This document shows positions 1 through 38,778 of a stretch of DNA of 38,778 bases, piece by piece (positions within the stretch are counted from its first letter, which is position 1; every line of letters starts with the position of its first letter). Origin of the DNA: Acidimicrobiales bacterium. GTDB lineage: Bacteria; Actinomycetota; Acidimicrobiia; Acidimicrobiales; Acidimicrobilacustridaceae. The stretch spans positions 1-38,778 of the forward strand of contig JALOLR010000020.1 in assembly GCA_025455885.1 (NCBI GenBank), given 5' to 3'. Below the pieces are notes generated by a model that saw nothing but the letters and a program-made list of their open reading frames with translations, ran no database searches and had not been told where the DNA came from. A program made the translations under genes and the position numbers.

Positions 1-40
1 CCCTTCCCCGTCCACGACGACTCCCTGACAGGAGCACACG

Positions 41-1126
41 ATGTCTGATCCACGAAACCCCCTCCGGGCCGAACGGCTCTCCCACCCCCACCGACGGGCG
101 GTCATCGCCGTCGTCGGGGCGGTGCTGCTGGTCGTGTCGGCGCTGGGCTCGACGCTCGGCGCGCAGGCCGAGCCGGTCCCACCCCCGGGCGTCTCGATCT
201 CGCTGAACGGCCGACCGATGGGCGGGGAAGGCGGCAAGCTCAGCGGCTGCGTCCTCTCCGTCGACGTCGCCGGACTCGAGCTGGATGCCGACCCCGCCAC
301 CGAGATCGCGGTGACGGTCGACGCCATGGGACCGACGGTGCCGGAAGGGACCGACGCCACGCTGGTCGACGACACGGCGACCACGACGGCGACGACCTGG
401 GACCGCGCCTACGACATGACCGCCCTGGTCGAGCCCTACGAACCGAAGCCCAACGGCTACCACCTCCGGGTCCGGGTCGCCATCAACGGCGTCACCGCCG
501 GCGAGGCGACGGTCTGGCTCGGCTGCGGAGCAGCCCAGACGGGCTCGCCGTCACGCCTCGTGTTCGCGGTGGCGTGGCAGGCGGCGGACGGGACCGTCCT
601 CCCCGCGCCACCCGTCGGCCTGCCTCCCGGGTGGGAGGCGGCGTTCGGGCTCGACGCCTCGGTGAGCATGGGACCGAGGGGGACCGCCCGCTGCACCTAC
701 GCCCCCGGGAGCGGCCTCCTGACCTGTGAGTACGACAACCCGGGTCACGGTGGCGGGAAGCCCGGGCTGGTCCTGCCCGGTAACCCCCGGGCCGAGTACA
801 CCGTCGCCGTCGAGGGCGCCCCGACCGGTTGGGCGGTCGACCCCGCCACGATCGGGACCTTCCTCGGTCGCGACACCTGCCCTCGCGGCGGGGACGAGGG
901 CGGGCACGAGGGCGGGCACGAGGGCGAGGTCTCGACCGCTGCCGCCGAGGAGGGCGGGCACGGGGAGGGCGGGCACGGCGGGTGCACCCACACCGTGCTC
1001 CTCGTCGAGGAGCCGCCGGCACCACCCGACGACGAGCCGGCCCCACCGCCGACGCCCGGACCCGAGACGCTGGGCGCCGGCGCCGCGGCCCAACCCGTGA
1101 CCGCATCGGCCCGCTTCACCGGCTGA
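41..1126 (+). CDS. Secreted or membrane-anchored protein with EGGH metal-binding-like repeats
   Basis: I do not recognise a family. The 361-residue product has a basic N-terminus followed by one hydrophobic stretch (about residues 20-40, ending ALGSTLGAQA), read as a signal peptide or single anchor. The body is rich in beta-prone segments and contains spaced cysteines (SGC, LGC, ARC, LTC) that could form disulfides outside the cell. Residues about 285-312 carry four EGGH units, encoded by four copies of a 12-bp repeat (896-907, 908-919, 950-961, 965-976), flanked by Cys residues; this suggests divalent metal binding. A proline-rich tail follows, and there is no LPxTG sorting signal. AGGAG at 30-34 supports the ATG at 41. 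Export is well supported; function is unknown. Confidence 0.85.
   Translation: MSDPRNPLRAERLSHPHRRAVIAVVGAVLLVVSALGSTLGAQAEPVPPPGVSISLNGRPMGGEGGKLSGCVLSVDVAGLELDADPATEIAVTVDAMGPTVPEGTDATLVDDTATTTATTWDRAYDMTALVEPYEPKPNGYHLRVRVAINGVTAGEATVWLGCGAAQTGSPSRLVFAVAWQAADGTVLPAPPVGLPPGWEAAFGLDASVSMGPRGTARCTYAPGSGLLTCEYDNPGHGGGKPGLVLPGNPRAEYTVAVEGAPTGWAVDPATIGTFLGRDTCPRGGDEGGHEGGHEGEVSTAAAEEGGHGEGGHGGCTHTVLLVEEPPAPPDDEPAPPPTPGPETLGAGAAAQPVTASARFTG
896..976 (+). repeat. Four copies of a 12-bp coding repeat (EGGH)
   Basis: The unit GAGGGCGGGCAC occurs at 896-907, 908-919, 950-961 and 965-976, in frame, each giving Glu-Gly-Gly-His. The first two are perfectly tandem; the last two are separated by 3 bp. 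Copy number is likely to vary between strains by slippage. Confidence 0.9.
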
Positions 1127-1172
1127 CGTGCAGTCGCCCGGGCAGCCCGGTCCACCGGCTGACCTGCAGTCG
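1117..1172 (+). repeat. Pair of 20-bp direct repeats across the gene end
   Basis: CACCGGCTGACGTGCAGTCG at 1117-1136 and CACCGGCTGACCTGCAGTCG at 1153-1172 differ at one base and are 36 bp apart. The first copy holds the stop codon of the secreted-protein gene (TGA 1124-1126), so the second looks like a duplicated gene end. The second copy also sits in a 9-bp inverted repeat, GGTCCACCG (1149-1157) with CGGTGGACC (1171-1179). Confidence 0.8.
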
Positions 1173-1198
1173 GTGGACCCGGGCGGTGGGGCACCCGC

Positions 1199-1248
1199 GA
1201 ACTGTTGCGTGGTCAGCTCGCCCAGGCGAGCTGACCACGCAACAGAAC
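1199..1248. repeat. 50-nt palindrome, copy 1
   Basis: Arms at 1202-1222 and 1225-1245 are perfect reverse complements (21 bp) with a 2-nt loop. The outer ends read GAACTGTTG and CAACAGAAC. A second 50-nt palindrome at 10061-10110 has the same ends and the same AGCTCG core but different arm bases that change in matched pairs. There is no T-tract after either arm, so a classical intrinsic terminator is not supported, although U-less terminators are common in actinobacteria. Confidence 0.9.
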
Positions 1249-1304
1249 AGGGCATCCGGCCCCGACGGTCGGATGCCACGCGCTCCGAGTGGCGAGGAGA
1301 CCAC

Positions 1305-1442
1305 ATGAAGTGGGTGTGGCCGGGAAATCCGGCGGCGACGGCGAGAATGCGGACGACCGTCCTTCCCTTTCGGCCGCCGAGACGGAATACTTCCGGGCGG
1401 GCGGAGACCTCGGGAGCCGTTCGCGCCCCCACCCGACGTTGA
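1305..1442 (+). CDS. Possible 45-residue leader peptide before the SpeD-like gene
   Basis: A short ORF begins at ATG 1305 with GAGGAG at 1294-1299, a good ribosome binding site, and ends 10 bp before the GTG start of the SpeD-like gene. Its product is rich in Arg and Pro towards the C-terminus (FRPPRR, APTRR). It resembles no protein I know. The position just downstream of hairpins and just upstream of a possible polyamine-type enzyme would suit translational attenuation, but a chance ORF in GC-rich DNA is equally possible. Confidence 0.25.
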   Translation: MKWVWPGNPAATARMRTTVLPFRPPRRNTSGRAETSGAVRAPTRR

Positions 1443-1452
1443 GGACCCCTGC

Positions 1453-1839
1453 GTGATCGACATCACCTCACCCCAGCTCATCCTCGAGCCGGCCGAGCTC
1501 CCCGACCTCGCGCCGATGATCCACCGGCAGCGCCTCGTCATCGAGGGCCGCGTCGATCACGCCATCACCGCCGAGATGGTCTCGACCTACCTCACCGAGC
1601 TGTCCGACGTGCTCGAGATGACCACCCTGCTGGAGCCGACCACCCACCGGTCCGACGCCTACGGCTGGGCGGGATGGATCCACTGGGAGACCTCCGGCGC
1701 CCACTTCTACGCGTGGGAGCAGCCCCTGCGCTTCTTCAGCGTCGACATCTACACCTGCAAGGCGTTCAACGCCCTCGACGCCCTCGACTTCACGGCGGAC
1801 TTCTTCGACACGTCGGCCTGCGTGGCGAAGGCCTTCTGA
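1453..1839 (+). CDS. SpeD-like protein (S-adenosylmethionine decarboxylase fold), atypical active site
   Basis: The 128-residue product has the length and C-terminal pattern of bacterial prozyme-type AdoMet decarboxylase, a pyruvoyl enzyme of polyamine synthesis. The segment H65 to C102 (HRSDAYGWAGWIHWETSG, then FFSVDIYTC) aligns with the family block that ends in VDVFTC. In that alignment S81 falls on the serine that becomes the pyruvoyl group and C102 on the catalytic cysteine (one residue inserted). The usual Glu-Ser cleavage pair becomes Thr-Ser, the following His becomes Gly82 and the catalytic His becomes Tyr86. SpeD relatives are known to have been repurposed as ornithine or arginine decarboxylases, so the substrate is open. 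Start is GTG 1453 with GAGGA at 1441-1445. It is coupled to the next gene. Confidence 0.65.
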   Translation: MIDITSPQLILEPAELPDLAPMIHRQRLVIEGRVDHAITAEMVSTYLTELSDVLEMTTLLEPTTHRSDAYGWAGWIHWETSGAHFYAWEQPLRFFSVDIYTCKAFNALDALDFTADFFDTSACVAKAF

Positions 1840-2639
1840 TGGCCGACCTCCGCGAGCTGGCCGACGACGTGATCACGTCGGCCGGACGCGGGGCCACGCC
1901 CTTCGGTCTCTACGTCATCCCCGGCAACGACCCCGCCGCCGACCTCGGCCGCTCGGTCGAGGTCGCGGTGTTCGAGGAGTTCTTCGACAACAGCCCCGAG
2001 CTCCTCGAGGCCGAGTACCGGCCCTATGACGACAACTCGCTGTTCCTCGTCGTGCTCGACCACCGCCTCCGGCGCCCCGCCGGGGTCCTGCGCATCCTGC
2101 TCCCGCACGGCCCGATCAAGTCCCTCGACGACATCGAGAAGGCATGGGACGAGCGCCCCGACGACGTCATCGCCCGCACCCGCCCCGAGATCGACCGCAC
2201 CCTGCTGTGGGACATCGCCACCCTCGCGGCCATGCCCGACTACCGGGGGTCGTCGACCAACGGGCTCATCACCCTGTCGCTCTACCAGGGCCTCGCCGTG
2301 CTCGGCACGCAGAACGGGATCAAGTGGGTCGTGGCCGTGCTCGACCTCGTCGTGCTCGACCTCATCCAGAAGATGATCTCCCGTCCGTTCCAGCCGTTCC
2401 GGGGCCTCGAGCCGCGCCGCTACCTCGACTCCCCGTCGAGCCTGCCGGTCTTCCTCGACGCCGACGACTACCAACCCCGGCTGGCCATCACCGATCCGGC
2501 CATGTACGAGATCCTGTTCGAGGGCCGGGGCCTCGAGGCGGCGGTGTCGACGCCCGACTACGCCCGCAGCGCCCACGAAGGCCTCGACGCCGCGATCCTC
2601 ACGACCGGGGAACCGCGGCGCCTACGAGCCACGGGCTGA
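1839..2639 (+). CDS. GNAT-fold acyltransferase, autoinducer-synthase-like
   Basis: The ATG at 1839 shares its A with the TGA of the SpeD-like gene (TGATG), so translation is coupled. The 266-residue product has the block YDDNSLFLVVLDHRLRRPAG followed by VLRILLP near residues 67-95. This resembles the strand-turn-strand and R-x-x-P of LuxI-type and PEP-CTERM-associated N-acyltransferases. MPDYRGSSTNGLITLSLYQG (about 131-150) resembles the acetyl/acyl-CoA binding motif A of GNAT enzymes. A long hydrophobic stretch follows (VVAVLDLVVLDLI). Paired with a possible amine-forming decarboxylase, it could acylate that amine; this is inference. No tail of 30 or more residues suggests targeting. Confidence 0.5.
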   Translation: MADLRELADDVITSAGRGATPFGLYVIPGNDPAADLGRSVEVAVFEEFFDNSPELLEAEYRPYDDNSLFLVVLDHRLRRPAGVLRILLPHGPIKSLDDIEKAWDERPDDVIARTRPEIDRTLLWDIATLAAMPDYRGSSTNGLITLSLYQGLAVLGTQNGIKWVVAVLDLVVLDLIQKMISRPFQPFRGLEPRRYLDSPSSLPVFLDADDYQPRLAITDPAMYEILFEGRGLEAAVSTPDYARSAHEGLDAAILTTGEPRRLRATG

Positions 2640-2659
2640 CCGGACGACTCACCCGGCAA

Positions 2660-2677
2660 GGCCGGCCCGAACCGGCC
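2660..2677. terminator. Weak hairpin between convergent genes
   Basis: GGCCGG (2660-2665) and CCGGCC (2672-2677) are separated by CCCGAA in the 68-bp gap between two convergent genes. It could end transcription from both sides, but such short GC hairpins are common by chance at this composition and there is no T-tract. Confidence 0.25.
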
Positions 2678-2707
2678 CGACCCGGGACGGACCGGTCGAG
2701 AGGCCGG

Positions 2708-5038
2708 TCAGGACGAGACCGAGCGGAGGCGGGGACCGGACGCCGAGCCGATCCGCCGCACGACCTCCACGAGCCCACTCGACGGGACCGCCGGCGAGAA
2801 CAGGTAGCCCTGCGCCTGCCCGCACCCGAGCTCGGCGAGCTGCTCCGCCTCGGCCTCGGTCTCGACGCCCTCGGCGACGGTGGCGATCTCGAGGGAGTCG
2901 GCGATGGCCACGACCGCGGCGACCATGCTCGCCCCCGGTCCCTCACGGTCGAGTGACGCCACGAAGGTGCGGTCGATCTTCACCTCGTCGACGGGCAGGC
3001 GACGCAGGTAGGCGAGCGACGAGTAGCCGGTCCCGAAGTCGTCGATCGAGATCTTCACCCCGCACGAACGCAGCGCGGCGAGCTGACCGGAGATGGAGTC
3101 CACGTCGCTCATGAGCATCGACTCGGTCAGCTCGAGGCACAGCGACGACGCCGGCACCCGGTGGCGGAGCAGGGCCCGCGCCACGTGGTCGATCATCGAA
3201 TCGTCGCGCAGCTGGCGCACCGAGAGGTTGACCGAGACGCTCATCATCTCGGGGCGGGCCATCAGGTCGTGCAAGCGCCGGAGGTCGGCGCACGCCTGGT
3301 CGACGACCCACGCCCCGATCTCCACGATCATCCCGGTGTCCTCGGCGATCGGGATGAACTTCGCCGGGCTCACCGACCCGAGCGTCGGGTGCTCCCAGCG
3401 CAGCAGCGCCTCCATGCCCACCACCCGGCGGTCGCTCAGGCGCAGCTTGGGCTGGTAGTGCACCGCCAGCTCGCCGCGGCCGAGGGCGAGGCGGAGCTCA
3501 CGCTCGAGCAGCAGACGGGAGGCCACCTGCTCGCGCATCGAGGCATCGAAGGTGACGACGACGTCGCCGCCCTGGCTCTTGGCCTGGTACATCGCGGTGT
3601 CGGCGTCGCGCAGCAGCCCCTCGGCGTGGACCGACACCCCCGCGGCGGAGTGCAGCGACAGCCCGAAGCTGGCCGCCACCGTGACCTCGGCCTCCCTGAC
3701 GGAGAACGGGGTGTGCAGGGCCAGTCGCAGGCCTTCGGCGAGCTCGTGGGCCCGCGTCGCGTCGAGGTCGGCAGCGACGACGACGAACTCGTCGCCCCCG
3801 ATGCGCCCGACGACGTCGGCAGCCCGGGCATTGCGGTGGAGCCGTTCGGCCACCGCGACGAGGAGCTCGTCGCCCGTCGGGTGGCCCATCGTGTCGTTGA
3901 CCAGCTTGAAGCGGTCCAGGTCGAGCAGGATCACGGCGACGTCGTGGCCGTCCCCGCGGGTGGGGTCGAGCAGGCGACCGAGGTGCTCCTCGAGGAACAC
4001 CCGGTTGGGGAGCCCGGTGAGGCTGTCGTGGGTGGCCTGGTACGCGATGCGGTCCTGGGACGTGGCGTGCTGGTGGAGGGCCCGGAAGAGACGGAACGAC
4101 GCCGTGACGGTCAGCGCCAGGGTGATGCACGCCAGGATCGTGCGCTCACCTCCGTCGGAGGCCGACGACGGCACCAACAGCACCACGGCGGGAACCGACA
4201 ACGCTGCGGCCACGAAGAAGAGCCTCGCCCGGCGTGGTGCGACCTCGTCGGAGGGGATGACCGCCCCCACCTTGCGCACCGACGGGTGCAGCACCGCTGC
4301 GGAGAAGGCGACGAAGGCGAGGACGTAGGCGACGTCGGTGACGTGGCTGGGCAGCTCGACCATCCGGGTGTCGACCAGCATGTAGACGACGTCGCCGACG
4401 AGCAGCGCGGACGACGCCACCAGGACCAGGCGGAACGCCAGGGGCGGGCGCCGTGCCGCCGAGAACGCCATGCGGGCCCCCATGGCGACGACGAACACCG
4501 AGGCAGCGGGATAGGCGGCCAGGAGGACGCGCAGGCCGAGAGGGGCGTCGGCCTGCGCGAAGGCGGGGATGACCAGGAGCACCCAGGCCAGGGCGAGCAC
4601 CGCCAGCGCGGCGACGACGGCGTCGAGCACGGCGTCGAGGTCGCCCGTGCGGCCGCGTCGACCGGCCCGGGCCAACCCGGCGAGGGCCACGGCGATGATG
4701 GCGTAGCCGGGAAGGATGATGAGATCGGGGACGAGGGAGCGCTGGGCGGAGAGGTCGCCCAGGGTGTCGAGGAGGATCCGCAGCAGCCCCCCGACGAGGA
4801 AGAGGGCGAAGGCGCCGAGCACGGCGATCCACGGCCACCGCGGCTCAGGACGGTGGGCGCGCACGCCGTACACGGTGGCGGCGGTGGCCACCACCGCGAA
4901 CACCGCGAACGTGAACTGGGCCTCGGGGTCGAGCCACCCGACGGCGTGCAGGAGGGCCCAGACGACGCCGACCACGCCCACGCCTGCGGCCAGGCGCGCC
5001 GAGGGGACCCCCGACGTCACCTCCGCAGTCGATCCCAT
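2708..5038 (-). CDS. Membrane-bound GGDEF-EAL cyclic-di-GMP protein
   Basis: The 776-residue product starts with about eight to nine hydrophobic segments (residues 15-320), an integral membrane sensory module of unrecognised type. A GGDEF domain follows (about 345-505) with GGDEF intact near 414 and an RxxD inhibitory site (RAAD) at the standard spacing before it. The EAL domain (about 520-765) has EALLRW, SVNLSVRQL, LELTES, DDFGTGYSS, VKIDRTFV and EGVET. Both synthase and phosphodiesterase motifs therefore look complete; net activity cannot be read from sequence. The start at ATG 5038 is chosen over an upstream in-frame ATG (5158) because AGGAG precedes it at a normal distance and the hydrophobic region begins soon after. 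It is divergent from the ABC-F gene. Confidence 0.93.
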   Translation of the reverse strand: MGSTAEVTSGVPSARLAAGVGVVGVVWALLHAVGWLDPEAQFTFAVFAVVATAATVYGVRAHRPEPRWPWIAVLGAFALFLVGGLLRILLDTLGDLSAQRSLVPDLIILPGYAIIAVALAGLARAGRRGRTGDLDAVLDAVVAALAVLALAWVLLVIPAFAQADAPLGLRVLLAAYPAASVFVVAMGARMAFSAARRPPLAFRLVLVASSALLVGDVVYMLVDTRMVELPSHVTDVAYVLAFVAFSAAVLHPSVRKVGAVIPSDEVAPRRARLFFVAAALSVPAVVLLVPSSASDGGERTILACITLALTVTASFRLFRALHQHATSQDRIAYQATHDSLTGLPNRVFLEEHLGRLLDPTRGDGHDVAVILLDLDRFKLVNDTMGHPTGDELLVAVAERLHRNARAADVVGRIGGDEFVVVAADLDATRAHELAEGLRLALHTPFSVREAEVTVAASFGLSLHSAAGVSVHAEGLLRDADTAMYQAKSQGGDVVVTFDASMREQVASRLLLERELRLALGRGELAVHYQPKLRLSDRRVVGMEALLRWEHPTLGSVSPAKFIPIAEDTGMIVEIGAWVVDQACADLRRLHDLMARPEMMSVSVNLSVRQLRDDSMIDHVARALLRHRVPASSLCLELTESMLMSDVDSISGQLAALRSCGVKISIDDFGTGYSSLAYLRRLPVDEVKIDRTFVASLDREGPGASMVAAVVAIADSLEIATVAEGVETEAEAEQLAELGCGQAQGYLFSPAVPSSGLVEVVRRIGSASGPRLRSVSS

Positions 5039-5223
5039 CGCGTCTCCTGGCGCTCGGGCGTGGCGTGCTGTGCGGTCGTCAGACCGCTCACCCCGCTTCT
5101 TCGGCGGGAGCAGGCCCGGACTTGACCAAATCGGCACGGACGGCCCACGTCTGCCCACGGAGAGTGAGGTCGCGGTGTCCGGGCCCCGCCCCCCGACGGC
5201 GCGTCGACCGGAGAGGCGCCTGA

Positions 5224-6843
<1,620 letters not shown>

Positions 6844-6909
6844 CGGCCGGGCCCCGCCGGCCCGACCGGCGACGACGACACGGACCCGACCCTCAGGGCG
6901 ACGCCGTCG

Positions 6910-8076
6910 TCAAGGGGCGACGCTCATGAAGTCGGTGAAGCCCGACGCGTCGTGGCGGCCGATCGTGGAGTGCTCGAACAGGCCCGCGCCGACCTGCCCG
7001 TTGCAGCGGGCGATGCCGACGTGGTCGAGCATCCCGAACCCCACGGCAGCGGCGTTGGCCGGGTCGTCGAGGTCGTAGACGGCCCCCTCGACCCATCCCC
7101 GGCCGCGCCACTGGCCGTGGGTCCACTGGGGATCGGCCCCGTAGCCGCACCCGGCGGCGAGGGCCACATAGCCCTTGCTCTCGATCTCGACGACCAGCGG
7201 GGTGCCGTCGGGCTCGGTGGCGGTGATGGTGGCCCCGGTCGGGATGCGCGTGCCCGACCGGTAGTGGATGTCGTAGCGGGGGTAGCCGAGCGTCTCGACG
7301 CCCTTGCCGGACGCCTCGGGCCACACCCGCAGGGCGTCGTTGAGGAACCGGTGCCCGTCGGCGGTCTCCTGGGCGATGAACACCAGCGCGTGGTCCTCCA
7401 TCCGCAGCGGGCAGTAGAGCCACCAGAACCCGTAGGTGGGGTCGGGCTCGGCGGCGGCACGCCCGGGCGGCTCGGGCTCGCCCACGGGACGGATGCCCCA
7501 CGAGCGGTCGCGAGTGCCCACCCACTGGTCCGGCGTCACCGTGAACTCCTCACCGGCCACCCGGAGCACCCCCTCCCAGGTGCCGACCTGGGCGAAGCGC
7601 TGGGCGTCGAGGATCACCTTGCCGCCGACGCGCATGAGGTGGGGGGACTCGTCGACGGCGGGGTACGAGCCCCGCCAGTGCAGATCCATCGAGAGGCCGT
7701 GGTCGTCGGCGTCGCAGACGACGCGGAGCTCCTCGAGGGGCTTGACGACCTCGATCCGGTAGGGGCCGACCGACTGGTCCATCCGGTCGTCGCCGAGGGC
7801 GTCGGCCGTGCGCACCACGTGCTGCCGGTTGCCGCGCCGGACACAGGCGAAGGCGTCGATCACCCCGAGGTTCGGGTAGACGCCGAGACCAGTGATGAGG
7901 AACACCTCACCGCTGCGGTCGTGGGCGTTGATGTAGCAGCGGTCGTAGAAGTTGCGGTCGCTGGTCGCCGGGTGGGCCAGGGAGAAGGGCGCCTGGTGGA
8001 GGGGGTACTCGTCGACGGGGATGGGGGGCACGTTCGCTCCAGTGGGGGTCGCGGGCTGATGGGCTGACACTGTCAC
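6910..8076 (-). CDS. Uncharacterised lipocalin-like (AttH/CrtC-type, DUF7064-like) protein
   Basis: The 388-residue soluble protein has features of uncharacterised actinobacterial proteins with two lipocalin-like halves: an N-terminal VDEYPLHQAPFSLAHPATSD and NFYDRCYINAHD, a mid-protein DRSWGIRPVGEPEP and YGFWWLYCPLRMED, and many beta strands. This resembles the AttH/CrtC fold, but I see no diagnostic catalytic residue. I favour GTG 8076 or 8070 as the start because the reading frame upstream is low in structure; the start region contains the palindrome TGACACTGTCA. It lies 41 bp downstream of the DyP gene on the same strand and may be the third gene of that operon. Related proteins are often near acyl-CoA genes; function is unknown. 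Confidence 0.75.
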   Translation of the reverse strand: MTVSAHQPATPTGANVPPIPVDEYPLHQAPFSLAHPATSDRNFYDRCYINAHDRSGEVFLITGLGVYPNLGVIDAFACVRRGNRQHVVRTADALGDDRMDQSVGPYRIEVVKPLEELRVVCDADDHGLSMDLHWRGSYPAVDESPHLMRVGGKVILDAQRFAQVGTWEGVLRVAGEEFTVTPDQWVGTRDRSWGIRPVGEPEPPGRAAAEPDPTYGFWWLYCPLRMEDHALVFIAQETADGHRFLNDALRVWPEASGKGVETLGYPRYDIHYRSGTRIPTGATITATEPDGTPLVVEIESKGYVALAAGCGYGADPQWTHGQWRGRGWVEGAVYDLDDPANAAAVGFGMLDHVGIARCNGQVGAGLFEHSTIGRHDASGFTDFMSVAP

Positions 8077-8117
8077 AGAACCTGACCGACTCGGACGGTC
8101 GGTCCGGGGCCCGGGGG

Positions 8118-9383
8118 TCAGCGGTCGAGGAGCGCCTCGGCCCACGACGCGCCCTCGGCGAGGCCGGGCAGCACGGCGATCACCTCGGAGGCCACCGTGC
8201 GGGTGTAGGTGCCGAGCAGGTCGTGGGCGGCGAGCTCGCGTTGGAGCGGCACGAACTGGGTGAGCGGGTCACGGCAGAAGGCCAGGAACAGCAGGCCGCC
8301 GGGGTTCTCGGCCTGCGGGACCCCGGCGGCGAGGTTGTAGCTGCGCCGGTGCAGCGGCCGTCCGGCCGAGGCGCGGTGGGCGACGGCCACGTGCGAGCGG
8401 GGGTCGGTCACCGGGCGGCCGTCGGGGCCCTCGGCGTCGAGGTCGAGCGGGGCGGCCTCGTCGCGTTCGCTGATCGGGGCTCCCGATCGGCGGTGACGAC
8501 CGATGACCCGCTCGCGGTCGAGGAGGTTGAGCTCCTCCCAGGCGTCGAGGTCGAGGAGCACGTGGCGCAGCACGAGGTAGGTGCCGTCGACCATCCATTC
8601 GGGCTCGTCGCCGTCGCGGACCCAGACGGCGTCGGCGAACGCCGTCGAGTCCGCCGGCAGGTTCGACGTGCCCTCCCGGAAGCCCAGCAGGTTGCGGTGC
8701 GTGGAGCGGCCTCCGCCGGACCCGACCCGGTCGCCGGCCGGGGGTCCGAACCCGGTGTGGGACCACTGCACCACCGCTGCGCCCTCGGCCACCCGCACGA
8801 GGTTGCGCACGGCGTGCAGCGCCACCTGGAGGTCGTCGGCGCCGACCTGCAGACACAGGTCCGCGCCGGACCTCGCCGGGTCGAGCTGGTCGCCGTCGAA
8901 GGGGGGCAACACCAGCGCGACGGGACGGCGCCCGGCGAGCCCGAAGCGGTCGGATCCACCGTCGCCGAACAGCCAGGCGGTGGCACCCACCGTGATGGTG
9001 AGGCGCGCCGTCGGGCGGTCGTCGGCCTCACCCGAGTCGACGGGGGGCAGTCGGGAGCTGGGCGACCGCTCCCCCACCTGCCCGCCGGCGGCGAGCCGGG
9101 CGGCAGCAGCGCTCCAGCGATCGAGCAGGGTGCGCAGCTCCGCCGGGCCTCCCCGGACCTCCAGGCCGACCACGACGACGTGCGCCTGCGCAGGCGTGGC
9201 CACCCCGGCCTGGTGTCGGCCGTGGAAGGCGATCAGCCCGCCGTCGTCGGGGGCCGACTCCTCCGCGGTGGAACCGCCGGCGGTGCCGGCCGGTGCCATC
9301 GCGCCGACGACCGCCAGCCCACCGGCGGCGGCGGCACCCGCGCCCGCCCATCCGAGCAGGCGGCGGCGGCTGACGGATTCCAC
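8118..9383 (-). CDS. Tat-exported DyP-type heme peroxidase with GxxEG motif
   Basis: The 421-residue product starts with a twin-arginine signal (SRRRLLGWAG, then an Ala/Gly-rich hydrophobic core to about residue 35), so it should be exported folded. The family hallmark is visible at LLGFREGTSNL. The proximal heme-ligand region SHVAVAHRAS and the following HRRSYNL fit the DyP core, and the C-terminal PGGLLFLAFCRDPLTQFVPLQ is typical of EfeB-like members. The normally invariant Asp of GxxDG is Glu237 here. DyP enzymes oxidise dyes, phenols or porphyrins with peroxide; EfeB-type members work in iron uptake, but no EfeU/EfeO gene is nearby. The start is GTG 9383. It lies 54 bp after hupE on the same strand. 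Confidence 0.92.
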   Translation of the reverse strand: MESVSRRRLLGWAGAGAAAAGGLAVVGAMAPAGTAGGSTAEESAPDDGGLIAFHGRHQAGVATPAQAHVVVVGLEVRGGPAELRTLLDRWSAAAARLAAGGQVGERSPSSRLPPVDSGEADDRPTARLTITVGATAWLFGDGGSDRFGLAGRRPVALVLPPFDGDQLDPARSGADLCLQVGADDLQVALHAVRNLVRVAEGAAVVQWSHTGFGPPAGDRVGSGGGRSTHRNLLGFREGTSNLPADSTAFADAVWVRDGDEPEWMVDGTYLVLRHVLLDLDAWEELNLLDRERVIGRHRRSGAPISERDEAAPLDLDAEGPDGRPVTDPRSHVAVAHRASAGRPLHRRSYNLAAGVPQAENPGGLLFLAFCRDPLTQFVPLQRELAAHDLLGTYTRTVASEVIAVLPGLAEGASWAEALLDR

Positions 9384-9437
9384 GCGCCCAGTGTCGCACC
9401 GAGCACCCGCCGGGAGAGCCGCGAGCGGCCGGATCGA

Positions 9438-10040
9438 TCAGGCGAGCAGGACCAGGCCGACGCCGGTCACCGCCAACCCGCTGCCGATCGCCGCGCGCGC
9501 ACCCGGGCGAGCCCGCAGGGCGGTCCCGCCGGCCACTCCGGCGACGTGCAGGCCGACGGTGGCGACGACGAACCCGACCATGTAGGCCAGCGGGGCCGCA
9601 GTGCTGGGCAGCTCCCCGCCGTGAGCGAGACCGTGGGCAGTGCCGAACAGCAGCGCCACCGCGGGAACCCATGACTCGGCCACCTGCACCCGACCGGTGA
9701 CGAGCAGGCCCAACACGACGAGGGTGCCGGCGACCGCCAACTCGAGGCCGGGGAACGTGATCCCGGCGAGGCCGGCCGCCCCGCCGACCACCATCCCGGC
9801 CACGAAGGCGGCGGGGACGAGCCAGGCGACGCGTCGGCTGGCGACGAGCGCAGCGACGACACCCACCGCGAGCATGGCAAGCAGGTGGTCGGGTCCGAGG
9901 AGGGGGTGGAGGAGCCCGTCACCGAGCCCTCCGGCGGCGGCGCCGGTGTGGGCCGACGCCGGAGCGGCGGCGGCGAGGAGGGCGGCGGCGGAACCGGCGA
10001 GGGCGCCGGCGATCGTCCATCGGGTACTGGGTGTCGACAT
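9438..10040 (-). CDS. hupE: HupE/UreJ family membrane protein
   Basis: The 200-residue protein has an N-terminal signal-like segment ending APASA (residues 24-30) followed by about six membrane helices. The family signature HPLLGPDHLLAMLAVG spans residues 45-60 (H45, D51, H52), and a second metal-type motif, FGTAHGLAHGGELP, lies near 135. HupE/UreJ proteins are thought to move nickel or cobalt for hydrogenase or urease, but no nickel enzyme is visible here. The start ATG 10040 has GGAG at a good distance. Being first in line with a Tat-exported DyP peroxidase, it may instead serve a metal need of that operon; that link is inference. Confidence 0.9.
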   Translation of the reverse strand: MSTPSTRWTIAGALAGSAAALLAAAAPASAHTGAAAGGLGDGLLHPLLGPDHLLAMLAVGVVAALVASRRVAWLVPAAFVAGMVVGGAAGLAGITFPGLELAVAGTLVVLGLLVTGRVQVAESWVPAVALLFGTAHGLAHGGELPSTAAPLAYMVGFVVATVGLHVAGVAGGTALRARPGARAAIGSGLAVTGVGLVLLA

Positions 10041-10060
10041 CGGGACTCCGTTTCAGGACC

Positions 10061-10110
10061 GAACTGTTGAGTCCTGAGCTCGGATTTCCGAGCTCAGGAC
10101 TCAACAGTTC
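10061..10110. repeat. 50-nt perfect palindrome, copy 2
   Basis: Arms 10061-10084 and 10087-10110 are perfect reverse complements (24 bp) with a 2-nt loop. It lies upstream of hupE and 39 bp beyond the stop of the FABP-like gene. It has exactly the length, outer ends (GAACTGTTG/CAACAGTTC) and AGCTCG core of the palindrome at 1199-1248, with six arm positions changed in matched pairs. Confidence 0.95.
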
Positions 10111-10149
10111 GCCGTGTGGGCGAGGGTTTCGTCCGCCGGATGGCGAGGG

Positions 10150-10743
10150 TCAGGCGACGCGGTGCAGCGTGTTGTGGTCGGTGTGGGCGAAGGGTTCGGT
10201 GAACTCCTTCATGCGCAGCATGGTCGTCTCCCGGTAGGACCACGTGCCCTCGCCCGAGGTGATCTCGGCGGACCAGCTGAGCGTCGACGCGTTCTCCGAG
10301 AGGTACCTGCTCTCCCCGATGCCGCGACGAGGATCGCCCAGCTCGGCCGACAGGGTGAAGGACGTCGCGTCGATCGTGGTCGTGCCCGAGCCGAACACGG
10401 TGATGCCACGCGGGACGACGAAGCAGCGCATCACCTCGCCGGAGGCGGCGTCCCACAGCCAGTAGCCGACCTCCGTGTGGAACGGGTCGGTCTCGTCGCC
10501 CCGCCACATCGACGACCGGTAGTCGAGTCCGTAGACGCTCTGGCGACCGTTGACGACCGGTCCGAACGGCACGAAGGTCACCCGCTCCCGGTACGGGGTG
10601 GCCAGCACCTCCTGACGGACGTGGGACCACGACGAGTCGAGCCCGCCGTCGCCCTCCCAGGTGCCGGCCAGGCCCTCGAGGGGCCCCCAGGAGCGTGACC
10701 CGTCACCCGGGACGGGGTTGGCGGGCGCCGCGGCGTCGCTCAT
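10150..10743 (-). CDS. FABP/nitrobindin-like beta-barrel protein
   Basis: The 197-residue soluble protein begins its fold with LEGLAGTWEGDGG (residues 22-34), like the LxGxWxGxG opening of nitrobindin/THAP4-type heme-binding barrels. It continues with alternating beta strands to RETTMLRM, and ends with DHNTLHRVA, where a His could be the heme ligand. The DSSWSHVRQEV segment replaces the usual YPTI stretch, so heme binding is uncertain; a lipid-type ligand is an alternative. Its ATG (10743) overlaps the stop codon of the upstream basic-protein gene (ATGA), so the two are co-translated. Confidence 0.6.
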   Translation of the reverse strand: MSDAAAPANPVPGDGSRSWGPLEGLAGTWEGDGGLDSSWSHVRQEVLATPYRERVTFVPFGPVVNGRQSVYGLDYRSSMWRGDETDPFHTEVGYWLWDAASGEVMRCFVVPRGITVFGSGTTTIDATSFTLSAELGDPRRGIGESRYLSENASTLSWSAEITSGEGTWSYRETTMLRMKEFTEPFAHTDHNTLHRVA

Positions 10744-11255
10744 CGCTTGGCCTTCTTGGCCTGGGCCCGACGAGTGCCGGCCCGGCTGGATGCCGAGGTG
10801 CGCTTCGAGATCGGCGTGCGCTGCTGCTTCTTCGCCTTCGCCGATCCGGTCGAGCGGGTGGACCCCTTCCCCTTCGCCGAGCCCTTGGCAGTGGTCCGGG
10901 AACCGGCCTTCGCCGCACGGGCCCTCTCGAGCCGCTCGGCCCGCAGCTCCTCGGCCGCGTCGCGAGCGACGGCGGCGAGCGCCCGACTGACGTCGGCCAG
11001 TGCGTCCTCGAACACCTCGGCCTTCACGGCGGTGCGGGCGTGGGCCTTCGTCGCCCGGGAGCGGTTCCGATCCGACGCCACCTGCGCGCTGGCCCGGCGC
11101 CGGTGGAGCTTCGAGTACTTGGTGCGGGCCCGGCGCACCCGGGTGTGCAGGTCGATGAGCTCGTCCTCGCCGAGCGACTTGAGCTTCTTCGGGTCGACGC
11201 GACGCAGGAGCTCGCGCTCGGCGTCGTTCATCATCCGGAGGGTGGCCTTGTCCAT
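10740..11255 (-). CDS. Lys/Arg/Ala-rich protein with histone-H1-like tail
   Basis: The 171-residue product has a helical N-terminal part (about 1-110) with many charged residues (ERELLRRVDPKKLKSL, RVRRARTKYSKLHRRR). Its C-terminal tail is made almost only of Lys, Arg, Ala, Ser, Thr and Gly (residues 118-171, for example AKGKGSTRSTGSAKAKKQQ, then RRAQAKKAKR). Such tails occur on actinobacterial nucleoid proteins, so nucleic-acid binding is likely, though I see no HU or Lsr2 domain. The start ATG 11255 lies in the MDKATLRMMNDAE context. It overlaps the FABP-like gene by 4 bp. Confidence 0.75.
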   Translation of the reverse strand: MDKATLRMMNDAERELLRRVDPKKLKSLGEDELIDLHTRVRRARTKYSKLHRRRASAQVASDRNRSRATKAHARTAVKAEVFEDALADVSRALAAVARDAAEELRAERLERARAAKAGSRTTAKGSAKGKGSTRSTGSAKAKKQQRTPISKRTSASSRAGTRRAQAKKAKR

Positions 11256-11355
11256 CGTGGTCCTCGCTCGAAGGGGCGGTCCGCTGACGAGACCGGACGC
11301 TAGTGGGCGCCGGGCCCGGCGGCCACGAGGTCGGGGCCGCGACGGTCGGTCGACC

Positions 11356-13560
11356 TCAGGGATCCTTGGGCAGCCCGAGCAGCCGTTCGGCGATCACGTT
11401 GCGCTGGATCTCGCTGGTCCCCCCGGCGATCGACAGCGCACGGTTGCCCAGGAAACCACCGGTCCACACCGCGCTCTCCCCGTCGGCCGCCGCGACGTCG
11501 GCGCCGAGCAGGTCGAGCCCGGCTTCCTGCACCCGCTGCTCGTGCTCGACGCCGAGCAGCTTGCGGACGCTGGCCTCCGGGCCGACGCCACCACCGGCGA
11601 TGGCCCGCTGGGTGGCCCGCACGCCGAGCATGGCGACGGCATGGGCCTCGACCACCAGCGCACCGAGCCGGTCGAGCACGATGCGGTCGCCGAGGGCTCC
11701 CCGGTCGGCGGCGAGGGCGAACAGGGACTCGACCCCCGGACCGAACGACGACCCCGACGCCATCGAGACCCGCTCGTTGGCGAGGGTGGTGCGGGCGCAC
11801 GACCACCCGTCGCCGGGCCCACCCACCAGGCAGTCGTCGGGAACGACCACGTCGACGAGGGAGACCTCGTTGAACATGGCCGTGCCGGTGAGCTCACGCA
11901 GCGGACGCACCTCGATGCCCGGGGTGCGCATGTCGACGAGGAAGCACCCGATGCCCTCGTGCCGAGGGGCAGCAGGGTCGGTGCGGGCCAGGCAGATCCC
12001 CCAGTCGGCGAACTGGGCCATCGACGTCCACACCTTCTCCCCGGTGATCGACCACCCGCCGTCGACCCGCTCGGCGCGGGTGGTGAGCGCCGCGAGGTCG
12101 CTGCCCGCCCCCGGCTCGGAGAACATCTGGCACCAGGTGAGCTCGCCCCGCAACGACGGCCCGACGAAGCGCTCCTGTTGGGCGGCGTCGCCGTGGCCGA
12201 TGATGGTGGGCAGCACCCATCCGGCGATCTGGAGGTGGGCGCGGCGCACCCCGGCGGCGGCCAGCTCGGCGTCGATGGCCAGCTGCTCGACCGGACCGGC
12301 GTCCATCCCCCACGGCGCCGGCCAGTGCGGCGCCAGGTACCCGGCGTCGGCGAGCCGTGCCCGCCACTCGGAGGTGGGGTGGCGGCGCAGCTCCTCGACG
12401 AAGGCCCGGGTCCGGATCCGGACCGGTTCGGCCTCGTCGGGGAGATCGATGGCCAACGACCGGCGCTGCCCGTCCGCCACAGCGGTCGCCACCCGGATCC
12501 GGGCGTCGTGGACGGGCGGCAGCAGCGCCCGCAGCGCGGTGGCCCGCTTCAGGTACAGGTGGGCGTCGTGCTCCCACGTGTAGCCGATCCCGCCGAGGAC
12601 CTGGATGCAATCCTCCGCGCAGCGGAACCCGGCCTCGAGGGCCAGCGCCGCGGCGGCGCCCTGGGCGACGTCCCAGCCCGGCTCGTCAGCGTCGTCGAAG
12701 ACCCCTGCGGCGTCCCACACCGCGGCCCGCGCCGCCTCCAGGGCGACGCGCATGTCGGCGCAGCGGTGCTTGACGGCCTGGAACTGTCCGATCGGGCGGC
12801 CGAACTGCACCCGCACCGTGGCGTACTCGGCGGCGGTGTCGACGCACCAGCCCGCCACACCGACCGCCATCGCCCCGGCGAGGATCTCGGCGAGGCGGAT
12901 CGGCGCGTCGGGCCGCGGTGGCCGCAGCACCCGGTCCGGGGGCAGCGGCGCGTCCACGGTCACGTGGGCGACCCGGGCGGTGGGATCGAAGCTGGTGACC
13001 GGCTCGACGGTGAGGTCCTCGGCGTCCACCACCACCCAGGCGACCCCGGCGGTCGCCGGGTCGGGTCCGGTCGACGCCGACCCGGGCCCGCCCACCGGGA
13101 GCAGCACCACGTCGGCGGTCGCCCCGCCCCACACCGCCCGACACGTCCCCTCCACCCTCGACGCCCCGTCCCGGGTGACGAGGCGCAGATCGCTGCTCGC
13201 CGCGAAGCCGCCGGTGCGGCGGCCCTCGACGAGGGAACGGATCGTGTCGGGATCCCCGCCGCCGCGGTCGAGGGCGGCGGCGACGATCGCTGTGGGAAGG
13301 ATGGGCCCGGGCGCGCACGACTCCCCGAGGGCCTCCATGGCGACGGCCGCCTCGACGAGCCCGCCGCCCTGCCCGCCGTGGTCCTCGCCGACCGCGAGGC
13401 CGAGCCATCCGAGCCCGGCCATCTCGACCCAGAAGGGGGGGACCTCGTCGGCGCCGAACTCGAGAACCCGGCGCGCCTCGGCGCGCAGGCCCCGGGCCTC
13501 GCTCCACCGCCGGACGGTGGACGCCAGGTCGAGGTGGTGATCCCAGACCCCGATGCCCAT
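11356..13560 (-). CDS. Fused two-domain acyl-CoA dehydrogenase (FadE34-like architecture)
   Basis: One 734-residue chain carries two acyl-CoA dehydrogenase modules. The first (about 1-375) ends with VLGGIGYTWEHDAHLYLKRA and lacks the L-x-x-E-R glutamate. The second (about 380-734) has CQMFSEPGAGSDLA, a KVWTS-type core, LANERVSMA with the base-position glutamate used by isovaleryl-CoA dehydrogenase, and GGTSEIQRNVIAERLLGLP at the end. Mycobacterial FadE34 has this fused plan, while steroid side-chain enzymes FadE26-27 and FadE28-29 are split alpha2beta2 pairs. The two halves here match the split pair encoded at 28526-29605 and 29650-30888. The start is ATG 13560; a longer upstream frame overlaps the kinase gene and is rejected. 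The gene lies 19 bp after the FGGY kinase. Confidence 0.93.
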   Translation of the reverse strand: MGIGVWDHHLDLASTVRRWSEARGLRAEARRVLEFGADEVPPFWVEMAGLGWLGLAVGEDHGGQGGGLVEAAVAMEALGESCAPGPILPTAIVAAALDRGGGDPDTIRSLVEGRRTGGFAASSDLRLVTRDGASRVEGTCRAVWGGATADVVLLPVGGPGSASTGPDPATAGVAWVVVDAEDLTVEPVTSFDPTARVAHVTVDAPLPPDRVLRPPRPDAPIRLAEILAGAMAVGVAGWCVDTAAEYATVRVQFGRPIGQFQAVKHRCADMRVALEAARAAVWDAAGVFDDADEPGWDVAQGAAAALALEAGFRCAEDCIQVLGGIGYTWEHDAHLYLKRATALRALLPPVHDARIRVATAVADGQRRSLAIDLPDEAEPVRIRTRAFVEELRRHPTSEWRARLADAGYLAPHWPAPWGMDAGPVEQLAIDAELAAAGVRRAHLQIAGWVLPTIIGHGDAAQQERFVGPSLRGELTWCQMFSEPGAGSDLAALTTRAERVDGGWSITGEKVWTSMAQFADWGICLARTDPAAPRHEGIGCFLVDMRTPGIEVRPLRELTGTAMFNEVSLVDVVVPDDCLVGGPGDGWSCARTTLANERVSMASGSSFGPGVESLFALAADRGALGDRIVLDRLGALVVEAHAVAMLGVRATQRAIAGGGVGPEASVRKLLGVEHEQRVQEAGLDLLGADVAAADGESAVWTGGFLGNRALSIAGGTSEIQRNVIAERLLGLPKDP

Positions 13561-13579
13561 CAGCTCGCGACCACCCGGG

Positions 13580-14920
13580 TCATCCCGAGAGCTCCCTGAA
13601 CCGGCGGTACCGCTGCTCCACCGGTTCGACCCATGCCACGTCGGGCTCGTACCGGCCGGTGTGACGCACCCAGCCCGCCGCGGACGCACCGGGCCGTTCG
13701 AGACCGGCGGCCTGGCGGGCCAACCACGCCGCGCCGAGCGCGCCGCCCTCGGGCACCGCCACCACGTCGACGGGGAGGCGGGTGCCGTCGGCCAACGCCT
13801 GGAGCCATGCCGGGTTGCGGACCCCTCCGCCGGTGGCGACGACCCGGGTCGGGTCGAGACCCGACCGGTCGATGAGGTGGCGGACCACGAACGACGAGGC
13901 CTCGTGGGCGGCCCTGGTGAGCGAGTCGGGCCCGAGGCCCACCTCGACGTCGTGCAGGGACGCCCGCCGCGCACGGTCGTGGTACGGCACCCGCTCCCCG
14001 CGGATGTAGGGCAACCAGACCGGCACGCGGCGGGGATCACCCGCCGGTGCCGACGGGGCGTACGGGTCGGCACCCACCGTCTCGGCCACCCAGTTCACGA
14101 AGAACCCGCCGGCGTTCGACGGACCACCCACCACGGAGAGCCCGGGCACGGTGTAGGGCGTGGTCCACAGTCCCTCGACCTCGGGCCACCCGTCGGTGAG
14201 GATCCACACGATCAGGGTCGTGCCCAAGATCACCAACACGTCCCCGTCGCGGTCGGCGCCCGCCACCAGCTGCTCGGCGAAGGCGTCGATCGTGCCCGCT
14301 CCGAGCGCCGCCCCGCCCGCGGCGGCGACCGCGCCGACCGGGCCGGACCCTCCGGCGATGCGGGCCAGCCGGGCGACGTCGTCGAGCCCGGCGGCCGCTG
14401 CCACCTCCGCGCTCCAGCCGGTCCCGTCGAACAGCGGCAGCGCGGTGTACGCCGTCGCGCCGTCGATCACCCCCTCCCCGCCGAGGGCGGCGTTGGCCAC
14501 GGCCTGGGCCGGCCAGTACCCGGCGGCGTCGGGGTGACGGGCCACCAGCCACGAGAGGAAGCTCCCCATCTCGCCGAGGTCGGGCGAGCCGTCGGGAGCG
14601 AGGCCGTGGTCGTCGCCGTAGAGGTAGCCGGGCGAGACGGGGCGGCCGTGGTCGTCGACGGCGCACAGCGACGGGACCATGGCCGCGACGTCCACGCCGG
14701 CGATGCGCCGGGCCCCCACCTCGGCGACCAGTTCGTCGAGCGCCCGGCGCACGCCGTCGCACCAGACGAGCGCCGCGTCGTGGGCCAGCTCGCCGGCACG
14801 GGAGGCGGACAGGGGGTGGGGCACCCGGGTCCGGGCCACCACGGTGCCCTCGGCGTCGACGGCCATGGCCTTCACCGACGTGGTGCCGATGTCGATCCCC
14901 ACGGTCACCTCGGTCGCCAT
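13580..14920 (-). CDS. FGGY-family carbohydrate kinase
   Basis: This 446-residue ATP-dependent kinase of the xylulokinase/glycerokinase type has GIDIGTTSVKAM (about 7-18) for phosphate binding, PGYLYGDDHG in the substrate region with the catalytic-type Asp, GGPSNAGGFFVNW, and the C-terminal ATP motif VVATGGGVRNPAWLQALAD. The substrate, a sugar, polyol or quinone-like alcohol, cannot be named. The start is ATG 14920 (MATEVTVGIDIG); the in-frame extension to 15670 is rejected because it lies antisense to the SDR gene and has no family match. It is upstream of the fused dehydrogenase on the same strand, and a regulon operator lies 91 bp before it. A sugar-type kinase in a CoA-ester island is unexpected. 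Confidence 0.92.
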   Translation of the reverse strand: MATEVTVGIDIGTTSVKAMAVDAEGTVVARTRVPHPLSASRAGELAHDAALVWCDGVRRALDELVAEVGARRIAGVDVAAMVPSLCAVDDHGRPVSPGYLYGDDHGLAPDGSPDLGEMGSFLSWLVARHPDAAGYWPAQAVANAALGGEGVIDGATAYTALPLFDGTGWSAEVAAAAGLDDVARLARIAGGSGPVGAVAAAGGAALGAGTIDAFAEQLVAGADRDGDVLVILGTTLIVWILTDGWPEVEGLWTTPYTVPGLSVVGGPSNAGGFFVNWVAETVGADPYAPSAPAGDPRRVPVWLPYIRGERVPYHDRARRASLHDVEVGLGPDSLTRAAHEASSFVVRHLIDRSGLDPTRVVATGGGVRNPAWLQALADGTRLPVDVVAVPEGGALGAAWLARQAAGLERPGASAAGWVRHTGRYEPDVAWVEPVEQRYRRFRELSG

Positions 14921-15010
14921 CGCACCCCCGTCGGCCCCCTCGTGGTCACCCCGTGCCCCGTCCGGTGCAGCGCCCGACCCTCCGGGCCCGGCGCCCGCGA
15001 CTCGGGATTC

Positions 15011-15024
15011 TGACACCCACGTCA
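15011..15024. promoter_or_regulatory. Regulon operator 1 (TGACACCCACGTCA)
   Basis: This is a perfect match to the dyad TGACRYNNRYGTCA seen at six other intergenic sites. It lies between the FGGY kinase (minus, start 14920) and an SDR gene (plus, start 15093). TAGCGT at 15036-15041 fits an actinobacterial -10 (TANNNT) for the SDR, putting the operator over the -35 zone. Confidence 0.8.
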
Positions 15025-15092
15025 GGGTCGGAATGTAGCGTCTGTCCCGACGACTCCGGGGAGCAGGGGGCCGCAGTGGGCGATCCGCAGCC

Positions 15093-15905
15093 ATGACCGC
15101 GCTGACGACGCTCGCCGGCGCACGCGTCCTGGTGACCGGTGCGTCCTCCGGGATCGGCGCCGCCCTGGCGCCGACGCTGGCCCGCCACGGCGCCACCGTG
15201 GGCCTCGTCGCCCGTCGCAGCGACCGCCTCGAGGCCGTGGCCGACGAGTGCCGCCGCCACGGTGGCGACCACCGCACGTGGACCGTCGACCTCGCCGATC
15301 CCGAGCGCGCCGCCGCGCTGGCCGTCGAGGCCTGGGAGGCGTTCGGCCACATCGACGCCCTCGTCAACAACGCCGCCCGACCGATGCGGCGCGCCGTCAC
15401 CGACCTCGACGTAGAGACCGTCGAGGCGGTGATGCGCACCAACTTCCTCTCGCCGGTGGCCATGACCCTCGCCGTCCTGCCCCGCATGCGGGCCCGCGGC
15501 GTCGGTGTGGTCCTCAACGTGTCGAGCCTGGGGGGCCGCCTCGGCATCCCCCACGAGGCGGCGTACTGCGCGTCGAAGTTCGCCCTCTCGGGGTGGTCGG
15601 AGGCGATGGCGATGGACCTCGCCGGCTCCCCGGTCGCCGTGCGCCTCGTCACCCCCGGAGCGATCGACACCGAGATCTGGGACCAGCCCGGGAACGAGCC
15701 GGCCGCGTTCGACGGGCCCTTCGAGCCGCCCGGGACCGTGGCCGAGGCGATCTGCGACGCGTTGCTGGGCGACCGGTTCGAGACCTACGTGCCCGACCTG
15801 AAGGCGGTCGCCGAGTTCAAGACCGCCGACATCGACACCTTCCTGGCCAGCGCCGCGGCGATGGTGCCCCGACAGGATCCGACCGACACGGAAGGCGAGA
15901 CCTGA
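15093..15905 (+). CDS. Short-chain dehydrogenase/reductase
   Basis: This 270-residue classical SDR has NAD(P) site TGASSGIG (14-21), NNAARP (about 90), NVSS with the catalytic Ser (about 140) and YCASK with the Tyr/Lys pair (about 157-161). VARRSDR after the second strand, with basic residues, favours NADPH. The N-terminus is MTALTTLAGARVLVTG from ATG 15093. It overlaps the zinc alcohol dehydrogenase (TGATG), so the two oxidoreductases form an operon, probably driven by the promoter at operator 1. The substrate is an alcohol or ketone of the island's pathway; no more can be said. Confidence 0.9.
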   Translation: MTALTTLAGARVLVTGASSGIGAALAPTLARHGATVGLVARRSDRLEAVADECRRHGGDHRTWTVDLADPERAAALAVEAWEAFGHIDALVNNAARPMRRAVTDLDVETVEAVMRTNFLSPVAMTLAVLPRMRARGVGVVLNVSSLGGRLGIPHEAAYCASKFALSGWSEAMAMDLAGSPVAVRLVTPGAIDTEIWDQPGNEPAAFDGPFEPPGTVAEAICDALLGDRFETYVPDLKAVAEFKTADIDTFLASAAAMVPRQDPTDTEGET

Positions 15906-17137
15906 TGCGAGCGCTCCAGTTCCTCACCGACCCCGAGCCGTGGCCCGAGGCGCTGCCCGACGACGCCCCACGGCTGCTGCGCAACCTCGCCACCGTGCCG
16001 ATGGCCCTCGTCGACCTCGACGACCCGACCGTGCTGGCCGACGACTGGCTGGTGCTGCGCAACCGGCTCACGGGGATCTGCGGCTCCGACTCCAAGCAGA
16101 TCCTGATGGACTTCGACGACGCCGACGACAACCCGATGACGGCGTTCATCTCCTTCCCCCAGGTGCTCGGCCACGAGGTGGTCGGCACCGTGGAGACCAC
16201 CGGGCCCGCGGTGCGCGACCTCGACGTCGGCCAACGGGTGGTGCTGTACCCGAACCTGGGCTGTCGCCCCCGGGGCGTCACGCCCCTGTGCCCGGCGTGC
16301 GCCGCGGGCGACTTCTCGATCTGCGCGAACTTCCACGTCGGCCGGCTGTCGCCCGGCATCCACACCGGCAACGCCGCGGAGGCCACCGGGGGTTTCGCCG
16401 AACGGTTGCCGCTGCACACCTCGATGGCCTTCCCGGTGCCCGACGGGATCCCCGACGAGGTCGCCGTCCTCGCCGACCCGTGGTCGGTGTCGTTCCACGC
16501 CATCACCCGCAACCCGCCCGCGCCGGGCAGCCGGGTCGTCGTGCACGGCGCCGGCGCGCTCGGCACGACCGCCACGGCGATCCTCACCCAGCTCCACCCC
16601 GACGTCGACGTCGCCACCGTCGCCCGCTGGCCGGGGCAGGCCGAGGTGGCGCGCCGCATGGGTGCCACGGTGTTCGACGCCGGGCCCGAGGACGCCCTCC
16701 TCGAACAGCTCGCCGAGTGGTCGGGCGCCACGCTGCGACGGCCCTGGAACGGGCTCCCGGTGGCCTGGCCGGGAGCCGTCGACGTGGTCTACGACACCGT
16801 GGGCGCGCCGTCGACGGTGGAGGTGGCGCTGCGGATCCTCCGCGAGCGGGGCACCCTCGTGCAGCTCGGCGTGAGCGCGCCGGCCCGCTTCGAGTGGACG
16901 CCCTGGTACTTCAAGGAGCTGCGCCTGGTCGGGTCGAACGCCTTCGGCGACGAGACGTTCGAGGGGCGGCGCCGCCACGCCTTCGAGCACTACTTCGAGC
17001 TGCTCGACGCCGGCCGCATCGACCTCTCGGGGATGCTCACCCACCGGTTCCGTCTGGAGGAGTGGCGCGAGGCGTTCACCACGATCGTCGACCAGGGACG
17101 GACCGGGGCGATCAAGGTGGCCTTCGACTTCCGTTGA
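15905..17137 (+). CDS. Zinc-dependent medium-chain alcohol dehydrogenase
   Basis: The 410-residue MDR protein has the catalytic zinc ligands in TGICGSD (Cys about 58) and LGHEV (about 90), the structural zinc cysteines in LGCRPRGVTPLCPACAAGDF and SIC (about 119-140), and the NAD(P) fold VVVHGAGALGTTAT (about 216). A stretch around 155-165 (PGIHTGNAAEATGGFAE) fits the family. It is longer than the usual 340-380 residues because of an extended N-terminus (FLTDPEPWPEALPDDAPRL) and an insert near 270-285. It is translationally coupled to the SDR and ends 3 bp from the convergent amidohydrolase gene, so the operon is just these two genes. Confidence 0.92.
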   Translation: MRALQFLTDPEPWPEALPDDAPRLLRNLATVPMALVDLDDPTVLADDWLVLRNRLTGICGSDSKQILMDFDDADDNPMTAFISFPQVLGHEVVGTVETTGPAVRDLDVGQRVVLYPNLGCRPRGVTPLCPACAAGDFSICANFHVGRLSPGIHTGNAAEATGGFAERLPLHTSMAFPVPDGIPDEVAVLADPWSVSFHAITRNPPAPGSRVVVHGAGALGTTATAILTQLHPDVDVATVARWPGQAEVARRMGATVFDAGPEDALLEQLAEWSGATLRRPWNGLPVAWPGAVDVVYDTVGAPSTVEVALRILRERGTLVQLGVSAPARFEWTPWYFKELRLVGSNAFGDETFEGRRRHAFEHYFELLDAGRIDLSGMLTHRFRLEEWREAFTTIVDQGRTGAIKVAFDFR

Positions 17138-17140
17138 CGC

Positions 17141-17968
17141 TCAGCGCGCCGTGCGGTCGAGCAGGCGCCGGGCCGTGCCCCCGAGGAACAGCGCCATGGC
17201 CTCGTCGTCGAGGTCGAGGTCCCGGGCCTCGGTGATCGACCGGGCCATCGGGAACCACGGGTCGTCGCTGCCCCACAGCACCCGACCCCGCCCCGTGGAC
17301 GACCCCATGTACCGCAGGAGGGCCGGGTCGAGGTAGCGGGGGGCGTAGGCGGTGCAGGAGAGGTAGAGGGTGTCCCACTTGCGCATGTAGTTGACGAGTA
17401 GCTCCTCGAAGGGGTGGCCCATGTGGGCGCCGATGACCACGAGGTCGGGGAAGTCGATGAGCACGTCCTCGAGCAGCTCGGGGTGCTGCACCCGGGAGCG
17501 CACCCGCGGCCCGGGGATCCCGACGTTGATCGCCACGGGCAGCCCGAGCTCCTCGCACACCTGGTACACCGGGTAGTGCTTCGGGTCGTCGATCGCCACC
17601 TGGGTGAAGAGCGGGGCGATGCGCACCATGGCCAGGCGAGGGTGCTCGGCGAGCTCACGGATCCGCTGCACGTTGCGGGTGGGCCGGGAGGGGTCGGCGA
17701 CCATGGCCGCCACGAGGAACCGCCCCGGGTGGGCGTCGGCGACCTCGAGCGCCGCGCCGACCCCGGCCCTCGTGAGCCCGGGGGTGAGCACCGCGGTCGC
17801 CACCCCGTTGGCGTCCATGCGGTCGAGGAGCTCGGTGACGGCCACGCCGCCGCGACCGTCGCCGCCGAGGTACCCGGGGATGTGGGCGTTCTTCTCCTCG
17901 GCGAGGAACTCGGCGGCGCTCTCAGGGGTCGTGAGGTTGACCCAGATGTCCACGACGTCGCGCTCCAC
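17141..17968 (-). CDS. Amidohydrolase family 2 metal-dependent hydrolase or decarboxylase
   Basis: The 275-residue TIM-barrel-type protein of the amidohydrolase-2 group (PF04909-like) includes gamma-resorcylate and ACMS decarboxylases. Visible motifs are VIGAHMGHPFEELLV (about 178-192, metal His) and LWGSDDPWFP (about 230, catalytic Asp). The N-terminal metal motif D-x-H is not obvious: the start reads VVERDVVDIWVNL, where W-V-N replaces the usual D-x-H, so metal binding may be reduced or different. I choose GTG 17968, because GGGAGGGGG precedes it and upstream frame residues look non-coding; this also leaves operator 2 in front of the gene. Confidence 0.85.
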   Translation of the reverse strand: MERDVVDIWVNLTTPESAAEFLAEEKNAHIPGYLGGDGRGGVAVTELLDRMDANGVATAVLTPGLTRAGVGAALEVADAHPGRFLVAAMVADPSRPTRNVQRIRELAEHPRLAMVRIAPLFTQVAIDDPKHYPVYQVCEELGLPVAINVGIPGPRVRSRVQHPELLEDVLIDFPDLVVIGAHMGHPFEELLVNYMRKWDTLYLSCTAYAPRYLDPALLRYMGSSTGRGRVLWGSDDPWFPMARSITEARDLDLDDEAMALFLGGTARRLLDRTAR

Positions 17969-18012
17969 GACCGCCCCCTCCCTCGTCGACCCGCCGGCCT
18001 GCGGACCGCTTC

Positions 18013-18026
18013 TGACGCTAACGTCA
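18013..18026. promoter_or_regulatory. Regulon operator 2 (TGACGCTAACGTCA)
   Basis: This is a perfect match to TGACRYNNRYGTCA between two divergent amidohydrolase genes (starts 17968 and 18120). On the minus strand the core reads TAGCGT, a TANNNT box inside the operator, so binding would occlude the promoter directly. Confidence 0.8.
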
Positions 18027-18119
18027 GGTAGAGCTGGAGGCCAGCGGCCGCGCCGTCGCCACGAGGAGCGCGACCCGACCGCACGGCCCGACGCGAACTG
18101 GACGAACGGGGGATCCGCC

Positions 18120-19319
18120 GTGACCGTGGGAACCGACGAGCGCTTCGTGGTCATCTCCGCCGACTGCCACGCCGGCGGGTCGATGGAGACCTACGGGGAG
18201 TACCTCGACCCGGCGTACCGGGAGGACTTCGCGACGTGGCGGGCGGCGTACAAGAACCCGTTCCGCGACCTGCAGAGCCCGGGCCGCACCCGCAACTGGG
18301 ACAGCGACCAGCGCATCGCCGAGCTCGAGGCCGACGGCCAAGTGGCCGAGGTGGTGTTCCCGAACACCGTCCCGCCGTTCTTCCCGACCGGCGCCCTGGT
18401 GGCCCGACCGCCCACGGCCGCCGACCTCGATCAACGGTGGGCCGGGCTGCGGGCCCACAACCGCTGGCTGGCCGACTGGTGCGGGGCCGAACCGAACCGT
18501 CGAGCGGGCATCGCCCAGGTGTTCCTCAACGACGTCGACCGGGCCGTCGAGGAGGCGCACTGGGTCGCCGGGAGCGGCCTGCGGGGCGGCATCCTGATCC
18601 CGGCGGTACCCGACGACGCCGGGATGGACCCGCTCTACTCCTCCACCTACGACCCGCTGTGGGAGGCCTGCCAGGACCTCGACCTGGTGGTCAACTCCCA
18701 CTCCGGCAGCGGCCACCCCGACTACGGCTCGTACCCGTCGTCGTCGATGATCTGGGCCATCGAGACCGAGTGGATGGCCCACCGGCCGCTGTGGCACATG
18801 ATCATGAGCGGGGTCTTCGAGCGCTTCCCACGACTGCGCTTCGTGCTCTCCGAGCAGGGCTGTTCGTGGCTCCCGGGCACCCTCGCCCAGCTCGACGGGA
18901 TGCACTTCGCGGCGTCGACGGGACGGGCCGGCGAGCTGAAGCTCGACGCCGACGCCCACCTGCCCCTGCGCCCCAGCGAGTACTTCGAGCGCAACGTGTG
19001 GATCGGCGCCAGCTTCCCCGGGCCCCGCGACGCCCGGGCGATGCGCAAGCTCGGGCTGCACAAGGTGATGTGGGGCAGCGACTACCCGCACCACGAAGGG
19101 GTGAGCCCCTTCACCCGCGAGCACCTCCGCCGCACCTTCGAGGGGTGGACGACCGCCGAGCTCGACCAGGTGCTCACCACCACCGCGGCCGAGGTCTACG
19201 GGTTCGACGTCGACGCGTTGGCGCCCCGGGCGGAGGCGGTGGGGCCGACCGCGGCCGAGCTGGCCGCACCGCTGACCGAGATCCCCGCCGGCGCCACCAG
19301 CCCCGCCTTCTATCAATGA
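18120..19319 (+). CDS. Amidohydrolase family 2 protein, likely metal-dependent
   Basis: The 399-residue protein starts FVVISADCHAGGSMETYGEY, where D-C-H is the first metal motif (about residues 15-17). It has NSHSGSGHPDYG (about 193), the WMAHRPLWHMIMSGVFERFP and FVLSEQGCSW region, and MWGSDYPHHEG (about 318) with the catalytic Asp. This is the group that includes LigJ/LigW-type hydratases and decarboxylases of aromatic or ring-cleavage acids. Unlike its divergent neighbour, it keeps all metal-ligand motifs. The start is GTG 18120 with GGGGGA at 18108-18113; GTG 18126 is an alternative. A shared operator joins it to the minus-strand homologue. Confidence 0.9.
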   Translation: MTVGTDERFVVISADCHAGGSMETYGEYLDPAYREDFATWRAAYKNPFRDLQSPGRTRNWDSDQRIAELEADGQVAEVVFPNTVPPFFPTGALVARPPTAADLDQRWAGLRAHNRWLADWCGAEPNRRAGIAQVFLNDVDRAVEEAHWVAGSGLRGGILIPAVPDDAGMDPLYSSTYDPLWEACQDLDLVVNSHSGSGHPDYGSYPSSSMIWAIETEWMAHRPLWHMIMSGVFERFPRLRFVLSEQGCSWLPGTLAQLDGMHFAASTGRAGELKLDADAHLPLRPSEYFERNVWIGASFPGPRDARAMRKLGLHKVMWGSDYPHHEGVSPFTREHLRRTFEGWTTAELDQVLTTTAAEVYGFDVDALAPRAEAVGPTAAELAAPLTEIPAGATSPAFYQ

Positions 19320-19464
19320 CGGCGCCCTCGTCGCGGCGCTCCTCGGGACGCGATGTGAGGCGGGACGCTGGCGCTTCCCCCGCCTCACTCCACCGCACCC
19401 CCTCCCCACGCCTGGCCTCGTGCACGGCGCCCTCGTCGCGGCGCTCCTCAGGACGCGACCTGAG
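19319..19464 (+). repeat. Two 41-bp direct repeats flanking a hairpin
   Basis: Copies at 19319-19359 and 19424-19464 match at 38 of 41 positions, beginning ACGGCGCCCTCGTCGCGGCG. The second ends in an inverted repeat, CCTCAGG-ACGCGA-CCTGAGG. They are not obviously coding. They frame the hairpin at 19355-19388 in the 180-bp gap between the amidohydrolase and the hydroxyacid dehydrogenase operon. Confidence 0.85.
19355..19388 (+). terminator. Hairpin after the amidohydrolase gene
   Basis: GTGAGGCGGG (19355-19364) and CCCGCCTCAC (19379-19388) form a 10-bp perfect stem with a 14-nt loop, 36 bp after the stop codon. There is no T-tract; position and strength suggest a U-less terminator. Confidence 0.45.
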
Positions 19465-19486
19465 GGCCAGGGCGCAGCCGGTCCCC

Positions 19487-19500
19487 TAAGGTGACACGCA
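19487..19500 (+). promoter_or_regulatory. Leaderless promoter of the hydroxyacid dehydrogenase operon
   Basis: TAAGGT (19487-19492) fits the actinobacterial -10 TANNNT. Exactly 7 nt separate it from ATG 19500, so transcription should start at or beside the A of the start codon. No Shine-Dalgarno sequence is present. Confidence 0.55.
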
Positions 19501-19505
19501 TGTCA
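19492..19505. promoter_or_regulatory. Regulon operator 3 (TGACACGCATGTCA), over a start codon
   Basis: This is a perfect match to TGACRYNNRYGTCA. It covers the predicted transcription start and the ATG at 19500 of the 2-hydroxyacid dehydrogenase gene, a position suited to repression. Confidence 0.8.
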
Positions 19506-20504
19506 GAGACGGGGGGTGACGGGCCCGGCGGACGACCGGTGGCCCTGGTGACCGCGACCTGTCGGGGACCGGGCCTCGACCGGCTCCACGAGGTGTGCGA
19601 CGTGCACTACGAGCCCTGGCTCGACGCCACCACCATGCACCTCCTCGACCCGGCGTCCCTCGCCGCCCGGATCGACGAGCTGGGCGCCACGGTCGTCGTG
19701 GCCGAGGCCGACCCGGTGAAGGGCGAGGTCCTCGACCGACCGCTGCGGGTCATCGGCTCGACCCGGGGCGATCCCACCAACGTCGACGTCGCCGGCGCCA
19801 CCGAACGAGGCATCCCCGTGCTGCGCACGCCCGGCCGCAACGCCGACGCGGTCGCCGAGCTGACCGTCGCCCTGCTGTTCGCGGTGACCCGCGGCATCGT
19901 GCCCGCCGACGCCGACCTGCGCGCCGACCGGGTCTTCGTCGACGGCACCATCCCCTATCAGCGCTATCGCGCCTGGCAGGTGGCGGGACAGACGGTGGGG
20001 ATCATCGGGCTCGGCGCGGTCGGCCGGGCGGCGAAGTGGCGCTTCGAGGGGCTCGGCATGAACGTGGTGTCGTTCGACCCCTACTCCCCCGAGGCGACCC
20101 ACGCCTCGCTCGACGAGATGCTGCCCGAGGCCGACGTGGTGTCGATGCACGCCGCTCCGACCCCCGAGACGTTCGGGCTGATGAGCGGGGCCCGCTTCCG
20201 GGCCATGAAGCCCGGCTCGGTGTACCTGAACTCGGCACGGGCCGCCCTGCACGACCTCGACGGGCTGGTGGCCGCGTTGGAGTCCGGCCACCTGGCCGGC
20301 GCCGGGCTCGACCACTTCGACGGCGAACGACTCCCGGCCGGGCACCCGCTGCTCGGGATGCGTCAGGTGGTGCTCACCCCCCACATCGGCGGGGCGACCT
20401 ACGACACCGAGGCCAACCACACCGCCATGGTCGCCGACGACATCGCTCGGCTCTTCGCCGGCGAACGACCTCTCCACTGCGTGAACCCGGAGACCCTGCC
20501 ATGA
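19500..20504 (+). CDS. D-isomer-specific 2-hydroxyacid dehydrogenase
   Basis: The 334-residue NAD-dependent enzyme of the phosphoglycerate/glyoxylate reductase group has VGIIGLGAVGRAAKWRFEGLG for nucleotide binding (about 166-186), the catalytic Arg in YLNSARAAL (about 246), the Glu in LDHFDGERLP and the His in LTPHIGGATYDTE (about 294). GSTRGDPTNVDVA and NADAVAELTVALL are the usual substrate-side motifs. I take ATG 19500 rather than GTG 19491, because the -10 spacing gives a leaderless start there. Its stop overlaps the aldolase start (ATGA). It could oxidise or reduce a 2-hydroxy/2-oxo acid made or used by the aldolase next door. Confidence 0.92.
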   Translation: MSETGGDGPGGRPVALVTATCRGPGLDRLHEVCDVHYEPWLDATTMHLLDPASLAARIDELGATVVVAEADPVKGEVLDRPLRVIGSTRGDPTNVDVAGATERGIPVLRTPGRNADAVAELTVALLFAVTRGIVPADADLRADRVFVDGTIPYQRYRAWQVAGQTVGIIGLGAVGRAAKWRFEGLGMNVVSFDPYSPEATHASLDEMLPEADVVSMHAAPTPETFGLMSGARFRAMKPGSVYLNSARAALHDLDGLVAALESGHLAGAGLDHFDGERLPAGHPLLGMRQVVLTPHIGGATYDTEANHTAMVADDIARLFAGERPLHCVNPETLP

Positions 20505-21175
20505 CCCGCGTGAACGGCGCCCCTCTCGAGGACGTGCGCATCTCGGTGCTCACCGCCGCCAAGGCCATGCACGCCAAGGGCCTGGTCGAGGGCACCGCCG
20601 GCAACGTATCGGGCCGTGTCGACGACGGGACGGTGGTGGTGACCCCCTCGTCGCTCGGCTACGAGGAGATGACCCTCGACGACCTGGTCGTCGTCGACCT
20701 CGACGGCGAGGTGGTGGCCGGCGAACGCTCACCCACCTCGGAGAAGGGCGTGCACCTGGCCGCCCTGGCCGCGTACCCGGAGGTCGGCGGCGTCGTCCAC
20801 TGCCATGCCCGCTACGCGTCGATGTACGCCGTGGCCCACCGGCCGATCCCCGCGGCGATCGACGAGTTCGTGGTGTACATCGGCGGCGACGTGCCCTGCG
20901 GCGGCTACCACGCCTCGGGCAGCGCCGGCCTCCCCGCCGAGGTGGCGGGGCACCTGGCCGAGCGGTCGGCGGCGCTGATGGCCAACCACGGCCTCGTGAC
21001 CATCGGCAAGTCGGTCGACGACGCCCTCCACTCCGCGCTCGTCGTCGAGCACAACGCCCACATCATGTGGGGCGCCCACCTGCTCGGCGGGGTCGTCGAG
21101 CTCACGCCCGAGGCGCACGCCCAGTTCCGGGGGTACTACGAGTTCATCCGCGGCAACCTGTGGATGCCGGCGTGA
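20501..21175 (+). CDS. Class II aldolase/adducin family protein
   Basis: The 224-residue zinc enzyme of the FucA/AraD superfamily has GLVEGTAGNVSGR (about 27-39) for phosphate or carboxylate binding, TSEKGVH with the catalytic-type Glu (about 79), the zinc histidines HCHARY (about 100-105) and NHGLV (about 162). Members are aldolases, epimerases or decarboxylases of sugar phosphates and sugar acids; the substrate here cannot be told. Stop/start overlaps on both sides (ATGA, GTGA) place it firmly in a four-gene operon with the 2-hydroxyacid dehydrogenase and an AMP ligase. Confidence 0.92.
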   Translation: MTRVNGAPLEDVRISVLTAAKAMHAKGLVEGTAGNVSGRVDDGTVVVTPSSLGYEEMTLDDLVVVDLDGEVVAGERSPTSEKGVHLAALAAYPEVGGVVHCHARYASMYAVAHRPIPAAIDEFVVYIGGDVPCGGYHASGSAGLPAEVAGHLAERSAALMANHGLVTIGKSVDDALHSALVVEHNAHIMWGAHLLGGVVELTPEAHAQFRGYYEFIRGNLWMPA

Positions 21176-22644
21176 ACGTGGCGACCGCCGAGGACGTGAT
21201 CTCCTACGGTGGCCGCCTCGCCGTCCTCGCCGCCGAGCGCCCTGACGACACCGCAGTGGTGGCGCTCGCCCTCGACGGCTCCGAGACCGCCCTCACGTGG
21301 GCGCAGTTCGAACGGCGGGCCAACCAGATCGGGCGGGCCATGGCCGAGCGGAGTGTGGTCCCGGGCGATCGGGTGGCGCTCGCCCTGCCGAACTCCTGTG
21401 ACGCCGTCGCCGCGATCTTCGCGACCTGGAAGCTCGGCGCCGTGCCAGTGCCGGTGCGCTGGGACCTCCCGGACTGGGAGCGGGGTCGGATCCTCGAGGT
21501 CGTCGACGCCGCGCTCGTGGTGGGCACCGAGGACCACGACTGGCTGGCCGCGTCGACGAGCCTCGACGACGGGCCGCTCGACGGGCCGGTCTCGCCGCAC
21601 ACCCACGGCATCTGCAGCAGCGGCTCGACGGGCCTGCCCAAGATGATCCTGATGGAGAACCCGGCGGTCTGGAACCCCGAGATCGGCAAGCCGTTCGTCG
21701 AGGGCTGGAAGGAGGTCCCGCGGCCGCAGACGGTCCTGATGGCGACGACGCTGTACCACACCAACGGCTTCGCCACGATGCTCAACGTGCTGGCCGGCGA
21801 CACGCTCGTCACCCTCGAGAAGTTCGACGCCGCCCGCATCGTCGACCTCGTGGAGCGGCACCGCGTCACCACCATCACCGCCACCCCCACCATGCTCCAG
21901 CGCATCGTCGATCTGCCCGGCGTGGACGATCGCGACCTGAGCTCGCTCGAGTGGGTCCTGCAGGGCGCGGCGGTGATCCCGCCGTCGCTCGTGCACCGGG
22001 TCATCGAACTGATCGGGGCCGAGCGGTTCTTCATGGCCTACGGGATGACCGAAGGCCTCGGCCTCACCGCGTTGCGGGCCGACGAGTGGCTGACCCACCA
22101 GGGCAGCGTCGGGCGTGGGTACCGGGGCACCGAGGTGCGCATCGCCGACGCCTCCGGCGAACCGGTTCCGTCGGGCGAGATCGGCGAGATCTACCTCCGT
22201 TCGCCGATGAGCGGGATGTACCGCTACGTGGGCGGGGCGCCGCCGCTGCCCACCACCGACGACGGGTTCTCCACGGCCGGCGACATGGGCTGGATGGACG
22301 AGGACGGCTACCTGTACATCGCCGATCGACGCGTCGACATGATCATCACGGGCGGGGCCAACGTCTTCCCGGCCGAGGTGGAGAGCGCCCTCGTCGAGCA
22401 CCCGGAGATCGTCGACGTGGTGGTCATCGGGCTGTCCGACCCGGAGTGGGGACGCCGGGTCCACGCCATCGTCGAGCCCCGGGACTCCTCGGCGCCGCCC
22501 GACGCCGCCGAGGTGATCGCCTTCGCCAAGACCCGCCTGGCCGCCTACAAGGTGCCCAAGTCGGTCGAGGTCGTCGAGCGGATCCCGCGCAGCGCGTCCA
22601 CGAAGATCAGCCGGGCGGCGCTGATCGCCGAGCGCGGTGGCTGA
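21172..22644 (+). CDS. AMP-forming acyl-CoA synthetase/ligase
   Basis: The 490-residue ANL-superfamily enzyme activates a carboxylic acid with ATP and CoA. It shows the P-loop SSGSTGLPKMI (about 147-157; Ser replaces the usual Thr-Thr), MAYGMTEG (about 286), STAGDMGWMDEDGYLYI (about 366), TGGANVFPAEVE (about 393) and the C-terminal catalytic Lys in SASTKISR (about 480). It starts at GTG 21172, overlapping the aldolase stop. The acyl substrate is unknown. Placed after an aldolase and a hydroxyacid dehydrogenase, it may activate the acid those enzymes yield. Confidence 0.92.
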   Translation: MNVATAEDVISYGGRLAVLAAERPDDTAVVALALDGSETALTWAQFERRANQIGRAMAERSVVPGDRVALALPNSCDAVAAIFATWKLGAVPVPVRWDLPDWERGRILEVVDAALVVGTEDHDWLAASTSLDDGPLDGPVSPHTHGICSSGSTGLPKMILMENPAVWNPEIGKPFVEGWKEVPRPQTVLMATTLYHTNGFATMLNVLAGDTLVTLEKFDAARIVDLVERHRVTTITATPTMLQRIVDLPGVDDRDLSSLEWVLQGAAVIPPSLVHRVIELIGAERFFMAYGMTEGLGLTALRADEWLTHQGSVGRGYRGTEVRIADASGEPVPSGEIGEIYLRSPMSGMYRYVGGAPPLPTTDDGFSTAGDMGWMDEDGYLYIADRRVDMIITGGANVFPAEVESALVEHPEIVDVVVIGLSDPEWGRRVHAIVEPRDSSAPPDAAEVIAFAKTRLAAYKVPKSVEVVERIPRSASTKISRAALIAERGG

Positions 22645-22677
22645 GCGCCGATCGCCCGTCACCCCCGAGGGCCGCTG

Positions 22678-23766
22678 ATGGGGTTCGCGCCGCAGTACGC
22701 CGGGCCGCACGACCCCGTCGCGTCCACCCCGCCGCGTCGACCGGGGTGGGTGCGCCGCACCACCACGATCGACACCACCCGGCCGGAGGGGCTGGACGGC
22801 CCGGCCCTCGTCGACGCCCGCGGTCGGGACCTGCTCACCGGCGACGACGGCGCGCCGCTCGTCATGGCGTCCACCTCGTTCGGGGCCCGTCTCGCCGCGG
22901 GGTCGGGAACCGTCGAGGAGGTGGCCGGCTCCGTGCGCCCCCTGGCCCTGGCGGGCCTCGTGGGCCTGGGCGTGGCGGCGGGGTTCCGGGCCCGGGCGGC
23001 CGAGGCGCTGGCCGGCTTCCCCGACGACGACCCCGAGGCGGTGCTGCTCGCCCAACTCCTCGACGACCTGCCCGGGGCGTCGCTGGTCTCGGGGTTCGCC
23101 ATGCAGCACGCCGCCACCACCGCCGGGACAGGATCGCGACCGCCCGGAGAGCGGGCGGTCGCACCAGGTGGATCGGACGGGTCCGAGGCGGAAGCGGAAC
23201 CACCCGACCACGACCGACTGCAGGGTCAGGCCGACCTGTGCGCGGGCTGGGCCGGCGACTCGGTGATGTTCACCACCCTGCGCCGGACAGGGGTGATCAT
23301 GACCCCGCTCGGGCCGCCCGCACCGGCCATCGGGGTGCTCGACGACCCCGACGCCTGGCACGACACCGCGCCGCTCCCCCCGCACGGCATGCGCCGCCTG
23401 CGACGCCTCGACGTCGGGCCGGTTGCGCCCGACGGCACCGCCGCCGTCGAGGTGCACTTCCGCGACAGCCACGTCGACGGCGACGGCCTCGAGACCTGCG
23501 TGCACGAGTACCTGGTCACGGCCACCGTCGACACGGTCGGCTCGACGATCGTGGCGATCGCCACCGAGGCCCGCGTCCTCCCCTGGCAAGAGTGTCCCGG
23601 TGCGGTGGGCAGCGCCGGTCGCGTCGTGGGCATGCCCCTCGAAGGGCTCCGCCGGACGGTCCGCACCGAGCTCACCGGCTCGTCGACGTGCACGCACCTG
23701 AACGACACGCTGCGATCACTCCAGGACCTCCCCCACCTGGTGCGGCTTCGCGACCCGGGCCGCTGA
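22678..23766 (+). CDS. DUF2889-like protein
   Basis: The 362-residue protein of unknown role ends with the DUF2889 hallmark STCTHLNDTLRSLQDLP (about 338-354), with Cys-x-His suggestive of metal or substrate contact. The N-terminal part has RPGWVRRTTTIDTTRPEG. The middle (about 150-185) is a charged low-complexity stretch. It follows the AMP ligase after a 33-bp gap, with GAGG before ATG 22678, so it is probably the last gene of this operon, and it ends 22 bp from the convergent thioesterase gene. DUF2889 members often sit beside aromatic or CoA-ester catabolic genes, but no reaction is established to my knowledge. Confidence 0.85.
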   Translation: MGFAPQYAGPHDPVASTPPRRPGWVRRTTTIDTTRPEGLDGPALVDARGRDLLTGDDGAPLVMASTSFGARLAAGSGTVEEVAGSVRPLALAGLVGLGVAAGFRARAAEALAGFPDDDPEAVLLAQLLDDLPGASLVSGFAMQHAATTAGTGSRPPGERAVAPGGSDGSEAEAEPPDHDRLQGQADLCAGWAGDSVMFTTLRRTGVIMTPLGPPAPAIGVLDDPDAWHDTAPLPPHGMRRLRRLDVGPVAPDGTAAVEVHFRDSHVDGDGLETCVHEYLVTATVDTVGSTIVAIATEARVLPWQECPGAVGSAGRVVGMPLEGLRRTVRTELTGSSTCTHLNDTLRSLQDLPHLVRLRDPGR

Positions 23767-23788
23767 GCTCAGCGGTGCCCCTGCACCC

Positions 23789-24604
23789 TCAGAGGCGCTC
23801 CGCCGGCACCGGGACGGCCCGCGCCGTGGCGTGGGTCGTCAGCCGGCCCGTGCTCACGTCGGTCAGCTCGACCAGCGCCGTCGCGTCGGGGCCGTGGCCC
23901 ACGACGCGGACCGCGGAGCGGATCGGGCCGGTGCGGTTCTGGGCCAGGTAGCGCACGTGCAGGTCGGTCACGTACGCCGGGCCACCCCACGTGGCCCCCA
24001 GCGCAGCCTCCGCGGCGGCCTCCACGAGCGCCGCCACCATGGCGCCCTGGAGTGCACCGGCAGGGTTGCGCAGGTCGGGACGCACGTCCACCTCGACGAC
24101 CCCCGCCGCAGCGTCGAGCACCCGCAGTCCCATCGCCTCGGGGAGGGGCTCCTCGATCGGCGTGATCCGGTCCCAGCGGTTGCGGGCGACGTCGGGATCG
24201 AACGGGTGCTTCGGGGGGTCGTCCTCCCGGCGGTCCACCCGGGTGAAGCCGCCCGCCCCGTAGCCCACCTCGACGCCGTCGGCGCCGACGAGGCGGGCCG
24301 AGCAGGTGGCCGAGCGCCGCCCGTCGCGCAGGACGGTCGGGCGGACGTCGATCCACTCGGGCGGGTCGGTCAGCGGCATCCGCACCACGAGGTCGGAGGT
24401 GAACGTCCACCGCTCGGGGTCGCTGTCGACGGCCACGCCGGTGGCGGCGTCGACGGCGAAGCTCATCACGCTGGTCCGCAGCGCCCCGTGCACGCACGTC
24501 GTGGGGACGGGGGTGATGCGGAACACGAGCCGGCCGTCCTCGACACGGCTCGTGGTCCCCAGTCGACTCGGGATCGAGGTCGCCAGGGGTGAGATGTCGG
24601 TCAT
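23789..24604 (-). CDS. Tandem-hotdog acyl-CoA thioesterase-like protein
   Basis: The 271-residue product looks like two hotdog modules. The first (about 20-125) is PaaI-like with CVHGALRTSVMSFAVDAATG. The second (about 150-265) carries RNPAGALQGAMVAALVEAAAE, with the helix that faces the CoA pocket. Such proteins hydrolyse acyl-CoA or simply bind it. GGAGG lies 6 bases before ATG 24604, deciding the start over ATG 24643, and operator 4 sits just upstream, with TATGTT (24632-24637 on the minus strand) as its -10. It shares that operator with the divergent SDR gene. Confidence 0.82.
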   Translation of the reverse strand: MTDISPLATSIPSRLGTTSRVEDGRLVFRITPVPTTCVHGALRTSVMSFAVDAATGVAVDSDPERWTFTSDLVVRMPLTDPPEWIDVRPTVLRDGRRSATCSARLVGADGVEVGYGAGGFTRVDRREDDPPKHPFDPDVARNRWDRITPIEEPLPEAMGLRVLDAAAGVVEVDVRPDLRNPAGALQGAMVAALVEAAAEAALGATWGGPAYVTDLHVRYLAQNRTGPIRSAVRVVGHGPDATALVELTDVSTGRLTTHATARAVPVPAERL

Positions 24605-24637
24605 CGGTCCTCCGGGGCAGACGGACCTCCCAACATA

Positions 24638-24651
24638 TGACACTGGCGTCA
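24638..24651. promoter_or_regulatory. Regulon operator 4 (TGACACTGGCGTCA)
   Basis: This is a perfect match to TGACRYNNRYGTCA between the divergent thioesterase (start 24604) and SDR (start 24715). On the plus strand ATGACA (24637-24642) reads as a -35, 18 bp from TACGGT (24661-24666), so the operator overlaps the -35. On the minus strand TATGTT is the -10. Confidence 0.8.
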
Positions 24652-24714
24652 GGTAGCGCCTACGGTGCCGGGTCGCCGGGTGGTCACCCGGCGCGACTCG
24701 ACCTTGGAGGGGCA

Positions 24715-25482
24715 GTGGAGCTCAGCGGACGTTCAGCGATCGTGACCGGCGGCGCCGGCGGACTGGGTGCGGCGACAGTTCGTCGGCTCACCGAGGCGGG
24801 TCTGGGCGTGGTCGTGTTCGACCAGAACGCCGACGGCTCGGAGAAGCTGGTCAGCGAGCTCGGACGGGGCGCCGCGGTGTCCGGCGACGTGACGAGCGAG
24901 GACGACGTCGCGGCCGCCGTCGCCGCCGCCGAGGCCATGGGCCCCCTGGCGGTGGTCGTGAACGTGGCCGGCGGCGCCACGGGCGGGGGCCGCACGCTCT
25001 CGCGTGACAACTCGCCGCACTCGATGGAGGTGTTCACGTCGACCATGGCGATGAACGCCTTCGGCACGTTCAACGTCACCCGGATGGCGGCGTCGGCCAT
25101 GGCCGCCAACGAGCCGGACGAGAACGGCCAGCGAGGCGTGGTGGTCAACACCGCGTCGATCGCCGGCCTCGAGGGCCAGGCCGGGCAGGTGGCCTACGGC
25201 GCCGCCAAGGCCGCCATCCTCGGCATGACCCTTCCCATCGCCCGGGACCTCGCCCCCGTGGGCATCCGGGTGTGCGCCATCGCCCCGGGCACCATGGGGA
25301 CGCCCATCATGATGAGCATCAACGACGAGATGAAGGAGAAGCTCACCTCGAGCATCCAGTTCCCCAAGCGGATGGGCAAGCCCGAGGAGTTCGCCCAACT
25401 GGTGTTGAGCATCGTCGAGAACCCCTACCTGAACGGCGAGAACATCCGCCTCGACGGGGCCCTGCGGTTCCCGCCGAAGTAG
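24715..25482 (+). CDS. SDR resembling type 10 hydroxysteroid/3-hydroxyacyl-CoA dehydrogenase
   Basis: This 255-residue SDR has TGGAGGLG (11-18) and a second-strand-ending Asp (VVVFDQNADG) that favours NAD. It also has NVAGGATGGG, NTASIAG and YGAAKAAILGMTLPIARDLA with the Tyr/Lys pair (about 161-165). The C-terminus FPKRMGKPEEFAQLVLSIVE, then NPYLNGENIRLDGALR, is highly typical of human HSD10-type 3-hydroxyacyl-CoA dehydrogenases. It starts at GTG 24715 with GGAGG at 24706-24710. It fits the 3-hydroxyacyl-CoA oxidation step of beta-oxidation and lies beside the kinase and dehydrogenase module. Confidence 0.92.
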   Translation: MELSGRSAIVTGGAGGLGAATVRRLTEAGLGVVVFDQNADGSEKLVSELGRGAAVSGDVTSEDDVAAAVAAAEAMGPLAVVVNVAGGATGGGRTLSRDNSPHSMEVFTSTMAMNAFGTFNVTRMAASAMAANEPDENGQRGVVVNTASIAGLEGQAGQVAYGAAKAAILGMTLPIARDLAPVGIRVCAIAPGTMGTPIMMSINDEMKEKLTSSIQFPKRMGKPEEFAQLVLSIVENPYLNGENIRLDGALRFPPK

Positions 25483-25501
25483 CCGAGGGGCCGCGCCGCC
25501 C

Positions 25502-26557
25502 TCAGGCCCGTACGTCGTAGTCGGTGCTCGCGGCGAGCTCGGCGGCGCCGGCCATCAGCCCGAGGACGATGTCGCCGAACATGTTCAGCTTGGGGTCGTC
25601 GCCGGCGCGCTGGAAGCCCTGCTCCAACACGATGGCCAGCTTCCAGCGGGCCAGCACGTTGTAGTAGTCGATGTCGTCGACCTGGCGTCCGGACGCCTCG
25701 GCGTAGTGGGCGAGCAGCTCGGAGCGTCCGGGCATCCCGGTGAGGTCGACGTAGCCGCCCTCGACCTCGCTCGTGTCCTCCGGCCAGCTCTGCACGACCC
25801 AGGCCAGGTCGAGCTTGGGGTCCCCGACGGTCCCCATCTCCCAGTCGACGATGGCCGCCAGCCGCGCCGGTGCGCCGTGGCGGAACATGACGTTGGCGAA
25901 CTGGTAGTCGCCGTGCATGAGCCCGGGCACGAAGTCGATCGGGCGATGCGTGTCGAGCCAGGCGGTGGCCTCGTCGAAGCCGGGGAGCTCACGGCCCTTG
26001 ATCCTCTCGAGGAACGCGGTCCACCGCGGCACCTGGCGGTCGTGGAACCCGTCGGGACGACCGAGGTCGCCGAGCCCCCGCCCCTGCCAGTCGACCCTCG
26101 ACAGCCGGGCGATCCCCTCGACGAGCTCGAAGGCCAGGCCCCGGCGGGCCTCCACGTCCTCCAGGAACGGTGACGGCCAGTCGGGGGCGTCCATGGGCGA
26201 CCACCCGTCGACGAAGCCCATCATGTAGAAGGTGCGGCCGAGCACCGACGGGTCGTCGCACACCGCTACGGCCTCGGTGTGGGGCACGTCGGTGCCGTCG
26301 AGGGCCTCGATGATGCGCCATTCGCGCATGATCCCGGCGTCGCGGCTGTCGGGGGCCGTCGGCGGGGGGATGCGCAACACGGCCCGCAGGTCGCCGCGGG
26401 TGATCTCGTAGATCTCGTTCTGGCTGCCGCCCGAGATGTAGCGAGCCCCCGGGGCCCCGGAGCCGGGGAGGTCCTGGGTGTCCATCCACGCGCCGAGGGC
26501 GGCGGTGTCGATGGTGGGGGCGTCGAGGTCGCCGAAGAGCCGTCCGGTGTCGCTCAC
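25502..26557 (-). CDS. APH-family kinase, ACAD10/11-type phosphotransferase domain
   Basis: The 351-residue protein has the phosphotransferase fold: RYISGGSQNEIYEI nucleotide loop (about 40), HGDYQFANVMF with the catalytic Asp (about 213-223) and IVDWEMGTVGDPKLDLAW (about 234-251). Among APH proteins, the YISGGSQNE and DWEMGTVGDPKLDLAW patterns are those of the kinase domain fused to acyl-CoA dehydrogenase in ACAD10/11 and of bacterial LvaA, which phosphorylates the 4-hydroxyl of 4-hydroxyacyl-CoA. GTG 26557 overlaps the stop of the dehydrogenase (GTGA), so here the two are separate but coupled. Human and Pseudomonas counterparts act on 4-hydroxy acids; that role here is inference. Confidence 0.85.
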   Translation of the reverse strand: MSDTGRLFGDLDAPTIDTAALGAWMDTQDLPGSGAPGARYISGGSQNEIYEITRGDLRAVLRIPPPTAPDSRDAGIMREWRIIEALDGTDVPHTEAVAVCDDPSVLGRTFYMMGFVDGWSPMDAPDWPSPFLEDVEARRGLAFELVEGIARLSRVDWQGRGLGDLGRPDGFHDRQVPRWTAFLERIKGRELPGFDEATAWLDTHRPIDFVPGLMHGDYQFANVMFRHGAPARLAAIVDWEMGTVGDPKLDLAWVVQSWPEDTSEVEGGYVDLTGMPGRSELLAHYAEASGRQVDDIDYYNVLARWKLAIVLEQGFQRAGDDPKLNMFGDIVLGLMAGAAELAASTDYDVRA

Positions 26558-27855
26558 AGGTTGCCCACCTCGAGCTCGAGCAGGTCGGCGAACTTGGCCT
26601 TGGCCGCCTCGCGCTTCTTGGGCAGGTGCTCGGTGGGCCACAGGTCGTCGCTCGGGCGGTAGTCGCGGAGCACCTGGCGGGCGATGGTCACCTTGTGGAC
26701 CTCGGTGGGGCCGTCGGCGAGGCCCATCACCGAGGAGGTGAGCAACATCCCGGCGAGGGGCATCTCGTTGGACACGCCGAGCGCACCGTGGACCTGGATG
26801 GCCCGCTGCGCGACGTTCATCAACAACGTGGGCATGGCGACCTTGACGGCGGCGATCTCCTTGCGGACCCGCCGGTAGTCCTTGTACCGGTCGATGGCCC
26901 ACGCCGTCTGGAGCACCATGAGGCGGAACTGCTTGATCTCGACGTAGCTGTCGGCGATGTAGCCCTGCACGAACTGCTTGTCGGCGAGGAGGCTGCCCTG
27001 GGTCTCACGGCTGAGGGCCCGCTCGCACATCATGTCGAACGCCTTGTTGCACATGCCGATGGTGCGCATGGCGTGGTGGATGCGCCCGCCGCCGAGGCGG
27101 GTCTGGGCGATGGCGAAGGCCTGGCCCTCGCCGCCGAGCAGCGCTTCGGGGGGCACCCGGACGTTGTCGTAGTGGATGAGGGCGTGGCTGCCCTCGTCCT
27201 CGGACTCCCCGGCCAGCCCGGTGTTGCGCACGATGTTCACGCCGGGCGTGTCGGTGGGGACGAGGAACATCGACATGCCCTGGTAGGCGCTCACGTCGGG
27301 GTTGGTGACGACCATGACGATGAGGAACGACGCCGTGCGGGCGTTGGAGGAGAACCACTTCCACCCGTTGATGACCCACTCGTCGCCGTCGAGCTCGGCC
27401 CGGGTGGTGAACATGGTGGGGTCGGCCCCGGCGTGGGGTTCGGTCATCGAGTAGCACGAGAACATCTCGCCCGACAGCAGCGGGTCGAGGTACTGCTTCT
27501 TCTGGTCGTCGGTGCCGTAGTGGGCGATGATCTCGGCGTTGCCGGTGTCGGGGGCCTGGGTGCCGAAGATCGTGGGGGCCCAGCCGGAGCGGCCCAGGAT
27601 CTCGTTCATGAGCGAGAGCTTGAGCTGGCCGTAGCCCTTCCCGCCGAGGTCCGGACCGAGGTGGGCGGCCCACAGGTCGTGGTCGCGCACCTGTTGCTTG
27701 AGGGGGTCGACGATGCGGCGCAGCTCGTCGCTGAGCGGGGTGAAGGCCAGCCCGGGGAACATCAGGTCGAGGGGCTCGATCTCGTCGTGGACGAAGGTCT
27801 CGACCCAGTCCAGCTTCTCCTGGAACTCAGGATCGGTCTCGAAATCCCAGGCCAT
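26554..27855 (-). CDS. Acyl-CoA dehydrogenase, ACAD10/11-like
   Basis: The 433-residue flavoprotein has EPHAGADPTMFTTRA (about 148), WFSSNARTASFLIV, GGRIHHAMRTIGMC (about 270), QVHGALGVSNEMPL and ADGPTEVHKVTIARQVL (about 390). The GRIHHAMR and DGPxEVH motifs are those of ACAD10/11 and LvaC rather than of ordinary fatty acyl-CoA dehydrogenases. The usual E-G-T catalytic glutamate reads Asp-Gly-Pro. The start ATG 27855 follows GGGGGAGG. It is coupled by a 4-bp overlap to the kinase gene downstream. By analogy it could remove phosphate from a 4-phosphoacyl-CoA and deliver an enoyl-CoA for hydration. Confidence 0.9.
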   Translation of the reverse strand: MAWDFETDPEFQEKLDWVETFVHDEIEPLDLMFPGLAFTPLSDELRRIVDPLKQQVRDHDLWAAHLGPDLGGKGYGQLKLSLMNEILGRSGWAPTIFGTQAPDTGNAEIIAHYGTDDQKKQYLDPLLSGEMFSCYSMTEPHAGADPTMFTTRAELDGDEWVINGWKWFSSNARTASFLIVMVVTNPDVSAYQGMSMFLVPTDTPGVNIVRNTGLAGESEDEGSHALIHYDNVRVPPEALLGGEGQAFAIAQTRLGGGRIHHAMRTIGMCNKAFDMMCERALSRETQGSLLADKQFVQGYIADSYVEIKQFRLMVLQTAWAIDRYKDYRRVRKEIAAVKVAMPTLLMNVAQRAIQVHGALGVSNEMPLAGMLLTSSVMGLADGPTEVHKVTIARQVLRDYRPSDDLWPTEHLPKKREAAKAKFADLLELEVGNL

Positions 27856-27891
27856 CAGGCCTCCCCCTCGTGTCGGTGTGCGGTCGTGTGC

Positions 27892-27919
27892 TCGAACGAA
27901 GGCTGACGTGATCGTTCGA
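27892..27919. promoter_or_regulatory. 8-bp inverted repeat TCGAACGA-N12-TCGTTCGA
   Basis: Perfect half-sites at 27892-27899 and 27912-27919 are separated by 12 nt, 37 bp upstream of the ACAD10/11-like gene and about 100 bp before the MaoC gene. The motif differs from the TGACRYNNRYGTCA set, so a second regulator may bind here. The spacer contains TGACGTGA, only a partial match to the regulon dyad. Confidence 0.5.
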
Positions 27920-28004
27920 AACGCGGCCCGCCCATCTAAGCAGGTGCCCCACCCGGGTGTCCCGCCGACCGACCGCACCCCTGCGGCACCCTCCCGCGGA
28001 ACGC

Positions 28005-28018
28005 TACGGTCCCGCCGA
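28005..28018 (+). promoter_or_regulatory. Leaderless promoter of the MaoC gene
   Basis: TACGGT at 28005-28010 (TANNNT) is followed by exactly 7 nt and then ATG 28018, the same geometry as at 19487. No Shine-Dalgarno sequence precedes the ATG. Confidence 0.55.
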
Positions 28019-28473
28019 TGATCACCTTGGCCAGCATCGACGACGTGACCGACAGGGTGGGCCAGGAGCTCGGCCACAGCGACTGGGTGGAGATCACCCA
28101 GGAACGCGTGGACACCTTCGCCGATGCCACCGGCGATCACCAGTGGATCCACGTCGACGTGGACCGGGCCGCCGAGGGGCCCTTCGGCACCACCATCGCC
28201 CACGGCTACCTCACCCTCTCACTCGGGCCGGCGCTGCTGCACGACGTCGTCGAGTGGCGCAACACCCGGATGGGCATCAACTACGGGCTCGACAAGGTGC
28301 GCTTCCCGGCGCCGGTCCCGGTCGGGTCGAGGGTGCGCCTCGCCGCCACCCTCGTGGCGGCCGAGCCGGTGGGCGACGACGGCGTGCAGGTCGCCCTCCG
28401 GACCACGTTCGAGATCGAGGGTGGCACCAAACCGGCGTGCGTGGCCGACCTGGTGCTGCGCTACTTCTTCTGA
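28018..28473 (+). CDS. MaoC-like (R)-specific enoyl-CoA hydratase
   Basis: This 151-residue single-hotdog protein has the hydratase motif FADATGDHQWIHVD (34-47), with Asp40 and His45 as the catalytic pair, followed by GPFGTTIAHGYLTLSL (55-70). The length is usual for Rv0130-type actinobacterial hydratases that add water across 2-enoyl-CoA. It is divergent from the ACAD10/11-like gene and could hydrate the enoyl-CoA that enzyme makes. It starts at the leaderless ATG 28018. Confidence 0.93.
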   Translation: MITLASIDDVTDRVGQELGHSDWVEITQERVDTFADATGDHQWIHVDVDRAAEGPFGTTIAHGYLTLSLGPALLHDVVEWRNTRMGINYGLDKVRFPAPVPVGSRVRLAATLVAAEPVGDDGVQVALRTTFEIEGGTKPACVADLVLRYFF

Positions 28474-28525
28474 CCCCGCCGGGGCCCGTCGGCGCCCGTC
28501 GTCGCGCCGGGCGGTCGGCGGGGGC

Positions 28526-29605
28526 TCACATGACCCCTTCGCCGGCCCGCACCCTGGCCCGGAGCTCGCCGGCGAGCACCCGGCGGTGGTGGGCCGCGTC
28601 GCCGTAGGCGAGCTGGGCGACCTGAGCCCGCTTCAGGTACAGGTGCAGGTCGTGCTCCCAGGTGAAGCCGATGCCCCCGTGCACCTGGAGCCCCGAGGAC
28701 ATGACCCGCTTGGAGGCGTCGGCGGCCCACACCTTGGCCGTGGACGCCGCCGCAACGAACCCGGGGTCGTCGGCGGCGCACGCCCAGGCGCCGTACCAGG
28801 TGGTCGAGCGGATGCCCTCGACGTCGACGAGCATGTCGGCGCACCGGTGCTTCACGGCCTGGAAGCTCCCGATCGGGGCCCCGAACTGCACCCGGTCCTT
28901 GGCGTACTCCGTGGCCATCTCGAGGATGCGGTCGCTGCCGCCGAGCAGCTCGGCCGACGACGCCACCGCCCCCAGGGAGGTGAGGCGGACCGACTCGGCC
29001 GGACCGCCGAGGCGCACCGCCGGGGTGTGGTCGAGGTCGAGCCACGACAGCGACCGCGTGAGGTCCATCGCCGGCAGCGGCGCCGGGCGCCGATCGGGAG
29101 GCTGCTCGACGAGGTACACGCCGTCGGGCACCACCACCACGACGAGGTCGGCCACCGCCGCCGCCTCCACCGGGCCGAGGCGCCCGCTCAGGGTGGGCTC
29201 GTGCACGACGCCGCCCACGACGAGGGCGGTGGGGTCGGCCGACCACGCCACCGCGCCGATCGACTCACCGGCCACGATGGCCGCCACCCGGTCGGCGTGC
29301 TCGGGCCGCCCGACCAGGGCGGCGAGGGCGACGAGCACGGGTGTGAGCGGTACGGGCGCGACGTGGCGACCGAGCTCGGTGAGCAGCACGGCGGCCTCCA
29401 CCCAGCCGAGGCCCAGCCCCCCCTCGTCCTCCGGGACGGCGATCGCGGGCCATCCCTGGTCGACCATCGCCGACCAGAGCGCCCGGTCGTAGGGCGCGCC
29501 GGTGGCGAGGTGGGCGCGCACCTCGGTGGGGCCGGAGAGCCCGGCGAGGAGGTCGGCGGCCCCGTCACGGAGGGCGACCTGGTCGGCGGACAGGTCGAAC
29601 TCCAT
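28526..29605 (-). CDS. Acyl-CoA dehydrogenase, non-catalytic-type partner subunit
   Basis: The 359-residue member has MEFDLSADQVALRDGAADLL at the start, PIGSFQAVKHRCADM (about 238-252) and QVHGGIGFTWEHDLHLYLKRA (about 305-325). It lacks the L-x-x-E-R glutamate and the SEPGAGSD loop, as do the FadE partners that form alpha2beta2 enzymes with a catalytic subunit in mycobacterial steroid pathways. It matches the N-terminal half of the fused enzyme at 11356-13560. The catalytic partner is most likely the divergent gene starting at 29650, with which it shares operator 5. ATG 29605 lies 7 nt after a TAGTAT box, so it is probably leaderless. Confidence 0.9.
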   Translation of the reverse strand: MEFDLSADQVALRDGAADLLAGLSGPTEVRAHLATGAPYDRALWSAMVDQGWPAIAVPEDEGGLGLGWVEAAVLLTELGRHVAPVPLTPVLVALAALVGRPEHADRVAAIVAGESIGAVAWSADPTALVVGGVVHEPTLSGRLGPVEAAAVADLVVVVVPDGVYLVEQPPDRRPAPLPAMDLTRSLSWLDLDHTPAVRLGGPAESVRLTSLGAVASSAELLGGSDRILEMATEYAKDRVQFGAPIGSFQAVKHRCADMLVDVEGIRSTTWYGAWACAADDPGFVAAASTAKVWAADASKRVMSSGLQVHGGIGFTWEHDLHLYLKRAQVAQLAYGDAAHHRRVLAGELRARVRAGEGVM

Positions 29606-29618
29606 GGGCCGAATACTA
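29606..29618 (-). promoter_or_regulatory. Leaderless promoter of the acyl-CoA dehydrogenase partner gene
   Basis: On the minus strand TAGTAT (29618-29613) is a TANNNT -10, then 7 nt (29612-29606), then ATG 29605. The mirrored TACTAT (29614-29619) can serve the plus-strand gene, giving back-to-back promoters one base out of register. Confidence 0.6.
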
Positions 29619-29632
29619 TGACGCCGGTGTCA
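29619..29632. promoter_or_regulatory. Regulon operator 5 (TGACGCCGGTGTCA)
   Basis: This is a perfect match to TGACRYNNRYGTCA in the 44-bp gap between divergent acyl-CoA dehydrogenase genes. It directly abuts the paired -10 boxes. Confidence 0.8.
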
Positions 29633-29649
29633 GAACCGCGGAGCCGTCG

Positions 29650-30888
29650 ATGGACCTGAGCCCGACCGGCGACGAGGAGACCTTCCGCGCCGAGGTCCGG
29701 GGGTGGCTCGTCGAGCACCTCCCCTGGGAGTACGGCACGGGGCTGCCGCCCCGCTTCGACGACCTGGCTGACGAGGTGCGCTTCGGCCGCGACTGGCAGG
29801 CGAAGCTGGCCGGCGGTGGCTGGGTGGGCGTGGCGTGGCCCACCGAGTACGGGGGCCGCGGCGCCGGACCGGTGGAGCACTTCATCGTGCAGGAGGAGCT
29901 GGCCCGGGCCCGGGCCCCCGAGATGGTGGGGCGCATCGGCATCAACCTGGCCGGCCCGACCCTGATGGCCCACGGCACCGACGACCAGAAGCGGCGCTGG
30001 CTGCCCCGGATCCTCGACGCCGGCGAGATGTGGTGCCAGCTCTTCAGCGAGCCGGGTGCCGGCAGCGACCTCGCCGGGGTCGCCACCCGGGCGGTGCCGG
30101 TGGAGGGCGGCTGGGTGCTGAACGGCCAGAAGGTCTGGACCTCCTACGCCCAGTTCGCCGACTGGGGCGTGTGCCTGGCCCGCAGCGACCCCGCCGCCCC
30201 GAAGCACAAGGGCATCTCCTACCTGGTCGTCGACATGCACGCCCCGGGCGTGGAGGTGCGCCCGTTGGTGCAGCTCACCGGCGAGGCCGAGTTCAACGAG
30301 GTGTTCTTCACCGACGTGTTCGTGCCGCACGACCAGCTGATCGGCCCCGAGCACGAGGGGTGGATGGTCGCCAACTCCACGCTCTCCCACGAGCGGGGCA
30401 CGAACCCCCGCCAGTTGGTGATCCACGTGCAGCTCCTCGAGGAGCTGGTGCGCCTGGCGGTGGCCAACGGGGCGATGGACGACGTGCGTCTCCAGCAGCG
30501 GCTGGCCCAGGCCTACGTGGAGGTGCGCCTCTTCCAGCTCCACAACCTGCGCAGCATCAGCCGGCTGTCCCAGGGCCTCGACCCCGGACCCGAGGGGAGC
30601 GCGCTGAAGCTGTACTGGAGCGAGATGTCGAAGCGGTTCCACGACACCGTGATGGCCGTGCTCGGCGACGCCGCCCCCCTGTGGCGCGACGCCGCCGACA
30701 ACCCCGGCGGCGGCGAGTGGCAGCGGTCGTGGCTCTACTACCAGGCGTCCTCGGTGTGGGCCGGCACCAACGAGATCCAACGCACCATCCTGGGCGAACG
30801 GGTCCTCGGCCTGCCCCGCCCGCCCAAACCGCCCCGGCGCGAGCCCGCCGCAGCAGCCTCCAGAGGAAGTGAGTCGTCGAATGGCTGA
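29650..30888 (+). CDS. Acyl-CoA dehydrogenase, catalytic-type subunit
   Basis: The 412-residue member opens MDLSPTGDEETFRAEVRGWL and carries CQLFSEPGAGSDLAGVATRA (about 128-147), KVWTSYAQFADWGVCLARSD, and LSHERGTN with the base-position Glu248. It ends with WAGTNEIQRTILGERVLGLP, where the medium-chain-type E-G-T is A-G-T. It matches the C-terminal half of the fused enzyme at 11356-13560. The gene starts an operon with a crotonase (8-bp overlap) and a CaiB-type CoA transferase, so CoA transfer, dehydrogenation and hydration are made together. Confidence 0.93.
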   Translation: MDLSPTGDEETFRAEVRGWLVEHLPWEYGTGLPPRFDDLADEVRFGRDWQAKLAGGGWVGVAWPTEYGGRGAGPVEHFIVQEELARARAPEMVGRIGINLAGPTLMAHGTDDQKRRWLPRILDAGEMWCQLFSEPGAGSDLAGVATRAVPVEGGWVLNGQKVWTSYAQFADWGVCLARSDPAAPKHKGISYLVVDMHAPGVEVRPLVQLTGEAEFNEVFFTDVFVPHDQLIGPEHEGWMVANSTLSHERGTNPRQLVIHVQLLEELVRLAVANGAMDDVRLQQRLAQAYVEVRLFQLHNLRSISRLSQGLDPGPEGSALKLYWSEMSKRFHDTVMAVLGDAAPLWRDAADNPGGGEWQRSWLYYQASSVWAGTNEIQRTILGERVLGLPRPPKPPRREPAAAASRGSESSNG

Positions 30889-31714
30889 TCCCGTCGTCGA
30901 ATACGCGGTGCAGGGCCACGTGGCCACCGTCACCATGAACCGCCCCGAGGTGGCCAACGCCCAGGACACCGCGCTCATCGACGCCCTCGACGCCTGCTTC
31001 GACGCCGCCGACGCCGACGACGAGGTGCGGGTGGTGATCTTGGCCGGGGCCGGGAAGCACTTCTCCTCCGGCCACGACCTCAAGGCCCTCGTCGGTGACA
31101 CCGAGCCAGACGAGTGGCGCCTCCTGCGGGCCACGCCGGAGGGCAAGTTCCGCCACGAGCAGGTCATGTACTACGACCGCTGCCGGCGCATCTACTCGTT
31201 CCGCAAGCCGACCATCGCCGCCGTGCAGGGGTCGTGCGTGGCCGCCGGGCTGATGCTGGCGTGCATGTGCGACCTGATCGTCGCCGCCGACGACGCCACC
31301 TTCCAGAACCCGGTGCTGCGCATGACCGGGGCCGGCGTGGAGCTGTTGGTGGAGCCGTGGGAGCTGGGGGTGCGCAAGGCCAAGGAGTTCCTCTGGACCG
31401 GCGAGAAGCTCGACGCCCAGGAGGCGTGGCGACTCGGGATGGTGAACCGGGTCGTGCCCCGCGACGAGCTGATGGAGCGCACCGTCGAGCTGGCCGAGCG
31501 GGTGGCGCTGGTGCCGCCGGCCACCGCCCAGGTGACGAAGGACTCGCTCAACCACGTGTCGACCCTGATGGGCAAGGACGACTCGTGGAAGTACCACTTC
31601 ATGGCGCATCACTGGATGCACAACACCGAGACGGCCACCTCGGCGCTGAAGGCCCGCTCGGCGAAGGCGTCGATGTCGGAGGTCTTCGCCGAGCACCGTG
31701 ACGGGCCGGCGTGA
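30881..31714 (+). CDS. Enoyl-CoA hydratase/isomerase family protein
   Basis: This 277-residue crotonase has VATVTMNRPEVANAQ, oxyanion-hole motif FSSGHDLKAL (about 62-71), GSCVAAGLMLACMCDLIVA (about 117-135) and ELGVRKAKEFLWTGEKLDAQEAW. The position where classic hydratases have the catalytic Glu pair reads NPVLRMTGAGVELLVEPWEL, so the reaction may not be simple hydration. The chosen ATG 30881 (MADPVVEYAV) has GAGGAAGTGAG upstream; GTG 30869 is the alternative. It overlaps genes on both sides of the operon. Confidence 0.9.
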   Translation: MADPVVEYAVQGHVATVTMNRPEVANAQDTALIDALDACFDAADADDEVRVVILAGAGKHFSSGHDLKALVGDTEPDEWRLLRATPEGKFRHEQVMYYDRCRRIYSFRKPTIAAVQGSCVAAGLMLACMCDLIVAADDATFQNPVLRMTGAGVELLVEPWELGVRKAKEFLWTGEKLDAQEAWRLGMVNRVVPRDELMERTVELAERVALVPPATAQVTKDSLNHVSTLMGKDDSWKYHFMAHHWMHNTETATSALKARSAKASMSEVFAEHRDGPA

Positions 31715-32940
31715 CCGACGAGGCGCACGACGACCCCCTGCCCCTCGAGGGGTTGCGGGTCATCGACGTGGGCACCCGCATCAGCGCCCCGTTCTGCGCC
31801 GGGCTGCTCGGCGACATGGGCGCCGAGGTCGTCAAGATCGAGGACCCTCGGGGCGGGGACTTCATGCGCTCCATCGGCCCGTTCGCCCCGACCGACGACG
31901 ACGGTCCGGGCTACTCGATGTGGTGGGCGGTCGAGGGCAGGGGCCGCATGGGGATCACCCTGAACCTGCGCGACGCCGAGGGCCAGGAGCTGTTCCGTCG
32001 TCTGGTGGCCACCGCCGACGTGGTGTGCGAGAACTTCCGCCCGGGCGCCATGGAGCGCTGGGGCATCGGGCCCGGCGACTGCGACCCGCGCCTGGTGTGG
32101 GCCCGCATCAGCGTGTTCGGCCAGGACGGCCCCTACTCGCCGCGCACCGGCCTCGACCGCATGGGCATCGCCTACGGCGGCCTGCTCCAGCTCACCGGCT
32201 ACCCCGACCGGCCGCCGGTGCGTCCGGGGGTGTCGATCTCGGACTACCTCACCGGCACCTTCGCCGCCGAGGCGGTGGTCGCGGCGCTCTACCGGCGGGA
32301 CCGACCGGGCGGCACCGGCCGGGGTGGGGTGGTCGACGCGCCCTTGTACGGCTCGATCCTGCGGGTCATGGAGTGGACGATCGCCGCCCACGACCGCCTG
32401 GGCGTGGTGCGCGAGCGCGAGGGCAACCGGATGGCGACCAGCGCGCCGCTCGACAACTACCCGACCGCCGACGGCGCCTACGTCTGCGTGGTGGGCGGGT
32501 CGAACGTGAACTTCGCCCGGCTGTGCGCGGCGATGGGCCGCCCCGAGCTGGCCGACGATCCGCAGTGGGCGACGCTGGCGAAGCGGGCGGAGCGCTCCGA
32601 CGAGATCAACGACCTCGTGGCCGCCTGGACGAGTTCGCTCACCGCGGCCGAGGTCGAGGCGGCGTGCATCGCCCACGAGGTGCCGGTGGGCACCGCCTAC
32701 AGCGCCGCCGACATGGTGGCCGACCCCCACTTCGCGGCCCGCGGCGACCTCGTGACCGTCGACGACCCGGTGGCCGGGCCCCACCTGCAACAGGCGCCCT
32801 ATCCACGCCTCGACGGACGCCGGCCCGAGGCCCCGGTCGCCGCACCGGCCCTCGGCGAGCACAACGACGAGGTGTGGGGCGGCCTCGTCGGCCTCTCCCC
32901 CACCGAGCTCGCCGACCTCCGCTCCCGCGGGGTCATCTGA
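31711..32940 (+). CDS. Class III CoA transferase (CaiB/BaiF family)
   Basis: The 409-residue enzyme moves CoA between carboxylates through an aspartyl-CoA intermediate. It has LPLEGLRVIDVGTRISAPFC, GAEVVKIEDPRGGDFMR (about 37-53) for CoA binding, the catalytic Asp in SISDYLTGTFAAEA (about 177) and a C-terminal HFAARGDLVTVDDPVAG. It starts at GTG 31711, overlapping the crotonase stop (GTGA). It could activate an acid of the pathway using succinyl-CoA or another acyl-CoA, removing the need for ATP. It ends 56 bp from the convergent crotonase gene. Confidence 0.92.
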   Translation: MTDEAHDDPLPLEGLRVIDVGTRISAPFCAGLLGDMGAEVVKIEDPRGGDFMRSIGPFAPTDDDGPGYSMWWAVEGRGRMGITLNLRDAEGQELFRRLVATADVVCENFRPGAMERWGIGPGDCDPRLVWARISVFGQDGPYSPRTGLDRMGIAYGGLLQLTGYPDRPPVRPGVSISDYLTGTFAAEAVVAALYRRDRPGGTGRGGVVDAPLYGSILRVMEWTIAAHDRLGVVREREGNRMATSAPLDNYPTADGAYVCVVGGSNVNFARLCAAMGRPELADDPQWATLAKRAERSDEINDLVAAWTSSLTAAEVEAACIAHEVPVGTAYSAADMVADPHFAARGDLVTVDDPVAGPHLQQAPYPRLDGRRPEAPVAAPALGEHNDEVWGGLVGLSPTELADLRSRGVI

Positions 32941-32996
32941 CGGCAGGGGACGGCGGTGACAGCCCCGAACGGCAGTCCCCCTCGCGCCGTCGGCCG

Positions 32997-33806
32997 TCAG
33001 CTCCGGTTCGCGGTTCCCGGGAAGTCCGGGGTCCGCTTCTCCTTGAACGCCGCCATGCCCTCGGCCATCTCCGGGGACACCGCGGCCATCGCCTGGGCCT
33101 GGGCCTCACGGTCGAGCGACGGGGCGAGCTCGGTCTCGAACGACGCGTTCAACAGCTGCTTGGACAGCCCCAGCGAACGGGTGGGCCCGGCGGCCAGACG
33201 CACCGCGAGGGCGTCGGCCTCGGCGGCGAGCGCCTCGACCGAGTCGGCGCAGCGATAGGCCAGCCCCAACGCCACCGCTTCGGCCCCCACCGCGCCCTCC
33301 CCGAGCATCACCATCGCCTTGGCCCGGGGCAGTCCCACCAGGCGGGGCAACAGGTACGCCCCGCCGGCGTCGACCACGAGCCCCCACTTGGCGAAGGACC
33401 ACACGAACCGCGTCTCGGGCTGCACGAGCACGAAGTCACAGGCCAGCGCCAGGTGCGCCCCGGGGCCGACGGCGGTTCCGTTCACCGCCGCCACCGTCGG
33501 CTTGTCGAGCTCCCACAGCTCACGGATGAACGCCTGCACCCCCACCCGCAGCGCCTCACTCGTCGTGCGCGGATCGAACGCCGAACCGCCGGCCTCGCTC
33601 ACCGTGGAGGCCCGCAGGTCCATGCCTGCGCAGAAGGCGTCACCGACCCCCGTGATCAAGAGCGCCCGCACGTCGGCGTCGGCGCGGGCCCGGCGCACCG
33701 ACGCCACGATGTCGTCGCGCATCTCGACGGTGAGGGCGTTCTTCGCGTCGGGACGGTCCAACGTGATCCGGGCGACGTGGTCGCCCCCCACCTCGTAGCG
33801 AATCAT
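32997..33806 (-). CDS. Enoyl-CoA hydratase/isomerase family protein
   Basis: This 269-residue crotonase has VARITLDRPDAKNALTVEM, DAFCAGMDLRAS (about 55-66), AAVNGTAVGPGAHLALACDF (about 105-124) and GLVVDAGGAYLLPRLVG. In the last motif Asp stands where the second catalytic Glu is in classic hydratases, and the first Glu is Ala, as in many isomerase or lyase members. ATG 33806 is preferred over GTG 33824, because TAACGT plus 7 nt makes it leaderless and the start MIRYEVGGDHVARITL is typical. The degenerate operator 6 ends on this ATG. Confidence 0.9.
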   Translation of the reverse strand: MIRYEVGGDHVARITLDRPDAKNALTVEMRDDIVASVRRARADADVRALLITGVGDAFCAGMDLRASTVSEAGGSAFDPRTTSEALRVGVQAFIRELWELDKPTVAAVNGTAVGPGAHLALACDFVLVQPETRFVWSFAKWGLVVDAGGAYLLPRLVGLPRAKAMVMLGEGAVGAEAVALGLAYRCADSVEALAAEADALAVRLAAGPTRSLGLSKQLLNASFETELAPSLDREAQAQAMAAVSPEMAEGMAAFKEKRTPDFPGTANRS

Positions 33807-33819
33807 GACGCCGACGTTA
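33806..33819. promoter_or_regulatory. Regulon operator 6 (TGACGCCGACGTTA), one mismatch
   Basis: It matches TGACRYNNRYGTCA except GTTA for GTCA. The changed half reads TAACGT on the minus strand, which is the -10 of the crotonase gene, followed by 7 nt and ATG 33806. On the plus strand the site covers the -35 zone of the CoA transferase gene. Confidence 0.65.
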
Positions 33820-33836
33820 GCCACACGCTGCTCGGA

Positions 33837-33851
33837 TAGGTTGCCCGCCGA
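33837..33851 (+). promoter_or_regulatory. Leaderless or near-leaderless promoter of the fused CoA transferase gene
   Basis: TAGGTT (33837-33842) is a TANNNT box followed by 8 nt and ATG 33851, with no Shine-Dalgarno sequence. Operator 6 lies about 18-31 bp upstream of it. Confidence 0.5.
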
Positions 33852-35536
33852 TGGCCGACAAGGTGTGCTCGCTCGACGACGCCATGACCCACGTGCGACC
33901 CGGCGACGCCATCCACGTCGTCACCAACCACTCCCGTTGGACCGCCGGCGCGCGCCACCTGGTGCGCCACTTCTGGGAGCGCGACCCGCAGTTCACCCTC
34001 GTCATGCTCAGCCTGTCGAGCCTCGGCGCGCTGTTCTTCCGCGGCGGGCTCGTGAAGCGGGTGATCACCGGCTACTCCGGCGACGTGTTCCCCAACTTCA
34101 CCCCGAACCCCTGGTTCGCGAACGCCTACCTGGCCGGCGAGGTCGAGGTGGAGCACTGGTCGTTCCTGACCTTCGCCCAACGCCTGGAGGCGGCGGCCCG
34201 CGGCCTGCCCGCCGTGACCACCGGGTCGCTCGTCGGCTCCTCGATGGCCGACAACCCCGGCTACGCCCGCGTCGACACCCCCTTCGGCGAGGTCGGCTTG
34301 GTCGAGGCCTACGCCCCGGACGTCACGCTCCTGCACGCCCCGATCGCCGACCGCGACGGCAACCTGGCCTTCGCCGCCCCCCGCCTCGAGGGGGTGTGGG
34401 GGGCCCTCGCCGCCCGACGGGGCACCATCGCCACCGCGGAGCGGATCGTCGACGACATCCGCCCGTGGTCGCACCTGGTGCTGGTGCCCGGCCACCGGGT
34501 GCTGTCGGTGACCGAGACCCCGATGGGCGCCCACCCCGGCGGGTTGTTCGCCCGCGACGTGCCCGTCGACGCCTACGGCGAGGACCTCGCGTTCTGGGCC
34601 GAGGCCCGCGACGCCAGCCACGGTGACGACTTCGACGCCTGGATCCGCCGCTGGGTGCTCGAACCCGCCGACCAGCACGACTACCTCGACCGCCTCGGCC
34701 CCGACCGGATCGCCGGGCTGCGCGACCGGGCCGAACCCGACTCGTGGCGCGCCGACGAGGCCGCCCACCCGCCCGACCTCGACGCCCCGGTGAACGCCTG
34801 GGAGCGCGCCGCGGTGTTCGGGGCCCGCCACCTCGCCGACCGGATCGTCGCCACCGGCGCCGACGGCGCGCTGGCCGGGGCCGGGGTGGCCAACCTGGCC
34901 ACCTGGCTCGGCGTCGAGAAGGCCCGCGACCGGGGCTCCCAGGTGGTCCTCACCGCCGAGCTCGGGCTGTGGGGCTATGAGCCCACCGACGCCGACCCGT
35001 TCGTGTTCAACCACCGCAGCTTCCCCACCGCCACCATGCTCGGCGACGCCGACCAGGTGCTCGGCGCCCTCGTCGGCGGCCCCGGCACCACCCTGCTCGC
35101 CTGCCTCGGCGCCGCCCAGGTCGACCGCTTCGCCAACATCAACTCCACCGTCATCGGCGACAAGGTGTTCCTCGTCGGCTCCGGGGGCGGCAACGACGTG
35201 GCCACCAGCGCCGACGAGGTGGTCGTCATGACCACGCTCACCTCCCGGCGGATCGTGGCCGACGTCGGCTACGTCACCTCCCCCGGCACCCGGGTGTCGG
35301 CGCTGGTCACCGACCTCGGCACCTTCACCCCGCAGGCCGACGGCGAGCTGGCCCTCGTCGCCGTCGCCCCCGGCGAGGGCCCCGTCGAGGCACGGGTGGA
35401 GCTGATCCGATCACGGTGCCCGTGGCCGCTGGTGGTCGCCGACGACCTCGCCGAGCTCGACCCGCCCGACCCGGCCGAGGTGACGCGCCTGCGCCGCTGG
35501 GACCCCGAAGGCCTGTTCCTGCGACCCGACGCCTGA
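33851..35536 (+). CDS. Fused class I CoA transferase or IpdAB-like hydrolase
   Basis: This 561-residue chain joins the alpha and beta parts of a class I CoA-transferase fold. The N-terminal half (about 1-270) has LKxLGALFF-type SLSSLGALFFRGGLVKRVI and GYSGDVFPNFTPNP. The C-terminal half (about 320-555) has ANLATWLGVEKARDRGSQVV, TAELGLWGYEP (about 369) with a Glu where the transferase nucleophile lies, INSTVIGDKVFLVGSGGGND and VTDLGTF. IpdA and IpdB, which open the last steroid ring as CoA-thioester hydrolases, are separate subunits with this fold. ATG 33851 is probably leaderless. It is the only gene in this unit before the convergent dehydrogenase. Confidence 0.85.
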   Translation: MADKVCSLDDAMTHVRPGDAIHVVTNHSRWTAGARHLVRHFWERDPQFTLVMLSLSSLGALFFRGGLVKRVITGYSGDVFPNFTPNPWFANAYLAGEVEVEHWSFLTFAQRLEAAARGLPAVTTGSLVGSSMADNPGYARVDTPFGEVGLVEAYAPDVTLLHAPIADRDGNLAFAAPRLEGVWGALAARRGTIATAERIVDDIRPWSHLVLVPGHRVLSVTETPMGAHPGGLFARDVPVDAYGEDLAFWAEARDASHGDDFDAWIRRWVLEPADQHDYLDRLGPDRIAGLRDRAEPDSWRADEAAHPPDLDAPVNAWERAAVFGARHLADRIVATGADGALAGAGVANLATWLGVEKARDRGSQVVLTAELGLWGYEPTDADPFVFNHRSFPTATMLGDADQVLGALVGGPGTTLLACLGAAQVDRFANINSTVIGDKVFLVGSGGGNDVATSADEVVVMTTLTSRRIVADVGYVTSPGTRVSALVTDLGTFTPQADGELALVAVAPGEGPVEARVELIRSRCPWPLVVADDLAELDPPDPAEVTRLRRWDPEGLFLRPDA

Positions 35537-35547
35537 CGAGACCGCCC

Positions 35548-36780
35548 TCAGCCGAGGATGCGGTCGTCCCACCCCGCGGCGACCGTGCCCCGCCCGCGCG
35601 ACAGCGAACCGCCCACGTAGTTGCGCTGGGCCTCCACCGTCCCGGCGCCGATGCACAGACCGCGGATGTCGCGGTACGCCCGCTCCACCGGGTACTCGTG
35701 GCTGTACCCGTAGCCGCCGTGGATCTGGATGGCCTCGTCGCAGACGTACTTCGCGGCGAGGTTGGCGGCCGACTTGGCCAGCGCCGTCTCCATCGCCGGC
35801 GGGGTGCCGCCCTCGCCGGCCAGGCGCACCGCCCGACCCAACAGGAGCCGGGCCCCCTCGAGCTGCACCGCCATGTCGGCCAGCTTCCACTGGAGGCCCT
35901 GGAGCTCGGCGATCGGCCGTCCGTTCAGCTCCCGGTCGTTCATGTAGCGGATCGAGTGCTCGAGGGCGCCCTGGGCGGCACCGACGCACATCGAGGCGTT
36001 GCCGCACCGCTCGTGGTTGAGGTGGGCGAGCAGCACCTTGAACGCGTCGGTGGTGGCCGGGTCGCCGGCGAGGAGCACGTCGTCGGCGGTGACCTCCACC
36101 GCGTCGAAGGCGATCTCGGCCTCGGTGGCGGCGTGGATGCCCATGCCCTCGTGGCGGCCCGTGACCGAGACGCCGTCGCGGTCCATGGGCACGACGACCG
36201 CACCGATGCCCTTGGCCCCCTCACCCCCCGGCCAGCGGCACCACACCAGCACGCCGGCGGCCACGTGGCCGAGCGTGGAGTAGTTCTTGTACCCGTCGAG
36301 GCGCCAGCGGCCCGGGCCGTCGTCGGTGAGCGAGGCCCGCATGTTCTGCACCGCCGAGCCGGCGTCGGGTTCGGTGATGCCGATGCTGAGGATCGCCTCG
36401 CCGGAGGCCACCGCCGGCAGCCACCGCTCCTTCAACCCGTCACCACCGAGGTGCTCGATGCCCCGCGACGGGCCGTTGAAGGCGAGCTGGCACACCACCG
36501 CGGTGGATACGTCGTGGCGGGCGATCTCCTCGAGGACGATCGACGCCTCGACGTCGCCGTAGCCGAGCCCGCCCCACCGCTCCCCGATCGTGACCCCGAA
36601 CAGGTCGGCGGCGGCGAGGGCCTTGATCGCCTCGGGCTGGAGCTCGTAGGAGGCGTCGCCCTGGCGGGCCCGGGGGGCCACCTCGCGGCGGGCCACCTCG
36701 CGCGCCAGAGCCCGCAGCGCCGCCTGGTCCTCGGTCTCCGCGAAGGGATCGACCCCCGTCGCCTTGGCCACCACGACCAC
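35548..36780 (-). CDS. Acyl-CoA dehydrogenase
   Basis: The 410-residue flavoenzyme has TEPDAGSAVQNMRASLTDDG (about 142-161), NYSTLGHVAAG, HLNHERCGNASMC with the base-position Glu257, QIHGGYGYSHEYPVERAYRD (about 365) and CIGAGTVEAQRNYVGGSL. Full-length chain with the isovaleryl-type base position, so it may act as a homotetramer. The start is unclear: the frame is open to GTG 36828, but the -10 TAGTAT (36823-36818) implies transcription from about 36810, leaving GTG 36780, 36774 or 36771 (MVVVAKATGVDPF). I choose 36780. It is divergent from an SDR gene across operator 7. Confidence 0.88.
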   Translation of the reverse strand: MVVVAKATGVDPFAETEDQAALRALAREVARREVAPRARQGDASYELQPEAIKALAAADLFGVTIGERWGGLGYGDVEASIVLEEIARHDVSTAVVCQLAFNGPSRGIEHLGGDGLKERWLPAVASGEAILSIGITEPDAGSAVQNMRASLTDDGPGRWRLDGYKNYSTLGHVAAGVLVWCRWPGGEGAKGIGAVVVPMDRDGVSVTGRHEGMGIHAATEAEIAFDAVEVTADDVLLAGDPATTDAFKVLLAHLNHERCGNASMCVGAAQGALEHSIRYMNDRELNGRPIAELQGLQWKLADMAVQLEGARLLLGRAVRLAGEGGTPPAMETALAKSAANLAAKYVCDEAIQIHGGYGYSHEYPVERAYRDIRGLCIGAGTVEAQRNYVGGSLSRGRGTVAAGWDDRILG

Positions 36781-36804
36781 CTCGATCTCGTGACAGGTCG
36801 AATC

Positions 36805-36818
36805 TGACGTTCGTGTCA
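36805..36818. promoter_or_regulatory. Regulon operator 7 (TGACGTTCGTGTCA)
   Basis: This is a perfect match to TGACRYNNRYGTCA between divergent acyl-CoA dehydrogenase and SDR genes. TAGTAT (36823-36818 on the minus strand) abuts the site, as at operator 5. Confidence 0.8.
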
Positions 36819-36896
36819 TACTACGCACCGGCCCGGGGGGAGCCGCCGTCGACGTCGGTCACGGCCAGGGGACCCCCGACACGATCGGGGAGCCTC

Positions 36897-37793
36897 GTGC
36901 TGCTGGAGAACCGCGTCGCCATCGTCACCGGAGCGGGCCGGGGCATCGGCCGTGAGTTCGCCCTCGAGCTGGCCCGCCAGGGAGCCGCCGTGGTCGTCAA
37001 CGACCTCGGGGTGGGCCTGCGCGGCGACGACACCGACGAGGACCCGGCCACGTCGGTGTGCCGCGAGATCGAGGCCCTGGGCGGCCGGGCGACGCCGTCG
37101 CACGACTCGGTGACCGACTTCGACGCCGCGGGACGCATCGTGGCCACGGCCACCGACACCTTCGGGCGCCTCGACATCCTCGTCAACAACGCCGGCATCG
37201 TGCGCGACCGCACTCTGGTCAAGATGACCGAGGACGACTTCGACGCCGTGATCGCCACCCACCTCAAGGGCGCTTTCAACATGGCCCGCCACGCCGCCCC
37301 GGTCATGAAGGACGCCGGCTACGGGCGGATCGTGAACATCACCTCATCGGCGGGGCTGCGGGGCAACTTCGGACAGACCAACTACGGCGCCGCCAAGGCC
37401 GGGCTCATGGGGATGACCTTCGTGTGGGCTCTCGAGCTCGGGCGAGCCGGCATCACCGTCAACGCGCTGGCCCCGGCCGGGGCGACGCGCATGACCGCCG
37501 CCCTCGCCGGCGACGGCGAACCCGACCCCCGCCTCGACCCGGCCATGAACGCCCCGCTGGTCGCCTACCTCGCCTCCGAGCACGCCGCCCACGTGAACGG
37601 GCAGATCTTCGGGCGCACCGACTTCAGCTACACGCTCTTCCAGCACCCCAAGCAGATCGCCTGGATGAACCGCGACGGCGGGTGGGACACCGCCGCCGTG
37701 GCCGCCGAGTTCGACGGCGCCCTCGGGCAGCACCTCCAGAGCGTCGGCATGGTCATGCCCGCGGGCCTGTCCCAGGACTCGGCCCGGTCATGA
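36897..37793 (+). CDS. SDR resembling the dehydrogenase domain of multifunctional enzyme 2 (HSD17B4-like)
   Basis: This 298-residue SDR has IVTGAGRGIGREFALELARQ (9-28), VVVNDLGVGLRGD, VNNAGIVRD, ITSSAGLRGNFGQTNYGAAK with Tyr/Lys (about 163-167) and NALAPAGATRMT. The VVNDLG and LRGNFGQTNYGAAKAG motifs are those of the (R)-3-hydroxyacyl-CoA dehydrogenase domain of peroxisomal MFE-2. A C-terminal extension (about 250-298) is also like MFE-2 linkers. The start is GTG 36897 with GGGGAG just upstream, replacing an ATG at 36813 that would begin inside operator 7. It overlaps the VOC gene (ATGA). Confidence 0.92.
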   Translation: MLLENRVAIVTGAGRGIGREFALELARQGAAVVVNDLGVGLRGDDTDEDPATSVCREIEALGGRATPSHDSVTDFDAAGRIVATATDTFGRLDILVNNAGIVRDRTLVKMTEDDFDAVIATHLKGAFNMARHAAPVMKDAGYGRIVNITSSAGLRGNFGQTNYGAAKAGLMGMTFVWALELGRAGITVNALAPAGATRMTAALAGDGEPDPRLDPAMNAPLVAYLASEHAAHVNGQIFGRTDFSYTLFQHPKQIAWMNRDGGWDTAAVAAEFDGALGQHLQSVGMVMPAGLSQDSARS

Positions 37794-38215
37794 GCGCCGT
37801 GACCGTCAACCACCTGGGGCTGTGCGTCACCGACGTCGACGCCTCGCGGCGCTTCTACGAGGCGGTGCTCGGCTTCGAGTTCGCCTACGAGATCCACCCG
37901 CCCGACCCGGTGTGCGCCACGCTGCTCGAGGTGCCCGAGCCGGTGGGGCTCTCGGCGGTGTACCTCACCAACGGGGCGTTCACCCTCGAGCTGCTCCACT
38001 TCGACCGGCCCGGGAACCCGCCGGCGACACGACGGGTGATGAACGAACCCGGCTTCACCCACCTGTCCTTCACCGTGGCGGACCTGGCCTCGGCCACCGC
38101 CGCGGTCAGGGCCCACGGTGGCGAGGTGCTCGACGCCACCGACGTCGGCCTGGCCGTCATGGTCCGCGACCCCGACGGCCAGCTCCTCGAGCTGCTGCCT
38201 GCCAAGGAGGCCTGA
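37790..38215 (+). CDS. VOC/glyoxalase-fold protein
   Basis: This 141-residue protein has two beta-alpha-beta-beta-beta modules. VNHLGLCVTDVDASRRFYEAV opens the first (His8, metal ligand), LELLHF gives the Glu, GFTHLSFTVADLASATAAVR opens the second (His) and GQLLELLPAKEA ends it with the last Glu. The four-ligand site looks intact, as in glyoxalases, epimerases (such as methylmalonyl-CoA epimerase) and ring-cleavage dioxygenases. Overlap with the SDR gene by 4 bp and position before a second SDR suggest a part in the same acyl-CoA route. Confidence 0.9.
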   Translation: MSAVTVNHLGLCVTDVDASRRFYEAVLGFEFAYEIHPPDPVCATLLEVPEPVGLSAVYLTNGAFTLELLHFDRPGNPPATRRVMNEPGFTHLSFTVADLASATAAVRAHGGEVLDATDVGLAVMVRDPDGQLLELLPAKEA

Positions 38216-38218
38216 ACG

Positions 38219-38778
38219 ATGGACCTGGACGGGAAGGTGGCCCTGGTCACCGGGGCCAGCCGGGGGGTGGGTGCCGCCGTCGCCGTCGCCCTGGCCGAGG
38301 CCGGGTGCGCCGTCGCCGCCGCGGCCCGCTCGACCGCCGCGAGCCCCCAGCGCACGCCCGGCACCCTCGACGACACCGTGGCCCGGGTCGAGGCCGCCGG
38401 CGCCGACGCCCTGGCCGTGCCGACCAACCTGGCCGACCCCGCCGCCGTCGAGGCCATGGTGACCACCACCGTCGAGCACTTCGGCCGACTCGACGTGCTG
38501 GTCAACAACGCGGCCGTCACCTTCGTCGGCGACATCGACATCCCCCTCGCCCGCCACCAGCTGGTCATGGCGGTCAACCTCGACGCCCCGTTCCTCGCCA
38601 CCCGCGTCGCCCGCCCCCACCTCGCCGCCGACGGCGGCGGCGCCATCGTGAACGTGTCGTCGGTGGCGGCCCTCTACCCCCACCCGGGCCTCATGTCCTA
38701 CGGCATGAGCAAGGTGGCCCTCGAGCGCTTCACCGTCGACTGCGCCCGCCAGTTCCAGGACCAGGGCATCGCCGTCAA
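38219..38778 (+). CDS. Short-chain dehydrogenase/reductase, 3' end cut by the window
   Basis: Only the first 186 codons are present. The fragment has TGASRGVG (10-17), VLVNNAAVTFVGD, NVSSVAAL and YGMSK (about 161-165), so all SDR catalytic motifs precede the edge. An insert after the second strand, AARSTAASPQRTPGTLDD (about 37-54), is typical of SDRs annotated as 2,4-dienoyl-CoA reductase or citronellol-type dehydrogenases. AAGGAGG (38204-38210) precedes ATG 38219. It is the third gene of the operon that begins at 36897. Confidence 0.9.
   Translation, partial: MDLDGKVALVTGASRGVGAAVAVALAEAGCAVAAAARSTAASPQRTPGTLDDTVARVEAAGADALAVPTNLADPAAVEAMVTTTVEHFGRLDVLVNNAAVTFVGDIDIPLARHQLVMAVNLDAPFLATRVARPHLAADGGGAIVNVSSVAALYPHPGLMSYGMSKVALERFTVDCARQFQDQGIAV

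Follow-up and report, generated by a model that had tools for sequence, protein, structure and literature searches.

The locus studied here raises a simple question: what does a protein with the fold of an AdoMet decarboxylase do when its gene is joined to that of a LuxI/FeeM-like GNAT protein? The two genes lie in a 38,778-nucleotide stretch of DNA from an Acidimicrobiales bacterium (contig JALOLR010000020.1 of assembly GCA_025455885.1), which was analysed as a whole and is called the window below. The features needed for the argument are the following.

1441 to 1445, forward strand: GAGGA, the likely ribosome-binding site of the SpeD-like gene, 7 bases 5' of its GTG (read from the sequence)
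1453 to 1839, forward strand: SpeD-like gene, GTG start, 128 aa, with a rebuilt AdoMetDC active site (Pfam, AF2 and conservation)
1693 to 1695, forward strand: codon of Ser81, at the pyruvoyl-serine position (alignment with 35 other SpeD homologues)
1756 to 1758, forward strand: codon of Cys102, at the catalytic-cysteine position (alignment with the same 35 homologues)
1839 to 2639, forward strand: LuxI/FeeM-like GNAT gene, 266 aa (fold and family matches of 53 relatives)
2708 to 5158, reverse strand: gene for a membrane GGDEF-EAL protein (Pfam, hydropathy and motifs; the same gene lies beside the pair of genome G001)

The stop codon of the SpeD-like gene and the start codon of the GNAT gene share one base, the A of TGATG, and this overlap at 1839 bears out the translational coupling claimed in a preliminary description of the DNA. 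The GGDEF-EAL gene, absent from that description, is convergent to the pair; comparison with the same-genus copy suggests that it probably begins at the ATG at 5038. A perfect inverted repeat (1204-1243, arms of at least 19 bases), with no T run after it, stands in the gap between the SpeD-like gene and the gene upstream of it. This palindrome was rejected as a shared operator: its arm is single in the own genome, and by eye the same-genus copy lacks it.

Gene starts and neighbours across the loci compared below follow our own simple ORF rules. Structure-comparison rows less than one Z apart count as tied. Alignment A1 has 59 rows (the window and 58 of 80 loci) and covers the SpeD-like proteins; alignment A2 has 53 rows (the window and 52 loci) and covers the GNAT proteins. 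A2 includes L025, whose GNAT was missed by phmmer and was assigned by position and by likeness to the G242 protein.

The SpeD-like protein of the window scores 36 bits against the Pfam family AdoMet_dc (PF02675; cut-off 25), which matches 59 of the 59 members of A1; no NCBIfam model reaches its own cut-off for this protein or for the GNAT protein. An AlphaFold (AF2) model made with 59 family sequences as input has a mean pLDDT of 92.8. Among solved structures it lies nearest to the AdoMet decarboxylases from Thermotoga maritima and Aquifex aeolicus (Z 14.5 to 13.7), the T. maritima enzyme coming first at Z 14.5 and 2.4 Å over 106 residues. The AdoMetDC fold, whose absence from a structure prediction was to count against the preliminary description, is thus predicted with high confidence. 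A sequence search of solved structures with A1 returned RNA-binding domains only, at E 0.17 or worse.

When a single genome of each species was scanned, 109 SpeD-like relatives came up; the 80 taken into the analysis are 56-66% identical to the window protein over the matched stretch. Their carriers are Acidimicrobiia, Geodermatophilaceae, Micromonosporaceae, Actinotalea and one Mycolicibacterium, and further Saccharibacteria, other candidate phyla and one Micavibrio. These 80 loci are not independent (19 are from Geodermatophilaceae and 23 from Micromonosporaceae), and they were assigned to taxon groups by hand with the help of a tree. In this tree, which has few columns and long branches and is weakly resolved, Saccharibacteria, Micromonosporaceae and Mycolicibacterium form one clade (support 90/86); the mixed clade and the likeness across phyla point to spread of the SpeD-like gene by horizontal transfer. 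The gene is rare: it is found in 3 of 61 genomes of a near-relative sample, own genome included, and in a phylum sample 9 of 396 genomes match at E <= 0.001. Four of these nine fall below 1e-30, namely the own genome, G001, G242 and G330 (the last with a lone, more distant copy), while the five weaker matches include ordinary SpeD proteins. Phage or plasmid cargo and a defence system were rejected as explanations: no relative was confirmed in viral_contigs and none was found in the phage collection, three plasmid records hold distant relatives only (34-37% identity), and neither the SpeD-like nor the GNAT protein matches PADLOC.

The active site is where this family departs from its relatives. 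In the window protein and all 80 relatives (81/81), Ala73, Trp75, His77, Trp78, Glu79, Ser81, Gly82, His84, Tyr86, Asp98, Tyr100 and Cys102 are invariant, and Thr80 is kept in 79 of 81. With a pattern this constant, and a GNAT gene beside it in 72 of 80 loci, chance is no explanation. For comparison 35 other SpeD homologues were used, 30 from loci of the phylum of G449 and 5 from the Actinomycetota sample. Ser81 and Cys102, which the preliminary description had reported as kept, indeed align with the pyruvoyl serine (S63 position, Ser in 35/35 of the others) and the catalytic cysteine (C83 position, Cys in 34/35). Two further positions are changed throughout the family. That of the T. maritima processing/catalytic residue which we take to be Ser55 holds Ala (Ala73) in 81/81, vs Ser or Thr in 35/35 of the other homologues, a change absent from the preliminary description; the His68 position holds Tyr (Tyr86) in 81/81, vs His in 34/35. 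The preliminary description had instead listed Thr80, Gly82 and Tyr86 as altered and both catalytic histidines as replaced. The residues are as stated, but a Thr before the pyruvoyl Ser is not unusual (7/35), and position 82 is His in only 22/35 of the other homologues, so that only Tyr86 replaces a well-kept histidine. According to PMC10407285, self-processing of the T. maritima enzyme depends on S63, H68 and C83; of these, the present family keeps the Ser and the Cys in all 81 members and the His in none.

With the Ser55 and His68 positions invariantly replaced, the simple decarboxylase of the preliminary description is not established: a pyruvoyl group would be formed by another way or not at all, and the SpeD-like protein may not self-process. 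Whether it forms any pyruvoyl group is, as judged from the residues, our main doubt. From strand alternation, which was also how pocket-facing residues were assigned, His77, Glu79 and His84 are expected to point towards the former active site, and a putative metal site His77-x-Glu79 ... His84 was considered. If the protein is no longer a pyruvoyl enzyme, it could be a ligand-binding or stabilising subunit of the GNAT protein, or perform other chemistry with an uncleaved Ser81, and the GNAT protein alone would make the signal. We regard this as somewhat unlikely. The replacement of Ser55 by Ala and of His68 by Tyr in 81/81 speaks for it, as do the non-catalytic AdoMetDC-fold domains that appear in the fold comparison, namely the N-terminal part of human spermine synthase and the trypanosome AdoMetDC/prozyme complex; the spermine synthase part and the prozyme are presumably AdoMetDC-fold domains without a cofactor of their own. 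Against a subunit role, there is no variation at Ser81, at Cys102 or at many of the polar positions that face the pocket, and the SpeD-like protein is far better conserved than the GNAT protein, and such invariance and slow divergence are more conservation than a scaffold would need.

The Ser-Gly-x3-Tyr pattern is also present in more distant relatives, some encoded by plasmids of Acaryochloris, Nostoc and Halioglobus and one by G330, which makes the type a wider branch with the GNAT-coupled proteins as one part. The plasmid sister group (L086:6040-6396, L087:6001-6363, L085:5001-5357; Acaryochloris, Nostoc, Halioglobus) keeps S81, G82, Y86, W88 and C102 and lacks H77, E79 and H84, and in Acaryochloris a different, double GNAT gene stands just upstream of the SpeD-like gene. 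Among 299 genomes of the phylum to which the Micavibrio locus belongs, a search for this group returned 5 matches, that locus and four weak ones. In many genomes of the G449 phylum (L137, L139-L146 and others) the AdoMet_dc domain sits in open frames of ~440-480 aa whose pyruvoyl site reads Asn-Ser-Asn or the like, a further SpeD variant.

The preliminary description had observed that the SpeD-like gene is not next to spermidine synthase, and this can be extended to the whole genome, in which PF01564 has no match. At E <= 1e-3 there is likewise no match in 11 of 18 other carriers, while 7 of the 18 have one, which in three carriers reaches 1e-9 or better (9e-34 in Blastococcus, 4e-29 in Mycolicibacterium, 1e-9 in one Saccharibacterium). 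The pair does not look like ordinary polyamine synthesis. A reading in which the SpeD-like protein is an arginine/ornithine decarboxylase or a true SpeD, and the GNAT protein a polyamine acetyltransferase, is in our view highly improbable, even with the AdoMetDC fold and family, the seven carriers with a PF01564 match and the appearance of SpeG polyamine acetyltransferases among the Foldseek rows of the GNAT model on its side. It can further cite the decarboxylases of arginine or ornithine that occur among SpeD relatives, in Actinomycetota and candidate phyla too (PMC10407285). What weighs against it is the missing PF01564 match in the own genome and in 11 of the 18 others, the loss of H68, essential in T. 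maritima according to the same source, and the ranking of the GNAT model, which puts FeeM and LasI above SpeG.

The preliminary description had proposed a search for the pair in other genomes, and was to fall if homologues were never beside the GNAT gene; the search bears it out. With the window GNAT as phmmer query, a GNAT gene adjoins the SpeD-like gene on its downstream side in 72 of 80 loci, and once the two are fused: in G041, of the same order, a single 409-aa frame holds the SpeD part (22-126) and the GNAT part (161-388), and a GGDEF-EAL frame follows it on the same strand. The next frame starts at most 6 bases from the SpeD-like stop in 57 of the 80 loci, those of L025 and L041 not being GNAT matches. 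No GNAT was matched by phmmer in L026, L027, L041, L051, L052, L075 and L081, and in L025 a frame counts as a divergent GNAT because of its position. For L051 and L081, the assembly contains a full module besides this second copy (L009 and L006, respectively). The G041 fusion would suit a SpeD-like subunit of the GNAT protein, while the copies for which no GNAT was detected (L027, L051, L052, L075, L081) argue against one. Over 47 loci the SpeD-like protein is slow and the GNAT protein fast (mean pairwise identity 62% vs 32%), and their divergences are correlated (Mantel r 0.73, 0/2000 permutations). The combination of a slow SpeD-like protein with a fast GNAT protein is consistent with a head group that stays the same and an acyl chain that varies, though there may be other reasons for it.

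Some loci have other neighbours. In the Micavibrio locus L041, which lacks a GNAT gene, a 255-aa frame (8336-9103) overlaps the SpeD-like gene by one base; it has no Pfam match, looks Rossmann-like by eye and is possibly a different tailoring partner. In the Saccharibacteria locus L026, without a LuxI-like GNAT, the opposite-strand neighbour of the SpeD-like gene (4000-4905) weakly matches the C-terminal domain of phosphatidylglycerol lysyltransferase (21.2 bits, cut-off 27.5). L108, from G055 of the same order, has no SpeD-like gene; its weak GNAT-family match stands ~1.4 kb away from a GGDEF-EAL frame of 1185 aa.

The GNAT protein of the window matches no Pfam family. Its model (pLDDT 91.6) comes closest to FeeM (Z 16.2), LasI (15.7), SACOL1063 (15.4), and RpaI and BjaI (both 14.9), AHL synthases that depend on CoA; the four best Foldseek rows are BjaI. 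The GNAT fold with a LuxI-like core that the preliminary description had read from the sequence is thus found in the prediction, near FeeM and LasI, and is of the AHL-synthase type (LasI, BjaI, RpaI), with the limit that SACOL1063, an ordinary Staphylococcus GNAT, ties with FeeM and LasI. At the sequence level, the 53 GNAT relatives give weak matches to exosort_acyl (34), Autoind_synth (13), Acetyltransf_5 (12) and FeeM (3). Their best sequence family is TIGR03694, the PEP-CTERM/exosortase-associated acyltransferase (34/53 at E <= 0.01, best 4.3e-10), against which the window protein itself scores 16.5 bits (cut-off 111.95). The curated cut-off for AHL synthases is not reached, the window protein having no Pfam match and the other members matching Autoind_synth weakly. 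Sequence searches of solved structures gave nothing at E <= 1 with A2, and chance rows only with two GNAT relatives.

GNAT positions 41, 45 and 51 were mapped by eye on LasI letters that we assume to be correct. At the places so matched to the SAM-pocket Arg, Phe and Trp of LuxI, the family appears to have Glu41 (53/53), Phe45 and Asn51 (52/53); a Glu in place of the Arg would suit a cationic acceptor, which we offer as a guess. In 1RO5 the three SAM-pocket residues are Arg23, Phe27 and Trp33 (PMC1282579).

The signalling context of the pair is well supported. The GGDEF-EAL protein of the window matches the Pfam domains GGDEF (142.7 bits) and EAL (249.2 bits), has about 10 hydrophobic segments before GGDEF, and retains intact GGDEF and ExLxR motifs. 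A GGDEF-EAL or membrane histidine kinase gene flanks the pair in 45 of 80 loci vs 3 of 332 control genes, the arrangement expected of a synthase gene beside a receptor gene; the controls come from the same loci at more than 4.5 kb from the pair, and their nearness to the locus ends and slightly narrower upstream distance rules lower the control rate slightly. Such a sensor gene is found in 19/19 Geodermatophilaceae (upstream, same strand), 9/11 Acidimicrobiia-like loci, 8/12 loci of Actinomycetes and Actinotalea, 7/10 Saccharibacteria (a kinase), 1/5 other loci (Mycolicibacterium, a kinase) and 1/23 Micromonosporaceae, and 5 of the 35 sensor-negative loci end at contig ends. Its order and strand relative to the pair vary between groups. 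The preliminary description had called the product possibly a signal, and this gains support from the adjacent GGDEF-EAL and histidine kinase genes, with which it had not been connected.

In eight loci of Micromonosporaceae the pair is closely followed, on its own strand, by a gene of the kinase family, which in L044 is a Ser/Thr-type kinase (Pfam). Such kinases are common in Micromonosporaceae, and no inference is drawn from them.

The three genes also stay together when the locus changes. G001, from the same genus, has the layout of the window; in G242 the same three genes are rearranged, the GGDEF-EAL gene standing between the other two on the opposite strand. The own genome encodes just three EAL proteins. 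In Blastococcus mobilis the complete module is present twice, on separate contigs (L061 and L076), and between the two the SpeD-like, GNAT and GGDEF-EAL proteins are 72%, 65% and 79% identical. The membrane part of the GGDEF-EAL protein tracks the divergence of the GNAT protein (r 0.975 over 32 of 36 rows, L012, L036, L039 and L051 having been dropped beforehand), also when the SpeD-like protein and the GGDEF-EAL part are taken into account (partial r 0.49, 0/2000, 32 loci), a correlation that shared descent can inflate. A ligand domain common to the membrane parts of the GGDEF-EAL proteins and kinases was rejected, these being not detectably related (hhalign probability 0.3%), and the GGDEF-EAL neighbour in L036 has a different, PAS-bearing front part.

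We therefore favour, tentatively and with somewhat less than even confidence, the reading that the three genes are a small-molecule signal synthase and its sensor, in which the SpeD-like protein provides an amine, the GNAT protein acylates it and the membrane protein senses the product. This signal-synthase reading draws on the GNAT gene beside the SpeD-like gene, the fusion in G041 and the sensor neighbours; on the G242 rearrangement, the small number of EAL proteins in the genome and the two B. mobilis modules; and on the closeness of the GNAT protein to FeeM and LasI, its weak family matches, the correlated divergences, the invariant active-site face and the lack of SpeE. The coupling, the fusion, the conserved neighbourhood, the predicted folds, the residue changes and the missing spermidine synthase match are observed; we infer that the proteins are catalytic, in which order they act, what they make, and that the product is exported and sensed. 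The SpeD-like protein would bind a small substrate of the amino acid type (an amino acid or SAM) in the re-lined AdoMetDC pocket and make one conserved amine, most likely through decarboxylation by a self-made pyruvoyl group, in which His77, Glu79 or His84 might take over from the missing Ser55 and His68. Decarboxylation should precede acylation, since a pyruvoyl enzyme requires that the amine be free. The GNAT protein would then acylate the amine with a group that may differ between lineages, and the product would leave the cell. The multi-span membrane domain of the GGDEF-EAL neighbour may sense it and change c-di-GMP, while in Saccharibacteria and the one Mycolicibacterium a membrane histidine kinase would be the sensor and phosphorylate a regulator.

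Several observations count against this reading. The Micromonosporaceae pairs have no adjacent sensor in 22 of 23 loci, seven loci lack a GNAT match, the membrane parts of the two sensor types show no detectable relationship, L036 has its PAS front, and the fold comparison includes the tied ordinary GNAT and the SpeG rows. To our knowledge Saccharibacteria lack fatty acid synthesis, which puts their source of acyl groups in doubt.

The pair might instead make an acylated amine that is no signal, such as a lipid head or a wall component, with the GGDEF-EAL protein or kinase only controlling its production. This seems to us unlikely, although the weak matches of 34/53 GNAT proteins are to an exosortase-associated model from a family linked to cell-surface systems, and the Micromonosporaceae without an adjacent sensor (22/23 loci) also speak for it. 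An exosortase link was rejected, the own genome having no match to PF09721; lipid, wall or export genes are not conserved neighbours beyond single lineages; and production control does not explain why the membrane part follows the GNAT divergence, though shared descent can.

Returning to the signal-synthase reading, its boldest form is a new signal class, in which rebuilt SpeD proteins and LuxI/FeeM-like acyltransferases would make a family of N-acylated amines, with membrane GGDEF-EAL proteins as their receptors in Actinomycetota and histidine kinases in Saccharibacteria; we consider this rather doubtful. Known Saccharibacteria live on Actinomycetota, so host and epibiont may share one chemical language. 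If true, a signalling route would join a SpeD-fold enzyme, a LuxI-type acyltransferase and c-di-GMP in phyla with few known signal synthases, and a pyruvoyl enzyme would work, or have been reused, without two of its usual residues. The locus is thereby a testable candidate for chemical communication in Actinomycetota and in the very reduced Saccharibacteria, whose carrier genomes measure ~0.6-1.0 Mb.

A literature search, with most subscription journals and all bioRxiv preprints outside its coverage, found no description of the SpeD-like/GNAT pair. The word acyltransferase is absent from the text of the SpeD repurposing paper (PMC10407285), and decarboxylase, GGDEF, GNAT and diguanylate are absent from that of PMC13136126. 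A synthase made up of a SpeD-like and a LuxI-type GNAT protein thus appears undescribed as far as we have seen, while the synthase-plus-receptor arrangement itself is known.

Among known systems, the SpeD-like protein resembles class 1b SpeD, SpeDA and SpeDC (PMC10407285) in its AdoMetDC fold, pyruvoyl Ser and catalytic Cys, and in being repurposed away from spermidine; it differs from them in having Ala in place of Ser55 and Tyr in place of His68, in its GNAT coupling and in the lack of a detected spermidine synthase in the own genome. The GNAT protein shares with TIGR03694 acyltransferases the best sequence-family match of its relatives (34/53), yet the window protein is far under the cut-off (16.5 vs 111.95 bits) and its genome lacks exosortase. 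FeeM, an N-acyl amino acid synthase, is the best structural match (Z 16.2) and its model matches 3/53 relatives; unlike FeeM, the GNAT protein is coupled to a SpeD-like protein, and the two are 7% identical in the structural alignment. From LuxI-type AHL synthases it differs in apparently having Glu41 and Asn51 at the SAM-pocket Arg and Trp (mapped by eye), in needing or accompanying a SpeD-like partner, and in having no LuxR seen beside it. Solitary luxI genes without a LuxR partner are described from Actinomycetota in PMC13136126, and the present genes are like these; with LasI, BjaI and RpaI they share the GNAT fold, the weak Autoind_synth matches and the position of the gene beside that of a signalling receptor.
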